NCBI RefSeq assembly: GCF_000225825.1
Contig: NZ_AGBX01000001.1
Span: 930,001 to 994,000, forward strand
DNA: 64,000 nucleotides
Source of the DNA: Brachybacterium squillarum M-6-3
GTDB taxonomy: Bacteria > Actinomycetota > Actinomycetes > Actinomycetales > Dermabacteraceae
Direction of reading: 5' to 3'
The position numbers were made by a program, and so were the translations under genes. The notes below the pieces were generated by a model. It saw only the letters and a list, made by a program, of their open reading frames with translations. It did not search any database and was not told the origin of the DNA. This document shows positions 1-64,000 of the stretch, piece by piece; positions within the stretch are counted from its first letter, which is position 1; the number at the start of each line of letters is the position of its first letter.

Positions 1-1
1 G

Positions 2-1993
2 GACCACGCCGTCCACACCCGCGAGCTGCGCCGCATGCCCGCGCTGTGGCGGGCGATGCCGGGCAGCTTCGTCGTCACCCTGCTGGGCTGCATGTCCATG
101 GCCGGCCTGCCGCCGATGCTCGGCTTCGTCTCCAAGGAGTCGCTGTTCACCGGCGCCCTGGAGAACGAGGGGGCCGCCTGGGCGGGCTGGGCCGTCGCCC
201 TCGGCCTGGCCGGCGCCAGCGTGTTGACCTTCGCCTACTGCGCGAAGATCGTGCTGGGCGCCTTCGTCGATGGCCGTGACGAGGAGTACCTGGCCCGCGT
301 CGACGGCGAGGTCACCCGCAGCGGGCACGACGCCGCCGGGGCCACCGTCCGCGCCGAGGACGCCCACCGTCCCGAGGGCCTGTTCTTCTGGCCGGCCTCA
401 CTGCCGATCCTCGCCGGGCTGCCGCTGGCGATCTGGGTGGGCGTGCTGGACACCCCCGTCGGCGCCGCCATGCAGGCGGGCCTGGGGGAGGAGTTCCACC
501 CCCACCTGGCCTTCTGGCACGGCCTCACCCCCGAGCTGGGCCTCACCGCGGGCGTGGTGCTGCTGGGCACCCTGGTGGCGCTCGGCCGCCGCCGAATCCT
601 GCCCGTGCTCGAGAACCGCCCCTTCCCGGTGGACGGCGCGCGCGTGCTCACCGGCGTGGACCGGCTCGCCGAACGCATCGGCATCGCCCTGGTCCGCCCC
701 AGCCGCACCGACGACCCCGTGAAGCACCTCGGCGCGATCCTGCTGGCCTTCGCCGCGGTCGTGCTGGGCTCCCTCGCGGTGCTGGCCGACCAGCTGCCCC
801 CGCTGATGCCGGGCATGAACACCCTGATGGACCTCGTGATCCTGCTGCTGATGATCGTGGCCGTCGCCGTGGTCGTCCGCCAGCGCGGCCGCCTCGGCGC
901 CGCCGTGGGCCTGTCGGCCGTGGGCGTGCTGGCCACCGTGCAGATCCTGGCGCTCGGCGCCCCCGACGTGGCGCTGACCCAGCTGCTGGTCGAGTCGCTG
1001 ACGATCATCATCATCATGCTGGTCCTCCAGCGCCTGCCCCGTCGCTTCGACGCCCCCGATCCGCGCCGCCGCCGCGGCGCCGGGATCGTCGCCGGGATCA
1101 TGGGCCTGACCGCCGGGGCCGGGGTGTTCCTGTTCATGGGCCGGCGCGGACGCAGCGACGTCGCCCAGTACTACATCGACAACGCCGAGGAGATCACCGG
1201 CGGGCACAACATCGTCAACGTGATCCTGGTGGAGTTCCGTGCGCTGGACACGCTCGGCGAGCTCTCCGTGCTCGGCATGGCCGGCGTCGCGATCGTCGCG
1301 GTGCTCTCCAGCGTCCGGTCGCTGTTCATCGACCCCGACGAGCGCTGCGCCGAGGACGACCCGCAGCCCGCGCTGCGCGAGGAGAGCACCTCCGCGCACC
1401 GCGCGATCGCCTCCGCCTGGGGCAACACCGCCGCCCTGCAGTTCATGGTGCGGGTGACCGCCCCGATCCTGGTGGCGATCTCGCTGATGCTGTTCTGGCG
1501 CGGCCACAACGCCCCCGGCGGCGGCTTCATCGCCGCCCTGGTGGGCTCCGCGATCGTCGCCCTGATCTACCTGTCCACCTCGCGCGACCGACAGATCGGC
1601 CCGCCCAAGCTGCCGCTGTTCCTCATCGGCGGGGGCATCATCACCGCCCTGGCCGCCGGCTTCCTCGGCTTCGCGAAGGACGGCTTCCTGGAGCCGCTGC
1701 ACGGCTACCTGCTGGGCCAGCACCTCTCCACCGCCATGATCTTCGACCTCGGCGTGTACCTCGCGGTGCTCGGCCTGGTGATGGTCGCGGTGAACCTGCT
1801 CGGCGCGGGCGCCTCCACGGGCTCCAGCGAGCCGGGGGAGAGCACCCGTGAGCGCACCGACGAGGCGGTCGAGGGCGAGCTGCCCGGACCGCTGGACACC
1901 ACCCGCGGGGAGCCCGCGCTCCGCCGCCGCGTCGGCGTGGGCACCGCGCACCTGACCACCGGCACCAAGCCGAAGGAGGCCGGGCGCCGATGA
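2..1993 (+). CDS. mrpA: Mrp Na+/H+ antiporter subunit A-B fusion, 5' end outside window
   Basis: C-terminal part of the large MrpA (MnhA) subunit of the multisubunit Na+/H+ antiporter of the cytoplasmic membrane. The open frame already runs at base 2, so the N-terminal proton-channel region is missing; the ATG at 35 is internal (its context MPALWRAMPGSF is mid-domain). Visible in order: last helices of the complex I-like antiporter domain, including GLPPMLGFVSKESL; a soluble loop; several helices of the MrpA C-terminal region with APDVALTQLLVE; then an MnhB-like domain near residue 480 of the visible frame (FWRGHNAPGGGFIAALVG). An A-B fusion is common in Actinobacteria. The stop overlaps the mrpC start (ATGA), so the subunits are probably translationally coupled. 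Confidence 0.93.
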   Translation, partial: DHAVHTRELRRMPALWRAMPGSFVVTLLGCMSMAGLPPMLGFVSKESLFTGALENEGAAWAGWAVALGLAGASVLTFAYCAKIVLGAFVDGRDEEYLARVDGEVTRSGHDAAGATVRAEDAHRPEGLFFWPASLPILAGLPLAIWVGVLDTPVGAAMQAGLGEEFHPHLAFWHGLTPELGLTAGVVLLGTLVALGRRRILPVLENRPFPVDGARVLTGVDRLAERIGIALVRPSRTDDPVKHLGAILLAFAAVVLGSLAVLADQLPPLMPGMNTLMDLVILLLMIVAVAVVVRQRGRLGAAVGLSAVGVLATVQILALGAPDVALTQLLVESLTIIIIMLVLQRLPRRFDAPDPRRRRGAGIVAGIMGLTAGAGVFLFMGRRGRSDVAQYYIDNAEEITGGHNIVNVILVEFRALDTLGELSVLGMAGVAIVAVLSSVRSLFIDPDERCAEDDPQPALREESTSAHRAIASAWGNTAALQFMVRVTAPILVAISLMLFWRGHNAPGGGFIAALVGSAIVALIYLSTSRDRQIGPPKLPLFLIGGGIITALAAGFLGFAKDGFLEPLHGYLLGQHLSTAMIFDLGVYLAVLGLVMVAVNLLGAGASTGSSEPGESTRERTDEAVEGELPGPLDTTRGEPALRRRVGVGTAHLTTGTKPKEAGRR

Positions 1994-2319
1994 TCCTCAG
2001 CCTGACCGTGGCCGTCCTGGTGGGCGGCGGGGTGTACCTGCTGCTGCAGCGCAGCATGGTGCGTGCCGTGTTCGGCATGACCCTGCTCAGCCACGCCGCG
2101 AACTTCGTGCTGCTCGCCGCCGGGGTCCCCGGCTGGCGCGCCGAGCCGCTGATCGGCGAGTCCGATCCCGCGGCGATGGCGGACCCGCTGCCGCAGGCCT
2201 TCGTGCTGACGGCCATCGTCATCACCATGGCGGTCACCATCTTCATGCTGACCCTGGCCGTGATCGGCCGCGACGACGACATGGCCTCCTATCCCGGGAC
2301 GGGGGAGACGCGCGACTGA
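1990..2319 (+). CDS. mrpC: Mrp antiporter subunit C
   Basis: A 109-residue membrane protein with three hydrophobic helices, homologous to NuoK of complex I. The family signature is seen in VRAVFGMTLLSHAANFVLLAAG and in the end region LPQAFVLTAIVITMAVTIFMLTL. It is a small structural/ion-path subunit of the Mrp complex. Start ATG at 1990 overlaps the mrpAB stop by four bases, and its own stop shares a base with the mrpD start (TGATG). The C-terminal tail after residue 97 is hydrophilic. Identification is firm from sequence and operon position. Confidence 0.93.
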   Translation: MILSLTVAVLVGGGVYLLLQRSMVRAVFGMTLLSHAANFVLLAAGVPGWRAEPLIGESDPAAMADPLPQAFVLTAIVITMAVTIFMLTLAVIGRDDDMASYPGTGETRD

Positions 2320-3863
2320 TGAGCATCCCTGCCGTTCCCCCCACCCTGCTGCCACTGTTCGTGGTGCTGCCGCTGCTGGCCGCCGCCGTCCTGGTGGTCG
2401 TCCGCCGCCGCGCCGTCGAGACCACCGCCCTGATCGCCGTGCCGGCCCTGGTCGGCCTCGGCGCTATCTGGTTGCTGGTCGAGCACCGCGGCACCCCGGT
2501 GATCTCCCACGCCGTCGGCGGCTTCTCCGACGTGCTCGCGATCCCCTTCGTCTCGGACACCTTCAGCGCGCTGATGCTGCTGGTCACCGCCGTGTCGACG
2601 CTCGCCGCGAGCGTGTTCCTGATCCTCACCGGCGAATCCCGCTACCGCTTCGTGCCGCCGCTGGTGCTGCTGCTCAGCGGCGGCGTGAACGGCGCCCTGC
2701 TCACGGGCGACCTGTTCAACCTGTTCGTCTGGGTCGAGGTCATGCTGATGCCCTCCTACGCCCTGATCGCGGTGACGGGCACCTGGCGACGCCTCGGCAT
2801 CGGTCGACTGTTCGTGCTGGTCAACCTGCTCACCTCGACGGTGCTGCTGATCGGCGTCGGCTTCGTCTACGGCACCGCCGGCACCGTGAACCTGGCCTCC
2901 CTGGCCGGGGCGGGCAGCGAGAACCCGCTGACCGCGGCGGCGCTCGGCGTGGTTCTGCTGGCACTGGCCGTGAAGGGCGCCGTGGTGCCCGTGCACTCCT
3001 GGCTGGCCCGCTCCTACCCGGCCACCTCCGCCGGCATCATGGCGCTGTTCTCCGCCCTGCACACGAAGGTTGCCCTCTACGCGATCTACCGGATCGTGGC
3101 GGTGGCCTTCGAGGACGGCATCCCCTTCCTGCCCGTCGTGGCGGTGATGGCGTTCGCGACGATCCTCATCGGCGCCTTCTCCACCACCGGCTCGATCCGC
3201 CTGCGCACCGCGATGAGCCACCAGATGGTCGTCGGCGTCGGTCACTTCCTGCTCGGCATCGTGCTGTTCACGCAGATGGCGATGGGCGCCGGCATCCTCT
3301 ACCAGGTCCACTCGATCATCACCATGTCGGCCCTGGTGCTGATCATCGGCGCGATCGAGCAGACCTACGGCACCGGGCGCATGGACCACCTCTCGGGGCT
3401 GGCCCGTCGCGACCCCTGGGTGATGGTGATCCTCGCGCTGGGCATGTTCTCCCTGGTGGGCCTGCCGCCCACCTCCGGCACCTGGGGCAAGATCGGTCTG
3501 CTGCGGGCCTCCGCCGAGCAGGTCTCCGCCGGGGAGGCTCTGCTGGGCTGGGGCGCGATCCTCGCTGTCCTGCTGGCCTCGATCGGCTCCATGCTGGGCC
3601 TGCAGCGGGTGTGGCGCCGCGCGGCCTGGGGCGAGGACATGACTACCTACCGTCCCGATAACGCGGTCACCGGCCGCGGCGAGGAGCAGACGCTGCCGGA
3701 CTCGGTGCGGGTCCCCGCCCGCCTGGCCGCCCCCGGCGCCGTGATGATGGCCCTGTCGCTGGCGATGTTCGTCGGCATTGGCGTCGTGCTGCCGACCACG
3801 GAGCTGGCCGCTACCGACCTGCTGGACGTGAACGCCTACGTGGAGGCGGTGATGGGCGGATGA
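2319..3863 (+). CDS. mrpD: Mrp antiporter subunit D
   Basis: A 514-residue polytopic protein of the NuoM/NuoN-like antiporter family and second proton-pumping subunit of the Mrp complex. Seen: GVNGALLTGDLFNLFVWVEV near residues 120-140 with the conserved channel glutamate, a lysine/histidine-bearing helix around KGAVVPVHSWLARSYPATSAG, and GLPPTSGTWGKIGL late in the protein. The length is normal for the family. It overlaps both neighbours (TGATG with mrpC, ATGATG with mrpE), so it is mid-operon. Two Met codons compete for the mrpE start next door, but the mrpD frame itself is unambiguous. Confidence 0.93.
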   Translation: MSIPAVPPTLLPLFVVLPLLAAAVLVVVRRRAVETTALIAVPALVGLGAIWLLVEHRGTPVISHAVGGFSDVLAIPFVSDTFSALMLLVTAVSTLAASVFLILTGESRYRFVPPLVLLLSGGVNGALLTGDLFNLFVWVEVMLMPSYALIAVTGTWRRLGIGRLFVLVNLLTSTVLLIGVGFVYGTAGTVNLASLAGAGSENPLTAAALGVVLLALAVKGAVVPVHSWLARSYPATSAGIMALFSALHTKVALYAIYRIVAVAFEDGIPFLPVVAVMAFATILIGAFSTTGSIRLRTAMSHQMVVGVGHFLLGIVLFTQMAMGAGILYQVHSIITMSALVLIIGAIEQTYGTGRMDHLSGLARRDPWVMVILALGMFSLVGLPPTSGTWGKIGLLRASAEQVSAGEALLGWGAILAVLLASIGSMLGLQRVWRRAAWGEDMTTYRPDNAVTGRGEEQTLPDSVRVPARLAAPGAVMMALSLAMFVGIGVVLPTTELAATDLLDVNAYVEAVMGG

Positions 3864-4381
3864 TGCGCCTCTGGTACGGGATCAGCTACATCGGCTGGAT
3901 CCTGCTCGAGATCCTCAAGGGGTCCGTGCAGGTGGCCTGGGCGGCCTACCGTCCCGGCGTCCACTCCTCCCCGGCGATCGTGGAGTACCCGCTGCGCGCC
4001 ACCACGGACGTCGAGATCATCGCGATGGCCTCCTCGATCACCATCACCCCGGGCACGCTGGTGGTGGGCACCGCCCACGGCACCCTCGAGCAGGGGCCGA
4101 GCCTGTTCGTGCACGTGCTGTTCGCCGAGTCCCGGGAGCAGGTCGTCGCCGACCTCGCCGAGATGGAGGAGCGCCTGCTGCGCGCCACCCGCGGCCGCGG
4201 GGGAGCGGATGCCGCCCTGCGGCTCCGTCGCCGCGGCAGCGGCGACGAGCGTTTCGCCGACACCCAGGCCGCCGACGCGGTGCGCGACCACGGGGTGCGC
4301 ACCGGCCCGCGGTCCTCCCGGCCGGAGCCCCCCGGCGGGGTCCACCCCGACGACGCCCCCGAGCCCGAGGAGCGATCATGA
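3860..4381 (+). CDS. mrpE: Mrp antiporter subunit E
   Basis: A 173-residue MrpE/MnhE protein. One or two membrane segments lie in the first 40 residues (LWYGISYIGWILLEILKGSVQVAWAA), followed by the family pattern YPLRATTDVEIIAMASSITITPGTLVV and a soluble domain ending HVLFAES. The C-terminal 60 residues are charged, low in complexity and rich in Arg/Pro, beyond the usual family end. MrpE is needed for assembly or stability of the complex. Either ATG 3860 or 3863 is possible. The stop overlaps the mrpF start (ATGA). Confidence 0.92.
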   Translation: MMRLWYGISYIGWILLEILKGSVQVAWAAYRPGVHSSPAIVEYPLRATTDVEIIAMASSITITPGTLVVGTAHGTLEQGPSLFVHVLFAESREQVVADLAEMEERLLRATRGRGGADAALRLRRRGSGDERFADTQAADAVRDHGVRTGPRSSRPEPPGGVHPDDAPEPEERS

Positions 4382-4638
4382 GCATCGTGCTGTGGCTGAC
4401 GGTCTGCCTGCTGGGCGCCACCATTTTGGTGGGCCTGCTGCGCATCGCCTCCGCCCCCGACCCCGCCAGCCGCGCCGTCGTCGGCGACCTGGTGTTCTTC
4501 TCCGGCGTGGGCTTGATCGTGCTGATCGGCCTGCTCAACGAGTCCGCGGCCGCCGTGGACGCCGCCCTGATCGCCGCGGTGCTGGGCATCCTCGCCACCG
4601 TGGCCCTGGCCCGCATCCTCACCCGGGGGCGCCGATGA
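4378..4638 (+). CDS. mrpF: Mrp antiporter subunit F
   Basis: An 86-residue MrpF/MnhF (PhaF) subunit with three predicted helices: residues 1-22, 35-55 and 60-80. The segment RIASAPDPASRAVVGDLVFF is characteristic, with the conserved Asp/Arg loop between helices 1 and 2. It is a small membrane subunit of the Na+/H+ antiporter. It overlaps mrpE upstream and mrpG downstream by four bases each, so it lies inside the same transcription unit. Confidence 0.92.
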   Translation: MSIVLWLTVCLLGATILVGLLRIASAPDPASRAVVGDLVFFSGVGLIVLIGLLNESAAAVDAALIAAVLGILATVALARILTRGRR

Positions 4639-5024
4639 TCGCCGCCCTGATCGTGGACGTGCTGGCCTCCGTGCTGCTGCTGGGCGGGGCGTTCTGGATG
4701 CTCACCGCCGCGCTGTCGATGTTCCGGGCGCACGACGCCCTGGCGCGGATCAACGTGCTCTCCCCGGCCACGGGGCTGGGCCTGCCGATGATCGTGCTCG
4801 GCGCCTTCCTGCTGCACACGAAGGTCGAAGGCTTCGAGGTCGCGGTGCTGATCAAGACGATCCTCACGGTGGTCGCGCTGATCATCGTCTCCTCGATCGC
4901 CTCGAACGTGCTCTCCCGCGCGGCGTACATGTCGGGCTCCGCGGTGGACCCCCGCACGGCCCCGCAGGACCTCGCGCGCAGCCCCGAGGAGGGGGACCAG
5001 GTCCCGCTCACCGAGGAGCGCTGA
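4635..5024 (+). CDS. mrpG: Mrp antiporter subunit G
   Basis: A 129-residue MrpG/MnhG subunit and last gene of the operon. The start is set at ATG 4635, which overlaps the mrpF stop (ATGA); the open frame extends further upstream but without homology. Seen: three helices, with GGAFWMLTAALSMFRAHDALARINVLSPAT matching the family core, then GLPMIVLGAFLL and a third helix ending IVSSIASNVLSRAA. The charged tail of about 30 residues is poorly conserved. An inverted repeat over the stop codon may end the operon transcript. Confidence 0.92.
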   Translation: MIAALIVDVLASVLLLGGAFWMLTAALSMFRAHDALARINVLSPATGLGLPMIVLGAFLLHTKVEGFEVAVLIKTILTVVALIIVSSIASNVLSRAAYMSGSAVDPRTAPQDLARSPEEGDQVPLTEER

Positions 5025-5045
5025 GCGCCCCGTCGAGAGCGCTCC
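5015..5045 (+). terminator. Possible mrp operon terminator
   Basis: Inverted repeat GGAGCGCT (5015-5022) and AGCGCTCC (5038-5045), with a GC-rich 15-base loop, spans the mrpG stop codon. There is no T-tract after it, so it would be a weak or Rho-assisted terminator. The call rests on position at the end of a six-gene operon. Confidence 0.4.
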
Positions 5046-5252
5046 ACCTCGCCCGGCCCACGCCGTCCGTGCAGGTCGTCGAGCCCGTGCGCTGGGCCTC
5101 CAAGTCGTGAACGCCCTCACCGGGGACGGAGACGGCCCCCTTGCCCGATACGAGGTCGTCTATGGTGGCCGTCTCCCGCTGCCCGATCGCGTGCCCCGAG
5201 AGTCCTGCTCGGACGCATGCGTCACGGCCTCACGCCATCCCCCAGGAGAACG

Positions 5253-5300
5253 ATGACGGCCCCCACCGGTACGACCATCGCCAGCCCTGAGAACACCTGA
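5253..5300 (+). pseudogene. Truncated gene start cut by an IS end
   Basis: CAGGAGAACGATG gives a good Shine-Dalgarno and start, followed by 15 codons (MTAPTGTTIASPENT) and a stop. The stop TGA is the first triplet of what looks like the IS terminal sequence TGAAGCGCCCTGGGTTTC. The simplest reading is a gene whose body was removed or displaced when the IS inserted and later decayed. The identity of the original gene cannot be told from 15 codons. Confidence 0.45.
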
Positions 5301-5426
5301 AGCGCCCTGGGTTTCGTTCCGTGGTTAGACGGTCGCGGGCGCGGTCGTCGTCAGGTGCGTGTAGGCCGCTTCGACGCTCGCTGGGGTGCGGTAGCCGAGA
5401 GCTTCGTGAAGCCGGGCCGTGTTCCC
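5298..5426 (-). pseudogene. IS3-family transposase C-terminal remnant
   Basis: On the minus strand, about 33 codons end at TAA 5327-5325 and read GNTARLHEALGYRTPASVEAAY, then THLTTTAPATV. The pattern RLHEALGYRTP...VE.AY is the classic C-terminal end of the IS3 OrfB/DDE integrase. About 27 bases beyond the stop lies TGAAGCGCCCTGGG, which fits an IS3 terminal repeat (TGAA...). Everything upstream of the codon near 5426 is missing, so this is a one-end remnant that cannot transpose. Confidence 0.65.
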
Positions 5427-5512
5427 TGCCCGCCCTGACCGCCTAACCCCTCAGCGAAGGACCGCTACACCACTTCCAGGGGCTTGACCACCGACAGTGC
5501 GAGGATGGCCGC

Positions 5513-6412
5513 ATGCACAGCGTCGACCCCGTCTCCCGACCCTTCGCGCAGGTGGACGTGTTCGGCGCGTCCCCGTACCGCGGCAATCCGGTGGCGGTGG
5601 TGCTGGACGCCTACCGGCTGAGCGAGGAGCAGATGCAGGCCTTCGCCGCCTGGACCAACCTCTCCGAGACCACCTTCGTGCTGCAGCCGACCGTGCCCGG
5701 CGCCGACTACCGGCTGCGGATCTTCACCCCCACCGGGGAGCTGCCCTTCGCCGGGCACCCGACCCTCGGCACCGCTGCCGCCTGGTTGGCCGCGGGGGGA
5801 GTGCCCGGCGGGGAGCGCATCGTGCAGGAGTGCGCCGTCGGGCTGGTCGAGGTGCGCCGCGGCGGAGCCGCCCCCGAGGATGCCCGTGACGTGGAGACCC
5901 TCGCCTTCGCCGCCCCGCCCCTGCAGCGCAGCGGCCCCCTCGACGCCGAGCACCTCCAGCTCGCGGCCGCGGCCCTCGGAGTACCCGACCAGGCCGTGGT
6001 CGATCATGCCTGGGTGGACAACGGCCCCGGCTGGGCCGTCGTGGAGCTGGGCTCGGCCGCCGAGGTGGTGGCCCTCAAGCCCGACCTCGCCGCGATCCCC
6101 GGGAGGAAGATCGCCTCCCTCGGCGTCATCGGCCCCGACACCGGCTCCGACATGGCGTACGAGGTGCGGGCCTTCGTCGCTCCTGACCCCGCCACCGGCA
6201 CCCCCGGCTACGAGGACCCCGTGACCGGCAGCCTCAACGCCGGCATCGCCCAGTGGATGCTCGAGCGCGGCCGTCTCACCCCGCCGTGGACCGCTCACCA
6301 GGGCACGCGGCTGGGCCGCGACGGGGCTGTGCGGGTAGATGTTGACGCAGAGGGCACCGTCTGGATCGGCGGCTGCGCCCGTGTCGCCATCCGGGGCATG
6401 ATCGAGATCTGA
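5513..6412 (+). CDS. PhzF-family isomerase/epimerase-like protein
   Basis: A 299-residue cytoplasmic protein with the two-lobed diaminopimelate-epimerase-like fold of the PhzF family. Seen: FAQVDVFGASPYRGNPVAVV at the N-terminus; NLSETTFVL near residues 44-52, which carries the catalytic Glu of PhzF; FTPTGELPFAGHPTLGTA, the family signature; and late GYEDPVTGSLNAGIAQWM. Full length. The substrate is unknown: the family acts on phenazine precursors in pseudomonads, but most actinobacterial members have no assigned role and no phenazine genes are nearby. It is a lone gene, convergent with the hydrolase at 6429 across 16 bp. Confidence 0.88.
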   Translation: MHSVDPVSRPFAQVDVFGASPYRGNPVAVVLDAYRLSEEQMQAFAAWTNLSETTFVLQPTVPGADYRLRIFTPTGELPFAGHPTLGTAAAWLAAGGVPGGERIVQECAVGLVEVRRGGAAPEDARDVETLAFAAPPLQRSGPLDAEHLQLAAAALGVPDQAVVDHAWVDNGPGWAVVELGSAAEVVALKPDLAAIPGRKIASLGVIGPDTGSDMAYEVRAFVAPDPATGTPGYEDPVTGSLNAGIAQWMLERGRLTPPWTAHQGTRLGRDGAVRVDVDAEGTVWIGGCARVAIRGMIEI

Positions 6413-6428
6413 GGGACCTCGGAAGCGC

Positions 6429-7370
6429 TCAGGCGTCGGGGGAGCAGGCCCGCCCGGCGAATCCGATGATCTCCGCGGCCACCTCGTCGCGGATCGGCGG
6501 CTCGTTGTGCACCTCGTGGCGGAAGCCCGGGTACACCCGCACCCGCACGTCCTCGTGTCCCCTCGCGATCAGGCGGTTGCCCACCGTGTACGCCCCGCTG
6601 CCGTAGCCGGCCACCGGGTCCTGGTCCCCGGCCAGGATCAGCACCGGCAGGTCCCCGGGCACCTGCGCGTACCAGTCGGCATCGTTGGCCTGGTCGTAGA
6701 GGGCGACGAAGCCCTGCAGGAAGCGCACCGACAGCGGCGCCCCGAAGCGGTTCAGCGGGTCCCGCGCGTGGTCGGCGACGACGTCCGGATCGGCCGCCAC
6801 CCAGTCCGTCGGCCCGGCATCCGGCCCGAAGCGGTCCACGAAGCCGTCGAACACCGCGGCCATGTGATGCCCGGGCACCTCGGCCTCGGGGTCCGGCTCG
6901 GCGGCCAGCGCCGCGCGGTCCACCAGCTGCTCCATGCCGTGCATGTCCGCGGCGATCCCGCCGAGCACCAGCCCGGCCAGGGGCGGCTCGGCGCGGGCGG
7001 CCACGACCCGGGAGATCATCGAGCCCCAGGAGTGGCCGTAGACCACGGCCGGCAGGCCGGGATGCAGGGAGCGCACGTGCGCCAGCAGCGCCAGCTCGTC
7101 CTCGACCACCACCCGGTCGGCCTCCGCGCCGGCATCGCCCCAGGTGTCCTCCGCGGCCGCGGTGGCGCCGTGCCCGGCGTGGTCGTCGGCCGCCACCACG
7201 AAGCCCGCGTCGAGCAGGACGGTGATAAGGCGCAGATAGCGGCGGGAGTGCTCCCCGAGACCGTGCACGATCTGCACGATCCCGCGCGGTGTGACCACCG
7301 GGTCGTACACCCAGGCGCGGATCGCGTCGCGCCCGTTGGCGGAGGGAAGGGTGAACTCGTGCAGGGCCAT
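6429..7370 (-). CDS. Alpha/beta hydrolase, monoacylglycerol lipase type
   Basis: A 313-residue serine hydrolase of the monoglyceride lipase / lysophospholipase group (Hydrolase_4). The start at ATG 7370 has GAGGAGC upstream; the frame remains open further but that extension is unconserved. Motifs: VHGLGEHSRRY (oxyanion HG region), DDHAGHGAT, nucleophile elbow YGHSWGSM, an Asp in ILAGDQDPV and a His in YPGFRHEVHNEPP, completing the Ser-Asp-His triad. No signal peptide, so cytoplasmic or membrane-associated. Likely substrates are monoacylglycerols or similar esters; the exact one cannot be read from sequence. It diverges from the DoxX gene with about 200 bp of shared upstream region. Confidence 0.85.
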   Translation of the reverse strand: MALHEFTLPSANGRDAIRAWVYDPVVTPRGIVQIVHGLGEHSRRYLRLITVLLDAGFVVAADDHAGHGATAAAEDTWGDAGAEADRVVVEDELALLAHVRSLHPGLPAVVYGHSWGSMISRVVAARAEPPLAGLVLGGIAADMHGMEQLVDRAALAAEPDPEAEVPGHHMAAVFDGFVDRFGPDAGPTDWVAADPDVVADHARDPLNRFGAPLSVRFLQGFVALYDQANDADWYAQVPGDLPVLILAGDQDPVAGYGSGAYTVGNRLIARGHEDVRVRVYPGFRHEVHNEPPIRDEVAAEIIGFAGRACSPDA

Positions 7371-7570
7371 CGCGGTGCTCCTCGTCGACGTCCGCGCGGC
7401 GGCTCCGATGCGACCGCGCGCCGCCTCCGATCGTAGGCGGCGGCGAGAGGTGGCTCCCTTCGGATGACGACGGATGGACGCGGACTGGCAGATAGCGGGT
7501 CCGTGGGCCACACTCGGGGCTTCGTCCGGGCGGGGCACCCCGCCCCGGCAGCAGTTCGAAGGAGCCCAGC

Positions 7571-8047
7571 ATGTCCAGCACCACCACCGAGCACAGCACC
7601 GCCGCGACCGATCGCAGCACCGCCCGCCGCGCCGACCGGCGCACCGCCCCCGGAGGGGTCTCCGCGGGGCTGCTCGTCCTCCGCCTCGGCCTCGGCGTCG
7701 TCTTCCTCGCCCACGGCGCGCAGAAGGTGTTCGAGGCGGGCCTCGACGGCACCGCCGCCTCCTTCGCGGCGATGGGGGTGCCCTTCGCGGAGATCCTCGG
7801 CCCCGTGGTCGCGCTGCTCGAGCTGGTCGGCGGCGCGCTGCTGATCCTCGGCCTCGCCACCCGCGCGATCGCCCTCGCGCTCGCCGTGGACATGATCGTC
7901 GCGGCGCTGCTGGTGCACCTGGCCGCCGGGTTCTTCGCGGCCGACGGCGGCTACGAGCTCACGCTCGTGCTCGCCACCGGGGCCCTCGCCCTGGTGCTCG
8001 CCGGGCCGGGCCGCTTCGCGCTGGACGTGGTCTTCGGCCGGCGCTGA
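7571..8047 (+). CDS. DoxX-family membrane protein
   Basis: A 158-residue protein with a charged, disordered first 33 residues and then four hydrophobic segments. The DoxX pattern is clear: LLVLRLGLGVVFLAHGAQKVFEAGLDGTAASFAAMGVPF, then ILGPVVALLELVGGALLILGL and a final pair ending LALVLAGPGRFALD. DoxX proteins are small integral membrane proteins linked to redox or thiol stress in some species; the role here is not known. RBS-like AAGGAG precedes the ATG. It is followed by a hairpin that overlaps its stop codon. Confidence 0.88.
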   Translation: MSSTTTEHSTAATDRSTARRADRRTAPGGVSAGLLVLRLGLGVVFLAHGAQKVFEAGLDGTAASFAAMGVPFAEILGPVVALLELVGGALLILGLATRAIALALAVDMIVAALLVHLAAGFFAADGGYELTLVLATGALALVLAGPGRFALDVVFGRR

Positions 8048-8071
8048 GCGATGCCCCGGGGGCTATCGCTC
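8046..8071 (+). terminator. Hairpin between convergent genes
   Basis: GAGCGATGCCCC (8046-8057) pairs with GGGGC...ATCGCTC (to 8071), with a one-base bulge, immediately after the DoxX stop. It lacks a T-run but sits between convergent genes and is the only stable hairpin there. Confidence 0.45.
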
Positions 8072-8152
8072 TAATCCATGAGTTCGCGGCCGCGCAGAAT
8101 CGAGTCCCGCATGGGGCGAGGCGGAAGCGATCGCTGGGGTGCGATCCCGCCC

Positions 8153-9922
8153 TCACACCAAGCGGTACCTCGTTCCACGGTGCCCCTGGCCGCCGTCGAC
8201 CTCGACCAGGTCATTCTCGATCAACGCCAGCAGGGCGCGGCGCACCTGCATGTATGAGAGCCCGGTGGCTACCTGCAGATCAGCATGCAGGGCAGGACCT
8301 CCGGACAGGACGTGGTGGACGGTCGGCACGTTCTTCCCCATCCGACGCAGCGCCGAGGCATCCGGCGCGGGGTGAGGTGCGCTGTTCGAGGACCTTTCCG
8401 CGAGCGGCGTCGGTTCTGCGCTCTGGTCGGCTCCGGCCGTCGCATCCGGTGTCCGGAACGGCACGTCGGCGTCGATATCCGCATCGAGCAGCCCCCGCTG
8501 GACCAGCGCCTTCACCTGACTGCGGGCGTCCTCCCAGGTGAGCGGCGAGAATTCCGCGCGGAGACGATCGACGTCCCACGGATCGCCGCGCCACGCCTTC
8601 AGCAGCACGTGCTTCTGCAGGTGAGTGAGTTTCACCGTGCCGGAGACTCGGGTCAGATGCTCTTGCTCCTCCTCGGAGAACGCGGACCCGCGCCAGAACG
8701 TGGCCGTGAACCGCACGCCGTTGTCCGTGAGCGTGGGCCGCCTGAGGTCCGCGTCCTGGGCCCGCCGGAGCATGGTCAGCACCCCGCCTCCCTCGCCCTC
8801 GATCACACGGCTGCCGTCCGGCAGGCGCAAATGCGTGGACAGCTGATACAGACGCTGGTTGACGGCGGCGCGGCGCGGCACGGGGCTCTCGATCTCCGAC
8901 AGCGTCACCCCGCGCAGTCCCCCTGGACTGGTGATGACCAGAGCCTTCTCGGTCACGCGGATGTCGATCGAGCGTCCGGTCCCGAGAGTCTGCGGCCCGA
9001 GGTCGCGGTGCACGAGCGCGTTGGCCACGGCCTCGCGGACGGCGGCCAGCGGGATCTCGGGCTCGTCGCGCATGTGCCCGTCGTCTCCGTACACCTGGCG
9101 GGTCGTGAGGTTCTGCCGAACCCACGCCATGCACTCCTCCAGGAGATCCGTGACCGGCCCCTCGAAGTGCTGGAGATTCTGCGTGCGTGCCCTGCTCCCG
9201 TCGTCCGGGAGCTGCACGGCCGCCGTCACCTGCAGGGCCGGCAGCACCCCCTGCGGGTAGTTCCCCAGCGCGTAGAGGCCGGCCACCGTGCACTCGCCGG
9301 ACGCCGTGACCGCGCCGAGCTGCCGAATGATCTCGGTGTCGGCGAGATCCCGCAGTCGGCGAGTCCGTCGCCGAGCTCGTGAGACCACCTGGCTGACCAA
9401 CTCCACATCGAGGTCATCGGGGCCTGTCCCGGGCACGGGCTTGTCGTCGTAGAGCACGCTCTCGCTGTGATGAAGGGCCGCGACCTCGACCATCCGGAGA
9501 TCGGCAGGCCCCATCACGAAGTCCCCGTCGGCCTGGCGCAGGAAGGCCCTTCCCTCGAATCTGGCCGGCTTGAGGCTCGGAGCGACGGGTTGGACCAGGG
9601 CGGCGACGATCTGCACGCCGTCGATGTCGAAGGTCCTCACCTCGACGTAGGGGGAGGGATTCACGGCCTCCCGGGAGACGTTGACCAGCGCTTGCGCCAT
9701 GCCCGCGGGATCCGCCACACCGTTGAGGGAGAAGGCACCTGCCTCGTTGGCACCGAGGATCAGCAGCCCCTGATCGGGCATGTTGGCGAAGGCGCACAGC
9801 GTCTCGCCGATCTTCGCCGGGAGGCCGCCCGCGGCACGCTTGACCTCGACGTCCGTGCGATCGCCTCCGTGCACGCGCAGTTCATCGAGGACGGCGAGTA
9901 CGCGGGAGGCTGTCAACTCCAT
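8153..9922 (-). CDS. AlbA_2 / HATPase_c_4 / winged-helix regulator
   Basis: A 589-residue protein of the RecG-like putative transcriptional regulator group (COG2865). The N-terminal AlbA_2 (Schlafen AlbA-like) domain is around residues 20-130 (VEVKRAAGGLPAKIGETLCAFANM...GLLILGA). The middle HATPase_c_4-like region has REAVANALVHRDLG and LVITSPGGLRGV around 290-350. The C-terminal winged helix is at about 545-589 (LQVATGLSYMQVRRALLALIENDLVEV). It is likely a DNA-binding regulator with nucleotide-dependent control; related proteins occur in stress and defence contexts. It is a lone gene downstream of the CRISPR array on the same strand. Tandem repeats in its promoter suggest autoregulation. Confidence 0.8.
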   Translation of the reverse strand: MELTASRVLAVLDELRVHGGDRTDVEVKRAAGGLPAKIGETLCAFANMPDQGLLILGANEAGAFSLNGVADPAGMAQALVNVSREAVNPSPYVEVRTFDIDGVQIVAALVQPVAPSLKPARFEGRAFLRQADGDFVMGPADLRMVEVAALHHSESVLYDDKPVPGTGPDDLDVELVSQVVSRARRRTRRLRDLADTEIIRQLGAVTASGECTVAGLYALGNYPQGVLPALQVTAAVQLPDDGSRARTQNLQHFEGPVTDLLEECMAWVRQNLTTRQVYGDDGHMRDEPEIPLAAVREAVANALVHRDLGPQTLGTGRSIDIRVTEKALVITSPGGLRGVTLSEIESPVPRRAAVNQRLYQLSTHLRLPDGSRVIEGEGGGVLTMLRRAQDADLRRPTLTDNGVRFTATFWRGSAFSEEEQEHLTRVSGTVKLTHLQKHVLLKAWRGDPWDVDRLRAEFSPLTWEDARSQVKALVQRGLLDADIDADVPFRTPDATAGADQSAEPTPLAERSSNSAPHPAPDASALRRMGKNVPTVHHVLSGGPALHADLQVATGLSYMQVRRALLALIENDLVEVDGGQGHRGTRYRLV

Positions 9923-9924
9923 AC

Positions 9925-9975
9925 CGGAAACTTACAGAGTGTTTGCGCATATGTGCAACTGTGCGCATGTGTGGA
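9925..9975 (-). promoter_or_regulatory. Promoter and tandem repeat upstream of the AlbA_2 gene
   Basis: On the plus strand TGCGCATATGTG and TGCGCATGTGTG lie 17 bp apart just upstream of the gene start. Read on the minus strand, TTGCAC inside the repeat and TAAGTT 18 bp later could be -35 and -10 boxes; the latter ends about 6 bp before the ATG, so the transcript may be leaderless. A regulator bound to the repeats would block the -35 box. The repeats are seen; the function is inferred. Confidence 0.45.
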
Positions 9976-10320
9976 TAGGGGCAGCTCGCAGGCATGTAGA
10001 GGGCCTGAGCGTGGTCTCGTCGGCCGCCTCAGCCGTCAAGACTGTCAGAGTGTCGCTGTCCCGGTGCGCGCAGACTCACACTGCAGAACGCAAGTATCAG
10101 TCTGCGCCCGTCTCGGTGCCCCGGAGAGTCGCATCGCGGCTCTGCTGTCCATCACCGCGCAATAGCGATGACTGCTCGACCATCTTCCCTCCTCGCGTGC
10201 TCGGCGGTCAGCTCTCCGGTGTCGCTCGGAGCGCGCAACGTGGACAATCGATCACAACGACATCCTCGCCCTTCACCTTTTCCACGAGGACGGCGAGCGT
10301 ACGCTGTTGATCGCCGGGGG
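9976..10320. other. Gap between AlbA_2 gene and CRISPR array
   Basis: About 345 bp without a supported gene. Short open frames here carry no recognisable motif or ribosome binding site, and the last 60 bp before 10321 contain no further recognisable repeat unit. No convincing terminator for the array transcript was found. Confidence 0.5.
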
Positions 10321-10526
10321 CTCTCATCCCTGCTACGCGGGGAGCACCCCTGCCGTGCTTCCTTCTTCTGGGCGGCGGTCGGCTCTTCCCCGTTGCGCGG
10401 GAACACTGGATCGTCTACAGCACCGACTCCTTCGTGTCGGGCTCATTCCCGCTGCGCGGGGAGCACGGCCTGGACGGCACCCGCTCGGACGCCGAGCGGG
10501 GCACATCCCCGCTGCGCGGGGAGCAC
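10321..10526 (-). repeat. Decayed leader-distal repeats of the array
   Basis: The four terminal repeats differ from consensus: 10321-10347 has four changes, including the first two plus-strand bases; 10381-10406 has a one-base deletion plus substitutions; 10440-10466 has one substitution (CATCC to CATTC); 10500-10526 has one (GCTC to GCAC). This is the usual ageing pattern of the leader-distal end and confirms array polarity. Confidence 0.9.
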
Positions 10527-11849
10527 GACCCCGCCACCGGCGAATCGTGGAGCACCGAGGGCTCATCCCCGCTGCGCGGGGAGCACGAGGCGGAGGCGCC
10601 GCCCTCGAGGAGGGCACCATCGGCTCATCCCCGCTGCGCGGGGAGCACGCCGCGGCGAGCTTCACCGCGACCTTCTGCGCGGGCTCATCCCCGCTGCGCG
10701 GGGAGCACCGGGACCCAGCCTTCCGACGTTAGTACCGGATGGGGCTCATCCCCGCTGCGCGGGGAGCACGACGTTTAAGGGTGCCCGGGATACGACCGTG
10801 AAGGCTCATCCCCGCTGCGCGGGGAGCACACGTGACCTTCACGGCACCGATGATGCCGTGGCGGCTCATCCCCGCTGCGCGGGGAGCACGTGAGGTCACG
10901 CGAGTGCGCACTCTTCCCATGGGGCTCATCCCCGCTGCGCGGGGAGCACCGGTCGAACGAAAACGGCGAGGACGGGTCCGTGGGCTCATCCCCGCTGCGC
11001 GGGGAGCACTGCGTCGATCGACCGTTTATGGTGCGCCGATACGGCTCATCCCCGCTGCGCGGGGAGCACAGCACCGCCGCGAGGGAGTACGACTTGGGCG
11101 CGGGCTCATCCCCGCTGCGCGGGGAGCACTCACCCCACCCCGGGTGCAGGGGGGTGTCACCAGGCTCATCCCCGCTGCGCGGGGATCACCGCGCGGCCGC
11201 GGAGCAGAACGGATGGGACGTGGGCTCATCCCCGCTGCGCGGGGAGCACCGGGCCTGGCCCACGGAGGTCAGCCGCAGCGACGGCTCATCCCCGCTGCGC
11301 GGGGAGCACAGCACGCCGAGCACCGTGGCCTGCCCGCGGGACGGCTCATCCCCGCTGCGCGGGGAGCACGGTCAGTTCTCCTTCGGGTTCTCGGGGTGAG
11401 TCGGCTCATCCCCGCTGCGCGGGGAGCACGGGCCGCACCGTGCCTGGCGGCCCTCCGAGGTCGGCTCATCCCCGCTGCGCGGGGAGCACAAGGCTCAGGA
11501 GAGGCAGCCAACAGCCGCAATGGGCTCATCCCCGCTGCGCGGGGAGCACCGGGGGCCGCTTCTCGTTCTTCGCCTGGACGCGGGCTCATCCCCGCTGCGC
11601 GGGGAGCACACCCTCGCCGCGATCGCCCAGGCCATCGGCCTGGGCTCATCCCCGCTGCGCGGGGAGCACCGTGACTCCTACCGGAGCGCGGATACGTGGC
11701 CCGGCTCATCCCCGCTGCGCGGGGAGCACCAGACGCGGGTGATCCAGCCCGTGCTGACCTGGGGCTCATCCCCGCTGCGCGGGGAGCACTGGGACGCTCA
11801 CCGGGTATCTGGCGCTCGACAGGGCTCATCCCCGCTGCGCGGGGAGCAC

Positions 11850-11882
11850 GCCGTGGACTACCTGCGCGGCCCCGATGGCACG
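11850..11882 (-). repeat. Duplicated spacer, copy nearer the distal end
   Basis: This 33-base spacer is identical, including both edge bases, to the one at 12330-12362, eight units away. Flanking spacers differ between the two places, so it is not part of a multi-unit block duplication. Confidence 0.9.
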
Positions 11883-12329
11883 GGCTCATCCCCGCTGCGC
11901 GGGGAGCACCCCACCGGGGACGGCGGGGCACGCTACCCGTACGGCTCATCCCCGCTGCGCGGGGAGCACTCCACATCCGAGACGCCGACGCCCCAGGACG
12001 TGGGCTCATCCCCGCTGCGCGGGGAGCACGACGTGACGCCGGACAACGCGACGGACGCCGGGGGCTCATCCCCGCTGCGCGGGGAGCACGCCCGGCAGGT
12101 ATGCGTTGTTCACGGCGTAATGGGCTCATCCCCGCTGCGCGGGGAGCACTTAGACAAAGCATCAACTATTCTCCACCAATCAGGCTCATCCCCGCTGCGC
12201 GGGGAGCACGCCCCCGATCCAGGGGTGCAGGCCCCAGACAGGGGCTCTTCCCCGCTGCGCGGGGAGCACTCCGCACGGGTGGAGGTGGATATCTTTTTGG
12301 TGGGCTCATCCCCGCTGCGCGGGGAGCAC

Positions 12330-12362
12330 GCCGTGGACTACCTGCGCGGCCCCGATGGCACG
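12330..12362 (-). repeat. Duplicated spacer, copy nearer the leader
   Basis: Identical over 33 bases to the spacer at 11850-11882. Since arrays grow at the leader (13769) end, this copy would be the younger one if both were acquired separately. Confidence 0.9.
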
Positions 12363-13769
12363 GGCTCATCCCCGCTGCGCGGGGAGCACCCATTCGGCGT
12401 TGTCCTGGATCGCGTAGCCCCAGGCTCATCCCCGCTGCGCGGGGAGCACACCTCGGCTTCGGCATTATCACCGGCCGCTTCGGGCTCATCCCCGCTGCGC
12501 GGGGAGCACGCAGTACTCCCAGGCGACCAGATGTCCCGGCTGGGCTCATCCCCGCTGCGCGGGGAGCACACCATCCACCCGTTCGCGTACGCCTCCGCGG
12601 GGGGCTCATCCCCGCTGCGCGGGGAGCACTCGACCTCCGACGCGACGGCCCGCTCCAGGAACGGCTCATCCCCGCTGCGCGGGGAGCACAAGGTCACCGT
12701 CGAGGCCAACGCCGCGCTCGCCGGCTCATCCCCGCTGCGCGGGGAGCACAACTTCAGGCCGACCTCGGGGGTGATGACCGTGGGCTCATCCCCGCTGCGC
12801 GGGGAGCACGTGTCCATGTACCCGGCGGAGAAGCCCGCTGGGGGCTCATCCCCGCTGCGCGGGGAGCACTTCAGGCCGAGCCCCCACCACACGTTGCCGA
12901 TGGGCTCATCCCCGCTGCGCGGGGAGCACAGCGCCTCGGTGGACCTGCCGGTGTCCGTGTCGGGCTCATCCCCGCTGCGCGGGGAGCACCTGTTCGGTGA
13001 GGGCGAGGACTACGAGACCACGGGCTCATCCCCGCTGCGCGGGGAGCACACCATGCCATCGTAGGCGAGAGCCCACTCCTGAGGCTCATCCCCGCTGCGC
13101 GGGGAGCACCTGTACGTCACCAACCGGATCGAGGCGGGGAAGGGCTCATCCCCGCTGCGCGGGGAGCACGCGAACCCGACCGCCCTCCTGAACTGGCGGC
13201 CCGGCTCATCCCCGCTGCGCGGGGAGCACAACGAAGCCGGCGACCATCGCGTCGTCGTGTCGGGCTCATCCCCGCTGCGCGGGGAGCACCCGATCAACCG
13301 CGAGGAGTACGGCGGCGTCGTGGGCTCATCCCCGCTGCGCGGGGAGCACCGGGCCGCTCAGATCGGCCGGAACAAGGACCGGGGCTCATCCCCGCTGCGC
13401 GGGGAGCACGCCCCCGCCCGGCATGGCGGGGGCGCTTCTTCGGGCTCATCCCCGCTGCGCGGGGAGCACGACGGTCGGTGGTGTCGTTGAGTGCGAGCAC
13501 GGGGCTCATCCCCGCTGCGCGGGGAGCACGCGCGGACGTCGCGCGTCTCCGAGGTGCCCGCGGGCTCATCCCCGCTGCGCGGGGAGCACGACGCATGGCC
13601 CCCGGAGCACATGGCCCGCATCGGCTCATCCCCGCTGCGCGGGGAGCACCCGTCCGAGTCGTAGTCGGAGTCGTCCTCCAGGGGCTCATCCCCGCTGCGC
13701 GGGGAGCACAGGACGCCGGCCACGGCGAGCGCGCGCCGCCACGGCTCATCCCCGCTGCGCGGGGAGCAC

Positions 13770-13869
13770 CCTTGCTGAGCAGGGCATTCGGAGCGAGCTC
13801 TGCCAGTTTGGATGCAGGTTTGGTGATGCTCTCATGAGTCACCGTGTGCTGGGAGCAGCACCGGAATTT
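13770..13869 (-). promoter_or_regulatory. CRISPR leader
   Basis: The 100 bp between the cas2 stop and the first perfect repeat form the leader, read on the minus strand. It contains AAACTGGCAGAGCTCG and ends CTGCTCAGCAAGG directly at the first repeat. It is more AT-containing than its surroundings. An open frame crosses it into the array but has no coding merit. Likely roles are the pre-crRNA promoter and the integration site for Cas1-Cas2; no clear -10/-35 pair could be picked. Confidence 0.75.
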
Positions 13870-14214
13870 TCAACGACGGCGACGGGACCTCTGCATGGCT
13901 CGGGCATTGCTCCACCCTGTGCGGCGCTGCGGGGGAGGGGCTTCCGAGGGTCGAAGCATAAGCGTCACGCCATCGGAGTCCACGGGTTCCCATTCGTGGC
14001 GGTGGACGCGATAGACGAGCCCCTGCTCGTTGTCCGCGGAGTACACGAGCAGGGCCCTGCCGTCCTTGCACAGCTCGACAGTCCGCGCCCAGAGGTCGTC
14101 CCGGACCCGGGCGGAGGGCCTGCCCACGAAGACACCGGGACTGATCTCCATCAGCCACTTCGTGAGGTCTCCGCGCAGACCTGCCGGGCAGGCGGTCAGG
14201 ACCAGGGTCATCAT
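13870..14214 (-). CDS. cas2: CRISPR-associated protein Cas2, type I-E
   Basis: A 114-residue Cas2e (CasB-like CRISPR ribonuclease fold), the structural partner of Cas1 in spacer integration. Family features: the start MTLVLTACPAGLRGDLTKWLMEI, then GVFVGRPSARVRDDLWARTVELCKDGRALLVYSADNEQG, matching the ferredoxin-like core. The C-terminal 25 residues are Arg-rich and variable. The first Met (14214) overlaps the cas1 stop; a second Met at 14211 is equally likely. It is the last gene of the cas operon, followed by the leader. Confidence 0.95.
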   Translation of the reverse strand: MMTLVLTACPAGLRGDLTKWLMEISPGVFVGRPSARVRDDLWARTVELCKDGRALLVYSADNEQGLVYRVHRHEWEPVDSDGVTLMLRPSEAPPPQRRTGWSNARAMQRSRRRR

Positions 14215-15152
14215 GCCAGGAACTGCTCCTCGTCCCAGTTCGCCCCCGAGGGCACCGCCTGCAGGTCACTCCAGAGCAGGAGATCGCCGATCTCCGCATC
14301 GAGATCGTCGACCACGCCGAGCAGCGTGTGCACGTCGGCGACGACCCGGCGCAGCAGCTTCGTCTCGACGATGCGGTCCCTCACGGCCCGCCGAACCTCG
14401 CGCACCGGGTCCTCCGAGGCTGCGGCGAGCGTGTCGAAGGTGGCAGGGATGGAGACCTCCGCCTTGTACAGATCCGCGATGTCGTAGACGAACGCCCGAT
14501 CCGTGCCGGAGTGGACCACGCCGAGGGCCGGGACGGCGCCCAGACTGCAGATCACGGCGTGGACCACTCCGTACAACGCAGCGTTGGCCGCGGTCAGGGT
14601 GCGATTCACGTCGTCCCCCGCCTCGAAGTCGTCCGGGGAGTAGGAACGTCGCGACCAGCGCACCCCTGTGCGCTCGGACTCGGCTGCGTACACACGCTTC
14701 ATCCGGGCACCCTCGCGTCCGCGCAGCTGCGCCATCGACAGCGTGGCGAAGTCCTCCCCGGGGAAGCGCATCTCGTACATGCGGCGCGCGCAGTCGAGGC
14801 GGCGGCGCTGGTGGGAGACGATCGCCGCCTGTGCCTCCGCCATGCGGGAGGACTTCGCCAACGGTCGACCGTGCGCGTAGTAGCGCACGCCGATCTCCCC
14901 CACCCAGGCGACGGAGACCCCGCAGCCGCCGATCACCGACATCGCCCCATGGGTGATGCGTGTGCCGGGCCCGAGCATCAGCACGCCGAGCGCGGCAGCC
15001 GGGACATGGACGACGCCCCGCTGATCCGTCAGCGTCACGGCGTTCGCGGCGCGATGCACCACGCAGTGCTCCGCATACAGGAAGCTGATCCGATCAACGG
15101 CCCGTGTCAGCTCCCGTCGCTCCGGGGGTGGGGCTCCCGTCGGGCGCGCCAT
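14211..15152 (-). CDS. cas1: CRISPR-associated endonuclease/integrase Cas1, type I-E
   Basis: A 313-residue Cas1e integrase for spacer acquisition, working as Cas1-Cas2. Seen: N-terminal beta domain (ISFLYAEHCVVHRAANAVTL...GTRITHGAMSVI), YYAHGRPLAKSSRM, and the catalytic alpha domain with NAALYGVVHAVICSLGAVPALGVVHSG followed by AFVYDIADLYKAE, providing the conserved His and Asp/Glu metal ligands. The length is typical. It starts two bases after the cas6e stop and overlaps cas2. Confidence 0.97.
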   Translation of the reverse strand: MARPTGAPPPERRELTRAVDRISFLYAEHCVVHRAANAVTLTDQRGVVHVPAAALGVLMLGPGTRITHGAMSVIGGCGVSVAWVGEIGVRYYAHGRPLAKSSRMAEAQAAIVSHQRRRLDCARRMYEMRFPGEDFATLSMAQLRGREGARMKRVYAAESERTGVRWSRRSYSPDDFEAGDDVNRTLTAANAALYGVVHAVICSLGAVPALGVVHSGTDRAFVYDIADLYKAEVSIPATFDTLAAASEDPVREVRRAVRDRIVETKLLRRVVADVHTLLGVVDDLDAEIGDLLLWSDLQAVPSGANWDEEQFLA

Positions 15153-15153
15153 G

Positions 15154-15852
15154 TCAGCTCGTGGCCCGAGCGAGGGTGAGCAGACCGCATCCGTAGGCGC
15201 GGGCCCTGCCGATCCCCTGGGTGAGCGCGCGACGTAGCGCGTCGACGTCGGTGACGCGCAGGGAACCCTCGAAGGTCGCGGTGCGCAGGGTGACCGTCCC
15301 GGAACCGCGGCCCCGCTCCGTACGTCGGGAGAAGGAGAGGTCCTCCCGACGGGTCACGGCCAGGTCGGGCAGCTCGGCCCCGGAGCCGTCGTCGCCGCTC
15401 GGGGGCATGGTCCTCAGCTCGAATCCGCAGGACACCGCCTTGTCCATCAGCCACTCCTGCTGCTGCGCCACCGTGACATGGGGGACGACCTTTCCTCGGC
15501 GACCCCCGGCCGCGGGGAGACTCCGCACGGGGTTCGCCGTGAGCCGGAACGACCGTTCCAGGCCCGGTCGCAGGCTGTCCAGCAACGGGCCGTAGTCAGC
15601 GGTCCGCCCCGGACGACTCGGCCATCCGGCCTGGTCACCGACGACGTCGAGGTCCGGGGCCTCCGGGCCCACGATGTACAGCGTGAAGGCCTCCCCGAAG
15701 CGGTCCACGCGCCACAGCACGCGCGCGTCGTGCTCGGCCAGATCCGGAGGGAAGCAGGCACGCACGGCCGCATGCATCGCCTGCGGATTCGACAGCAGAC
15801 GGCGCCCACCGCGCTTGTGGGGATTCACGGGGATCGAGGAGAAGGTGATCAC
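15154..15852 (-). CDS. cas6e: crRNA-processing endoribonuclease Cas6e
   Basis: A 232-residue Cas6e/Cse3 (CasE), which cuts pre-crRNA at the base of the repeat hairpin and stays in Cascade. The start is taken as GTG 15852, giving FSSIPVNPHKRGGRRLLSNPQAMHAAV at the N-terminus; the GTGA overlap with the cas5e stop supports it, and the open frame upstream is Arg/Gly-rich and unconserved. The His in QAMHAAV matches the position of the catalytic His of Cse3. The C-terminal glycine-rich loop GIGRARAYGCGLL is the RAMP signature. Confidence 0.95.
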   Translation of the reverse strand: MITFSSIPVNPHKRGGRRLLSNPQAMHAAVRACFPPDLAEHDARVLWRVDRFGEAFTLYIVGPEAPDLDVVGDQAGWPSRPGRTADYGPLLDSLRPGLERSFRLTANPVRSLPAAGGRRGKVVPHVTVAQQQEWLMDKAVSCGFELRTMPPSGDDGSGAELPDLAVTRREDLSFSRRTERGRGSGTVTLRTATFEGSLRVTDVDALRRALTQGIGRARAYGCGLLTLARATS

Positions 15853-16565
15853 GCCGAGACCACCTCCTCGAAGAAGGGGTCGGTGGCGGTGCTTCCCTCC
15901 GGGTTCTCCACCAGCGCCCCCTCCTCGTCGGCGACGACGGTGCGCCACCCGTACCGACGGTGCTCCTGGTCGAAGGAGATCGGGACATCCTGACGGGACT
16001 CGCCCCGCTCCCCGGGCTCACCGTCGCGGAAGATCGGCAGCCGTACCTCCCGGGGCCGCGTGCGGCGGTGAGCGCGGGAGGCCCGCCAGGGCGCGCCACG
16101 CAGGGCCTCCACGGGAGACAGGTCCACGATGCTCGATGCCGCATCCCCCACCAGGTCCGGATTCGCCGGGCAGGATCGCCTGCCCAGGTACAGGGGGAAC
16201 CGCGGGGAGCGCAGCGCTTCCCGGATCCCCTCGACCAGGGCGCGGTCCTGAGCACCGATGGCGGCGAGGAACACCGCGTCGGACAGGTAGTACCGACTCA
16301 CCAGCGACGTCCCCCCGCCGGTCTGCCAGCGTTCCGCGGTTTGGTAGTCCCGTGTCAGGGCACCGGGCTGATCCACCCTGACGGCGAAGCTCAGTGCGGC
16401 GAGGTCTTCGAGCGGATCCGTGCGGCGGCGCCCCTGGGCGGCCGCCACCAGGCCGAGCACCCCGGACTTCGTGGGCTGCGCGGCGGTGGCGCGGTCCAGG
16501 AAACGGCTGGCATCGCCCCAGGACTGCAGGGGACCGCGCAGCAGGAGCAGGAGACTGCTGCTCAC
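15849..16565 (-). CDS. cas5e: Cascade subunit Cas5e
   Basis: A 238-residue Cas5e (CasD), which caps the 5' handle of crRNA in Cascade. Family hallmarks: LLLLLRGPLQSWGDASRFLDRATAAQPTKSGVLGLVAAAQGRRR at the N-terminus and the central LSDAVFLAAI plus PLYLGRRSCP. It uses a GTG start at 16565 that overlaps the cas7e stop, and overlaps cas6e at the other end, so translation is coupled along the operon. Confidence 0.95.
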   Translation of the reverse strand: MSSSLLLLLRGPLQSWGDASRFLDRATAAQPTKSGVLGLVAAAQGRRRTDPLEDLAALSFAVRVDQPGALTRDYQTAERWQTGGGTSLVSRYYLSDAVFLAAIGAQDRALVEGIREALRSPRFPLYLGRRSCPANPDLVGDAASSIVDLSPVEALRGAPWRASRAHRRTRPREVRLPIFRDGEPGERGESRQDVPISFDQEHRRYGWRTVVADEEGALVENPEGSTATDPFFEEVVSA

Positions 16566-17719
16566 GCCGTCGCCTCGGCATCGAGTGCGGCCCGGACCTG
16601 CTGGTCCAGCTCGGGCAGAGTGACCCGCTGGGCGATCGGCGCGAACGGCACCGGGAGCTCACCCAGCCCGACCACGAACCCTGCCCGGGGGACGAAGCCG
16701 TACTGGCTCTCCAACTGCTCGGCCTCCTCGGCGAGCCGACGCGCGGCCTCCTGGCGACGGCTCGCGCCGTCCCCGGTGCGTACCGGGTCCTCGAAGGCGT
16801 TGACCAGGGACAGCGACCGGGTGTCCCGGACCGCGATGTAGACGAGCTCGGGCACTGTGTTGTGCGCGTAGCTGTTCTGCTTCCCGGTGGGCAGGGAGGC
16901 GATGAACGAGCGCACGAAGGCGAGGGTCGCCTCGACGGCCGCCTGCTCATCACCCAGGTTCCGAACCAGCGAGGTGAGGTCGACAGTCGCGAAACGGTAC
17001 AGGGTCGACGACATCATCTGCATCGTCCCGATCATCCCAGCGCCAGTCTCCTCGCGGTCCTCGACGATGTCGTCGACCGCGGTGTAGTAGTCGAACTCCG
17101 GCTCGGACTCGTGGACGCCGATCGCGTGGGCGACTTGCACGGCGGCGTCGACGTTGAAGTCGGAGGCGTCGGCGACCATCCGCCCGAACATCGCGATATC
17201 GATGCTGTGGCCGTCGTCCAGCAGGGACGCAGCGACCTTCTTGGTGGGCTTCGCGCCGTCCGTCTCGAGGAGGTGTCGGGCCGCGGAGTCGATCTGGCGG
17301 GGGCTGAGGAACAGCAGGTACCCGGTTTCTGGTCCGCGCACCTGCAGTTCCTCCTCGGCGCCGTCCTGCCCTGCCTCCGCGGGTGCCTTCGGGTCGGTGA
17401 GCTTGATACCGGCTCCGGCGAACAGGTTCCTGCTGGCCTGCTCTGCCCGTGGGCGGTCCCAGTCCTCGCCGGCCTCCTCCGCGAGGGCGAGGACACGATC
17501 CGTGACGAGGTCCGCCACCCGCTTGCTGCGGTAGCCGATGGCTCCGGCGCCGAGGGTGTCCTCGAAGTCCTTGCGGATGGCCCGCTTCCAGGACTGCGAG
17601 GAGACGCGATGCCGAGGTACACCGCCGAACACGGCGCTCTTGGGTGCGCCGGTGTCATCACGGTTGATGTTGCTGGGCGGCAGGGACTGCAGGGCGTGGA
17701 TGTCGAGCACGAGGGACAT
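16562..17719 (-). CDS. cas7e: Cascade backbone subunit Cas7e
   Basis: A 385-residue Cas7e (Cse4/CasC), present in six copies along the crRNA in Cascade. The opening LDIHALQSLPPSNINRDDTG and AVFGGVPRHRVSSQSWKRAIR are diagnostic. Central ADASDFNVDAAVQVAHAIGVHESEPEFDYYTAVDD also fits the family. The 53-bp gap to cse2 contains a ribosome binding site (GAAAGGTCC) before the ATG. Confidence 0.97.
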   Translation of the reverse strand: MSLVLDIHALQSLPPSNINRDDTGAPKSAVFGGVPRHRVSSQSWKRAIRKDFEDTLGAGAIGYRSKRVADLVTDRVLALAEEAGEDWDRPRAEQASRNLFAGAGIKLTDPKAPAEAGQDGAEEELQVRGPETGYLLFLSPRQIDSAARHLLETDGAKPTKKVAASLLDDGHSIDIAMFGRMVADASDFNVDAAVQVAHAIGVHESEPEFDYYTAVDDIVEDREETGAGMIGTMQMMSSTLYRFATVDLTSLVRNLGDEQAAVEATLAFVRSFIASLPTGKQNSYAHNTVPELVYIAVRDTRSLSLVNAFEDPVRTGDGASRRQEAARRLAEEAEQLESQYGFVPRAGFVVGLGELPVPFAPIAQRVTLPELDQQVRAALDAEATA

Positions 17720-17772
17720 GGAGGACCTTTCGAGAAAATGATCAGCGGAGGCTGGTGGACGGCGCGGGCAGG

Positions 17773-18528
17773 TTATTGAGGGGGGACGGCGACGGCGGCC
17801 CGGGGCGGTCTTGCCGTCGAGTCCGGTGCCGCCGCTGCGGCCGGTTCCGGGTACGAGGCGGTGGCGACGTCCCTACTCCACCGCAGCAGCACGCCCGACC
17901 GGCGGCTGCCCGAGAGGGTGCGCAGGTCTCGGGCGAAGCGCCCGTAGTCCAGGCCGATGGACTCCCCCCGCAGCAGGGTGATCAGAGTGCGGGCGTGCTG
18001 GAGACGTGACCGTTCGTCGCGGGCGGCCAGCATGGCATCGAAGCGGGGCTTCAAGGATCCGCTGCCGGAGCGTGCTCGCAGTATTCCGACGGCTTGGCCG
18101 AAGCTGCGCCCTGTCACGTGCGCGGGTACGGTCGCAGACTGCATGTGAAGGGCGAACAAGGTCATGGCGTGGTACGCGGCGCGTTCGGACGGGGAGGCGG
18201 CGTCCCCGCGGCCGAGAAGCTGCGGATCGAGGGCTGGTGAGAGGGAGTCCAGGACGTCCTGCAGGGTCAACGGGTGGCGCTCCGGGGTCGCACCGGCGCT
18301 GCGTCGGAGTATGGCCAGACGACCTCGGGCCTGCGACTGGGCGCGCTCGCCACGATGCCCGAGGTACGCGGACTGCAGCCCCGAGGCCGAAGAACCTACG
18401 GCGACGTCGAGCGGCGCATGACGCATCGGGGATCCCTCGGGCTCGGGCTGCTGTCCTGGGGTCTCGGTGGCTTGCGCCTCGGTCGGCGTGGCCTCCGCCG
18501 GGATGGGCGGCGTGTGGGTATCGGTCAT
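17773..18528 (-). CDS. cse2: Cascade small subunit Cse2
   Basis: A 251-residue Cse2 (CasB, Cas11e), the small alpha-helical subunit that binds the displaced strand. The first 65 residues are a Pro/Glu/Thr-rich extension; the core has AYHAMTLFALHMQSATVPAHVTGRSFGQAVGILR and LQHARTLITLLRGESIGLDYGRFARDLRTL. The C-terminal 25 residues are Ala/Pro-rich. It is longer than the E. coli protein because of both tails. The stop of cse1 is four bases upstream of its start. Confidence 0.93.
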   Translation of the reverse strand: MTDTHTPPIPAEATPTEAQATETPGQQPEPEGSPMRHAPLDVAVGSSASGLQSAYLGHRGERAQSQARGRLAILRRSAGATPERHPLTLQDVLDSLSPALDPQLLGRGDAASPSERAAYHAMTLFALHMQSATVPAHVTGRSFGQAVGILRARSGSGSLKPRFDAMLAARDERSRLQHARTLITLLRGESIGLDYGRFARDLRTLSGSRRSGVLLRWSRDVATASYPEPAAAAAPDSTARPPRAAVAVPPQ

Positions 18529-18532
18529 CGGG

Positions 18533-20263
18533 TCAGCTCCTGGCGGGTTCGGGGGCGGAAGCGGTGTCGAGGGTGGGCAGGGGCGTTCCGGTGGCGGTCG
18601 TACCCGGCGACCTGACCCCGGAAGGCTCTGTACCGGCCAGCAGCGGTAGGGACGCCCGCAGGGCTCGGCGCAGCTGGTTGTAGACGGTCCCCGCCGTTAC
18701 GAGCGTGGTCCGTTCGTTGCGGGTGACCTCACGGCCGATGAGCGCCTTCGGCCCCGCTCCTCGCAGGAGCACCTGTGCGCGGTCGAGGATCTGCTCGAGG
18801 ACGTGCTGCTGCCAGGCGCAAGCCCGCGTATCCAGTGCGCTCTCGGGCAGGCTCCGCAGCCATGCCTGGAAGTCCGGTTCCAGGTCGGCAAGCAGGGTGT
18901 CCGTGGGCTCCGCGCGGAATGCGTACTCGCCTCCCGCGGCGACCAGCAGTTGTCCGGCGAAGGATCCGAGGTTGATCGCCGCGTCGAGCGTCTGCCGGGC
19001 GCAGGAGATGACCAACTGCCGCGCGCCGTCGTCCCGAGTGTCCAGCAGGGCGAGGGGGACACCGATCCGGGCGTCGACTGTCGTCGCCGCCGACGAAGCC
19101 TGGGGGCCGTAGGACGCGGAGGTGAGACGGATGTCGAGGAGCCCCGGGAGCCCCTCGAGATTCGCGGCACCGCTCGCGCCGAGCGTGGCGAGTGCGTCCA
19201 GCGTCTCCGGCCGTCGACCGCGGAAGCCTCCCTTGTCCGAGCTCGGGTCGCCCTGCAGAGAGATCAACGGCTCGAGGGACTTCCACATCATCCGGGAGGT
19301 GTCGTAGGGGCGGGGGTAGTACACGTCGGAGGTCTTCGTGGACTTGTTGGAGCTGTAGCGGTACGGGGTCATGGGGTCCCCGAAGACGTTCGCTCCGGCT
19401 TCGGGAATCCGGTCCCCATTGCTGACCAGGACCGACGTGATACGGCCGGCCTCAGGGAACAGGCGGATCCGCCGCGACTGCCAGGTGGCGAGATCTGCCG
19501 CGCCTCCGGGGACGGGAACGGGCCGCTCGGCCGCCGTGTCCGGCTCGCGCTCCCACACGGGCCGGTCTGCGGGGCCTCCGCCGAGGGTGCGTTCGGTGGT
19601 GTTCAGCACCAGGGTGCGCCGCAGGTCGGGACCGATCACGGTGGTGCCGCCGGTGAGCCCGGTCCATCCCTGTCCGATCGGGTAGCCCTTGCCTCCCTTG
19701 ACCCTCGGGTCGCCGATGGCCCCGGATTTGATGCCCGAGTAGTCGAAGGCCTGGGTGTGGATGAGCCAGCGGGCCGCCTCGGCGTAGGAGAGCTCGAGCA
19801 GTCCCGCGCCGGCGCGAAGGGTGAAATAGTCGCTTTCCGCCTCGGGGATGATCCGCTGCACCTCCTGACGCGTGCCCTTCGTGGTGTCCAGGTCGGCCAC
19901 CTGCATGAAAGGGGTGGTCGGGTGCAGCAGATCGAAGCGGTCCCGGCGACGCTCCAGGTACGCCAGCACCGCGGTGTCCGGGGCGCCGTCCAGGGCGGCG
20001 TACCAGACGTCCTCGCGCCACGCGTCCGGATCGGCGGTCTCCCCGGCGCGTACGTCGAGGGCGGGGCCATGGGCGCGCCAGAACACCGCCAGCAGCACGC
20101 GCAGCACCGCGTAGTCCTGCGTGGGGGAGTCACCGCGGATGTCCAGGACCGCGGTGCTTCCGTCGAACACCTGCTGCAGCGAGAGCTGCGCCTCGCTGCC
20201 GTCGGTGAGGCGCACGGCGATCCATGGCTCCGTGAGGAGGGAGAACGTGGGCACTGTGGTCAT
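18533..20263 (-). CDS. cse1: Cascade large subunit Cse1 (Cas8e)
   Basis: A 576-residue Cse1/CasA, responsible for PAM reading and Cas3 recruitment. The N-terminus FSLLTEPWIAVRLTDGSEAQLSLQQVF and the following DYAVLRVLLAVFWRAHG match the family, as do LLHPTTPFMQV and FDYSGIKSGAIGDPRVKGG with YPIGQGWTGLTGG. The C-terminal four-helix region includes TVYNQLRRALRAS. The length is normal for actinobacterial I-E systems. A gap of 128 bp separates it from cas3. Confidence 0.95.
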   Translation of the reverse strand: MTTVPTFSLLTEPWIAVRLTDGSEAQLSLQQVFDGSTAVLDIRGDSPTQDYAVLRVLLAVFWRAHGPALDVRAGETADPDAWREDVWYAALDGAPDTAVLAYLERRRDRFDLLHPTTPFMQVADLDTTKGTRQEVQRIIPEAESDYFTLRAGAGLLELSYAEAARWLIHTQAFDYSGIKSGAIGDPRVKGGKGYPIGQGWTGLTGGTTVIGPDLRRTLVLNTTERTLGGGPADRPVWEREPDTAAERPVPVPGGAADLATWQSRRIRLFPEAGRITSVLVSNGDRIPEAGANVFGDPMTPYRYSSNKSTKTSDVYYPRPYDTSRMMWKSLEPLISLQGDPSSDKGGFRGRRPETLDALATLGASGAANLEGLPGLLDIRLTSASYGPQASSAATTVDARIGVPLALLDTRDDGARQLVISCARQTLDAAINLGSFAGQLLVAAGGEYAFRAEPTDTLLADLEPDFQAWLRSLPESALDTRACAWQQHVLEQILDRAQVLLRGAGPKALIGREVTRNERTTLVTAGTVYNQLRRALRASLPLLAGTEPSGVRSPGTTATGTPLPTLDTASAPEPARS

Positions 20264-20391
20264 GGGTCTCCTCGATGAGATGTTCCGGCGACGCTAGACG
20301 ATGGGGCGACAGTAGGGAAAGGGTCAGACAGACGAGAGCATGCGACGGCGTGTCGGCCATGATCCGAGTCCGGGCGGCGTGTCTCTGTTGG
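20264..20391 (-). other. cas3-cse1 intergenic gap, possible second promoter
   Basis: This is the only gap above 60 bp in the cas operon. The minus strand reads CCCATCGTCTAGCGTC about 35-50 bp before cse1, where TCTAGC could serve as a -10 box, but no convincing -35 is present. GAGGAGACCCATG gives cse1 a strong ribosome binding site. Separate expression of cas3 and Cascade is known in other I-E systems; here it is inference. Confidence 0.3.
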
Positions 20392-23244
20392 TCAGGCGGT
20401 CACGTCCCGCAGGCCCAACTCGTCGTCGTAACGGAGCGTTCGACCGGCCACGATGCAGGTCCCCTCGGTGTCGAGAGGCAGAGCCAGCTGTCCCCGGAGC
20501 AGACCGGAGTCCTGCCAACCGAGGGGGGTGGCCCGCTCTAGCTCGTCGAGTACCTGGTCCAGTCGGCTCTCGAAGCGCGTCAGGAACGCGGGCAGGCGCA
20601 CAGTTGCTGCGGCCAGCTCCCGTGCGGTCTCCCGGGGCGGTGCCGCATCCGGGCTCCACTCGACGTCGGCAGCACCTTCGGTCAGCGGCCGATAGCCCCC
20701 GTTCTCCCCGAGCCGGATAGGGATCACCTCGACGGTCGGGTCGCTGTCGCGCACCTGAGCCAGGCCCTGCGCCTCCCCGGGCAGGGTGTCCACGTCGGAA
20801 GTCTGGACAGTGAACAGGGCGTCGAGCGTGGAGCTCCTCGCCGGGGCGGGGATCCGGTACGTCGCGGCGCGGCGTCGAGCCCGGTCCTGTGCTGCGGCCC
20901 GCTCCTGCTGGGCGCGCTGCCAGGCGTCCTCCCAGGTCCCGGGGATCGGGGGATCGTCGCCGTAGACGCGGTGGACCAGCGGGGCGATGTCGTCCGGCCG
21001 CCGGAGTCCGCAGTGCAGCGGGCCCTCGCGGAGGACGGCGAGAGTGGCGAGCAGAATCGCCGGTTCGTACACCGCGGTAGCCCCGACGTCGAACTCGGGA
21101 GGGTCCTCTCGCAGTACCGCACGCAGCAGCACCTGGGGCTCCCGGAGACCCTCGGGACGGTCCTCTCGTGGGCGTGGGTGCCGATGCAGGCGACCGATCC
21201 GCTGGATCACCAGGTCGATCGGGGCCAGATCGGTGACCAGCAGGTCGACGTCGATGTCGAGGCTCTGCTCGGCCACCTGGGTGGCGACGACGACCCGGAG
21301 GTCGGGACGCCCAAAGCCGCGGTGGGCATCGGGCCCGAGCGCGCTACGGAGGGCGGATTCCTTCGTTACCCGCGTGGAGGCCAGGAATGACGCATGGTGC
21401 AGCTCCACGGCACTCGGGAAGGCCTCGCGCAGTCCGAGGTAGGCCTCCTGTGCCCGGCGCACCGTGTTGCAGATGACCAACACGCAGCCGCCGGCCGCGG
21501 TCTCCTCCCGGAGCCGGTCAACAAGGGCTGCGGTGCTGTCGGGCATGACCTCCACGCGCGCGTGCAGGTCGGTCTCCCGCAGGTCGACGGGGTACTCGGA
21601 GACTCCGTTGGTGCCGACGGCCGTAACGAGCGGATACGCAGTGGACAGTGCGGGGAGGTCACCGTCCTGCAGTTCCTGCCGATAGGCCTGGACCAGCTCG
21701 TGCTTAGTGCCCTGCGGGAGCGTCGCCGAGAGCAGCACCACCGGCACCCGATACCTTGCCAGCCAGGCGAGAGCCGTGGCCAGGTACTCAGACATGTAGG
21801 CGTCGTACGCGTGCACCTCGTCGATGATCACGACTTTGCCCGCGAGCCCTAGGTGCCGCAACATCGAGTGGCGGGCCTGCAGCGCCATGAACAGCACCTG
21901 ATCGACGGTTGCCACGCAGACGGTGGCCAGCACACCCTTCTTCCGCCCGGACAGCCACTGCGACGCGACGACCTCACCTCCGGTGGACAGCTCGGCGCCC
22001 CGCTCGTCGTCGGCGACGGAGCCGACGCCCCGGAAGCGAAGGTGCTCGAAGTCCTCGTTCAGCCGGTTCTTCGAATGGGCGAGGAACATGGAGGTGACCT
22101 GGGCGTCCCCGGCCTGCCGCATCCAGTTGAGGACACGGGTGAACAGCCCGTCTGCGGTCGCCATGGTCGGCGCGGCCACCAGCACCCCTCCACTGCCCGT
22201 TGCCGCCCCCAGAATCTCCGCCGCGGTGAGCGCCGCCTCGGTCTTGCCCTCCCCGGTCGGAGCCTCCACGACCATCAGGCCAGGGCCGTCGAGATCGGAG
22301 CAGGCCTGTGCCACCACCCGCTGGACCGGCCGGGCCCGATGCTCGGCGGGCCAGGTGAAGCGGTGTCGCAGATGGGAATCCAAGGCGTCGGCGCCCTGCG
22401 GCGGCGGGGCAGGAAGCCAGGGCGCGGTCAGGGCGACGGCCGCCATGCCCACCTGTGAACGGCAGTCCGCCTGCGCCGATGCCGTGCCGGAGCCGGTGAG
22501 CGGGAACGCCTCGGCGTTCGAGGCGATCCAGTCCGCCATGATCACCAGCCCGGTCAGCAGCGTCTGGTCCGAGGCGACCAGACGGGGCCCGAGCCGGGGC
22601 AGCACCGCCTCGATCCCGCTGAGCGCGGCGGCGTAGCCCAGCAGCTCCTCGCGGACCTGCCGCCACGGCTCGGCATCCTGCGCGATCGCCGTCTGCGCCG
22701 GGCCACGGAAAGCCGGGCGGGACGGTGACCCGTGATGGGCGTCGAGAACCCCCGCCAGAGCCTGCGCCGTCCCCGGGCGGACTTTCTGGGCGCGCAACCA
22801 GTGGCACGCGATCACCTGCGAGGCGAGCCCGTGGGGGAGGCGCTCCAGGAGCCTCTCCTGCACCGTCGGCGAGGTGGGGAGTCCTGCGCGGCGCAGCCGA
22901 TCGGTGAACTGCTCGAAGCCCGCGCGTGCCTCGAGCTGCGTCTGGAACGTGACGGTCGCCTTCCCGAGGTCGTGCGCGGCCGCCAGCCACGTGACCAGCA
23001 CACGAAGTTCCTGCTCGGCCAGGCCCGTGCCGCGCGAGAGCGTCTCCCGGACCGACCGGGGAACCCAGGAGTCCCACAACTGCCCAGCGACCTCTGCGGT
23101 GTCTTGCATGTGCTGCGGCAGGGCGAGCCAGGGTTCGTCCCCGGTCTCTCGGGCGCGGTCGTCGCCCGACTTCGCCCACAGCGCGCGCGCCGCGTCGGAG
23201 AGGTAGCCCGGGCTGCCCGTGATCGGTACGGTCGATCGTGCCAT
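20392..23244 (-). CDS. cas3: CRISPR-associated helicase-nuclease Cas3
   Basis: A 950-residue Cas3 with N-terminal HD nuclease and C-terminal SF2 helicase. HD residues: His45 (LPQHMQDTAEVAG) and His91-Asp92 (AAAHDLGKATVTFQTQLEA). Helicase: Walker A VEAPTGEGKTEAAL, DEVH box VIIDEVHAYDAYMSEYL, motif III LLSATLPQG, and motif VI around VIQRIGRLHRHPRP. Both active sites appear intact. It is recruited by Cascade to degrade target DNA. First gene of the cas operon; the preceding gene (23323) lies 78 bp upstream on the same strand with no visible terminator. Confidence 0.97.
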   Translation of the reverse strand: MARSTVPITGSPGYLSDAARALWAKSGDDRARETGDEPWLALPQHMQDTAEVAGQLWDSWVPRSVRETLSRGTGLAEQELRVLVTWLAAAHDLGKATVTFQTQLEARAGFEQFTDRLRRAGLPTSPTVQERLLERLPHGLASQVIACHWLRAQKVRPGTAQALAGVLDAHHGSPSRPAFRGPAQTAIAQDAEPWRQVREELLGYAAALSGIEAVLPRLGPRLVASDQTLLTGLVIMADWIASNAEAFPLTGSGTASAQADCRSQVGMAAVALTAPWLPAPPPQGADALDSHLRHRFTWPAEHRARPVQRVVAQACSDLDGPGLMVVEAPTGEGKTEAALTAAEILGAATGSGGVLVAAPTMATADGLFTRVLNWMRQAGDAQVTSMFLAHSKNRLNEDFEHLRFRGVGSVADDERGAELSTGGEVVASQWLSGRKKGVLATVCVATVDQVLFMALQARHSMLRHLGLAGKVVIIDEVHAYDAYMSEYLATALAWLARYRVPVVLLSATLPQGTKHELVQAYRQELQDGDLPALSTAYPLVTAVGTNGVSEYPVDLRETDLHARVEVMPDSTAALVDRLREETAAGGCVLVICNTVRRAQEAYLGLREAFPSAVELHHASFLASTRVTKESALRSALGPDAHRGFGRPDLRVVVATQVAEQSLDIDVDLLVTDLAPIDLVIQRIGRLHRHPRPREDRPEGLREPQVLLRAVLREDPPEFDVGATAVYEPAILLATLAVLREGPLHCGLRRPDDIAPLVHRVYGDDPPIPGTWEDAWQRAQQERAAAQDRARRRAATYRIPAPARSSTLDALFTVQTSDVDTLPGEAQGLAQVRDSDPTVEVIPIRLGENGGYRPLTEGAADVEWSPDAAPPRETARELAAATVRLPAFLTRFESRLDQVLDELERATPLGWQDSGLLRGQLALPLDTEGTCIVAGRTLRYDDELGLRDVTA

Positions 23245-23322
23245 GTCGTCTCGTCTCGCCGTCGAGGATGGGAATGCCCAGTCTCCCCGAGGGATACGAC
23301 GAACGACCGTGACGTCGCCGTT

Positions 23323-23904
23323 TTAAATCTCCGATCCCACGCCGTTGCCTGCGGCACCTCGGCAGTCGCACGTGGTCAGCAGGACCATCGCGGGGGAGTC
23401 CCGGTCCAGCAGCGACCGCAGCCGCTCGCCCGGGTCGGCGATCTCGCGGCGCTGCCAGGCCAGCAGCCGGGCGCTCTCGGCGCGGTCCAGCCGCACCACC
23501 GGGCGCAGGTGACCGCCGGCGCCGTGCTCCCGCGGGCGCGGCGCCGCCGGGGCGGTCTCGGCCCGGAAGGCCTGCCACCAGTGCTGCTCCCCGACGCCGC
23601 CGGGGGTGCCGGGCTCATCGGCCAGCTCGAGCGCCTGCACCAGGCGTCCGAACTCGCGGCGCATCCCCACCTGCGGCACGTACTGGGAGCTCAGCCAGCC
23701 CTGCAGGGTCGGCACGCGGATGTCGACCAGCCGCTCCAGCCGACGGTAGGACAGCCCGCGCTCCACGCGGGCCGCGTCCACGGCGGCGACGACCCCCTCG
23801 CGCCCGCGGCGGCGCGCCTCCTCGAAGCGTCGACGGCGCGGGGACAGCGCGCGGGTCGGCGCGGAGGGTGCGGCGCCGATCGGTGACGGGGCGGGGGTGG
23901 GCAT
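23323..23904 (-). CDS. HTH protein resembling a truncated STAND N-terminus (copy A)
   Basis: 193 residues; start ATG 23904 follows GGGAGCTCC. Residues 25-95 form a helix-turn-helix-like segment (GLSYRRLERLVDIRVPTLQGWLSS, then PQVGMRREFGRLVQALEL), followed by GGVGEQHWWQAF at 102-113. The rest (131-181) runs parallel to the segment before the P-loop of the STAND protein at 28065-31919, but where that has VTGRSGVGKSS this has LLTTCDCRGAAGNG. About two thirds identical to copy B (27237-27827). Probably DNA-binding or an adaptor; no known function. Upstream it has two inverted repeats; downstream lies cas3. Confidence 0.75.
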   Translation of the reverse strand: MPTPAPSPIGAAPSAPTRALSPRRRRFEEARRRGREGVVAAVDAARVERGLSYRRLERLVDIRVPTLQGWLSSQYVPQVGMRREFGRLVQALELADEPGTPGGVGEQHWWQAFRAETAPAAPRPREHGAGGHLRPVVRLDRAESARLLAWQRREIADPGERLRSLLDRDSPAMVLLTTCDCRGAAGNGVGSEI

Positions 23905-24012
23905 CGGAGCTCCCGGGAGGACGTGGGCGACGGAGGCCGGGACGGCGCGCCGCCCCCACGGGCTCCCGGACGCGGCGCGGGACGCCGGACGGGCACGGGA
24001 CGGCCTGTGGCT

Positions 24013-24063
24013 TCCGACCGTAGTGTCGGACCCCCGCGCCCGGTACTCCCGAGTTTCCGTACC
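24013..24063 (-). promoter_or_regulatory. Paired inverted repeats upstream of copy A
   Basis: TCCGAC (24013-24018) and GTCGGA (24025-24030) form a perfect 6-bp inverted repeat with a 6-base gap; GGTAC (24042-24046) and GTACC (24059-24063) form another with a 12-base gap. The first contains the 8-mer GTGTCGGA (24023-24030), also found upstream of the response regulator and copy B. Candidate operators; function inferred from position 110-160 bp upstream of the start. Confidence 0.45.
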
Positions 24064-24107
24064 CCCTTTTCCCCGGCCGCCCCGGCCGCGCCGGGCGCGG
24101 TGCAGGG

Positions 24108-25082
24108 TCAGCCGTGGTGCAGGGTGACGTCCTGCGAGGCCGAGACCAGGGTCATCCGAAAGGCCCCCGCCCGCCCGGAGAAGCGCACGGTGATCCGGTC
24201 GTCCGCGGTCGTGCGGAGCACCGGGGCGAGCCGTTCGGCGAGCGAGACCCGGGCCTCGGCGGCCGCCGCGGACTCCGGGGTGTCGTCCAGCAGCAGCACC
24301 TCCCGCCCCGCGCGTCGCGCCTCCTCCGCGGCGTCGGCCAGCGCGGGGCACCGCGCCAGGGCCGGCACCCGGATGCCGTCGCGCAGGGTCGCCTCCAGCA
24401 CGCGCGCCTCCCGCCGCTGCTCGGCCCCGAGCGGCCCCGACGCGGCGATGGTCCCGAGCACCGGCACCACCCGGGCCAGCACGTCCTCCGCGACCCGCAG
24501 CTCGGCCCGGTCCGCCTCCGTGGCGGCGCTCGCGGCCACCTCGCGACGCCGGGCGGCCTCGCGGACCCGGTCGGTCCGCGCCCCCAGCAGCCCCAGCACG
24601 ATCGCGACCACCGACGCCGCGGCGAGCAGCCCCACATGGGTGACCGACAGGGCGAGAGCGACCCCCGCGCCGGCCCCGTCGCGCCAGGCCCACAGCATCG
24701 TCATGACCAGCATCAGAGCCATGCCGATCCAGGCGGCGCCCACGCGTCCGCGCACCGTCAGCCCGATCAGCACCATCGTCACCGCCCCGAGGTGCCAGGT
24801 CGCGTACCCCATCGGCGGGTCCAGGGGCAACGGCGCGGAGACGACCAGGATCATCGCCAAGACCAGGGCCAGCACCGCGAGGGTGCGGGGCGCCGAGCAG
24901 CGGGGCCGCGCATCCAGGAGCAGCAGGAGGAGCGCGCCGCCGAGGCAGCCCAGACCCAGCACGGCGGGCACGGGCCCGAGGCCGGGCGGCCCCGGCAGGC
25001 CGAGCACGGCGTTGCCCAGCACGAACAGCGCGGCCAGGAGCCATGCCGCGGGCAGGCGACGGAAGGAGGCCAGGGGGCGCAT
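24108..25082 (-). CDS. Membrane protein with degenerate kinase-like cytoplasmic part
   Basis: A 324-residue protein with about six hydrophobic segments in residues 10-165 (AAWLLAALFVLGNAVLGLPG onward), then a helical cytoplasmic part from about 170. The order 'membrane segments, coiled helix, alpha/beta end' parallels the histidine kinase at 25090, but no H-box, N-box (NxxxHA) or GxGxG loop is present; only LLDDTPE and a beta-rich end (RITVRFSGRAGAFRMTLVS) remain. It starts 7 bp after the kinase stop and is surely in the same operon. It may be a non-catalytic partner that senses signal with the kinase. Confidence 0.6.
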   Translation of the reverse strand: MRPLASFRRLPAAWLLAALFVLGNAVLGLPGPPGLGPVPAVLGLGCLGGALLLLLLDARPRCSAPRTLAVLALVLAMILVVSAPLPLDPPMGYATWHLGAVTMVLIGLTVRGRVGAAWIGMALMLVMTMLWAWRDGAGAGVALALSVTHVGLLAAASVVAIVLGLLGARTDRVREAARRREVAASAATEADRAELRVAEDVLARVVPVLGTIAASGPLGAEQRREARVLEATLRDGIRVPALARCPALADAAEEARRAGREVLLLDDTPESAAAAEARVSLAERLAPVLRTTADDRITVRFSGRAGAFRMTLVSASQDVTLHHG

Positions 25083-25089
25083 CGTCGGC

Positions 25090-26307
25090 TCAGCCCTCCG
25101 GCGTCCAGGTGAGGGTGACCGTCGTGCCGCGGTCCGGCGCGGAGCGCACCTCCGCGCCCCCGCCGGGCAGGCGCCGCATCCCCGCCAGCACGCTCTCGGC
25201 CATGCCGAGGCGGTCCGCGCCGACCCGCGCGGGGTCGAAGCCGCGGCCGTCGTCCTCCAGCGCCAGACGCAGCTCGTCGCGGTCCGCCCGGACCCGCAGC
25301 CGACGGCTCGTGCCAGGACCGGCGTGGCGCAGGCTGTTGCGCAGGGCCTCGCCGAGGGCGGCCAGCACGGCGGTGCGCACCGCCGCGGGGACGACGAGAT
25401 GGTCGTGCAGCTCGGCCTCCATCGTCGTCCCGGGATCGATGTCGGCCACCGTCTCCCGCACCCGCGCCAGCAGCTCCCGCGCGGGCACCCCCGGGCCGTC
25501 CCCCGTGGTCGGCGGGGACGCCGGGGAGGCCAGGTTCAGGGTGATCAGCGCGGAGCGGGCGCGACGGCGGGCGACGTCGCGCAGCGCCGGGTCCTCCCGG
25601 TCGGCGAGGTTCAGCACGCTGAGCACCTCGTCGTGCAGGAACTGGCGCGACCAGCGCCGGTCGTCGCGGGCCACCTGCCGGTGCGCCGCCTCCCGCAGCT
25701 CGGCGCGGGCCGTGGCGGTGGCCGCGTCCACCGTGCGGATCGCCTGCTGCGTCAGCATCACCAGGCCCACGATCACGGAGGACAGCACCACGCTCCAGGC
25801 GCCGTCGCGCAGCGCCGTGGGCCCGAGTCCCGGCGGGCCCGCCAGCACCCGGTCCAGGGTGATGGCCAGGCCGTTCAGCACCGACAGCGCCCAGGCGGTG
25901 CGCCCGTGCCCGGCGATCGCCATCGCCACCGCGGAGGAGGTGACCGCGAGGATCACCCACGGCGGGTCCAGGGAGACCAGCGGGGTGCGCAGTCCCAGCG
26001 GCAGCGTCCACAGCGTGAGCGTGCCAAGCACCCCGGCGACGGCCAGGACGCGCCGCAGCGCGCCCACTGGCGCCACCGGGGCGGCCAGGAGCACCCCGAG
26101 CGGGAGCAGATAGGTGACGGCCAGCGCCGCCATCGTCCAGGGGAGGTGGAAGTAGGGGAGCTGGCCCGGGATCAGCGGCACGTAGATCGAGGCGACGCCG
26201 AGCCCGCCCACGGCGTAGGCGACGGACAGGGCGCGGGTCGCGGTGGGAGCCAGCGGCCCGGGGTCGAGGTCGCGTCGGGGATCCGCCCGGCCGCCGGAAC
26301 GGGTCAC
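25090..26307 (-). CDS. Sensor histidine kinase, NarL/DesK type
   Basis: A 405-residue membrane kinase. Five to six hydrophobic segments lie in residues 28-190. The dimerisation/phosphoacceptor helix has RQFLHDEVLSVLN with His225. The ATPase domain has N-box LGEALRNSLRHAG, G1 box EDDGRGFDPARVGADRLGMAE and G2 GTTVTLTW at the end. The start is GTG 26307, overlapping the response regulator stop (GTGA). It presumably phosphorylates the adjacent LuxR-type regulator. The ligand is unknown; no large extracellular domain is present, so the signal is likely within or near the membrane. Confidence 0.85.
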   Translation of the reverse strand: MTRSGGRADPRRDLDPGPLAPTATRALSVAYAVGGLGVASIYVPLIPGQLPYFHLPWTMAALAVTYLLPLGVLLAAPVAPVGALRRVLAVAGVLGTLTLWTLPLGLRTPLVSLDPPWVILAVTSSAVAMAIAGHGRTAWALSVLNGLAITLDRVLAGPPGLGPTALRDGAWSVVLSSVIVGLVMLTQQAIRTVDAATATARAELREAAHRQVARDDRRWSRQFLHDEVLSVLNLADREDPALRDVARRRARSALITLNLASPASPPTTGDGPGVPARELLARVRETVADIDPGTTMEAELHDHLVVPAAVRTAVLAALGEALRNSLRHAGPGTSRRLRVRADRDELRLALEDDGRGFDPARVGADRLGMAESVLAGMRRLPGGGAEVRSAPDRGTTVTLTWTPEG

Positions 26308-26945
26308 GGCAGACCGGGCTCGCCGAGCACGCCGTCTTCCAGGGCCCGTTTGTACAGGTCGACCTTGGTGCCGCTGTCCCTCCCCACCCGGGTGTACTTC
26401 GAGCGGATCTCCTTCACGTACTTGTCCACCGTGTGCACCGAGATGCCGAGGCGGTGGGCCACCGAGACGGTGGTGTGCCCGTCGGCGTACAGCGCCAGCA
26501 CCTCCCGCTCCCGCGGGCTGAGCCCGGCGTCGCCGATCCGCTCGTCGGTGTCGATCGAGGCGGCGACCTCCGCGGAGAGCTGCGCGCGGCCCTCCAGCAC
26601 CGCCCGCAGCGCCTCCACCAGGTCGCGGGTCGGCGCCGACTTGCGCACCACGGCCTCCGCGCCGCCGCGCACCGCGGACTGCAGCAGGTACCGGCTCTCC
26701 CCAGAGGTGTAGACGACGGTGGCGATGCCCGCCGCGGCCAGGGCCTGCAGGTTCTCCTCGGGCGAGGAGCCGACCTGCAGGCGCAGGTCCAGGATCGCGA
26801 CCTCGGGCCGCTCGTCCTGGGCCAGCAGCTCCGCGACCGACGCGACCAGGCCTTGGAAGCGGGCGCCCGGCACCGCGGCCACCACCTCCGCCAGCACGGT
26901 GGACATGAAGGGGTGGTCGTCGATCGCCCCGATCGCGCGTGCCAT
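26304..26945 (-). CDS. LuxR-family response regulator
   Basis: About 213 residues: receiver domain with acidic pair Asp9-Asp10 (AIDDHPF), phosphoacceptor Asp53 (VAILDLRL), switch Thr/Ser in VVYTSGES and Lys in VVRKSAP; then a LuxR/NarL DNA-binding domain LSPREREVLALYADGHTTVSVAHRLGISVHTVDKYVKEI. ATG 26945 is preferred because GAGGGGG lies about nine bases upstream; an in-frame GTG at 26954 is the alternative. First gene of the three-gene signalling operon. Target genes are not known; nearby copies A and B and the STAND gene are natural candidates. Confidence 0.88.
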   Translation of the reverse strand: MARAIGAIDDHPFMSTVLAEVVAAVPGARFQGLVASVAELLAQDERPEVAILDLRLQVGSSPEENLQALAAAGIATVVYTSGESRYLLQSAVRGGAEAVVRKSAPTRDLVEALRAVLEGRAQLSAEVAASIDTDERIGDAGLSPREREVLALYADGHTTVSVAHRLGISVHTVDKYVKEIRSKYTRVGRDSGTKVDLYKRALEDGVLGEPGLP

Positions 26946-27236
26946 GTCCGTCACCCCCTCGAGGCCCCGGCGCCGCTCCCGTGCGACGTCGGCGATGCCC
27001 GCGTCATCCCTGTGTGTCGGATCCTAGGCGCGCCCGGACCGCAGGGACAGGACCTCGGTGGAGTCCTCCCGCACGCATTGAGCCGAGCGGGGTCGGCGGG
27101 GTCTTCGCCGGCGGCCACGATCTGGGCGCTGGTCATCGGGTACGACCTGCTCGTGCTGCTCGCGGTGGCGGCGGGCTGCATCGTGCTCTGGCGCATCACG
27201 CGGTCATCCGGGCCGTCGGCGCGCCCGGCCCGAGCC
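26946..27236. other. Regulatory gap upstream of the response regulator
   Basis: 291 bp. On the minus strand CTAGGAT (-10-like) is followed by CCGACACACAGG, part of the shared 8-mer TCCGACAC (27014-27021 on plus). On the plus strand around 27117-27205 a frame encodes one hydrophobic stretch (ALVIGYDLLVLLAVAAGC) followed by WRITRSS, without a good start codon or ribosome binding site; it may be a remnant of a small membrane protein or chance. Confidence 0.4.
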
Positions 27237-27827
27237 TCAGCCCTCGTGGGGCGGAGCGCCGTCCTGCTCGGAGCAGTCGCAGGTGGTGAGGACCAGGACG
27301 GCACCGTTCTCCGGTTCCATCAGACGGCGCAGCCGCGCCCCCGGATCGGGGATCTCGTGGCGCTGCCAGGCCAGCAGTCGGGTGCTGTCCCGATGGTCCA
27401 GTCGCACCAGCGAACGCAGGTGATCCCGCGCGGCGGGGGCGGGCCGTGCGGGTCCCGGAGCCCCCGCGGGGCGCTCGTCGCGGAAGGCCTGCCACCAGTG
27501 CTGCTCGCCCACCCCGCCCGGCGTCGCGGGACCGTCGGCCAGCTCCAGCGCCCGGACCAGCCTCCCGAAGTCCTGGCGCATGCCGAGCTGCGGGATGTAG
27601 TGGCCGGTGAGCCAGCCCTGCAGGGTCGGCACCCGGATGTCGACCAGCCGTTCGAGCTTGCGGTAGGAGAGGCCCAGCTCGATCCGTGCCTCGCCCATGG
27701 TCGCGACGATCCCGGCCCTGCCCTCCCGCAGCGCCTCCTCGAAGCGGAGCCGACGGGGCGTGGGGGAGACGGGCAGGAGCGGGTCCTCCCCGCTGGGGCC
27801 GGTGGGGGGCAGGTCGAGCGCGGTCAT
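27237..27827 (-). CDS. HTH protein resembling a truncated STAND N-terminus (copy B)
   Basis: 196 residues; start ATG 27827 after GGGAGTTCCC. It is a close paralogue of copy A: LSYRKLERLVDIRVPTLQGW at 53-71, GMRQDFGRLVRALELADG at 82-99, GGVGEQHWWQAF at 104-115, then LLAWQRHEIPDPGARLRRL and the C-terminal VLVLTTCDCSEQDG. Conservation of LTTCDC between A and B, while the linker after WWQAF varies, suggests the end is functional, perhaps metal binding or a disulfide switch (inference). It lies between the STAND gene and the two-component operon, all on the same strand. Confidence 0.75.
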   Translation of the reverse strand: MTALDLPPTGPSGEDPLLPVSPTPRRLRFEEALREGRAGIVATMGEARIELGLSYRKLERLVDIRVPTLQGWLTGHYIPQLGMRQDFGRLVRALELADGPATPGGVGEQHWWQAFRDERPAGAPGPARPAPAARDHLRSLVRLDHRDSTRLLAWQRHEIPDPGARLRRLMEPENGAVLVLTTCDCSEQDGAPPHEG

Positions 27828-27968
27828 GGGAACTCCCGGGGTCGGGCCGAGGGGGCGTGGACGGAGACGGCCGTCCGGCGGGGTTCCCTCCCGACCGCCC
27901 GAGGCCGTCCCCGTCACGCTAGGGCGCGGCCGGCCGTGCAGGGCCCCGGGCCACGGATCCGGATCGGG

Positions 27969-28038
27969 TCCGAACGGGTCGCGCGGGGGACCGCGGGGGT
28001 GTCGGAGCCCGGCACCGTGTTCGGTCCCGTTCGGAACG
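27969..28038 (-). promoter_or_regulatory. Inverted repeat cluster upstream of copy B
   Basis: TCCGAACGGG (27969-27978) and CCCGTTCGGA (28026-28035) are perfect 10-bp inverted copies 47 bp apart; the second is part of the palindrome CGTTCGGAACG (28028-28038). Between them lies the shared 8-mer GTGTCGGA (27999-28006). CGGAACG at 28032-28038 is the complement of the CGTTCCG repeated upstream of the STAND gene. Probable operator region; the binding protein is unknown. Confidence 0.5.
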
Positions 28039-28064
28039 CCCCCGCACCGGAGCAATCGTGCAGC

Positions 28065-31000
28065 TCAGGAGCACATCGGCGCGTCATCCGGGAGGGACGG
28101 CGCGAGCTCCTGCCCCTCCTCGACGGTCAGCGGTTCGCCGACCTCGGAGCAGATCTGGCTGCGGGCCTCCGCGGGATCGAGGGTCCACCACCACAGATGC
28201 CCCGAGTAGGTGGAGGCCACCATCCGGGTGCCGTCGTCGAGGAACGTGGCGTCGGTGATCTCGCTGCGGATCGGCCCCTGCAGCCGCAGCTGCGAGCCGC
28301 TGATCGCGGTGCCGTCCTCGCTGATGTCGCGCACGTCCACGTGGCTGACGGCGGAGATCGCCATGCGGTCGCCCTCCGCCGTGAAGGACAGGCTGATCGG
28401 AGTGTCCGTCATCCCGGTGACGGTGCTCAGCCGGCTCGGCGCGGTCGGATCCGAGATGTCCATGATCCCGACCTCCAGGCTCTCGGTCGCATAGCCGAGC
28501 TGGCCGGGATGGCCCGGCCGCATCTCGATCCAGGTGGGGCGCTGCCCGCCCATGTCGATGCGGGCCAGCTCCTCGTCGGCCTCGAGATCCCAGACCAGCA
28601 GGTCCCAGGTGCCGTCCTCCACCACCAGCGTGTCCCGGTCGCGGAAGGTCATGGTGTTCCCTGCCAGCACCGGGATCCGGGCGAGCTCGGTGAGCCGCAC
28701 ATCTGCTCCGCCGGCGCCCGGGTCCTCGGCGACGTCGTAGACGACGACCTCGTCCGAGTCCTGGTCGCCGATGGCGAGCCGTGTCCCGTCGGCGGAGAAC
28801 GTCGCATTGATCAGGAGGGCACCCGGGAGCGGGTCCACCCGGGTGGGGTCGCTGAGGCCCGTCTCGCCGACGCGCGAGACCTTCAGCCCCTCCCGGCCGC
28901 CGTAGGCGACGAACCGACCGTCGCTGGTCACGGCCAGCGCGTACCGGGTCTCATCGGTGGCCTCCGGCACCTCGAGGGGGACGACCGTGCCGTCCTCGCC
29001 GAGCCGATCCACCTGCAGCCGTCCGTCGCCGGAGCCCAGGGACCCGATCGCCGTGCGGCCGTGGGTGTCGGCGACCACCTCGAAGACGCGGCCGCGCTCC
29101 TCGGGCAGCAGGAACGTGTCATCGGGCCAGATGGTGATGGTGCCGTCGGCGGTGTTCGTGACCAGCGCCCCGTCGGCCTCCACCAGGGCGTCCGGCAGGG
29201 AGGGCAGCACCTGCACGTCGCTCGCCTCCCCCTCGAGGGTGAACAGGCGCAGGGTGTGGTCCGAGGCGACGGCGGCCAGCCGCCCGTCCTCGAGGAAGGC
29301 GGCGTCGTTGACCCAGGACTCGAAGCCCTCGGCGGTGGCGGTGACCTCCAGCTCACCGTCCTGCACGGTGCCGATCTCGACGGTGTGGTCACGGGTGGAG
29401 GCTGCGAAGCGGTCCCCCTCGGGGGAGAGCGAGACGTCGTTGAGCAGGGGCAGGGTGAGAGCGGGGCCCCAGGCCGTCTCGCCGAGGGGGTCCTCGAGCA
29501 GGGCGAGGGTGCCGTCCTCGCGGGAGGCGAGGACCGCCGCGCCGCGGGCGTCCAGCCCCAGCACCGGGGACGCCTCCCCGGACGCCTCCTGCGGCGGACC
29601 CTCGACAGAATCCAGGGCGACGGTCCGGTCGTCCTCGATCCGGAGACGGTGCAGGTGCCCGTCGCTGCCACCGAACAGGGCCCCGGAGCCGTCCGGCAGC
29701 ACCACGGCCGCGTCCGTCGCCAGGGCCGTCTCCACGCATCCCAGCTCGACCGGCGCGGCCGTCACGTCCCAGACGCAGCCCTGTCCGCGCATCCCGGTGG
29801 CGTTCTCCCCGGCGACGGCGAGCAGGCGGCGATCCCCGGCCTCCACCAGGCTGAGCGCGTAGATGTCGGTGACCGCGGCGTCCATGCTGTGCAGCTCCCG
29901 GCCGGTGGCGGGGTCCAGCAGCCGCACGATGCCCTGCGCACCGCCGTGGGCGAGCAGCCCGTCGACGGCGGCCAGGCCCGCCGGGCCGGGGGCGGTGGTG
30001 ATCCGCCGGGGCAGTGTGCCCGCGGTCAGGGAGAACAGGCGGGAGCGGGAGGTCGGGTTGTCGTCGATGCCGTGGGCGGCGATCGCGAGCTGCGCGGCCT
30101 CCGCGGGCATGGTCTCGGCCACCACCTCGGAGCGGTTGGCGATCTCCCCGGCCAGGGCCGTGCGCTCGGCCGAGCGCAGGGTGAGAGCGCTGAACGCCGC
30201 GGAGCCCGCGAGCACGAGGGCGATCACGGCGAGCGCGGAGGCCAGCACGCTGACGGTGCGGAAGCGGCGCGAGCTGCGACGCAGCGCCGTGTTCTCCGCC
30301 TCCGCCCGCCGCAGGCGCTCCTCCCGGGCCTCGCGTACGGCGGCGAGGAAGTCCCTTTCCAGGTGGGAGAGGTCCTCGTCCGGCAGGTCGGCATCCTCCG
30401 GGCGCTCCGCTGCCAGCACCAGGGCGGAGTCCGGTGCGGCGGCCAGCCCCTCCGGGCGTCCCGCCTCGTCCCAGAAAGTCGCGTACCGGGTGAGCATGCG
30501 CCGGGAGGCCGACCAGTCCTGCGCGGAGGCGATCCACTCGGCCAGCCGCGGCCAGGTGGTCAGCAGCAGGTCGTGGCCGATGGTGATGGTCTCGCGGTCC
30601 CGCTGCAGGAGGTGGGCGGCCAGGAAGGTCCGCAGCACCTCCTCGCGGGCGGGATCCTCCGGCACCGGGACGGTGCCCGCGGTGAGACGACGACGGGCCG
30701 GCTGGGAGTCGTCCAGGTGGAGCATCTCCCGCAGCGTCGGCCAGCAGGCCTCCCGGGCGGCGGGGGAGAGCTGCGCGTAGGCGGCCTCCGCGGCACGTTC
30801 CACGGAGCGGGCGACGCCGCCGGAGCGCTCGTAGTCCTCCAGGGTGATGCGGACGGCGTCCTCCCGCTGCTGCCAGAGCGTGCGCATCGTCTGGGAGAGC
30901 AGCGGCAGCGCCCCGGAGAGGCCCTCGGAGCCGCCCGCCTCGGCTCCCGCGTCCCGCAGGATCACCTCCGCCACGCCCGGGTCGAGGGCGATGCCCTGCG

Positions 31001-31919
31001 CCGCGGTGGGCTCCTGCAGGATCTCGAGGGCGTCCTCCCGGGTGATCGGGCCGATCACCACGTGCGCCGTCTCCAGGGCGGCCCGCAGTGCGGGGACATC
31101 GGTGGCGGGGGCGAGGGCGTCGGCCCGCAGCACCAGGATCAGCACCGTGCCGGAGGCCCCGGTCGCCGCCGCCGCGGCGATCCGGGCGAGCGTCCGCTCC
31201 CGTTCCGGCTCGGAACCGGACCAGAGCGCCTCCGCCTGGTCGAGCACGAGGACCCGCGGGCCGGTGCCCGCGGCCAGCTCGGCGAGGGCCTCCTCGACCT
31301 CCGGGCCCGGCTGCACCCGACGGGCCGGGATGCCCTCCCGCTCGTCGGCGACGCGGCGCACCGCAGCCGCCACCAGTGACGACTTGCCGACACCGGATCG
31401 TCCCGTGACCAGCAGCAGCGGGGAGCCGCGCCCGTCCAGGCGACGGCGCAGCCGGGCAGCCAGCTCGGCGACCTGGGCGTGCCGGCCCGGGAACAGGTGG
31501 GCGTCGCCGAGCTCGTAGGGGCGCATCCCGGGGTACGGCGGGGACTGCTCCGGGTCCGGGGCGGTCACGGGGGCCGGTGCGGAGCGGATCGCCCGCCACC
31601 AGTCCTCCCCGGTGACACCGCCGCGGGTGCCCTCGGGGTCCACCAGGTCCAGGGCCTCGACCAGGCGGAGGAAGTCGGCACGCATGCCGACCTGCGGGGC
31701 GGAGCGCCCCGTCAGCCAGCCCTGCAGGGTGGTGATCGGGACGCCCACCCGGCCGCTGAGGCGGCGGTAGGCGAGGCCGCCGTCGTCCTTCGCGGCCGTC
31801 AGGGCCGCGGCGACGCCCGCGCGGCCCTGCACCGCGGCCAGCCGCCAGCGTCGGTACCGCTCGGTAATGCCGTCGGCGTCCTCGCCGTTCGGAACGGGCT
31901 GCCGGGGCTCGGACGGCAT
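28065..31919 (-). CDS. HTH - nSTAND1 NTPase - beta-propeller protein
   Basis: 1284 residues. N-terminal HTH-like domain at about 25-112 (YRRLSGRVGVPITTLQGWLTG...WWRAIR). PPYPGMRPYELGDAHLFPGR at 127-146 opens an nSTAND1 ATPase domain; Walker A GRSGVGKSS at 173-181 and Walker B-like RVLVLDQAEALW follow. A single hydrophobic segment near 605-635 is followed by an extended WD40-like propeller (repeated LA.D..G..LA pattern) to the C-terminus. STAND proteins are nucleotide-dependent switches; members act in regulation and in anti-phage defence. No nuclease or other effector domain is obvious. ATG has GGGAG upstream. Position on the same strand upstream of the two-component and cas genes is suggestive. 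Confidence 0.85.
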   Translation of the reverse strand: MPSEPRQPVPNGEDADGITERYRRWRLAAVQGRAGVAAALTAAKDDGGLAYRRLSGRVGVPITTLQGWLTGRSAPQVGMRADFLRLVEALDLVDPEGTRGGVTGEDWWRAIRSAPAPVTAPDPEQSPPYPGMRPYELGDAHLFPGRHAQVAELAARLRRRLDGRGSPLLLVTGRSGVGKSSLVAAAVRRVADEREGIPARRVQPGPEVEEALAELAAGTGPRVLVLDQAEALWSGSEPERERTLARIAAAAATGASGTVLILVLRADALAPATDVPALRAALETAHVVIGPITREDALEILQEPTAAQGIALDPGVAEVILRDAGAEAGGSEGLSGALPLLSQTMRTLWQQREDAVRITLEDYERSGGVARSVERAAEAAYAQLSPAAREACWPTLREMLHLDDSQPARRRLTAGTVPVPEDPAREEVLRTFLAAHLLQRDRETITIGHDLLLTTWPRLAEWIASAQDWSASRRMLTRYATFWDEAGRPEGLAAAPDSALVLAAERPEDADLPDEDLSHLERDFLAAVREAREERLRRAEAENTALRRSSRRFRTVSVLASALAVIALVLAGSAAFSALTLRSAERTALAGEIANRSEVVAETMPAEAAQLAIAAHGIDDNPTSRSRLFSLTAGTLPRRITTAPGPAGLAAVDGLLAHGGAQGIVRLLDPATGRELHSMDAAVTDIYALSLVEAGDRRLLAVAGENATGMRGQGCVWDVTAAPVELGCVETALATDAAVVLPDGSGALFGGSDGHLHRLRIEDDRTVALDSVEGPPQEASGEASPVLGLDARGAAVLASREDGTLALLEDPLGETAWGPALTLPLLNDVSLSPEGDRFAASTRDHTVEIGTVQDGELEVTATAEGFESWVNDAAFLEDGRLAAVASDHTLRLFTLEGEASDVQVLPSLPDALVEADGALVTNTADGTITIWPDDTFLLPEERGRVFEVVADTHGRTAIGSLGSGDGRLQVDRLGEDGTVVPLEVPEATDETRYALAVTSDGRFVAYGGREGLKVSRVGETGLSDPTRVDPLPGALLINATFSADGTRLAIGDQDSDEVVVYDVAEDPGAGGADVRLTELARIPVLAGNTMTFRDRDTLVVEDGTWDLLVWDLEADEELARIDMGGQRPTWIEMRPGHPGQLGYATESLEVGIMDISDPTAPSRLSTVTGMTDTPISLSFTAEGDRMAISAVSHVDVRDISEDGTAISGSQLRLQGPIRSEITDATFLDDGTRMVASTYSGHLWWWTLDPAEARSQICSEVGEPLTVEEGQELAPSLPDDAPMCS

Positions 31920-32059
31920 GGGATCACTCCCGCGGTCGGGACGGTCAGGACGGGGGATCGCCGCCCGTCCGCGCGCTCGGGGTTCCCGAACAAGGACACA
32001 CGGTGATGACCTGCACGATCATCATGCACCGGGGGAAACCGGGAATCTGCGACAGATGT

Positions 32060-32087
32060 CGTTCCGTGACCGTTCCGAAGCGTTCCG
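32060..32087 (-). promoter_or_regulatory. Three phased direct repeats upstream of the STAND gene
   Basis: CGTTCCG occurs at 32060-32066, 32071-32077 and 32081-32087, start-to-start 11 and 10 bp, i.e. on one face of the helix, 140-170 bp upstream of the STAND start. The same heptamer (as CGGAACG) occurs in the copy B upstream region. Helical phasing suggests cooperative binding of a regulator. Also compatible with a role for the glutathione peroxidase 3' end, which starts 15 bp away. Confidence 0.45.
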
Positions 32088-32101
32088 ACCCTGGCCGGAG
32101 C

Positions 32102-32602
32102 TCAGCCGCGTGCCCCGAGCGCCTCCTCGACGGGCTCGGCCAGCGTCCCCGGCTCCACCTCGGAGGCATAGCGGGCGCGGACGGTGCCGTCGCGGCCGAG
32201 CAGGAACTTGGTGAAGTTCCAGCCGATGGGGGCGGCCTCGATCGGGCCGCCTACGCCCTCGTGCGCGCCGGTCAGCCACTGGTACAGCGGGTGGGCGCCC
32301 TCGCCGTTGACCTCGACTTTGGAGAACATCGGGAAGTCCACGCCGAAGCTGGTGGAGCAGAACTCGGCGATCTCGGCGTCGGTGCCGGGCTCCTGGTGGT
32401 TGAACTGGTCGCAGGGGAAGCCCAGCACGATCAGTCCCTCCTCGCGGTAGCGGGACTGCAGCTCCTGCAGCCCGTCGTACTGGGGGGTGAAGCCGCACTT
32501 GCTGGCGGTGTTCACGATCAGCACCACCTGGCCGACGTAGCGGCCCAGGTCGGTGTCCGAGCCGTCGATCGCGGTGGCGGTGAAGTCGGCGAGAGTCGTC
32601 AT
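32102..32602 (-). CDS. Glutathione peroxidase family protein
   Basis: A 166-residue thioredoxin-fold peroxidase. The start is ATG 32602 (MTTLADFTATAIDG); the longer open frame upstream is part of a broken SDR gene. Motifs: NTASKCGFTPQYDGLQ with the peroxidatic Cys, LGFPCDQFNHQEPG with Gln and a second Cys, and WNFTKFLLGRDG with the Trp/Asn of the active tetrad. Cys instead of selenocysteine is normal for bacteria. Actinobacteria lack glutathione, so thioredoxin or mycothiol-linked reductants are the likely electron donors (family knowledge). Reduces hydrogen peroxide and lipid peroxides in the cytoplasm. Confidence 0.93.
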   Translation of the reverse strand: MTTLADFTATAIDGSDTDLGRYVGQVVLIVNTASKCGFTPQYDGLQELQSRYREEGLIVLGFPCDQFNHQEPGTDAEIAEFCSTSFGVDFPMFSKVEVNGEGAHPLYQWLTGAHEGVGGPIEAAPIGWNFTKFLLGRDGTVRARYASEVEPGTLAEPVEEALGARG

Positions 32603-32633
32603 GGGGCCATTGTGGCCGGGATCGGCGGGGGAG

Positions 32634-33190
32634 TCAGCCCCGCTCGGCAGCGCTACCCGCATCGAATCGCGGGTCGCGGGCGCAGTCGGCCCGGCGCTGC
32701 TCCAGCACCGCGGCCACCCGCCCCGGGGCGTCCTCCCCGACCAGCAGACGCAGCGGGCCCTCGGGGGCGTCGACGTGGGCGAGGATCGCGGCCGCCGCCT
32801 CGGCGGGGGAGATGCCGCCGCCGGTGGCGCCCTCTGCCGCCTGCCAGGGCACGGTGAGGGAGCCGAACATCTGCTCCCGCCGGTCGAGGAGATCTGCAGG
32901 ATGTGGCCGGAGCCCTGCCCCCGCATCGCGGGCAGCACGGCGCGGCTGAGTCGCAGCGGGGCCAGCAGGTCCGTCTCGACGATGTCGAGCGCCTGGTCCT
33001 CGTCGGCCTCCTCGATCGCGCCGATCAGCCCGTAGCCGGCGTTGTTGACCAGCACGTCGATCCGGCCGTGCAGGTGGACGACGTCGGCCACCAGCGCTTC
33101 GACGGCCTCGGTCTCGCGCACGGCGAGCGGGAGGGCGCGGCCGAGGCCGCGTCCGGCGCCGGTGATCAGCCAGGTGCGGGGAGAGGTCAT
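32634..33190 (-). pseudogene. Short-chain dehydrogenase/reductase, decayed
   Basis: The N-terminus is a good SDR start (TWLITGAGRGLGRAL), then jumps directly to RETEAVEALVADVVHLHGRIDVLVNNAGYG, so about 35-45 residues of the Rossmann core are missing. It continues to GHILQISST near 32890, after which homology resumes in another frame (REQMFGSLTVPWQ...) to the stop at 32634. The region with the catalytic YxxxK is absent. Two deletions, one changing frame, make it non-functional. Its frame runs open into the glutathione peroxidase gene, which misleads gene callers. Confidence 0.8.
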
Positions 33191-33247
33191 GCCCCCATTC
33201 GTGCCGGGTGGGCCGGTGGGCGGCGAAGAGTTCTCCGGGGCAGGTGC

Positions 33248-34888
33248 TCAGCGCCCGCCCCGCACCCGCGGCGGGGAGGCCAGCATCATCAGGTCGAGCT
33301 GCCGCAGCACCTGGTCGGCGGCCTCGGGATCCACGCCGCGTTCGGAGCGGGCCTGCAGCACCTCGCCGCGGGCCGCGTCCAGGCCCACCGTCTGCGCCGT
33401 CGCCATCAGCTCCCGGCCCTTGGCGCGCCGCTCCACCTTCTCCTCGACCTTCCGCCGCAGCTCCGGGTCCGGCTGCTGCCCCTCGGGGGTGAGCGCCGCC
33501 ATCGCCCGGGTGGCCGTGTCCAGCTCCCGGTTCAGCCCCGAGAACCGCCCCTTGAGCGCGGCGAGCTCCCGGTCCGAGAGCTCCTCGGACTCCTCGAAGC
33601 GCTCCCGGATCGCCTCCATCGCCGCGGCCCGCGCGCGCAGCGACAGCTCCTGCACCTCGGCCTCCGCGATCGAGCCGTCGTCCTGGCGGCCCAGCAGCTT
33701 CAGCAGCCGGCCCAGCCCCAGCCCGGGCGGCACGAGCGTCACCAGCAGCACCGTGCAGGCGACGACCACCACCAGGTTCCGGTAGGAGGCATCGGCCCCG
33801 GTCACGCTCGAGGATGGCACCGCCAGCGCCAGCGCCAGGGTGGCCAGGCCCCGCATGCCGCACCAGGTCAGCACGACCGAGTCGCGCCAGCCCAGCACCT
33901 CCCCGGCGTCCAGTCGGGCGACGGGGCGGATCACCAGCATCGCGACGACGCGGATCCCGATCACGAGCACGCAGATCAGGGCGGCGACGGGCAGGTAGTC
34001 GAGCACGCCCCAGCCCTCCTCGACGACTACCTCGCGCAGCTGCATCCCCAGCAGGCCGAAGGCGATGCCCGTGACCAGCAGGGTCGCCACGTCCCAGAAA
34101 GTGGCGCGGGAGATCCGGGCCTCGGAGTCCTCCGCGCGGGCCCGGCGCTTGGTCTCCAGCGCGGTGACCACCACCGCGATCACCCCGGAGGCGCGCAGCT
34201 CCTCCGCGAGGATGTACGCGGCGAAGGGGACGACCACGCTCATCGCGGTGCGGGCGGCCGTGGAGGTCAGCACCCGCCCCGTCACCCGGTACAGGAAGCC
34301 CAGCAGGAAGCCGATGGCCACGGCGATCACGGCGCCGATGACGAAGTCCGCCGCGATGCCCAGGCCCAGCGTCCCGGTGCCTGTCAGCGCGGAGAGGGCG
34401 GCGCTGAACAGCACGATCGCCACCGCATCGTTGAACAGGCCCTCGGTCTGCAGCATCGACAGCAGGCGCCGCGGCATCTTCGCGGGCCCCGCGACGGCCT
34501 CCACCGCCACCGGGTCCGGCGGCGCCACCATCGCCCCCAGCATCAGCGCCAGCGGCACCGCGATCCCGGGCACCAGCAGGAGGGTCGCGCCCGCGACGGC
34601 GCCCGCCGTGACCGCCGTGAGGCACACGGCGAGGACCAGCAGCGTCGGCCAGCGGGTGACGAACACCGACCAGTCCGTGCGCTGCGCGGTGGCGAACAGC
34701 AGCGGCGGCAGGAACAGCGGCAGGATCAGCTCGTGGTCGATCTCCAGCGTGGGCAGCCAGGGGATGCAGGCGATCCCGGCGCTGGCCAGCAGCATCAGGA
34801 TCGGGTACGGCAGCTTCCAGCGCTCGCCGAGGGCGACGCAGGCGACGGTGACGGCCATCAGGCCGATCACCATGACCAGGGTTTCCAC
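33248..34888 (-). CDS. CPA1-family Na+/H+ antiporter
   Basis: A 546-residue polytopic antiporter of the NhaP/CPA1 type. The start is taken as GTG 34888 (METLVMVIGLMAV), with GGAGCTC upstream. About 12 helices in residues 5-410; the ion-binding core is seen in MVAPPDPVAVEAV and QTEGLFNDAVAIVLF (the ND motif of CPA1), and LTWCGMRGLATLALAL later. The C-terminal 140 residues are cytoplasmic, charged and helical, likely regulatory. Exchanges Na+ (or K+) for H+ across the cytoplasmic membrane. Confidence 0.92.
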   Translation of the reverse strand: METLVMVIGLMAVTVACVALGERWKLPYPILMLLASAGIACIPWLPTLEIDHELILPLFLPPLLFATAQRTDWSVFVTRWPTLLVLAVCLTAVTAGAVAGATLLLVPGIAVPLALMLGAMVAPPDPVAVEAVAGPAKMPRRLLSMLQTEGLFNDAVAIVLFSAALSALTGTGTLGLGIAADFVIGAVIAVAIGFLLGFLYRVTGRVLTSTAARTAMSVVVPFAAYILAEELRASGVIAVVVTALETKRRARAEDSEARISRATFWDVATLLVTGIAFGLLGMQLREVVVEEGWGVLDYLPVAALICVLVIGIRVVAMLVIRPVARLDAGEVLGWRDSVVLTWCGMRGLATLALALAVPSSSVTGADASYRNLVVVVACTVLLVTLVPPGLGLGRLLKLLGRQDDGSIAEAEVQELSLRARAAAMEAIRERFEESEELSDRELAALKGRFSGLNRELDTATRAMAALTPEGQQPDPELRRKVEEKVERRAKGRELMATAQTVGLDAARGEVLQARSERGVDPEAADQVLRQLDLMMLASPPRVRGGR

Positions 34889-35032
34889 GGACGAGCTCCT
34901 CGGGCGGACTCGGGCCCCACACGGGCGGGAGCCGGACCGGTCCACCGTAGACCCGTCGCCCGGGCGCCGTGCAGGACCCGCTCAGCGCGTGCGCTCGCTC
35001 AGCGGGTCCGCCGACTCAGCGGGCCCGCCGAC

Positions 35033-35524
35033 TCAGCAGGTCTGGGTGGTCTTGCCCGTGCCGCGCGTGATGGTGCAGGTTTCCAGGCGCTTGCCCTTGG
35101 CGTCGTAGATCCGCGCCGTGTCCCCGGTGTTGTTCCAGATGTAGCTGGACTTGCCCCAGTAGCGGGTGGTGGAGGAGGACGAACCCTTGCCGGAGCGGAT
35201 GGTGAGGGTCTTCCCGGGCTTCAGGGTCACGCCCTTCGGGAAGGTGTACTTCTGCGGGCCGTTGTCGCGGATGACGTAGCCCGAGAGGTTCAGGGTCCTG
35301 CTGCCGGTGTTCCTGAGCTGGATGTACTCCTGCGTGTACCCCGAGTTGGTGGGCTTGTCGCTGCCCTTCGGCTCGAAGTGGACCTTCACGATGTCCAGCG
35401 GCTTCGTCACCGCGGCCTCGGCGGGCGGGGCGGCGGCGAGCATCGTCCCGGCGAGCACAACGGCCGCGCCGAGCGCGAGGGTGCGGGAGAGGAATCGGGC
35501 AGGGGAGAGCGGGGTCGCGACCAT
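35033..35524 (-). CDS. Secreted lamin-tail-domain protein
   Basis: 163 residues: a signal peptide of about 38 residues (positively charged start, hydrophobic LALGAAVVLAGTMLAA, cleavage after AEA), then a lamin tail domain fold: IVKVHFEPKGSD, EYIQLRNTGSRTLNLSGYVIRDNG, YTFPKGVTLKPGKTLTIRSGKG, YIWNNTGDTARIYDAKG. It ends in two Cys residues that could form a disulfide (CTIT...TC). Exported; the role is unknown, probably surface- or nucleic acid/polymer-binding as in other bacterial LTD proteins. Monocistronic. Confidence 0.85.
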   Translation of the reverse strand: MVATPLSPARFLSRTLALGAAVVLAGTMLAAAPPAEAAVTKPLDIVKVHFEPKGSDKPTNSGYTQEYIQLRNTGSRTLNLSGYVIRDNGPQKYTFPKGVTLKPGKTLTIRSGKGSSSSTTRYWGKSSYIWNNTGDTARIYDAKGKRLETCTITRGTGKTTQTC

Positions 35525-35677
35525 GAGGGGCCTTCACGGGGAGAGGAGGGCCGGGGCGGGCGTCCTCGCCCGCTCACCGTGGCACCGCCCGACGGCGATG
35601 ACGAGCGGATCGTAGCAGCGCACGGCGCGATTCCGGGCCGTGTCGCCGCGAGGTCGAACCCGCGGTGCTCGGGGGCG

Positions 35678-35863
35678 TCAGGTGCCGTCCGGGCCGGAGG
35701 AGGGAGGATCGACCTCCCGCCCGGCCTCCCGGCTGCCGCGGGCGGCCCCGGCGCGGGCCGCGCGGTACACGCCGAACAGCACCGCGGCCACGACCAGCAG
35801 GATCAGCAGTGCCCCGCCGATCAGGACGATGGGCTCCCAGCCCGCGAGTCCGAAGAACGACAT
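35678..35863 (-). CDS. Small single-pass membrane protein
   Basis: 61 residues: short N-terminus, one hydrophobic helix (IVLIGGALLILLVVAAVLFGVYR) and a charged cytoplasmic tail ending in a Ser/Pro-rich segment. Codon use matches its neighbours. No family recognised. It lies 26 bp upstream of the ABC exporter stop side, on the same strand but downstream of it, and could be the tail gene of that operon. Confidence 0.55.
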   Translation of the reverse strand: MSFFGLAGWEPIVLIGGALLILLVVAAVLFGVYRAARAGAARGSREAGREVDPPSSGPDGT

Positions 35864-35889
35864 ATCGGCAGGCTACGCCGTGACCGTGC

Positions 35890-37707
35890 TCAGAGAGACT
35901 CCTGCCAGGCCTCGTACAGCGCGGCGAAGCGGCCGCCCTCCTCGATCAGCTCGCGGGGGGAGCCGTCCTCGACCACGCGGCCGTCGTGCACCACCAGCAC
36001 CCGGTCCGCGATCATCACGGTGGACAGGCGGTGGGCGATGATCAGCGAGGTCCGCTCGCCGAGCAGGCTGGTCAGGCCCTTCTGCACCATCCGCTCGGAA
36101 GGGATGTCCAGCGAGCTGGTGGCCTCGTCGAGGATCAGCACCCGCGGGTCCGCGAGGAACGCCCGGGCGAAGGAGATCAGCTGCCGCTGCCCGGCGGAGA
36201 CGCGACCGCCGCGCTTGTTCACGTCGGTGTCGTAGCCCTCGGGGAGCTGCTCGATGAAGGCGTCGGCGCCGATGGCCCGGGCCGCGGCCTCGACCTCCTC
36301 GCGGGTGGCGTCGGGCTTGCCGAGGGCGATGTTCTCCGCGACGGTGCCGGAGAACAGGTAGGCCTCCTGGGTGACCATCACGATGTTGCGGCTGAGGTCG
36401 GCCATCGAGATGTCCCGCAGGTCCACCCCGTCCAGAGTCACCCTGCCCTCGGTGGCGTCGTAGAAGCGGGAGATCAGCTTCGCGATCGTGGACTTCCCCG
36501 CGCCCGTCTGCCCCACCAGGGCCACGGTCTGCCCGGCGGGCACGTGCAGGTCCAGCGGGGCCAGCACCTCGGGACCGTCGGCGCTGTAGCGGAAGGCGAC
36601 CTGTTCGAAGTCGACGTCGCCGCGGGCGGCCGGCAGCGGGGTGGGCTGCTCGGGCTCGGCGACGTGCGGCTCCTGCGCCAGCAGATCGGCGATCTTCTCC
36701 AGCGCGGCCACGGCGGACTGGAAGGCGTTGTAGAAGTTGGCGATCTGGTCGATGGGCTGGAAGAAGCGCCGGGCGTAGATCACCAGGGCGGTCAGCACGC
36801 CCACCTGCAGGTCGCCGGAGAGCACGCGGAAGCCGCCCACCAGCAGCACCAGCGCCACGGTGATGTTCGCCAGCACCCGCAGGGAGGGCTGGTAGATGCC
36901 GAACACCTGGATGGAGCGCAGGCTCGCGTCCCGGTAGTCCATCGCGAGCTCGTCGAAGGCGGCGCGGTTGCGGGCCTGCTTGCGGAAGGCCTGGACGGCG
37001 CGGATGCCCGACATCGCCTCGACGAAGTGGACGATGAGCCGCGCCGAATGGGTGCGGATCGCGCGGTACTCCACCCGGGAGCGGCGCTGGAACCACACGG
37101 TGATCGCGACGCAGGGGAGGAGCATCGCCAGCATCACCGCGCCGGTCACCCAGTCGTTGCCGATGATCACGATGATCATGAAGACCATCGACAGGGCGGC
37201 TCCGACCATCACGTTCACCCCGGAGTCCAGCAGCTCCCGCAGCGCCTCCATGTCGGAGGTCTGCCGCGAGACGATGCGCCCGGAGGTGTAGCGCTCGTGG
37301 AACTCGAGGTCCTGGCGCTGGGTGAAGCGGAAGACGCGGCGGCGCAGGGTGAGCAGCATCCGCTGCCCCACCACCACCGACTGGCGCACGTAGCCGTAGG
37401 TGAGCACGCCGCCCACCAGAGCCGCACCGATCGCGAGGGCCGCCGCCTGGATCGTCGGCACCGGGTCCCCGTCGATGAGGGCGGGCAGGGCTTCGTCGAT
37501 GCCCCAGGCGATGATGGACGGCCCGGCGACGACGGCCGCCTGCGCGATCACCACCATCACGGCCATCGCGATGAACTGGGCCTTCAAGGGGGAGATCAGC
37601 TCGCCGAGCAGGCGCAGGGAGCGGCGCCGGGAGGCCCGGTTCTCCGCGGCGCTCAGCGCCGCCTGCTCCTCGTCCGGCTGCGGCGGGGCGGTGGGATGCG
37701 CGCTCAT
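35890..37707 (-). CDS. ABC exporter half-transporter (catalytic Glu subunit)
   Basis: 605 residues: six-helix type IV ABC membrane domain (about 40-345) and C-terminal ATPase. Walker A LVGQTGAGKST, signature RVSAGQRQ (degenerate against LSGGQ), Walker B VLILDEATSSLD with intact catalytic Glu, and H-loop IAHRLST. Together with the next gene it forms a heterodimer with one canonical and one degenerate ATP site, as in TM287/288 or BmrCD. It overlaps its partner (ATGA-type, 4 bp). Substrate unknown; multidrug or lipid export is typical. Confidence 0.92.
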   Translation of the reverse strand: MSAHPTAPPQPDEEQAALSAAENRASRRRSLRLLGELISPLKAQFIAMAVMVVIAQAAVVAGPSIIAWGIDEALPALIDGDPVPTIQAAALAIGAALVGGVLTYGYVRQSVVVGQRMLLTLRRRVFRFTQRQDLEFHERYTSGRIVSRQTSDMEALRELLDSGVNVMVGAALSMVFMIIVIIGNDWVTGAVMLAMLLPCVAITVWFQRRSRVEYRAIRTHSARLIVHFVEAMSGIRAVQAFRKQARNRAAFDELAMDYRDASLRSIQVFGIYQPSLRVLANITVALVLLVGGFRVLSGDLQVGVLTALVIYARRFFQPIDQIANFYNAFQSAVAALEKIADLLAQEPHVAEPEQPTPLPAARGDVDFEQVAFRYSADGPEVLAPLDLHVPAGQTVALVGQTGAGKSTIAKLISRFYDATEGRVTLDGVDLRDISMADLSRNIVMVTQEAYLFSGTVAENIALGKPDATREEVEAAARAIGADAFIEQLPEGYDTDVNKRGGRVSAGQRQLISFARAFLADPRVLILDEATSSLDIPSERMVQKGLTSLLGERTSLIIAHRLSTVMIADRVLVVHDGRVVEDGSPRELIEEGGRFAALYEAWQESL

Positions 37708-39530
37708 CGGCCCTCCCCCCGGACGCCGCGCAGGTCGAGCTCCCCGGTGAGGGTCTCGATGTCCTGGTCGCGGCGGGTCTCCTCCTCCTGGGTGGCGATC
37801 ACCCAGCGGTACCGCGAGGAGCTCTCCATCAGCTCGGCGTGGGTGCCGACGGCGACGATCTGACCGGCGTCCAGCAGCGCCACCCGGTCCGCGAGGGCCA
37901 CGGTGGAGGTGCGGTGGGCCACGATCAGCGTGGTGGTTCCCGCGAGCACGTCCCGCAGCCGCCCCGTGACGACCTCCTCGGTGCGGGTGTCCAGGGCGGA
38001 GAGCGGGTCGTCCAGCAGCAGCACCGCGGGCCGGGCCGCGATGGCGCGGGCCAGGGCGAGGCGCTGGCGCTGCCCGCCGGAGAGGCTCAGCCCCTCCTCG
38101 CCGATGCGGGTCTCCACCCCCTCGGGCAGCTCCAGTGCGAAGCCGGCGTCAGCGGTGCGCAGGGCCTCCAGCAGCAGCGCCTCGGACTGCTCCGCGGTGA
38201 GCGAGGGATCGGCGCCCAGCAGCACGTTCTCGCGGACCGAGTCGGAGAACAGGGTGGCGTCCTCGAAGGCGACCGCGGTGAGGGTGCGCAGGTCGGCCAG
38301 GTCCATCTCCCGCACGTCCACGCCGTCGATGGCGATGCCGCCGGCGGTGACGTCGTACAGCCGCGGCACCAGCTGCAGGAGCGTGGACTTGCCGGAGCCG
38401 GTCACGCCCACCAGCGCCATCGTCTCCCCGGGGCGGATCACGAGGTCCGCGCCGGCCAGCACGTCGGGCACGTGACCGGGAGCGTCCTGGTAGCGGAAGC
38501 GCACCCCGTCCAGGCGCACCTCGCCACGGGCGGCGGCGAGGTCCACCGCGGCAGGCTCGGCGGGGGAGGTGATGGTGCTGGGCTCGTCCATCACCTCGTA
38601 GTGGCGGTCCAGGGCGGTGGCGGCGTTCACGGCCTGGCCGAGCATCATGCCGAGCATTCGCACCGGTCCCGTCACCAGCGTGGCGGTGGCGAAATAGGAG
38701 GCCAGGGCGCCGACGGTGATCTGGTCGGTCGCCGTCAGGTAGAGGCCGATGAACAGGGCGACGCCGAGCGCCAGCTCCGGCAGCATGAACATGAACATGT
38801 CGAAGCGGGCCATCGCGGTGGCCTTCTTGACCTCGGTGCGGCGGAGCTCCTCGGCCTGCTCGGTGAATCCGTCCAGCGCGGTGGGGCCGCGGCCGAAGGC
38901 CTTGAGCACCCGGATGCCCTGCACCGACTGCTCGACGGTGGTGGCGAGGTCCCCGTTCTGGTCCTGCGAGAGGCGGGAGAGCCGCGAGTACTGCCGGTTG
39001 AAGCGGTAGGCGATGAACGACACCGGCACCGCGGCCAGGAAGAACACCAGCGCCAGCAGCGCGGAGGAGCGGATCAGCAGGGCCATGCCGACGACGATGG
39101 TCACGGCGTCGGTGACGGCCATGATGATGCCGAAGGCGATCCACCGACGCATCGTCGAGATGTCGCCCATCATCCGCGAGAGCAGCTGCCCGGAGCCCCA
39201 GGCGTCGTGGAAGGACACCGGCATGTCCAGCACCTTCGCGTAGAACGCGGTGCGGATGTTCTTCTCCACCAGCGTCGAGGGGGAGACCGCGAAGACGCGG
39301 CGCAGGTAGATCAGCGCCGCCTCCATCACACCGAGGCCCAGGACGATGGCGCAGCCCGTCCACACCACGGCGGCGGTGCCGCCCACGTGCAGGCGGTCCA
39401 CGACCAGCTGCAGCACCTGCGGGATGCCGAGCGCCATCAGGGAGGCGAGCAGGGCGCTGAGCAGGCCGAGGTACAGGCGTCCGCGGATGGGGCGGATCGT
39501 CTGCCAGAGGCGACCGAGCGAGCCGAGCAT
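37704..39530 (-). CDS. ABC exporter half-transporter (degenerate Walker B subunit)
   Basis: 608 residues with six transmembrane helices (about 15-310) and an ATPase domain. Walker A LVGVTGSGKST, consensus signature LSLSGGQRQ, and Walker B VLLLDDPLSALD, where the usual catalytic Glu is Asp. The H-loop is present (VAHRTST). By geometry its LSGGQ completes the catalytic site of the partner, while its own site is the degenerate one. First gene of the two-gene operon. Confidence 0.92.
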   Translation of the reverse strand: MLGSLGRLWQTIRPIRGRLYLGLLSALLASLMALGIPQVLQLVVDRLHVGGTAAVVWTGCAIVLGLGVMEAALIYLRRVFAVSPSTLVEKNIRTAFYAKVLDMPVSFHDAWGSGQLLSRMMGDISTMRRWIAFGIIMAVTDAVTIVVGMALLIRSSALLALVFFLAAVPVSFIAYRFNRQYSRLSRLSQDQNGDLATTVEQSVQGIRVLKAFGRGPTALDGFTEQAEELRRTEVKKATAMARFDMFMFMLPELALGVALFIGLYLTATDQITVGALASYFATATLVTGPVRMLGMMLGQAVNAATALDRHYEVMDEPSTITSPAEPAAVDLAAARGEVRLDGVRFRYQDAPGHVPDVLAGADLVIRPGETMALVGVTGSGKSTLLQLVPRLYDVTAGGIAIDGVDVREMDLADLRTLTAVAFEDATLFSDSVRENVLLGADPSLTAEQSEALLLEALRTADAGFALELPEGVETRIGEEGLSLSGGQRQRLALARAIAARPAVLLLDDPLSALDTRTEEVVTGRLRDVLAGTTTLIVAHRTSTVALADRVALLDAGQIVAVGTHAELMESSSRYRWVIATQEEETRRDQDIETLTGELDLRGVRGEGR

Positions 39531-39661
39531 GGGGTGGGGTCTCCGTCAGGGATGGACCGGCCGGGATCGGGCCGGTGCGGGGAGGCTACGGGGAGGGTCC
39601 GACGATCGAGTCGGACCCGACGGGGGCGCGGGGACGTCCGGGCGGTCGCCCACCGGGGCGG

Positions 39662-40015
39662 TCAGGCCTCCGGCTGGGCCGGGCTCCACTCGTCGTAGGC
39701 GGCGTCCGAGAGCAGGGCGGCCGCGCCGGCGGCCACGCCGGTCACGCCCAGCACCGCCGGCCAGGCGCCGATCTTCTTCGCCAGCGGATGGGAGAGGCCG
39801 AAGCCGAGCACGTAGGTGGCGCCGAGCACCGCGGTGGTGGCGACGCCGCGCCGTGCCAGCCAGGTGCGGCCCGCGTACAGGCCCGCCGCGCCGAGCACCA
39901 CGCCGCCCAGCGGCCGGATGCCGCTCTCCCGGGCCGTGATGTACCCGCCGAGCAGTCCGGCGGCGACGACGGGGGCGGTGCGGACTGCTTCAGCGGGCTT
40001 GACGGGGGTGCTCAT
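39662..40015 (-). CDS. Predicted membrane protein, unknown family
   Basis: 117 residues with about three hydrophobic segments: VVAAGLLGGYITARESGIRPLGGVVLGAAGLYAG, VATTAVLGATYVLGFGLSHPL and WPAVLGVTGVAAGAAAL. It ends with a charged tail. Start ATG 40015. No motif allows a function. Gene-like codon use and clean boundaries between two other minus-strand genes support it being real. Confidence 0.65.
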   Translation of the reverse strand: MSTPVKPAEAVRTAPVVAAGLLGGYITARESGIRPLGGVVLGAAGLYAGRTWLARRGVATTAVLGATYVLGFGLSHPLAKKIGAWPAVLGVTGVAAGAAALLSDAAYDEWSPAQPEA

Positions 40016-40092
40016 GCCCTCGACCCTACGCCCGCACGGCTCCGTGGTGCGGGCGGGCGTCCCGCCGGGCCCTGACGGCAGGGACGGGGCGG

Positions 40093-41475
40093 TCAGCGGG
40101 TGACGGCCACGCCGTGGGCGGGCACGGTGCCGGGGGCGGCGGGGCCGACGCCGTCGAGCATGTCCGCACCGGAGACCTGCTCCAGGACCTCGCCGGGTGC
40201 GGGTCGCGCCTCCTCGCCGAGGTTCACGGCCAGCACCAGCGGCGCCGCCTCGCCCGCGGTGGGGCGCAACTCGATCTCGGCGTAGGTGTTCTCCAGCGCG
40301 TCCTCCCGCACCGCGACCTCGGCGGAGGCCAGCCACGGTTCGCGGCGGCGCAGGCCGATCAGGCGGCGGTGCACCTCGAGGATCCGCGGGGCGGCCTCGG
40401 GCTTCAGGGTCGGGAGCTCCTCGGCCAGGCGCTCCGGGTCCTCCGGGAAGGCGGGGCGGACGGCGTCGTCCCCGCCGGCGCGCTCCTCCTTGACGCCGGT
40501 CACGCCCGCCTCGTCGCCTGCGTAGATCGCGGGGATGCCGGGCAGCAGCGCCAGCAGGGCGGTGGTGACGGCCAGGTCGCGGCCGTCCGGAAGCTGGGAG
40601 GCGATGCGGGTGGTGTCGTGGTTGCCGACGAAGGTCAGCGGATGCGCCCCGCCCGGAGCGGCCAGGAAGTCGCGGTGGCGGCCCAGGGCGTGCTGCAGCT
40701 CCCAGAGGTTGCCGTTCGCGGCGGAGGACCACAGCGCCTTCCACAGCTCGTACTGGGTGATGGAGTCGGCGCCGGACTCGCGGGCGATCGCGGGGTAGTC
40801 CCCGTGGATCACCTCGCCGAGGATCCACGCCTCCGGGTGGGCGGCCTTCACCCGCTCCAGGATCGGGCGCCAGGCGTCGGCGCCCGCCGCGTACATCGCG
40901 TCCAGCCGCCAGCCGTCCACGCCGCGCTCCAGCCAGTGGTTCATCGCGCCCGTGACCAGCTCCTGCACGGCGGGGTCGGAGAGGTTCAGCTCGACCAGGT
41001 CGTCGTTGCCCTCGAAGCCGTAGGGGTGTTCCTCGGCCCAGCGGATGCGGTCCCCGGCCTCGGTGCCCGGCCCGGCCGCGACGGCCTCCCGCACCAGCGG
41101 GTGGCGCTCGGAGAGGTGGTTGAAGACGCCGTCCAGCACCACGCGGACGCCGCGGGCGTGGCCGGCCTCGATCAGCGCCTCGAGGTCCGCGTCATCGCCC
41201 AGGCGCGGGTCCAGGTGCTCGTGGTCGAGCGTGTCGTAGCCGTGGGAGACCGAGTCGAAGACCGGGTTCAGGATCAGCACGTTCGCCCCGAGGGAGACCA
41301 GATGGTCCAGCCAGCCCAGCAGGCGGGGCAGGCGGTGGGTGACCTCGGGGTGCTCCGCCTCGAGGTCCTCGCGGCGCTGGGGGGCGCCGCAGAAGCCCAG
41401 CGGGTAGACCTGCCAGCACACGGCATCGGCCCACCAGGGGCGGGGGCTGGCGGCGGTCGTGCTGCTCTCGCTCAT
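40093..41475 (-). CDS. GH13-family alpha-amylase-like enzyme
   Basis: A 460-residue (beta/alpha)8 glycoside hydrolase of family 13; start ATG 41475. Conserved regions: VVLDGVFNHLS (region I), GWRLDAMYAA with nucleophile Asp (region II), AWILGEVIHGD with acid/base Glu (region III), and FVGNHDTTRI with the third Asp (region IV). No signal peptide, so an intracellular enzyme, perhaps acting on maltodextrin or trehalose-type substrates; the exact specificity is unclear. The C-terminal 90 residues form a beta-rich domain C. It diverges from the esterase at 41569. Confidence 0.9.
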   Translation of the reverse strand: MSESSTTAASPRPWWADAVCWQVYPLGFCGAPQRREDLEAEHPEVTHRLPRLLGWLDHLVSLGANVLILNPVFDSVSHGYDTLDHEHLDPRLGDDADLEALIEAGHARGVRVVLDGVFNHLSERHPLVREAVAAGPGTEAGDRIRWAEEHPYGFEGNDDLVELNLSDPAVQELVTGAMNHWLERGVDGWRLDAMYAAGADAWRPILERVKAAHPEAWILGEVIHGDYPAIARESGADSITQYELWKALWSSAANGNLWELQHALGRHRDFLAAPGGAHPLTFVGNHDTTRIASQLPDGRDLAVTTALLALLPGIPAIYAGDEAGVTGVKEERAGGDDAVRPAFPEDPERLAEELPTLKPEAAPRILEVHRRLIGLRRREPWLASAEVAVREDALENTYAEIELRPTAGEAAPLVLAVNLGEEARPAPGEVLEQVSGADMLDGVGPAAPGTVPAHGVAVTR

Positions 41476-41568
41476 GGGGTCAACCCTAGGGGTCGCGCGG
41501 TGCGGATCGCGAGGGACCGGCGGGACGGCCCGTGATGGGATGGGGTGCGAGACCTTGAGGAGGCCCCG

Positions 41569-42339
41569 ATGATCCGCCTGCGCACCGACCTGTACTCCGA
41601 GTCCCTGGCCATGGGCACGAACCTGGTGGTGCTGATGCCGCAGGCCGCCTCCGGCATCGGCATGCGCGGCGAGATCGCCGGCGGCGGGGACGGCGTGCCC
41701 GTGCTGTACCTGCTGCACGGCCTGAGCGACGACTGCACCGTCTGGGAGCGCCGCACGGCGATAGAGCGCTACGCCACCGAGCACGGCATCGCCGTGGTGA
41801 TGCCCGAGGTGCGCCGCTCCTTCTACGTCGACGAGGCCGTGGGGGAGCAGTACTGGACCTGGATCAGCGAGGAGCTGCCGAGCATCCTCGCCCGCACAGT
41901 CCGCATCTCCACGGCGCGGGAGGACACCTTCGTGGCGGGCCTGTCGATGGGCGGCTTCGGCGCGTTCAAGCTGGCCCTGAACCATCCCGGGCGCTTCGCC
42001 GCCGCGGCCAGTCTCTCCGGCGCGCTGATCCCGCAGGAGCTGCCGCTGGACGAGGCCTTCGGCAGCCTCGGGCAGCGGGTGTGGGCGGGCCGGGACCTGA
42101 CCGGTACCGAGGACGACCTGCTCGGTCTGATCGGCCGACACCCCGCCGCGGAGCTGCCCGCCCTGTTCCTGGACTGCGGCACCGAGGACGAGCTGATCAC
42201 CTCGAACGAGCGCTTCGCGGAGGCCGCCGAGAGCCGCGGCGTGGACGTCCGGGCCCGTTTCCGCCCGGGCGCGCACACCTGGGACTTCTGGGACCGCGGC
42301 ATCCAGGACGTGCTGGACTGGCTGCCCGTCCGCCGCTGA
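41569..42339 (+). CDS. Esterase D-like serine esterase
   Basis: 256 residues of the putative esterase family (COG0627, tributyrin esterase / S-formylglutathione hydrolase-like). The start ATG 41569 has GAGGAGG upstream. Seen: YLLHGLSDDCTVWERRTAIERYA (oxyanion loop), nucleophile GLSMGGFGAFKLAL, acidic residue in LDCGTEDELI and His in PGAHTWDFWDRGI. Cytoplasmic, acting on short-chain acyl esters. Converges with 42354 after 14 bp. Confidence 0.9.
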   Translation: MIRLRTDLYSESLAMGTNLVVLMPQAASGIGMRGEIAGGGDGVPVLYLLHGLSDDCTVWERRTAIERYATEHGIAVVMPEVRRSFYVDEAVGEQYWTWISEELPSILARTVRISTAREDTFVAGLSMGGFGAFKLALNHPGRFAAAASLSGALIPQELPLDEAFGSLGQRVWAGRDLTGTEDDLLGLIGRHPAAELPALFLDCGTEDELITSNERFAEAAESRGVDVRARFRPGAHTWDFWDRGIQDVLDWLPVRR

Positions 42340-42353
42340 CCCGCGCCACCTGC

Positions 42354-42743
42354 TCAGCCGGCGTACACGGCGAGCCCCAGCAGGACGATCACCAGCACCA
42401 CCTCGCCGATCAGCGAGGCGCGAGAGGGTGCTTCCAGCAGGCGGCGACGACGGGGCGGCAGGGCCTCCGTGCCGACCGCATCGGCGGGCGCGAGCGCACG
42501 GCGACCGGCGAAGGCGATTGCCACCACCAGGCCGAGCGCCTCCAGCCACATCACCCACCACAGGGCGGCGGGCAGCAGTTGTGCGAGGCCGAGCACGGCC
42601 AGGGTGCTCGCGGAGCTCAGCGACAGCAGCAGCATCCGGTGCGGATGCAGCGGGCGCAGGGCCAGCTGCCATCCCGCACGGATCAGCGTGCCCGCCAGGA
42701 ACAGCAGGACCAGCAGCGGCAGCAGACCGAGCACGGTGCTCAT
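42354..42743 (-). CDS. Predicted membrane protein
   Basis: 129 residues with about four hydrophobic segments (LLPLLVLLFLAGTLI, MLLLSLSSASTLAVLGLAQL, LWWVMWLEALGLVVAIAF, LIGEVVLVIVLLGLAVY) and an Arg-rich cytoplasmic loop. No family recognised. It overlaps the stop of the serine hydrolase gene by four bases, so it is co-expressed with it and with the ArsR-type regulator upstream. Confidence 0.7.
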   Translation of the reverse strand: MSTVLGLLPLLVLLFLAGTLIRAGWQLALRPLHPHRMLLLSLSSASTLAVLGLAQLLPAALWWVMWLEALGLVVAIAFAGRRALAPADAVGTEALPPRRRRLLEAPSRASLIGEVVLVIVLLGLAVYAG

Positions 42744-43921
42744 CGCTCCACCTCCCCGGCCAGGACCGCGAGGGCCGCCTCGTCCAGGGAGAGCGCGGTG
42801 TCGGTCAGCAGCACCACGCCGAGCCCGGTGTCCCGGTTCCAGCCGACGAAGGAGGCGTAGCCGCCGGTCATGCCGTTGTGCCAGATCACCGTGCCGGCCT
42901 CCCCGTCCAGGTCCAGGTGGTGCCAGGTCATCGCGGTGCGGCGGGTCCCGGAGCGTTCCCGCAGCACCTCGGTGGCGGCGGACGCGCCGGGAGCGGTGCC
43001 GTCCCGCATGGCCTGCAGGTAGGTCGCCATGTCCGCCGGGGTGGAGCGGATGCCGCCCGCCGGGGCGGTGCCCGCCATCGTCCAGGGGGCGGCGGACAGC
43101 CCGGAGACGGCGGCACCGTCGCGGGCGGTGGGGGCGAGGTTCGCCGGGACCTCGGGCACCGTGGTCGCCGCGAGCCCCAGGGGGTCCAGCACCCGCTCGC
43201 GCAGCAGCTCCGGGTAGGCCGGTCCGACGAGGCGGACCAGGAGCTGGCCCAGCAGGGCGATGGCCAGGTTCGAGTAGGCGTAGTCCCCGCGGCCCGTGGG
43301 CGTCACGGCCAGGGCATCGGCGATGACGCCCTCCGCGTCCCGACCGGCGTAGGGGTCCTTGCGCAGCAGGGAGGCCGGGATGGTCAGCGGCAGCCGGCTC
43401 GGCGGGATGGTGGGCAGCCCCGAGGTGTGCGTGGCCAGCTCCTCCAGCTGCACGTCGGCGATGTCGCTGCCGGTGGCGCCCTCCCCGAGGATGTCGGCGA
43501 CGGTGTCGCTCAGATCTGCTTCCCCGTGCTCGATCGCGAGGGCGAGCAGGGCCCCGGTGAAGGTCTTGGAGACCGATCCGATCTCGAACTCCTCGGCGCC
43601 CTCGCCGTCGTCGGTGCCGAAGCCTGCCAGGCGCGGCTCCTCGACGTCGGGGTCCAGCACGGCGATGCCGACCCGGGAGTGCCCGGCCAGGTACGGCGCG
43701 AGGGCGGAGGTCAGGGACTCGTCCCCGCTCGGCTCTCCGAGGCGGCGGGGACGGGGCGCGGTGAGGGCCGCGGCGCCGAGGACCGCGATGGCGCCGATGC
43801 CGCCCAGGGCCAGGACCCGGCGACGGTCCACGGTCGGCGGTGGCGGCTTCGGTCGGCGGTCCACCGGCGGGGGATCGGAGGGGGCGCCGTGCGGTGACGG
43901 GGGATCGGTCGGCGCGGACAT
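42740..43921 (-). CDS. Beta-lactamase-fold serine hydrolase
   Basis: 393 residues: a Pro-rich cytoplasmic start with twin Arg before a hydrophobic stretch (DRRRVLALGGIGAIAVLGAAAL), indicating a membrane-anchored or Tat-exported protein, then a class C beta-lactamase/PBP-like domain. Catalytic motifs: SVSKT (SxxK), YSN (YxN) and HNG in IWHNGMTGGY. Members include DD-peptidases, esterases and lactamases; resistance cannot be claimed. Start ATG 43921, two bases after the ArsR-type gene stop. Confidence 0.88.
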   Translation of the reverse strand: MSAPTDPPSPHGAPSDPPPVDRRPKPPPPTVDRRRVLALGGIGAIAVLGAAALTAPRPRRLGEPSGDESLTSALAPYLAGHSRVGIAVLDPDVEEPRLAGFGTDDGEGAEEFEIGSVSKTFTGALLALAIEHGEADLSDTVADILGEGATGSDIADVQLEELATHTSGLPTIPPSRLPLTIPASLLRKDPYAGRDAEGVIADALAVTPTGRGDYAYSNLAIALLGQLLVRLVGPAYPELLRERVLDPLGLAATTVPEVPANLAPTARDGAAVSGLSAAPWTMAGTAPAGGIRSTPADMATYLQAMRDGTAPGASAATEVLRERSGTRRTAMTWHHLDLDGEAGTVIWHNGMTGGYASFVGWNRDTGLGVVLLTDTALSLDEAALAVLAGEVER

Positions 43922-43923
43922 GA

Positions 43924-44475
43924 TCAGCCTTCCTCGAGGGCGAGCAGGATCGTGAGCAGGGGGATCATGCGCGGCACCGGGATGGCCCAGACCCCGCGGC
44001 GGGGGGAGGCGACCCATCCGCCGCCCTGCAGGGCGGACAGGTGGTGGTAGGCGACGCCGGTGGAGGCCAGGTCCAGCTCGTCGACGAGCTGGGCGACGGT
44101 GTGCTCCCCCTCGGTGAGCCGCTGCAGGATCGCCAGCCGCAACGGATGGCCGAGGGCGGCGACGCGCTCGGAACGCTCGGCCCAGTCGGCCTGCGCCAGC
44201 GCCTCGGTGGGCCGCGCCCACTGGTACTCGTAACGCCCGCCGCCCATTGACACGGCCCCGGTGAACAGCACCCCGCCGGCCTCGCCGAGCCGCTCCTTCA
44301 GGCCCTGCAGCGCCCAGAAGACCTCCGGGTCGGGGCTCGGGGAGTGCTCGGAAGGGGTGTCGGCCGCAGGACGCACCGGCTCCAGGCGGGCCTCGAGGCG
44401 GGCCAGTCGCTCCTCGAGGGCGCGGAGCCGGTCGGGGGCCTCCCCGTCGGGGCGCAGCAGCGGATGGACGGGCAT
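43924..44475 (-). CDS. ArsR-type winged-helix regulator
   Basis: 183 residues. The N-terminal 45 residues include a likely coiled coil (RLRALEERLARLEARLEPV). The HTH is in 105-165: VAALGHPLRLAILQRLTEGEHTVAQLVDELDLASTGVAYHHLSALQGGGWV, a clear ArsR/HTH_20 pattern. No Cys-based metal site is visible, so it is likely a non-metal sensor. First gene of a three-gene unit with the serine hydrolase and a membrane protein. An inverted repeat just upstream is a good operator candidate. Confidence 0.85.
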   Translation of the reverse strand: MPVHPLLRPDGEAPDRLRALEERLARLEARLEPVRPAADTPSEHSPSPDPEVFWALQGLKERLGEAGGVLFTGAVSMGGGRYEYQWARPTEALAQADWAERSERVAALGHPLRLAILQRLTEGEHTVAQLVDELDLASTGVAYHHLSALQGGGWVASPRRGVWAIPVPRMIPLLTILLALEEG

Positions 44476-44520
44476 CGGTGCTCCTCCGGATCGACGGTTT
44501 CGGCTCTCACGTTATCCGAA

Positions 44521-44538
44521 ATTCCGGAAGAACGGAAT
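44521..44538. promoter_or_regulatory. Candidate operator of the ArsR-type regulator
   Basis: Perfect inverted repeat ATTCCG (44521-44526), 6-base gap, CGGAAT (44533-44538), in an AT-richer patch (TTATCCGAAATTCCGG) 46-63 bp upstream of the regulator start, in the divergent region shared with the YciI-like gene. Binding here could control both directions; inferred. Confidence 0.5.
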
Positions 44539-44635
44539 CGCGGGACGGATGTCGTGCCGTCGTCCCACGGGGCTGTGGCATGCTGGTCGCGGGCGGTGCG
44601 GACCGCCGCCGATCCCTCGTGACCAGGAGCTCCCG

Positions 44636-44920
44636 ATGGCCGTCATCGCCGTGCAGTACACCTACTCGGGCGACACCGCCCTCGCCGACCAGCACCGCGG
44701 CGACCACCGCGCCTTCGTGCGCTCCCTGTACGAGGCCGGGTCGATCCTGCTCTCCGGCCCGCTCGGGGGAGCGCCGGGTGCCCTGCTGGTGATGAGCGCG
44801 GCCTCCGAGGAGGAGGCGCTCGCCCTGCTCGACCAGGACCCCTTCCTCGCCGCCGGGGTCATCACCGGGCGCGAGGCGCGGCTGTGGACCGTCGTGACCG
44901 GAGAGCTGCCCGGCGCCTGA
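44636..44920 (+). CDS. YciI-like protein
   Basis: 94 residues of the YciI/YCII family: VQYTYSGDTALADQHRGDHRAFVRSL, GSILLSGPLGGAPGALLVMSA, and DQDPFLAAGVITGREARLW. The conserved His-Asp pair of the family is represented by HRGDHR. Start ATG 44636 has AGGAGC upstream; the longer open frame has no support. A small cytoplasmic ferredoxin-like fold protein; biochemical role generally unknown. Confidence 0.88.
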   Translation: MAVIAVQYTYSGDTALADQHRGDHRAFVRSLYEAGSILLSGPLGGAPGALLVMSAASEEEALALLDQDPFLAAGVITGREARLWTVVTGELPGA

Positions 44921-44938
44921 GCCTGCAGGGGAGCGCGC

Positions 44939-45496
44939 TCAGCGCGGGTCCGCGGACCCCGCGTCCTCGGGCCCCGCTGCATCCTCGGCATCCCGCGCAC
45001 GGCGGGCCTCGTCGGCGCGGTCCTTGCCGGCGGCCTGCAGGTCCAGGGCGCGGCCCACGGTCACCCGGGCCTCGATGACGTCGCCGACCACCGCCAGCGG
45101 CAGGGCGGCGCGGCCCCCGTGGAGGTCCACGAAGTGCGCCGCCGCGGGGTCCTGGTAGGCGTTCACCCAGATCACGTCGTCGCGCTCGCCGCGGATCGCC
45201 GTGTGCAGCCGCGCCGACAGCGGGTCGCCGGGCGCCCAGACCACGATCAGCGCCGCGTCCTCGCGCCGCTCCAGCGCCGCGGCCAGCGGAGTGTGCGGGC
45301 CGGAGCGCAGCGGACTCGTCCAGTACGCCATCAGCAGGCCGAAGGCCGCCAGCAGCACCGCGGCGAGCCACTGCTCGATCACCGCCAGCACGGCGGCGAT
45401 CAGCAGGGCGCCGAGCAGGAGGGCCAGCGGACGCAGCCAGACCCGGGCCGGCATCCGCCAGCGGGGATCGGTGCCGGTCGGCAGCGGTTCGGCCAT
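44939..45496 (-). CDS. Membrane-anchored protein, unknown function
   Basis: 185 residues: two hydrophobic segments (LRPLALLLGALLIAAVLAVI and WLAAVLLAAFGLLMAYW), then a soluble alpha/beta domain (AALIVVWAPGDPLSARLHTAIRGERDDVIWVNAYQDP...) and a charged, Ala/Asp-rich tail. The soluble part resembles a thioredoxin-like layout but no Cys pair exists. Start ATG 45496 overlaps the LysR stop (TGATG), so it is translationally coupled to the regulator. Confidence 0.65.
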   Translation of the reverse strand: MAEPLPTGTDPRWRMPARVWLRPLALLLGALLIAAVLAVIEQWLAAVLLAAFGLLMAYWTSPLRSGPHTPLAAALERREDAALIVVWAPGDPLSARLHTAIRGERDDVIWVNAYQDPAAAHFVDLHGGRAALPLAVVGDVIEARVTVGRALDLQAAGKDRADEARRARDAEDAAGPEDAGSADPR

Positions 45497-46410
45497 CAGA
45501 TCATCACCGCCGAGGACGTGCGGGGCGCTGCCTCGGCCACGAGTGCGTCCCGCACCGCCGCGACGGCCGGGATCGCCTGGGCGCCGCGCCGGTTCAGCAG
45601 GCCGATCATCCGCGAGTCCAGCCCGGGCAGCGAGCGCACCACGACCTCCTCGACCGGGGTCGCCTCGAGCACGGTCTCCGGCAGCAGGGCCACGCCGCCG
45701 CCGTGCTGCACCAGGCGCTGGGCGACCACCCCGTCGTCGGTGGAGTGGCGCACGGTGGGGGTGAAGCCCGCGGTGCGGGCGGAGGAGATGAGGTTCGCCC
45801 GGCAGCGCTCGCAGCCGGCCACCCAGGTCTCCTCGGCCAGGTCGGCCAGAGTGAGGTCCGGGTCCTCGGCGCGGGGGTGGTCCTGCGGCAGCACCGCCAT
45901 CACCCGGTCCTCCAGCAGCGGGCTCCACTCCAGGGTGCCCTCGGCGTCGACGTCGCTGCAGGGGTAGCGGAACACCAGTGCCAGATCCAGCTCGCCCTCA
46001 CGCAGCTTCGCGATCGCGTCGGGCGGCTCGATCTCCTCGAAGGTGACGTCGAGGTCCGGGGCGGTCTCCCGCAGGCGGCTCAGCACGGGCGGCAGCAGCA
46101 CCGCGGCGGCGGAGGGGAAGGTGCCGAAGCGGACGGTGCCGCGGCGCAGTGCGGTGAGGTCCGCGAGCTCCTCGGTGGCGGCCTCCAGCTGCGCGGCGAT
46201 CGCCTCGGCGTGCTGGGCCAGCCGCGAGCCGGCCTCGGTGGGGGTGACGCCCGCGGAGGAGCGCAGCAGCAGCGTGGTGCCGACCTCCTTCTCCAGGGCG
46301 GCCAGGTGCTGGGAGACGGCGGGCTGGGTCCAACCCAGTTCGCGGGCGCCGGCGCCGATGGAGCCGTTGCGGACGACGGTGCGGAAGATGAGCAGTCGTC
46401 GGGGGTCCAT
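45496..46410 (-). CDS. LysR-family transcriptional regulator
   Basis: 304 residues. N-terminal winged HTH: LLIFRTVVRNGSIGAGARELGWTQPAVSQHLAALEKEVGTTLLLR; C-terminal two-lobed co-inducer domain from about residue 90 (GTVRFGTFPSAAAVLLPPVL...). The start ATG 46410 is preferred over the in-frame ATG 46419 because a LysR-type box covers 46415-46435. The family regulates adjacent or divergent metabolic genes; the ornithine cyclodeaminase-like gene just upstream is a natural partner. Confidence 0.9.
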   Translation of the reverse strand: MDPRRLLIFRTVVRNGSIGAGARELGWTQPAVSQHLAALEKEVGTTLLLRSSAGVTPTEAGSRLAQHAEAIAAQLEAATEELADLTALRRGTVRFGTFPSAAAVLLPPVLSRLRETAPDLDVTFEEIEPPDAIAKLREGELDLALVFRYPCSDVDAEGTLEWSPLLEDRVMAVLPQDHPRAEDPDLTLADLAEETWVAGCERCRANLISSARTAGFTPTVRHSTDDGVVAQRLVQHGGGVALLPETVLEATPVEEVVVRSLPGLDSRMIGLLNRRGAQAIPAVAAVRDALVAEAAPRTSSAVMI

Positions 46411-46414
46411 ACCC

Positions 46415-46435
46415 GGCATCGTAGACAACGATGCC
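46415..46435. promoter_or_regulatory. LysR box overlapping the regulator's own start region
   Basis: Perfect 8-bp inverted repeat GGCATCGT - AGACA - ACGATGCC, containing the LysR consensus T-N11-A as ATC-N9-GAT. On the minus strand TACGAT within it could be the -10 box about seven bases before ATG 46410, so occupancy would repress the regulator (autoregulation). Confidence 0.6.
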
Positions 46436-46471
46436 AAGTTCTGCTTATGACCTGTGGCGGATCGCTCGCGG

Positions 46472-47371
46472 TCAGGCGACGCGACGCACGGCTGCATCGG
46501 CCAGCACCAGGTCCCCGAGGCCCGAGCCCAGGTTCTGCACCACCAGTCGACCCTCCGGACGGCCCTGCCGCAGCAGGTCCCCCGTGGCGGCCGTGGCGCG
46601 CGGGTAGTCGGCGCCGAGCTTGCGGGGGCGCAGCGCCTCGAACTGCTCGGGGTCGTCCGCGACCAGGGTCGCGGTCGAGGCGGTGGCGGCGTCGACAACC
46701 GAGGCGTAGTCCAGCGGCAGCAGCGTCGCGGAAGGGGCGAGGGCCTCGCGCTCGCCGGGGGTCGGGGCGGTGTCGGTGCGTCCTATCGGCAGGCCGCTGA
46801 CCAGCACGCCGGCGCCGTCCAGGGCCCTCGCACGATCGCTCTCGGTGCGCAGCTCCAGCTCGGGAGTGTGGACGGCGCACCAGGTCCGCAGCTCCTCCAG
46901 GGCCGCCGCGCGCCGCCCCCACACGGTCAGCGGCCGCCCCAGCGCCTCGAGCACCCGGGCGTGGGAGCGGGCCTGCACCCCGGTGCCCAGGAACGTCACC
47001 GGGCGCGGGTCCAGATCCAGGCTCGCACCGGTGACCTCGGCGGTGCGCAGTGCCGTGAGCTCCGCGGCGGCGAGCGTCGCCCGGGTGGAGCCGTCCGGGG
47101 CGGACAGCAACACCCGGCCGTCGATCACGGGACGGCCCCTGTCGGCGTTGGACGGGGTCACCGCCACCCACTTCAGGCCCAGCAGGTCCCGCGCGGGCCA
47201 GGCGGCGGGCATGGCGTTGGCGAATCCACCCTCCTCGTGCACCACGTGCGACTTCGGGGCCACCGAGGCCTCGCCCGTCGCCAGGGCGCGCAGGCTCTGC
47301 CGCATCAGCTCCACCGCCTCGGCGGGGGAGGGGAGGAGGTCACGCATCCGGTCGTCGTCGAGGTGCTGCAT
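46472..47371 (-). CDS. Ornithine cyclodeaminase / mu-crystallin family protein
   Basis: 299 residues; start ATG 47371. NAD(P)-binding Rossmann region FLGTGVQARSHARVLEALG at about 125-143, N-terminal PKSHVVHEEGGFANAMPA and LGLKWVAVTPSN. Family members are ornithine cyclodeaminases, alanine dehydrogenases or ketimine reductases; the substrate cannot be fixed here. Located 61 bp upstream of the LysR gene, same strand. Confidence 0.85.
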   Translation of the reverse strand: MQHLDDDRMRDLLPSPAEAVELMRQSLRALATGEASVAPKSHVVHEEGGFANAMPAAWPARDLLGLKWVAVTPSNADRGRPVIDGRVLLSAPDGSTRATLAAAELTALRTAEVTGASLDLDPRPVTFLGTGVQARSHARVLEALGRPLTVWGRRAAALEELRTWCAVHTPELELRTESDRARALDGAGVLVSGLPIGRTDTAPTPGEREALAPSATLLPLDYASVVDAATASTATLVADDPEQFEALRPRKLGADYPRATAATGDLLRQGRPEGRLVVQNLGSGLGDLVLADAAVRRVA

Positions 47372-47526
47372 CCCTCGACGGTAGCGTCCGCCTCCGCCAT
47401 CGGCCCCCGGGAAGTGACTCGTCGGTGGGTCGTGAGAGACCGTGGACGGGTGCGCCCGCGCCGGAGGACGGCGGCTGGTCTCCGTGGTGAAGGTCGTGCT
47501 GAACGCCCGACGCCGCCGCTGAGCGG

Positions 47527-48030
47527 TCAGGCGGGGGAACCGTCGACCAGCTCGTAGCGGGCGCCGTCGTCGCTGCGAAGCAGCATCCCGGCGTCCACCG
47601 CATCCCGTCGCACGAGGGCCGGGTCCGAGGCCAGCATCGCGAGCGCCGCCGTCAGCTCCGGCTCCGTGATGATGCGCGGGGAGCCGAGCCGCTCCCAGGC
47701 CAGGCGCACGATCCGCGCCGACAGTGCAGTGCGCTCGGCGTGCGTGGCCGGCATCGACTCCACCCGCCGCACCTGCAGCACCGCCCCATCGCCCCGCAGC
47801 TCCGTGAGCCGGGCGGCGATGCCCCGCAGCGCCTCCTGATCGACCTCCCCGTTCGGGCCGAGCCAGCGCAGGGCTCTCAGCGGCCCGCGCACCGAGGGAT
47901 CCTCCGGGGCGCCCTGCCCGGCGAGCATCGCCCCGAGACCGGCGGCGAGCTTCGGGGTGGACAGCATCGAGGCCAGGCTGCGGGCCTGGGCCAGGGCATC
48001 GTGGGTGGGGTCGGTCGGGGTGGCGGGCAT
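47527..48030 (-). CDS. DUF2087-like protein
   Basis: 167 residues; start ATG 48030. The C-terminal 60 residues (ELTAALAMLASDPALVRRDAVDAGMLLRSDDGARYELVDG) match the DUF2087 pattern of a small domain often attached to HTH regulators. The N-terminal two thirds are helical and Ala/Leu-rich with GEVDQEALRGIAARL, reminiscent of a winged-helix fold. Function unknown. Divergent from the aldo/keto reductase with 129 bp between the starts. Confidence 0.7.
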   Translation of the reverse strand: MPATPTDPTHDALAQARSLASMLSTPKLAAGLGAMLAGQGAPEDPSVRGPLRALRWLGPNGEVDQEALRGIAARLTELRGDGAVLQVRRVESMPATHAERTALSARIVRLAWERLGSPRIITEPELTAALAMLASDPALVRRDAVDAGMLLRSDDGARYELVDGSPA

Positions 48031-48159
48031 ACCGGGGAGCGTATCGAGAGCGCGCCCCCGGGAAAGGAGGTACCGGCAGTCCCTCCCGTCCGCACGTGCA
48101 CGCTGCCAGGATCGGAGGACCGGCCGCCACGGCGGCGCACCCGCGACGAAGGAGCCGAG

Positions 48160-49140
48160 ATGGAGTACGTGAAGCTGGGCAGCACCGGGATGGACGTCTC
48201 CCGCCTGTGCCTGGGCACGATGGGCTTCGGCGACCCCGAGGCCTGGATCCACCCCTGGGTGCTCGAGGAGGAGGCCGCCCGACCCGTCATCCAGCACGCC
48301 CTGGACGCCGGCATCACCTTCTTCGACACCGCCAACGTCTACTCCCTGGGCCGCAGCGAGGAGATCGTCGGCAAGGCGCTGGCCGACTACGCCGACCGCG
48401 ACGAGATCGTGCTGGCCACCAAGGTGCACGGCACCATGCGCGAGGCCCCCAACGGCGGCGGCCTCTCCCGCAAGGCGATCCTCGCCGAGGCCGAGCACAG
48501 CCTGCGCCGCCTCGGCACCGACTACATCGACCTGTACATTATCCATCGCTGGGACTACGACACCCCGATCGAGGAGACCATGCGGGCGCTGGACGACCTG
48601 GTGCGCTCGGGGAAGGTCCGCTACATCGGCGCCTCCGCGATGTTCGCCTGGCAGTTCCAGAAGGCGCAGCACGTGGCCGAGGTCAACGGCTGGACCCGTT
48701 TCGTCTCCATGCAGAACCACTACAACCTGCTCTACCGCGAGGAGGAGCGCGAGATGATGCCGCTGCTGCGGGACCAGGGCGTGGGCTCCACCCCCTACAG
48801 CCCGCTGGCCGCGGGGCGGCTGACCCGCGACTGGGACGCCGACACCGACCGGGCTCGCACCGACTCCATCGCGAAGTCGAAGTACGACGCCACCGAGACC
48901 ACCGACCGCGTGATCGTCGAGCAGGTGGCTCGGATCGCCGAGGAGCGCGGGGTGCCGCGGGTGCACGTCGCCCTGGCCTGGCTGCTCGCGAAGGACCCGG
49001 TGGCGGCTCCGCTGATCGGCGCGACCAGGACCGGCCACATCGACTCCGCCCTCGGTGCCTTGGACCTCACCCTCACCGCCGAGGAGATCGCCGCCCTGGA
49101 GGAGCCCTACGTGCCGCACCGGGTGGTCGGCGCCATCTGA
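48160..49140 (+). CDS. Aldo/keto reductase
   Basis: 326 residues, (beta/alpha)8 NADPH-dependent oxidoreductase. Catalytic tetrad: Asp and Tyr in FFDTANVYSLGRSEEIVG, Lys in LATKVHGTM, His in YIIHRWDYDTP. C-terminal cofactor loop region ATRTGHIDSALGAL. ATG 48160 follows AAGGAGCCGAG. Resembles the voltage-gated K+ channel beta subunit/YajO-like group; the physiological substrate is unknown. Confidence 0.92.
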   Translation: MEYVKLGSTGMDVSRLCLGTMGFGDPEAWIHPWVLEEEAARPVIQHALDAGITFFDTANVYSLGRSEEIVGKALADYADRDEIVLATKVHGTMREAPNGGGLSRKAILAEAEHSLRRLGTDYIDLYIIHRWDYDTPIEETMRALDDLVRSGKVRYIGASAMFAWQFQKAQHVAEVNGWTRFVSMQNHYNLLYREEEREMMPLLRDQGVGSTPYSPLAAGRLTRDWDADTDRARTDSIAKSKYDATETTDRVIVEQVARIAEERGVPRVHVALAWLLAKDPVAAPLIGATRTGHIDSALGALDLTLTAEEIAALEEPYVPHRVVGAI

Positions 49141-49168
49141 GCTCGCGCCGGGTGTGCGGGGCGACCCC

Positions 49169-49259
49169 TCAGGCCCGCAGGAGGCCCCGGGCCCGGTGAA
49201 CGGCGTCCGCCATGGGGAGCGCGCCGGTGTACAGCACCAGTTCCACCACTTCGCCGAGC
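49169..49259 (-). pseudogene. Remnant of a gene C-terminus left of the IS
   Basis: Minus-strand codons reading LGEVVELVLYTGALPMADAV then HRARGLLRA and a stop. An in-frame TAG lies directly upstream (GCATAG), so no start exists. The pattern (ELV.LVLYTGA.PMA.AV) recalls the end of carboxymuconolactone decarboxylase-like or reductase proteins; identity is uncertain. Interpreted as a dying gene fragment beside the IS insertion. Confidence 0.4.
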
Positions 49260-49278
49260 TATGCCGCCGTCGTGCGTG

Positions 49279-49284
49279 CCTAGA
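49279..49284. repeat. Target site duplication, left of IS481-like element
   Basis: CCTAGA, identical to 50394-50399 on the other side, fits the NCTAGN target and 6-bp duplication known for IS481. Confidence 0.8.
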
Positions 49285-50393
49285 TGTTGCGGGTCATGAC
49301 GTTGTGGTCACCGGGGCAGGGATAGAAGGAACGGGCCCCTGACCGGCACGATGGGTGGTGCTGAAGCCATGCATCTGCTGGGAGGAGACCCGTTCCATGC
49401 ACCACCGTAATGCCCCGCTCACGATCGTCGGAAGACAGCGCGCGATCACCCAGGTCCTCGACCATGACCGCCCGATCGCGCACGTCGCCTCGGAATTCCG
49501 GATCGCCCGCTCGACCCTCTCGAAATGGGTCGCCCGCTACCGCGCCCAGGGAGAGGCCGGCCTCGCTGACCGCTCCAGCGCTCCCGCCCATCGCCCGACC
49601 CGCCTGCCGGGATGGGTGATCGAGACGATCGAGCAGTGGCGGCGGGAGAAGAAGTGGTCGGCACGCCGGATCGCCCGGGAACTCGCCGACCGCCACGGCA
49701 TGAGCTGCGCGGTTCGCACGATCACGCGCTGGCTGGATCGGCTGGGCCTGAACCGGATCCGGGACATCACCTCGGACGGCGAAGACCTCCGGGTGCCCGG
49801 GAAGATCATCGCCCGCTACCCGGGCCACATGGTCCACATGGACGTGAAGAAGGTCGGGAAGCTTCGTGACGGGGGCGGCTGGTGGGCACACGGTCGCGGC
49901 TCCGCCCAGGACCGGAAGAAGCACGGCCAGCGGGTCGGCTACACCTGCCTGCACTCGATGACCGACGGGTTCTCCCGTCTGGCCTACACCGAGGCCCTGG
50001 AGGACGAGAAGGCCCTCACCACGATCGGGTTCTTCCACCGGGCGAGGGAGTTCTTCGCGGCGCACGGGATCACGAGGATCTCTCGGCTGGTCACGGACAA
50101 CGGCGCGAACTACACCTCGGCCTCGTTCACCAGCTCGACCAGGGCATTCGTTACCCGGCACCAGCGGATCCGGCCCTACACGCCCCGCCACAACGGGAAG
50201 GTCGAGCGCTACCAGCGCCTGCTGGCCGACGAGTGCCTCTACGCTCGCGCCTACACCTCCGAGACCGAGCGGCGGGACGCGATCGGGGTCTGGGTCCACC
50301 ACTACAACTACCATCGGCCCCACACCGCCTGCGGCGATCAGCCCCCAGCCACCCGAGTCCACACCCGCGTCGACAACGTCATGACCTCATACA
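49285..50393 (+). mobile_element. IS481-family insertion sequence, 1109 bp
   Basis: Terminal inverted repeats start TGT: left TGTTGCGGGTCATGACGTTG, right (read inward) TGTATGAGGTCATGACGTTG, 17 of 21 positions matching with a 14-base identical core. Flanked by the direct repeat CCTAGA. It holds one transposase gene whose stop codon lies in the right target duplication. Intact ends plus an exact duplication imply a recent insertion. Confidence 0.88.
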
Positions 50394-50398
50394 CCTAG
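49397..50398 (+). CDS. IS481-family transposase
   Basis: 333 residues; start ATG 49397 after GGAGGAG. N-terminal helix-turn-helix (VASEFRIARSTLSKWVARYR), second HTH (WSARRIARELADRHG), then the DDE integrase core: MVHMDVKKVGKL (first Asp), LVTDNGANYTS (second Asp), and the KVERYQRLLADE Glu. C-terminal YHRPHTACGDQPPATR is typical of IS481. The last codon and the TAG stop are formed by IS end plus target DNA (codons at 50393-50398), so the element itself carries no stop. Confidence 0.93.
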   Translation: MHHRNAPLTIVGRQRAITQVLDHDRPIAHVASEFRIARSTLSKWVARYRAQGEAGLADRSSAPAHRPTRLPGWVIETIEQWRREKKWSARRIARELADRHGMSCAVRTITRWLDRLGLNRIRDITSDGEDLRVPGKIIARYPGHMVHMDVKKVGKLRDGGGWWAHGRGSAQDRKKHGQRVGYTCLHSMTDGFSRLAYTEALEDEKALTTIGFFHRAREFFAAHGITRISRLVTDNGANYTSASFTSSTRAFVTRHQRIRPYTPRHNGKVERYQRLLADECLYARAYTSETERRDAIGVWVHHYNYHRPHTACGDQPPATRVHTRVDNVMTSYT

Positions 50399-50399
50399 A
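50394..50399. repeat. Target site duplication, right of IS481-like element
   Basis: CCTAGA direct repeat of 49279-49284. It supplies the TAG that ends the transposase frame on the plus strand and, read on the minus strand, a TAG that ends the P-loop fragment. Confidence 0.8.
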
Positions 50400-50607
50400 C
50401 CCGGTGCGCGGCTGACCAGTCGGTCACCTCGGGGCCGAGCATGGCGGCCAGGGCATCCAGCTCGACCCGGGCCACGACCCGCTCGGGCCGCAGGGATCCC
50501 GCGAGTGCCGAGGTCAGCGCGCTCTTCCCCGTCCCCTGCGCCCCGAGGACCAGGAGCAGACGCGGCCCGGAGCGTCCCGTTTCCGCGGTCGGGGCGACGT
50601 CGCCCAT
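50395..50607 (-). pseudogene. Truncated P-loop kinase-like (AAA_33) gene
   Basis: 70 codons starting at ATG 50607. RLLLVLGAQGTGKSALTSALAG is a clean Walker A in a beta-strand context, followed by VVARVELDALAAMLGPEV. Kinases or zeta-toxin-like ATPases with this start are normally 160 residues or more; here the frame ends at the TAG of the IS target site, and nothing on the far side of the IS continues it. Truncated, presumably inactive. The original product is unknown beyond 'P-loop NTPase'. Confidence 0.6.
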
Positions 50608-50760
50608 GCCCCGCATTCTCCCCCGATGCGCACGGCTCGCGCGGCCCCGCGTCGTGATCCCGCTCCCTCGGCCGGGAGGGCGGTCGCGCAGCGCCGGTAG
50701 GGTCGCGGGTATCGGAGCAGTCCCCCGCTGCCCTACCCCCCGATCCGCTAGGAGCCCCCG

Positions 50761-51873
50761 GTGCCGGAGCGCGGCCACGAGCCCCTCACCGTCCTGCTGC
50801 TGTCCGACCCCGGCCTGCCCTCGCGGCGCGCCGCCTCGGTGCAGGACCGCCTCGAAGCCCAGCTCGCCCGCGAGCTGGCCCGTCCCGTCACGCTGCACAC
50901 GCGCACCGAGATGCTGCGGCTGCGGCCGGACAACACCCTCGACCTCGAGCACATCCGCACGGCCGCCTCCGAGGAGCAGCCCGCGGACCTGGTGCTCATG
51001 CTCACCGAGATCCCCCGTCACACCGAGGGCCGTCCGCTGGTGGCCGAGGTGGTGCCCGCCGAGGGCCTCGCGGTCGTCTCCTGCCCGACGCTCGGAGCCT
51101 GGGCCACCCGGCGCCGCATCGTCCGTGTGCTCACCGCCGCGGCGCTGCGCCTGGTCGGCGGCGTCGACGGCGCGCAGCAGGCCGGCCCCCGCGAGGCCGG
51201 GCGCCTCGATTCCCGCTGGTCGCGTTGGTCCCGCAGCGGCGACGGAGAACGCGCGATGCTGCACGCTCACACCCTCACCGGCGGGCCGCGCACCGTGCTC
51301 GGGATGATCCTGGGCAACGACCCCTGGCGCACCGCGCCCAAGCTCTCCAGCGCCCTGGCCGCCGCGGCCGCCACCGGCGCCTTCGGCATCTTCTACACCT
51401 CCATCTGGGAGATGTCCTCCTACCTTCCGACGCTGCGCCTGATCATGATCGGGATGCTCGCCGTGGTGAGCATGGTGGCCTGGCTGATCCTCAGCAACGG
51501 CCTGTGGGACAAGCCGCGGCGGGAGAGCCTGGGCACGGTGGTGATGCTCTACAACCTTTCCACCGTCGGCACGCTGCTGATCTGCGTGCTCAGCCTGTAC
51601 CTGGCGCTGGTCGTGCTGATCCTGCTCGGCGCGGTGGTGGTGATCGACCCGCGTTTCATGGAGTCCGTGATCCAGGAGCCCGCGACCTTCGCCCGCTACC
51701 TCGACGTGGCCTGGCTCAGCGCCGCCATGGGCGTCGTCGCCGGCGCCCTCGGCTCCAGCTTCGACGCGAACACCGACCTGCGCCAGATCACGCACGGCCA
51801 GCGCGAACGCCAGCGCCGCTACACCGAGGAGGAGTCCGAGGAGAGCAGCGCCGGTTCCCCCTCGACGAGCTGA
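50761..51873 (+). CDS. Predicted membrane protein
   Basis: 370 residues; start GTG 50761 with AGGAGCCCCC upstream. The N-terminal 130 residues are a soluble alpha/beta region (LTVLLLSDPGLPSRRAASVQDRLEAQLAREL...DLVLMLTEIP), then about four to five transmembrane helices (LSSALAAAAATGAFGIFY, LIMIGMLAVVSMVAWLI, TVGTLLICVLSLYLALVVLILLGAVVVI, LDVAWLSAAMGVVAGALG) and a charged tail. Known only as a family of hypothetical actinobacterial proteins; function unknown. Confidence 0.8.
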   Translation: MPERGHEPLTVLLLSDPGLPSRRAASVQDRLEAQLARELARPVTLHTRTEMLRLRPDNTLDLEHIRTAASEEQPADLVLMLTEIPRHTEGRPLVAEVVPAEGLAVVSCPTLGAWATRRRIVRVLTAAALRLVGGVDGAQQAGPREAGRLDSRWSRWSRSGDGERAMLHAHTLTGGPRTVLGMILGNDPWRTAPKLSSALAAAAATGAFGIFYTSIWEMSSYLPTLRLIMIGMLAVVSMVAWLILSNGLWDKPRRESLGTVVMLYNLSTVGTLLICVLSLYLALVVLILLGAVVVIDPRFMESVIQEPATFARYLDVAWLSAAMGVVAGALGSSFDANTDLRQITHGQRERQRRYTEEESEESSAGSPSTS

Positions 51874-51916
51874 CGCCCAGTTCCCCGGGCGGCACCGCCC
51901 CCGCCACCTCCAGTAA

Positions 51917-51960
51917 TTCGACGATCCGCGCCAGTTTCTGGCGCGGATCGTCGAAATTTT
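51917..51960 (+). terminator. Intrinsic terminator with 18-bp perfect stem
   Basis: TTCGACGATCCGCGCCAG - TTT - CTGGCGCGGATCGTCGAA is a perfect inverted repeat (51917-51955), followed by ATTTT on the plus strand. The stem is flanked by A/T on both sides and lies between convergent genes (50761-51873 plus, 52039-52584 minus), so it may end both transcripts. Confidence 0.88.
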
Positions 51961-52038
51961 GGGCGGGGCTGGGCGGGGCGGGGCTGGGTCGACCTCGGGG
52001 AGGGACGAGGAATGGGCCGGCGACGGGGAGGGGCCGGG

Positions 52039-52584
52039 TCAGGTGGGGTGGATGACCTTGTACTGCTCGAGGCGGATGCCGGAGTCGAAGCGGGTGACGT
52101 CCACCAGGTCCAGGTCGAGCGGGGCGGCCAGGCCCTCGAAGAGGTAGGGGCCGTGCCCGGCGACGCGGGGGTGGACGACCAGTTCCACCTCGTCGAGGAG
52201 GTCCGCGGCGGCGAGGGTGCGGGCGAGTGTCAGCCCGCCGACGTAGAGCCCAGCGCCGGGCTGCTGCTTCAGGGCGCGCACCGCGTCGACGGGGTCGCCG
52301 GGCAGCGCCTCGGTGTTCCAGCCGTCCGGCTCGCGGGTGGAGGAGACCAGGTACTTGTGGGCGCGGTCCATCGTCGCGGCGAAGGGGCGCATCCAGTCCG
52401 GCAGGTCCGCGGGCGGGTCGCGCCAGAACTCCATCAGCTCGTACATCTCGCGCCCCAGCAGCAGGGAGTCGGCCCGCTCGAGGGTCTCGGCGGCGTGGCG
52501 GTGCGTCTGCTCGTCGGGCGCCCCGGCCCGGTGGTCGATGCAGCCGTCGAGGGTGACGTTGATGGAGAACCGCAGCGGGCGCAC
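52039..52584 (-). CDS. RibD-C / dihydrofolate reductase-like protein
   Basis: 181 residues of the bacterial bifunctional deaminase-reductase C-terminal family. Start GTG 52584 gives FSINVTLDGCIDHRAGAPDE. Further motifs: LLLGREMYELMEFW, KYLVSSTREP, GLYVGGLTLARTLAAADLLDEVELVVHPRVAGHGPYLF. NADPH-binding reductase of unknown substrate. The start lies 15 bp downstream of the SDR stop on the same strand, suggesting an operon. Confidence 0.88.
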   Translation of the reverse strand: MRPLRFSINVTLDGCIDHRAGAPDEQTHRHAAETLERADSLLLGREMYELMEFWRDPPADLPDWMRPFAATMDRAHKYLVSSTREPDGWNTEALPGDPVDAVRALKQQPGAGLYVGGLTLARTLAAADLLDEVELVVHPRVAGHGPYLFEGLAAPLDLDLVDVTRFDSGIRLEQYKVIHPT

Positions 52585-52598
52585 GGCGTCGTCGCTGC

Positions 52599-53336
52599 TC
52601 AGGCGGCCGGGAGGGTGACGCCGGTGCGGGTGGCGAGGGCGTCCAGCAGGGCCTCCTGCAGCTCCCGGTCGTGGACGGCGGGGTGCGGGTCCTGCCGCTC
52701 CCGGTGGTGCCAGTAGCCGCCGCCCGACGCAGCGGCGGGGGAATCCGTGATGGCCAGCCAGCCCTGGGTGCGGTGCCCCTCCTCGAGGTCGTCGCTCGCC
52801 GAGGGGCCTCCCATCCGGGTGGGCACCCAACCGGGGTCCACCGCGTGCACCGGGGTGTCGGGCCAGTGGCGGGCGAGGGCCGCCATCAGCACCGTGAGCA
52901 GCAACTTGCTGTCGGAGTAGGTCCACTCGCGGTCGGCGTCCCCGTCGGCGAGGCCGCTGAGGTCCGCGCGGCCGCCGCGGTGCATGCCGCTGGAGAGCAG
53001 GATCAGCCGTCCCGGGTTCTCGATGCCCGCCGCGAGCACGTAGGGGGCCAGCAGGTTGACCTGCAGCAGGTCCGGCCCGTCGATCACCCCGGCGTTGTGG
53101 ATCACCGCGTCGTAGGGGCCGAGGCTGTTCGCCTGCTCGGCCAGCGCCCTGACCTGCTCGGGGTCGCCGAGGTCCCCGGTGACCAGCTGGGCGCCGCGCT
53201 CCAGCAGCCCGGCCAGGGCCTCGCGCCCCTGCTCCGAGCGGGCGTGGAGGACGACCTCCTGGCCGTGGTCCAGCAGGTACTCGGCGGTGGCGAGCCCGAG
53301 GCCCGTGGTGGATCCGGTGACGAGGACGCGGGGCAT
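52599..53336 (-). CDS. Short-chain dehydrogenase/reductase
   Basis: 245 residues, complete SDR: cofactor loop VTGSTTGLGLATAEYL (TGxxxGxG), VIHNAGVIDG (NAG), catalytic Ser in LILLSSGMHRGG and YSDSK (YxxxK) in TYSDSKLLLTVLMAAL, and DPGWVPTRMGG. Lacks the usual extended start but is full length. Substrate unknown. Operon with the DHFR-like gene downstream. Confidence 0.92.
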   Translation of the reverse strand: MPRVLVTGSTTGLGLATAEYLLDHGQEVVLHARSEQGREALAGLLERGAQLVTGDLGDPEQVRALAEQANSLGPYDAVIHNAGVIDGPDLLQVNLLAPYVLAAGIENPGRLILLSSGMHRGGRADLSGLADGDADREWTYSDSKLLLTVLMAALARHWPDTPVHAVDPGWVPTRMGGPSASDDLEEGHRTQGWLAITDSPAAASGGGYWHHRERQDPHPAVHDRELQEALLDALATRTGVTLPAA

Positions 53337-53451
53337 GGGGCCTCCTGGGGCGAGGGCGAGGCACGTCGCCGGCCTCGCGGACGGTGCGCTCCGGCGGGGC
53401 GACGATGCGCGCCGGGCGTAAGGGCACCCTACGCCCCCATGCTCCGCCCGG

Positions 53452-53829
53452 TCAGGCGACCAGCACCCCGACCAGCAGATTCACCGCGGCGTGGACCAAG
53501 GCACCGGGCAGCACGGAGCCGCTGCGGTGGCGCAGCCAGCCGAGCATCCAGCCGGCGAGGAACTGCACCGGCAGGATCGGCCATATCCGCGGGTCGACGG
53601 CCAGCAGCAGCGCGTGCGGCAGCAGGAACACGACCGCCTGCGCGGTGTTCCCCACCCAGAAGCCGAGCCGACGGATCAGCACCCCGCCGATCAGCCCGCG
53701 GAACAGGATCTCCTCGCCGACCATGAGGCCCTGTCGCTTCCGCGCCTCCGCGGCCCCGAGGCGCGAGCGACGGCCCAGCACCGCGAGGTAGATCAGGCTG
53801 GGGATGCTGAAGAGCAGGAGCTCACCCAT
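53452..53829 (-). CDS. Short CPBP intramembrane metalloprotease-like protein
   Basis: 125 residues. All CPBP (Abi/CAAX protease) motifs are present: GEEILFRG (EExxxR), VVFLLPH (FxxxH) and ALVHAAVN (HxxxN), with about four hydrophobic segments. It is about half the usual length because the N-terminal helices normally before EExxxR are missing; the ATG 53829 has a TACGCT -10-like box eight bases upstream (53836-53841 on plus), consistent with a leaderless message and a true start. Active-site residues are intact, so it may still be functional. Confidence 0.75.
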   Translation of the reverse strand: MGELLLFSIPSLIYLAVLGRRSRLGAAEARKRQGLMVGEEILFRGLIGGVLIRRLGFWVGNTAQAVVFLLPHALLLAVDPRIWPILPVQFLAGWMLGWLRHRSGSVLPGALVHAAVNLLVGVLVA

Positions 53830-53944
53830 GCCCGGAGCGTAGGACACGGCGCCGCCCGGCCGGTCCGGAATCGCCCGTTCGTCACCGCCTGCCCGTAGGC
53901 TCGTCCCGCACGCAGGGCAGCAGCAGGGAAGGTCGGGGACAGGG

Positions 53945-55453
53945 ATGGCAGGACGACCCCTCGGGGCACGGGTTCCACGACGCACGATGATCGCCGGGGC
54001 CGCGGTGCTCGCCCTGGCCCCGACACTCGCCGCCTGCACCGGCGGGGACGGGCTGCGCGCGGTGGGGGACGCCCCGGAGACGGCGGTGCTGCCCGCCGCC
54101 GACGGCGCCGAGGCCGCGCTCTCCCTGAGCGCCGCCCTGCTGGAGCACGCCGAGGTGGTCGCCCTGGCCGGCGACGCCGACGCTCCCGCGATGGCGGCCG
54201 TCGCCGCCGAGGCCGGGGTGCCGATGCTGGTCGGCAGCGGGGAGGCCGTGGCCGAGGAGCTGGACCGGATCGGCGCCCAGACCCTGGTGGTGGGCCCGGA
54301 CACCGATCCGGGCGAGCTGGCCGAGGGACGCGAGGTGACCACGCTCGAGGACCTCGAAGCCGAGGGCGCCGCCGCGGACGTCCCCGCCCCCGAGGCGCCC
54401 GCCGAGGGCGCGCCCGTCACCGTGCTGCTCGACCCCGAGCAGGACGCGACCGTGGTGGCGGTCGCCCGTGCCGTGGCCGGCGCCGCCGGGGCGGACGTGG
54501 CCGAGATGCCCGGCGGCGAGCCCCGCCGCGACGCCGCCACCGTCGAGGCCGCCACCGCGGCCGCGGGGGAGGACCCGGCCGTCGGCATCCTCGCCCTCGG
54601 GGAGAGCTTCGGCGACACCGCCCAGCTGCTCGGCGCGATCCAGCAGGCCACGACCGTGCCGCAGCTGCCGGGCGGCGGCCAGCTCGCCTTCCCCGGCCGT
54701 CGCATGATCGCCGCCTACGGCTCCCCGGGCATCCCCTCCCTCGGGATCCTCGGCGAGCAGGACCTGGACGCGAGCATCACCCGGGTGCAGGAGCTGGCCG
54801 CCGAGTACGAGGGGCTCTCCTCCGAGCAGATCGTGCCGGCCTTCGAGGTCATCACCACCGTCGCCTCTTCCTCCGCGGGCAGCGACGGCGACTACTCCCA
54901 GGCCATCGACGTGGCGACCATCCGCGAGTGGGTCGACGCCGCCGCCGAGGCCGGGGTGTACGTGGTGCTGGACCTGCAGCCCGGCACCACCGACTTCCTC
55001 ACCCAGGCGACGATGTACGAGGAGCTGCTGCTCGAACCGCACGTGGGCCTGGCCCTGGACTCCGAGTGGCGCCTCGAACCCGGGCAGCGGCACCTGGAAC
55101 AGATCGGATCCGTCACCGCCGCGGAGGTCAACGAGACCGCCACCTGGCTGGCGGACCTCACCGCCGAGCACGGCCTGCCGCAGAAGGTGCTGATCCTGCA
55201 CCAGTTCAGCCTCGCCATGATCTCCGACCGGGAGGACGTGGACACCTCCCGCCCCGAGCTCGCCATCACCCTGCACGCCGACGGCCACGGCAGTCCCGGC
55301 GACAAGCTCGCCACCTACGATGCCCTGCAGCAGGGCCTGCCCGGGGGCATCTGGATGGCCTGGAAGAACTTCTACGACGAGGACACCCCGACCTTCACCC
55401 CCGAGGAGACCTTCGAGGTCGAGCCGCGGCCCTGGTTCGTCTCCTACCAGTGA
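53945..55453 (+). CDS. Lipoprotein with a C-terminal barrel-like domain
   Basis: 502 residues. The signal peptide RRTMIAGAAVLALAPTLAAC ends in a lipobox (LAAC, Cys31), so it is a membrane-anchored exported protein. Residues 35-210 are Ala-rich and look like a cell-wall-binding-repeat or binding-protein-like domain (VVALAGDADAPAMAAVAAEAGVPMLVGSGE). From about 250 the sequence has GIPSLGILGEQDLDASITRVQELAAEYE, VYVVLDLQPGTTDFLTQA, HVGLALDSEW and VLILHQFSLAMI, resembling a TIM-barrel hydrolase-like protein. Function unknown. Confidence 0.78.
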   Translation: MAGRPLGARVPRRTMIAGAAVLALAPTLAACTGGDGLRAVGDAPETAVLPAADGAEAALSLSAALLEHAEVVALAGDADAPAMAAVAAEAGVPMLVGSGEAVAEELDRIGAQTLVVGPDTDPGELAEGREVTTLEDLEAEGAAADVPAPEAPAEGAPVTVLLDPEQDATVVAVARAVAGAAGADVAEMPGGEPRRDAATVEAATAAAGEDPAVGILALGESFGDTAQLLGAIQQATTVPQLPGGGQLAFPGRRMIAAYGSPGIPSLGILGEQDLDASITRVQELAAEYEGLSSEQIVPAFEVITTVASSSAGSDGDYSQAIDVATIREWVDAAAEAGVYVVLDLQPGTTDFLTQATMYEELLLEPHVGLALDSEWRLEPGQRHLEQIGSVTAAEVNETATWLADLTAEHGLPQKVLILHQFSLAMISDREDVDTSRPELAITLHADGHGSPGDKLATYDALQQGLPGGIWMAWKNFYDEDTPTFTPEETFEVEPRPWFVSYQ

Positions 55454-55513
55454 GGGAAGGGGGCGGGGTCGATCGGTGCGATCCGGCGGCCCCTCCGGGG
55501 TGCAGGCACGAGG

Positions 55514-55919
55514 TCAGCCGCCCAGCTCCCGCAGCGAGGCGACGAGGGCGGCGCGAGTGGCCTGCCCCCGACCGATCAGCAGCGGGACCGCTCCGAGACC
55601 GATCGCGAGCAGTGGCAGGGCGACCAGCCAGCCGTCGACCGCGCCCAGTCCCGTCCGGACCTCCACCACGACCGGTATGAGCGTGCCGACGGTGAGCAGT
55701 GCGAGGGCCGCGAGATCCAGGACGAGGCGGCGGCGACGGCCGAGCCTCAGCAGGGCGAGCGCCGCGGCCGGCAGGGTCCAGGAGCTCAGGCCACCGGCCA
55801 GGACGACGGCCAGGTGCAGCCCCGCCGCCGAGCAGCAGGCAGACCAGGCTCTCCGCGAGCGCGATCCCCCAGGCGCGGGGGCTGCGCCAGCGGGGCGGGG
55901 GCACGGCGGTCTCGGACAT
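55514..55919 (-). pseudogene. Small membrane protein gene with a frameshift
   Basis: Starts MSETAVPPPRWRSPRAWGIA and continues LAESLVCLLLGG; the hydrophobic continuation (GLHLAVVLAGGLSSWTLPAA... to SLRELGG and stop at 55514) lies in another frame. The switch falls in the run GGCGGCGGGG (plus 55821-55830 region); removing one base restores one continuous protein of about 135 residues with three to four helices. Either a real mutation or a sequencing error in a G-run. Confidence 0.65.
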
Positions 55920-56028
55920 CGCCCCAGCCTACGAACGGGACGGCGGAGCGGCATCCACCGATCGGCCGACCCCGGAAGGAGCCGAGCGGCCGATGCGGGG
56001 GCGCACGCCGCGGACCGAGGCTCGGGAC

Positions 56029-56649
56029 ATGAGCATCACCCTCACTACTGCCTCCACCTCGTCCTCCGCCCTCACCCCCGAGCCCGTCCCCTTCCACCGG
56101 GTGGCCCACGCCCGCGGTGCCCGTCGGCTCTGGTTCCGCCCGCTGGTGGCGCTCGCCGTCTCCGCCCTCGCCTACGTGCTCTTCGGCATGCTCCTCCTCC
56201 TGGCCACCGCGCTGGTGGCGGACGTCGCCCCGCCGAGAGCCGTTCTCGAGCCCAGCGCCGGCTGGGCCGATCCGCTGAACCCGATGGACCAGGTGCTCGG
56301 GCACGGCTACGACCCGCTCGGGCAGGTCGGGATCGGGATCTTCGCGGTGGCGATGGGGCTGCTGGCCTGGAAGACCGGCGGCATCGAGCTGCCGATCCTG
56401 CTGCACGCCGCCAACAACACCACCCTCTTCGCGATCGCCCCGATGATCCCCGGCTCCACCGAGCAAGGTGAGGTGACCGTGCTCGGCTTCCTGGCCACGA
56501 CCGTGCCGCTGCTGCTGTTCACCTCCGGGCTGTGGCGCTGGTTCGACCGGCGGGAGGGGCTGGCCCCCGGGGAGCCCTGCCGCGGGGCGGCGCCGGCGCG
56601 GTGCGCGCGTCCCGTCCCGGCAGCCGCCCCCACTACGCTGGAGGCATGA
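56029..56649 (+). CDS. CPBP-like membrane protein, internally deleted
   Basis: 206 residues; start ATG 56029 (MSITLTTAST...). PVPFHRVAHARGARRLWFRPLVALAVSALAYVLFGMLLLLATALV parallels the start of the protein at 62765, and AVAMGLLAWKTGGIELPILLHAANN parallels its end, including HxxxN (HAANN) of CPBP proteases. The central part with EExxxR is missing (DQVLGHGYDPLGQVG joins the halves), so protease activity is unlikely. Probably a decayed paralogue, though it may still be expressed. Confidence 0.65.
   Translation: MSITLTTASTSSSALTPEPVPFHRVAHARGARRLWFRPLVALAVSALAYVLFGMLLLLATALVADVAPPRAVLEPSAGWADPLNPMDQVLGHGYDPLGQVGIGIFAVAMGLLAWKTGGIELPILLHAANNTTLFAIAPMIPGSTEQGEVTVLGFLATTVPLLLFTSGLWRWFDRREGLAPGEPCRGAAPARCARPVPAAAPTTLEA
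56634..56639 (+). promoter_or_regulatory. -10 box for idi, likely leaderless
   Basis: TACGCT lies six bases before the idi ATG at 56646 (CACTACGCTGGAGGCATG). The upstream gene still codes across it, so idi would have its own start inside the preceding frame's end. Confidence 0.4.
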
Positions 56650-57257
56650 GCCCCGCCGCGCCGACCGTGCCCCTCCCGCCCGGGACCGCCCCCGATCCGG
56701 AGGGGCCCGAGCGCGTGGTGCTGCTCTCCGACGAGGGCGCCCCCGTCGGCACCGCGCTGAAGTCCGAGGTGCACACCGAGGACACCGCGCTCCACCTGGC
56801 CTTTTCCGCCCACCTGCGCGCCCCCGACGGGCGGGTGCTGCTCACCCGTCGCGCGCTGGACAAGCGCACCTGGCCCGGCGTGTGGACCAACAGCTTCTGC
56901 GGCCACCCCGCCCCCGGGGAGCCCTTCGCCGCGGCCATCCGGCGTCGCGGCGCCGAGGAGCTGGGCCTGGACGCGGCGCTGCTGGGCGATCCCGAGGTGG
57001 TGGTGCCGGGCTTCCGCTACCGCGCCGTGGACGCCGGCGGCCTGGTCGAGCACGAGATCTGCCCCGTGCACGTGGTGGACTACCTCGGCGACCCCGAGGA
57101 CCTGCCCGCCCCGAACCCCGCCGAGGTGATGGACTCCGCCTGGGTGCGCATCGAGGACGCCGCCGAGGTGGCGCGGCGGATGCCGCTGCTGCTGAGCCCC
57201 TGGTTCGTCGAGCAGCTCGCCGAGGACGGTCTGCTGCGCGGGGTCGCCGACGCCTGA
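56646..57257 (+). CDS. idi: Isopentenyl-diphosphate delta-isomerase (type I)
   Basis: 203 residues, Nudix-fold IPP isomerase that interconverts IPP and DMAPP. Motifs: LHLAFSAHLRAPDGRVLLTRRALDKRTWPGVWTNSFCGHPAPGE with the catalytic Cys (NSFCGHP) and metal His, then ELGLDAAL and the Glu in YRAVDAGGLVEHEICPV (EHE). Full length. It converges with crtI (27 bp between stops) and supplies DMAPP for the adjacent carotenoid genes. Confidence 0.95.
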   Translation: MSPAAPTVPLPPGTAPDPEGPERVVLLSDEGAPVGTALKSEVHTEDTALHLAFSAHLRAPDGRVLLTRRALDKRTWPGVWTNSFCGHPAPGEPFAAAIRRRGAEELGLDAALLGDPEVVVPGFRYRAVDAGGLVEHEICPVHVVDYLGDPEDLPAPNPAEVMDSAWVRIEDAAEVARRMPLLLSPWFVEQLAEDGLLRGVADA

Positions 57258-57284
57258 GCCGGAACCGGCGATCGCCCGGGCGGC

Positions 57285-58877
57285 TCAGCGCGCGCCGGGC
57301 AGCGCGTCCTCCGGCAGCGGCCCGGAGCTGGTGTCGCCCCGCAGCCGCTTGACCACGTTCTCGGCGCTGATCAGGCACATCGGCAGGCCGACGCCCGGCA
57401 CGGTGGTGGCGCCCGCGTACAGCAGCCCCTCCACCCGGCGGCTCGCGTTCGCGCCCCGCAGGAAGGCGGACTGCGCGAGGGTGTGGCCGGGGCCGAGCGC
57501 CCCGCCGCGCCAGGAGTGGTAGTCGGCGGCGAAGTCGGCCGGGCCGATGGTGCGGCGCACCGTGATCCGTTCGGCGAGGTCGTCGATGCCCGCCCAGTCG
57601 GCGATCTGCGCGACCGCGGCATCGACGGCGGCCTCCACCGCGGCGTCGCCGCCGCCGTCCTCGCCGCCGTGGCCGACGCTCGTGCCGTCGGCTGCATCGG
57701 GGGAGACGGGGATCAGCACGAAGAGGTTCTCCTGGCCCGCGGGCGCCACGCCGTCGTCGGTGGCGGAGGGCTTGCAGACGTAGCTGCTGGCCGGGTCCGG
57801 CACCACCGGGTCCCGGCCGAAGACCTGCGCGAAGTTGCGGTCCCAGTCGGCGGTGAAGAACAGGTTGTGGTGGCTGAGCTGCGGCAGCTCGCCCTCGACG
57901 CCCAGCAGGGCCAGCACCGCGCCGGGGCCCGAGGTGCGGCGCGTCCAGGAGCGCTCCGGGTAGGTGCGCAGGCCCTCGGGCAGCAGGCGCGTCTCGGTGT
58001 GGTGGAGGTCCGCGGCGGAGACCACCACGTCCGCGTCGATCCGCTCGGTCCCGCCGTCCGCGCTGCGGACCTCGACGCCGGTGGCGCGGGCCCGGGACTC
58101 GCCGCGGCCGCGCGGCGCGGTGCGGATCGCCGTGACCTCGCAGCCCAGGCGGATCTCGGCGCCCCCCTCGCGGGCGAGGTCCTCCAGGGCGGCCACGAAG
58201 GTGGTGAACCCGCCGCGGGGGTAGCCCACCCTGTCGTCCAGGTCCATGGAGCTCATCAGGTGGTACATGCTCGGCGCGGTCCGCGGCGCGGCGCCGAGGA
58301 AGACCGCCGGGTAGCCGAGGATCTGCCGCAGCCGCCGGTCCTGCACCGTGGCGGCGGCCCGGGAGTGCAGGGACTGCAGCAGCAGACGGGCCAGGGTCGG
58401 CACACGCGGCAGCAGTACCGGCAGGGAGCGCCACGGGATCCGCGAGAACGTCGTGTACAGGAAGTGCTTCAGCGCGAGGTCGTAGGTGCGGCCGGCCGAG
58501 TCCAGGTAGCGGTCCATCGCGGCCCCGGCGCCTGGTTCCACGCTCTCGAACAGCGCCGTGACCTGCTCGCGTCCGGAGACCACCTCGAGCATCTCCGCGT
58601 CGGGGGCGAACACCCGGTAGGCGGGGTCGAGGTCCACCAGGTCCAGGCGCTCCTCGGCGCTGGTGCCGCAGAGGCGGAAGAAGTGCTCGAAGCACTCCGG
58701 CATCAGGTACCAGGAGGGGCCGGTGTCGAAGCGGAAGCCGTCGCGCTCCCAGCTGCCGGCACGGCCGCCCACCCGGTCGCCGCGCTCCAGCACGGTCACC
58801 CGGTGCCCGTCCCGGGTCAGCAGGGCCGCGGTGGCGAGGCCCGCCACCCCGGCGCCGATCACGATCACATGGCTCAC
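57285..58877 (-). CDS. crtI: Phytoene desaturase
   Basis: 530 residues, FAD-dependent phytoene desaturase (CrtI). Dinucleotide-binding VIGAGVAGLATAALLTRDGH at 5-24; VGGRAGSWERDGFRFDTGPSWYLMP; and the C-terminal bacterial-type signature YAGATTVPGVGLPMCLISAENVV. Start GTG 58877 overlaps the crtB stop (GTGA). Converts phytoene stepwise to neurosporene or lycopene; the number of steps cannot be read from sequence. Membrane-associated enzyme. Confidence 0.95.
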   Translation of the reverse strand: MSHVIVIGAGVAGLATAALLTRDGHRVTVLERGDRVGGRAGSWERDGFRFDTGPSWYLMPECFEHFFRLCGTSAEERLDLVDLDPAYRVFAPDAEMLEVVSGREQVTALFESVEPGAGAAMDRYLDSAGRTYDLALKHFLYTTFSRIPWRSLPVLLPRVPTLARLLLQSLHSRAAATVQDRRLRQILGYPAVFLGAAPRTAPSMYHLMSSMDLDDRVGYPRGGFTTFVAALEDLAREGGAEIRLGCEVTAIRTAPRGRGESRARATGVEVRSADGGTERIDADVVVSAADLHHTETRLLPEGLRTYPERSWTRRTSGPGAVLALLGVEGELPQLSHHNLFFTADWDRNFAQVFGRDPVVPDPASSYVCKPSATDDGVAPAGQENLFVLIPVSPDAADGTSVGHGGEDGGGDAAVEAAVDAAVAQIADWAGIDDLAERITVRRTIGPADFAADYHSWRGGALGPGHTLAQSAFLRGANASRRVEGLLYAGATTVPGVGLPMCLISAENVVKRLRGDTSSGPLPEDALPGAR

Positions 58878-59821
58878 GGGTGCCTCCTGCGGGCTCGAGG
58901 GACGGGGACGACGGGCCGCAGCCGCGCCCCGGGGACGGCACGGAGGGTGCGCGCGACCAGCACGGCCTTGCGGCGGTCCGGCACCCGCACCCGGGTGCGG
59001 CGCAGCTCGGCGGCCGGCGTGCGCCGCAGGGTCGCGGACAGCTCGGCGAAGAGGTCGTGGGCGAGCTGCACCGCGGCGCGGCTGGTGGGGGGCAGCGCCG
59101 TGATCGCCCGCTGCGCGGCGGCGAGGTCGGCGTCGATGTCGTCCAGCAGGGCGTCGCGCCCGGCGTCGTCGAGGGTCGCGGGGTCCACCCCGGGGAAGTA
59201 GGCGCGCTCGCGGTCCTCCGCGTCGGCGCGCAGGTCCCGCAGGAAGTTCACCTTCTGGAAGGCGGCGCCGAGACGACGCGCCCCGGCCACCAGCTCCGGG
59301 CCGGGCTCGACGGGTTCGGGAGAGGAGTCGGTGACGAAGAGGCGCAGGCACATCAGGCCGACGACCTCGGCGGAGCCGTCCACGTACTGCGCGAAGGACT
59401 CCTCGGTGTGTGCGGCCCGCTCCAGGTCCATCCGCATCGAGGCGAAGAAGGTGGCGGTCTCCGCGGGGGTGATGCCCCCGGCGCGGGCGGCCTCGGCGAA
59501 GGCGTGCAGCACCAGGTCTGTGCTGAACCCGGTGGCCATCGCCTGCTCAGTGCGGCGCTCGTAGTCGTCCAGGGCCTCCCGCACGGCGACTGCGTCCTGC
59601 CCGCAGCCGGCGGCGGCGCCGTCGACGATCTCGTCGGCGACCCGCACCAGGGCGTACACGGCACGGGTGCGGCGCCGCACGGGCTCGCCCAGCAGACGGG
59701 TGGCCCAGCCGAAGGAGGTGGAGTAGCGGGCGATGACCGCGGCGGCCGCCTCCTGCGCGGCCCGCAGGTAGTCGGCGGCGGCCTCCCGCTCCAGCGCGTC
59801 CGGCCCGTGCGTGGCGCTCAC
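58874..59821 (-). CDS. crtB: Phytoene synthase
   Basis: 315 residues, squalene/phytoene synthase family. First Asp-rich site YALVRVADEIVDG (DEIVD); second RDLRADAEDRERAYFPG; also YSTSFGWATRLL at the start. Condenses two GGPP to phytoene. GTG start at 59821 overlaps the crtE stop. The C-terminal 25 residues are Arg/Pro-rich. Confidence 0.95.
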   Translation of the reverse strand: MSATHGPDALEREAAADYLRAAQEAAAAVIARYSTSFGWATRLLGEPVRRRTRAVYALVRVADEIVDGAAAGCGQDAVAVREALDDYERRTEQAMATGFSTDLVLHAFAEAARAGGITPAETATFFASMRMDLERAAHTEESFAQYVDGSAEVVGLMCLRLFVTDSSPEPVEPGPELVAGARRLGAAFQKVNFLRDLRADAEDRERAYFPGVDPATLDDAGRDALLDDIDADLAAAQRAITALPPTSRAAVQLAHDLFAELSATLRRTPAAELRRTRVRVPDRRKAVLVARTLRAVPGARLRPVVPVPRARRRHP

Positions 59822-60924
59822 GCGCGGCGCTCCCGCAGATCGGCGACGAGGTCGCCCAGCGCGGCGGCCAGCTCCGGCGGCAGCGCGGCCCCCTCGACGG
59901 CCTCCACCGCGGCCGAGCCGAGGCGGTCGATCCGAGCGCGGACGGCGTCCAGGGCGCCGCAGTCCTCGAGGGCCGCGGTGAGCTCGGCGATCTCGGCCTC
60001 GCGCCCCGGGGCCTGCTGGCCGTCGACCGGGGCGGTGACGGCGCCGAGCAGCGCGGTCAGCCGCTCGGCCTGCGGGGTGGCGAGCGCCGCGGCCAGCAGC
60101 GGGGTCGGCTTGCCCTCGCGCAGGTCGGCGCCTGCGGCCTTGCCGGTGAGGGACGGGGCGCCGAAGACGCCCAGCAGGTCGTCCTGCAGCTGGAAGGCGG
60201 TGCCCAGGTGCATGCCGGCGGTGTGCAGGGCCTCCACGGCCTCCGGGGCCAGTCCGGCCAGGCGTCCGCCCGCCGCGAGGGGTGCCGCGGAGGTGTACCA
60301 GGCGGTCTTCGCGGCGGAGACCTGCTCGGCGGAGTCCGCCCCGAGGGCCACCGGACCGGTGCCCGGCGGCAGGGACAGCTCCACGTCCATCAGCTCCCCG
60401 GCGGTGGTGGCCGTGACCGCCTCATCGAGGCCGCGCAGCAGCTCCGGGCCCGCCTCCTTGGCCTCCGCGGCGGCGGTGTGGATCAGGGAGTAGGCGGTGG
60501 CCATGGCGAGGTCGCCGGCGATGATGGCGCGGGCGTGCCCGCGATGGGCGGCGTCCGGCGCGGACCAGCCCTCGGCGGCGTAGCGTGCCGCGCCGCGGGT
60601 GTGCAGGGTGGGGGCGCCGCGGCGCCGGGCGTCGCGGTCGATCACGTCGTCGTGGATCACGAAGGCGGCGTGCAGCAGCTCGTAGGCGGCGGCCGTGGCG
60701 AGCGCCGCGGAGCTGGGGGCCCCGGCGGCCATCAGCACCAGGCGTGCTCGCACCCGTTTGCCGCCGGTGGCGCAGTCCAGGATCTCCTCGATCAGCGGAT
60801 GCAGGGTGGCGGTCGCCGCCGGCACCAGGTCCACCCGGGCGCACAGGGCCGCCCGGATGCGGGCATCGACCTCGTCGAGCTGGTCGAGCACGCGATCGGA
60901 CAGGGGGAGCGAGGCGCTCGGCAT
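59818..60924 (-). CDS. crtE: Geranylgeranyl diphosphate synthase
   Basis: 368 residues; start ATG 60924 (MPSASLPLSD); the open frame 17 codons further has no support. First Asp-rich motif HDDVIDRDARRRG (DDxxD), second FQLQDDLLGVFG (DDxxG/D). The alanine-rich C-terminus is normal for actinobacterial GGPP synthases. First gene of crtE-crtB-crtI; the overlaps with crtB and crtI (4 bp each) imply one polycistronic message. Confidence 0.93.
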   Translation of the reverse strand: MPSASLPLSDRVLDQLDEVDARIRAALCARVDLVPAATATLHPLIEEILDCATGGKRVRARLVLMAAGAPSSAALATAAAYELLHAAFVIHDDVIDRDARRRGAPTLHTRGAARYAAEGWSAPDAAHRGHARAIIAGDLAMATAYSLIHTAAAEAKEAGPELLRGLDEAVTATTAGELMDVELSLPPGTGPVALGADSAEQVSAAKTAWYTSAAPLAAGGRLAGLAPEAVEALHTAGMHLGTAFQLQDDLLGVFGAPSLTGKAAGADLREGKPTPLLAAALATPQAERLTALLGAVTAPVDGQQAPGREAEIAELTAALEDCGALDAVRARIDRLGSAAVEAVEGAALPPELAAALGDLVADLRERRA

Positions 60925-60930
60925 CTGTCC

Positions 60931-60936
60931 ATTACA
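60931..60936 (-). promoter_or_regulatory. -10 box of the crt operon
   Basis: On the minus strand TGTAAT lies six bases before the crtE ATG (CTGTAATGGACAGATG). The message would be leaderless or nearly so, common in Actinobacteria. No convincing -35 box found. Confidence 0.45.
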
Positions 60937-61102
60937 GCACGGTGGGCCCGGCGTTCCCACCACCGGTCCCGCCACCGGTCCCGCCGCCCACCCGAATGGT
61001 CGGGACCTGCCGCCTTCCTGGTCAGAGCGGTCCCGCCCAGGATCCCGGAGGTGACGGGCCTACGCTGGCCGGGCCCGCCCGCTCTTTTCGGAGGTGCCCC
61101 GC

Positions 61103-62650
61103 ATGACCGAACGCCCCGCCCCGTCCGACGAATCCTCCCGGGTGCTGGTCACCGGCGCCTCCGGGTACATCGGCAGCCGCCTGGTCCCCGCCCTGCTCGA
61201 GGCGGGCGCCACCGTGCGCGCCTCCGGCCGCAGCGGCGACCGGCTGCGGGCTCGCCCCTGGGGGGAGCGGGTCGAGATCGCCGAGATGGATCTCGCCGAT
61301 CGTCGCGCCGTCCGCGCGGGCCTGGCCGGGGTCGACGTCGTTGTGTTCCTCGTGCACGCGATGACCGCCGGCCACGGCTACGCCGAGCGGGAGGCGCGGA
61401 TGGCGCGGGTGATGGCCGAGGAGGCGCCGCGCGCCGGCGTCGGCCGCATCGTCTACCTCTCCGGCCTGCACCCCGACACCGACCGCCTCAGCGCCCACAT
61501 GGCCTCCCGGGAGCGGGTGGCGCGCATCCTCGAGCAGGAGCAGGAGCAGGGCGTCGAGGCGCCGCAGGCGGTGCCGGTCACCGTGCTGGAGGCGGCCACC
61601 GTGATCGGTGCCGGCTCCGCGAGCTTCGAGATCATCCGCCACCTCGCCGAGCGGCTGCCGGTCATGCCCGCGCCGCGCTGGGTCACCAACCGCATCGAGC
61701 CGGTCGCGATCGGCGACGTGATCCATCACCTGGTGCAGGCCTGCCTGGTCGCTGAGCCCGTCCCCGGACGCTGGGCGCTGGGCAGCGGTGAGGACGACCT
61801 GCGCTTCGCCGACCTACTGACCGGATACGCGGAGGCCGCCGGGCTGCCCAGGCGGCGGGTGGTGCCGCTGCCGGTGCCGGCCCCGCTGCTCTCTGGCACC
61901 TGGATCGGCCTGGTCACCCCCATCCCCTGGTCGCTGTCGATCCCTCTGGCGCAGTCCATGCAGCACGAGGCCGTGGCCCGCGGCCGCCGCATCGAGGAGG
62001 TGTTGGAGGCGCCCCCGGGCGGCCCCACGCCGTACCGCGAGGCCGTGGTCGCGGCGCTGGAGGCGCAGCGTTCCGGCGACCTCGAGGCCCACTGGGCCGA
62101 CGACTCGCTGCTCGGGCGCCGCCCCGCCGACCCCCTGCCCGAGGACCCCACCTGGGCCGGCCACACCGTGTACACCGACCGTCGCGAGCGCCGCGCCGAG
62201 GACGTCGACCCGGACGCCGTGTGGCGCGTCATCGAGGGCATCGGCGGCGCCTCCGGGTGGTACTCGACGCCGCTGCTGTGGACCCTGCGCGGCCTGCTGG
62301 ATGCCGCCGTGGGCGGGCCCGGCATGCGGCGCGGCCGCCGCGATCCGCGGTTCCTGCGGGTCGGGGACGCCGTGGACTGGTGGCGCGTCGAGCACCTCGA
62401 GCGCGGGCACCTGCTGACCCTGCGCGCCGAGATGCGGATGACCGGCCGCGCCTGGCTGCAGCTCGCCGTCGAACCGGGGGAGGGCGGCCGCGGCGTCGTC
62501 TACCGCCAGCGGGCCGTCTACTTCCCCGACGGGCTGATGGGCCGGCTCTACTGGTTCGCGATCCTGCCCTTCCATGCTCTCGTCTTCCCCGCCATGGCCC
62601 GGAACATCCTGGCGGCGGCTCGTCAGGAGGGGGACGCGGAGGAGCGCTGA
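61103..62650 (+). CDS. NAD(P)-binding / DUF2867 fusion protein
   Basis: 515 residues; start ATG 61103 with GGAGG at 61090-61094 and a TACGCT box at 61061. N-terminal NAD(P)-binding NmrA-like domain (VLVTGASGYIGSRLVPALLEAGATVRASGR; DVVVFLVHAMTAGHG; RIVYLSGLHPD) to about residue 290, then a DUF2867 / polyketide cyclase-like C-terminal domain (WRVIEGIGGASGWYSTPLLWTLRGLLDAAVGG...LYWFAILPFHALVFPAMARNI). This two-domain family is common in Actinobacteria with no assigned reaction. Divergent from the crt operon. Confidence 0.88.
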   Translation: MTERPAPSDESSRVLVTGASGYIGSRLVPALLEAGATVRASGRSGDRLRARPWGERVEIAEMDLADRRAVRAGLAGVDVVVFLVHAMTAGHGYAEREARMARVMAEEAPRAGVGRIVYLSGLHPDTDRLSAHMASRERVARILEQEQEQGVEAPQAVPVTVLEAATVIGAGSASFEIIRHLAERLPVMPAPRWVTNRIEPVAIGDVIHHLVQACLVAEPVPGRWALGSGEDDLRFADLLTGYAEAAGLPRRRVVPLPVPAPLLSGTWIGLVTPIPWSLSIPLAQSMQHEAVARGRRIEEVLEAPPGGPTPYREAVVAALEAQRSGDLEAHWADDSLLGRRPADPLPEDPTWAGHTVYTDRRERRAEDVDPDAVWRVIEGIGGASGWYSTPLLWTLRGLLDAAVGGPGMRRGRRDPRFLRVGDAVDWWRVEHLERGHLLTLRAEMRMTGRAWLQLAVEPGEGGRGVVYRQRAVYFPDGLMGRLYWFAILPFHALVFPAMARNILAAARQEGDAEER

Positions 62651-62749
62651 GGCCCTCCGCGGTGAACGGCAGGACACGGGAAGGTCACGGTCCTGACGCG
62701 GGTGGCCGAGGTCATGCCACGCGGGGGTGGACGCGCGCGCGGATCCGCC

Positions 62750-62755
62750 TAGAGT
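62750..62755 (+). promoter_or_regulatory. -10 box for the CPBP-like gene at 62765
   Basis: TAGAGT (CGCCTAGAGTTGG) lies nine bases before the ATG at 62765, with no ribosome binding site between, so a leaderless start is likely. The same arrangement (CCTAnnCT-type box just before ATG) recurs at 63947 in this window. Confidence 0.4.
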
Positions 62756-62764
62756 TGGCGCGTC

Positions 62765-63910
62765 ATGCGCCGCGTCAAAGATCCCCTCTCGGGCCTTCCT
62801 GCCCACGCCCGGAAGTGCCGGGCGGTGCACGCCCGTCAGCCCGTGCCCTTCCACCGGATGGCGACCCTGCGACCCGAGTGGTCCGCCGGGCCGCGTCCCC
62901 TGCTCACCGTGCTGGCCGCCGTCATCGCCTTCACCCTGATGGCCTCCGTGCTGCTGGTGGCGACCGTGCTGATCCTGGCGCTGGCCCCCGGGGTGAACAT
63001 CGCCCTGGGCGTGACCAGCGGTGACCCCACCAGCCCGCTCGACGTGGGCCTCGCGCTGGCGATGGGTGCGCTCTGGCTGCCCGCCGGCATCGTCGCAGTG
63101 CGGGTGGGCGGCTGGCGGCCGCTCGGCACCGCCGGCTCCGTGGCAGCGAAGATCCGTCGCCGCCTGCTGGGCTCCAGCGCCCTCGGCGTGGTGCTGGCCG
63201 GCCTCGGCGTGGTCTCCCTCGCCGCCGCCGCGGGCGCGATCGTCGCCGCGGTGCTCGGCACGGGCGACGGCACCGGGCTGGAGACCGGCAGCGAGGACTC
63301 CTCCACCGGGCTCGCCGCCCTGCGCCGCGCCGCCGTCGTCGTGATCGCCCTGGTGCTGGCGCCGCTGCAGGCCATCGGCATGGAGCTGAGCATGCGGGCC
63401 GTGCCGATGCAGGCCGTCGGCAGCCGCTGGCGCTCCCCGCTCCTCGCGATCGCGGCGGCGACCCTGCTGGCGCTCGTGGCCCGCGAGCTCAGCGTCGCCG
63501 TGCTGATCCCGGCGCTCACCCTGGCCTGCTGCGCCGCGGTGCTGGCCTGGAAGAGCGGCGGCCTGGAGCTGCCCGTCCTGCTCACCGGCACCGTCACCCT
63601 GGTCTCCGTGGTCCTCGCCGCCGTGCTCAGTGGGGTCGGCGCGATCGGCTCGGGCGCGGCCGCCGGGGCCTCCGCCCTGGTCGCCGCCTCCGCCGCGCCC
63701 GGCACCTCCAACGCTGCCCTGCCCTCCGCGGTCGCCGCCTCCGACGTGCTGGGCTCCGCCGCGCTCGCCGGCGGCATCGCCGGGGCGGGCGGCCTGATCG
63801 TCGTCACCGTCGTGCTGGCCCGCGTGATCGGCACCCGCTCCAGCGTCCGCGCCCTGCAGCCCGTGGGCCGCGACTGCCACGCCCCCGTGCCGGAGCCCGT
63901 CGCCGTCTGA
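62765..63910 (+). CDS. CPBP-like membrane protein lacking catalytic residues
   Basis: 381 residues, about nine to ten hydrophobic segments. The layout matches CPBP (CAAX protease/Abi) proteins: QPVPFHRMATLRPEW start, central helices, then APLQAIGMELSMRAVPMQAVGSRW where functional members have GEExxxRG; here the first Glu of EExxxR is Met (ME-LSM-R). The late HxxxN is replaced (LLTGTVTL after AWKSGGLELPV). So an inactive homologue or scaffold is likely. Paralogue of 56029-56649. Confidence 0.75.
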   Translation: MRRVKDPLSGLPAHARKCRAVHARQPVPFHRMATLRPEWSAGPRPLLTVLAAVIAFTLMASVLLVATVLILALAPGVNIALGVTSGDPTSPLDVGLALAMGALWLPAGIVAVRVGGWRPLGTAGSVAAKIRRRLLGSSALGVVLAGLGVVSLAAAAGAIVAAVLGTGDGTGLETGSEDSSTGLAALRRAAVVVIALVLAPLQAIGMELSMRAVPMQAVGSRWRSPLLAIAAATLLALVARELSVAVLIPALTLACCAAVLAWKSGGLELPVLLTGTVTLVSVVLAAVLSGVGAIGSGAAAGASALVAASAAPGTSNAALPSAVAASDVLGSAALAGGIAGAGGLIVVTVVLARVIGTRSSVRALQPVGRDCHAPVPEPVAV

Positions 63911-63959
63911 CCGCTGCCGTGCGGCCCGTTCGTCGGGGTCCGGGCCTAGGCTCGAAAGC

Positions 63960-64000
63960 ATGAGCCCCGCCGCCGAGCGCACTGCTGAGACCCCGGACCC
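63960..64000 (+). CDS. Start of a gene leaving the window
   Basis: ATG 63960 begins MSPAAERTAETPD, with TAGGCT at 63947-63952 (GGGCCTAGGCTCG) as a -10-like box eight bases upstream, the same leaderless arrangement as nearby genes. The opening MSPAA resembles the idi start by chance or shared start context. Too short to identify. Confidence 0.5.
   Translation, partial: MSPAAERTAETPD

Follow-up and report, generated by a model that had tools for sequence, protein, structure and literature searches.

A probable membrane-tethered STAND regulator with HTH-only relatives adjoins a probably separate, putative two-component trio upstream of a type I-E cas locus

Upstream of cas3 in Brachybacterium squillarum M-6-3, six genes follow one another on the minus strand, which raises the question whether they act as one block tied to the neighbouring cas genes or are plain neighbours. 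Within the window, the 64,000-nucleotide stretch of DNA that was analysed, they run from a STAND regulator gene (28065-31919, 1284 amino acids (aa)) through copy B (27237-27827, 196 aa), a LuxR-type response regulator (26304-26954), a membrane histidine kinase (25090-26307) and a second membrane protein (24108-25082) to copy A (23323-23904, 193 aa), which is followed on the same strand by cas3 (23244-20392); the starts of the two copies, and with them the lengths given, were set by ATG codons. The first-pass annotation had described six minus-strand genes that end 78 bp before cas3, and all coordinates were confirmed.

The spacing of the genes is uneven. Tight packing is confined to the regulator, kinase and membrane protein (hereafter the trio), which are joined by a 4-bp overlap and then a 7-bp gap. 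Elsewhere, 237 bp separate STAND from copy B, 282 bp copy B from the response regulator, 203 bp the membrane protein from copy A and 78 bp copy A from cas3. These gaps suggest at least four units, namely STAND, copy B, the trio and copy A, and by them the six genes do not look like a single transcription unit. No sigma-70-type promoters or terminators were found in 23000-32200, and Rfam gave no match at gathering scores within the window. The edges of the block are, furthermore, arbitrary, since the same-strand run continues beyond both ends, with GPx, NhaP, LTD and ABC genes above and cas genes below. An SDR-like fragment, whose frame appears broken, lies on the same strand (33190-32640) ahead of the glutathione-peroxidase-like gene, which starts near 32600.

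The trio has recognizable parts. The response regulator matches GerE in Pfam (E 9.7e-10), its receiver domain reaching 18.6 bits, below the Pfam cut-off of 30.2, and the kinase matches HATPase_c (E 8.2e-9) and has a candidate phospho-acceptor histidine, read by eye, in a QFLHDEV stretch. For the membrane protein no Pfam match was obtained at E 1 or better; in its predicted model (pLDDT 74), the cytoplasmic part looks kinase-like. At E 1e-15 the family of this protein is found in 79 of the 396 genomes and 17 of the 110 genera of an order-wide sample. The protein is present in 3 of 38 genomes of the genus, and full-length relatives of the kinase (43%) occur only in G012 and G019, some kinase match being found in 28 of the 38. 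We read 22 foreign trio loci, comprising 20 of the 79 matching genomes, all among the best scoring, and the two from G019 and G012. Regulator, kinase and membrane protein are collinear in every one of them, and at E 1e-8 neither STAND nor the copies nor cas3 were detected in the DNA examined around the trio (14 kb as a rule, 7.6 kb in L123, 20 kb in L038 and L039). Judged from these comparisons, the trio is a common, self-standing three-gene module, probably a two-component sensing system. In G019 its flanking ABC and NhaP genes share 79% and 64% identity with their counterparts immediately above STAND in the window; because the trio adjoins them there without STAND or cas3, it may be the old resident of the site. 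The G012 trio is at a different place. As a side observation, an uncharacterised membrane protein stands third after regulator and kinase in L111-L130, L038 and L039, a conserved three-gene module of Actinomycetota.

STAND genes, too, are found without the rest. Four foreign STAND loci were read, from B. muris (L037), Microbacterium halotolerans (L043) and two genomes, G686 (L079) and G767 (L080), drawn from 3 of 366 Microbacterium genomes; none of the other five block genes lies beside STAND in any of the four, and apart from a generic ABC ATPase and two matches between pairs of loci, the STAND loci have no neighbour family in common. Co-occurrence was thus examined directly, and with the trio alone in 22 of 22 foreign loci and STAND alone in four of four, the conserved synteny that the annotation had envisaged was not found, nor do the gaps and these separate occurrences fit its view of the six genes as one block with a two-component system. 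A single six-gene block with a signal-gated role in regulation or defence, formed recently in this lineage, would account for the adjacency of all six genes on one strand, the bracketing of the trio by copies A and B and the position of copy A 78 bp before cas3, but it is very improbable given the independence of its parts in the 22 trio loci and the four STAND loci, the large internal gaps, the lack of the operator-like element (see below) before the regulator and cas3, and the G019 locus, in which the trio has the same ABC and NhaP neighbours but neither STAND nor cas3. Very probably, two unrelated gene sets adjoin here, next to the type I-E cas locus: the STAND gene with two HTH-only relatives, and the trio.

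Proteins that combine an HTH, an nSTAND1 domain and a propeller are common in Actinomycetota, and as far as we know few of their targets have been described. The present STAND protein comprises an XRE-like HTH (residues about 20-115), an nSTAND1 NTPase (128-490; Pfam E 8.7e-69, 233.4 bits against a curated cut-off of 27.1), a hydrophobic segment found by hydropathy (about 558-576) and, C-terminal to nSTAND1, WD40-type Pfam matches from which a beta-propeller is assigned by WD40/propeller models (about 650-1284), in agreement with the architecture originally proposed for the gene at 31919. The stretches GRSGVGKSS and LVLDQAE are present in the protein, and we take them to be intact Walker A and Walker B motifs. 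In all 17 family members, the region that links the ATPase to the propeller shows a strong hydrophobic peak by a simple hydropathy window; the protein is therefore probably membrane-tethered, and its propeller may lie outside the cell. With residues 1-500 as query (8000 candidates scored, the best 120 of 285 proteins listed), the protein itself was recovered at 99%, 16 relatives at 47-54% and the next listed protein at 33%; among the matches listed, the named members of the subfamily belong to Brachybacterium, Microbacterium and Myceligenerans, and the relatives are annotated as nSTAND1 NTPases. Within the genus, G017 has a full-length relative (52%), and G016 a broken one, present as fragments with one internal stop on contig C242 (L033, L035). 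A plasmid collection, in which close records may be left out, gave no match to STAND at 1e-30, and a literature search found no paper on a STAND NTPase in Brachybacterium.

Copies A and B each consist of a STAND-family HTH followed by a 60-residue tail that ends in TTCDC, and they are without the propeller and most of the ATPase. The kinship claimed at the outset, one N-terminal architecture in three of the six genes, proved to be beyond chance: a profile of 17 STAND HTH regions gives copy B 124 bits, and the HTHs of the copies reach 120-134 bits against STAND HTH profiles. In copy B the HTH covers residues 22-118, and the TLQGWL motif kept in the copies sits in its third helix (66-74) in a predicted model (pLDDT 76) that has an XRE-like fold and aligns to XRE structures; HTH_3 matches at E 5.4e-4 and 20.4 bits, under the Pfam cut-off of 23, and a Foldseek search with the model gave no match at E 0.001 or better. 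The two copies are 67% identical over 136 aa. In an HTH tree they form one clade (support 100/99) that falls among the STAND HTHs and not beside the neighbouring STAND, and copy A is 48% identical to the HTH of this neighbour and up to 56% to other STAND HTHs. The only cysteines in either copy are the two of TTCDC.

The copies are rare. Across the 38 genus genomes, copy B as query retrieved only the three HTH genes of its own genome and the STAND of G017, and in the order-wide sample it matched 4 of 396 genomes, namely its own, G017 and two weakly (E 3e-5 and 3e-4); since the two weak matches lie in frames of 1242 and 741 aa, the sample holds no further small copy. Among 5.8 billion proteins, the copy family amounts to three clusters, one 97% and one 74% identical to copy B and the third copy A itself, so by these searches the copies are a private family with few members. 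They are too rare for long retention to be shown. No match to copy B was found at 1e-3 in a phage collection, from which close records may again be missing, and a comparison of the DNA upstream of copies A and B gave no convincing homology. A weak STAND match at 23149-23853 (residues 16-242, 37%, one TAA) continues beyond the stop of copy A in the direction of cas3; as the DNA is GC-rich, this extension may be due to chance.

Their structure bears on whether the copies are decaying truncated STAND genes that have lost ATPase and propeller, copy B retaining its upstream element as a leftover. This explanation, which we consider unlikely, draws on the small number of clusters and on the tail, which can be aligned gap-free, over 40 columns, with the part of nSTAND1 that runs from its start to the P-loop (hhalign E 0.018, with 2 of 100 column shuffles scoring as high) and has the same predicted strand-helix-helix-strand order, although the alignment behind that prediction included STAND rows. 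Against it, both copies are open over their full length with a coding-like third-position GC of 0.91-0.93, and they share their endpoint and TTCDC at only about 60% identity, with RLLAWQR and LTTCDC conserved in the tail core. Additionally, the dN/dS between them (NG86) is 0.31 in the HTH and 0.76 in the tail, so the copies look constrained, the tail lying weakly below 1, and direct scoring of the tail against the nSTAND1 HMM is not significant. Descent of the tail from the start of nSTAND1 was accordingly kept as suggestive only, the profile comparison being weak, and neither Pfam nor the tail scores revealed an nSTAND1 P-loop NTPase domain in either copy. An idea that the TTCDC tail relates to sortases was dropped, as three tails gave no Pfam match at E 10.

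What links the copies to STAND beyond kinship is a candidate operator. A tandem GTTCGGAA-N2-GTTCGGAA precedes STAND in each of the five loci that were read, the window and four foreign ones; in the window, L037 and L043 it was first noticed by eye, as TTCGGAA repeats with 10-bp spacing ahead of STAND. A matrix built from the four foreign sites locates it before STAND as GGTCGGAACGCTTCGGAAC (32072..32090, minus strand, 153-171 bp before the start codon) and in the gap between STAND and copy B as GTTCGGTCCCGTTCGGAAC (28019..28037, plus strand, 192-210 bp before copy B), with a second, weaker element in the copy B leader (27957..27975, minus strand; 13.6 bits by matrix, 15/19 by motif). Among the 127,964 positions of the window, this matrix gives its highest score to the copy B promoter, with the STAND promoter in second and third place on the two strands; the gaps that contain these two promoters account for 0.65% of the window. 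When the foreign sites are left out in turn, each still comes top within its own 17-20 kb locus, a rank that is partly built in because the element was first seen by eye. A motif from two foreign sites scored 16/19 before copy B, 15/19 before STAND and 15/19 again before copy B, and in 30 random windows, searched with a prefilter that skipped some positions, its best score was 13 in 2, 14 in 18 and 15 in 10, never 16. Furthermore, in each of two new loci the consensus singled out one best site ahead of STAND (14/19 and 16/19).

The element is restricted within the block. In front of the three trio genes, copy A and cas3, no site scores above the 10-12 of 18 (11/18 for copy A) that is background. 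Genome-wide, matches with at most 3 mismatches number 13, 11 and 21 in STAND-bearing and 11, 7, 5 and 8 in STAND-less genomes (13 in the own genome against 11 in G012) and do not separate the two groups. Matches with 0 or 1 mismatch occur only before STAND or copy B, the pattern having been derived from those sites: its M was chosen with copy B in view, and with A instead copy B has 2 mismatches, as does one other site in the own genome. Another element pattern was likewise drawn up after the own sites had been seen. Ten weak matches in the own genome lie outside the block, six of them in coding-like frames by GC position and four not. We regard it as likely that the element is the operator of the STAND/copy HTH family; STAND and copy B appear to share it, so that copy B seems to stand under the control site of STAND. 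The view that the genes are unlikely to be together by accident thus holds for one part of the block: the HTH kinship and the element common to STAND and copy B make it probable for STAND and the copies, whereas the two-component genes occur separately and copy A is without the element.

These data are best explained by a model, to which we assign a probability of roughly 0.55, in which an autoregulated membrane-tethered sensor-regulator has HTH satellites that act on the same operator, with the unrelated trio alongside. A ligand would be sensed by the beta-propeller, and NTP-driven oligomerisation of the ATPase part would align the HTHs on the repeats spaced by 10 bp, through which STAND would act on its own promoter and on that of copy B. 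Copies B and A, without a P-loop, would be unable to switch and might occupy these repeats in soluble form, as competitors or repressors that set the threshold, while the trio would sense something else and have its own targets. Counting against the model are the partly built-in ranks of the element, its failure to separate genomes with and without STAND, the lack of it before copy A, the divergent HTH of the neighbouring STAND, the rarity of the copies and the tail dN/dS only weakly below 1. We propose tentatively, at slightly less than even odds, that the satellites counteract or adjust STAND and are not remnants in decay.

In a further variant, the HTH of the STAND family would have become detached and been duplicated, and the resulting satellites without a P-loop would have taken over the ancestral operator, with copy A placed to relay the signal into cas3. 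It would explain why the copy B element best matches foreign STAND operators, why the recognition helix is kept in the copies and why the HTH of the neighbouring STAND seems to be drifting. This HTH, that of the STAND beside the copies, is the divergent one and a long branch, and its branch length of 0.93, on 96 columns, against 0.59 for the ATPase and 0.65 for the propeller, is suggestive of faster divergence than in the rest of the protein. We consider this variant quite improbable. If it were true, the threshold of a sensor would be set by mini-versions of the sensor itself, and the paired Cys-Asp-Cys end would be a possible redox or metal input.

How, then, do the cas genes relate to this arrangement? 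Downstream of the block, all seven cas proteins searched were matched (Cas3e, Cas8e, Cas11e, Cas7e, Cas5e, Cas6 and Cas1e), and the locus is of type I-E. Signal-gated control of defence had been suggested, and upstream of cas3 only background-level sites of the operator-like element were found; the 78-bp gap after copy A leaves read-through possible. An independent defence module had been the other suggestion. In PADLOC the best match of STAND is mad8 (E 4e-4, 18 bits), over 84 residues round the P-loop, with no known defence family matched, and the CasR/CARF matches of the regulator cover its HTH only. An Avs-type anti-phage sensor, with the HTH as death effector or autoregulator, would share the STAND architecture with its C-terminal sensor and would suit the nearby cas locus, but it is improbable, since STAND has no effector domain other than the HTH, its PADLOC matches do not exceed 18 bits, and in the four foreign loci it is solitary among differing neighbour genes. 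A role in CRISPR control or defence is unsupported for either gene set. Elsewhere in the window, a gene beside the CRISPR array (8153-9922) partially matches a long pAgo model (E 6e-12, 42 bits), probably generically.

Taken together, the sensor-regulator model has consequences of its own. A conserved operator offers a direct handle for gel shifts, reporter assays and the search for other targets, and the satellites constitute a natural experiment in how a STAND switch is tuned; the locus also illustrates that genes forming one same-strand block next to a cas locus may simply be neighbours. Literature searches, in the records that they listed, gave no case of HTH-only satellites sharing an operator with a STAND regulator and, to our knowledge, neither the STAND operator nor such satellites nor the control of both together has been described, the domain order being known.

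That order recurs in the nSTAND1 (PF20703) proteins of many Actinomycetota that start with an HTH and end in WD40 repeats, with a strong nSTAND1 match, whereas the present subfamily is set apart, among the matches listed, by an HTH of its own and by the conserved element in front of it. Bacterial STAND proteins are described as NTP-dependent transcriptional regulators (PMC7159879). In contrast to XRE/lambda-repressor-like HTH proteins (HigA, P22 c2, SinR, CapH), the copies are predicted to carry an extra front helix and a 60-residue tail. MalT and related STAND transcription regulators form the comparison class for the full-length protein: they likewise carry a sensor, an NTPase and a DNA-binding domain on a single polypeptide, as predicted here from sequence, but the present STAND differs from MalT in its N-terminal HTH, probable membrane segment and beta-propeller sensor, and the only targets proposed for it are itself and copy B. 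The kinase and regulator of the trio, finally, find their best NCBIfam matches in the MacS-family kinase and in MctR- and MadR-type regulators, at scores far under the curated cut-offs (49.9 of 300 and 62.7 of 300 bits, respectively), and unlike those systems the trio always has a third, membrane protein gene in the loci read.
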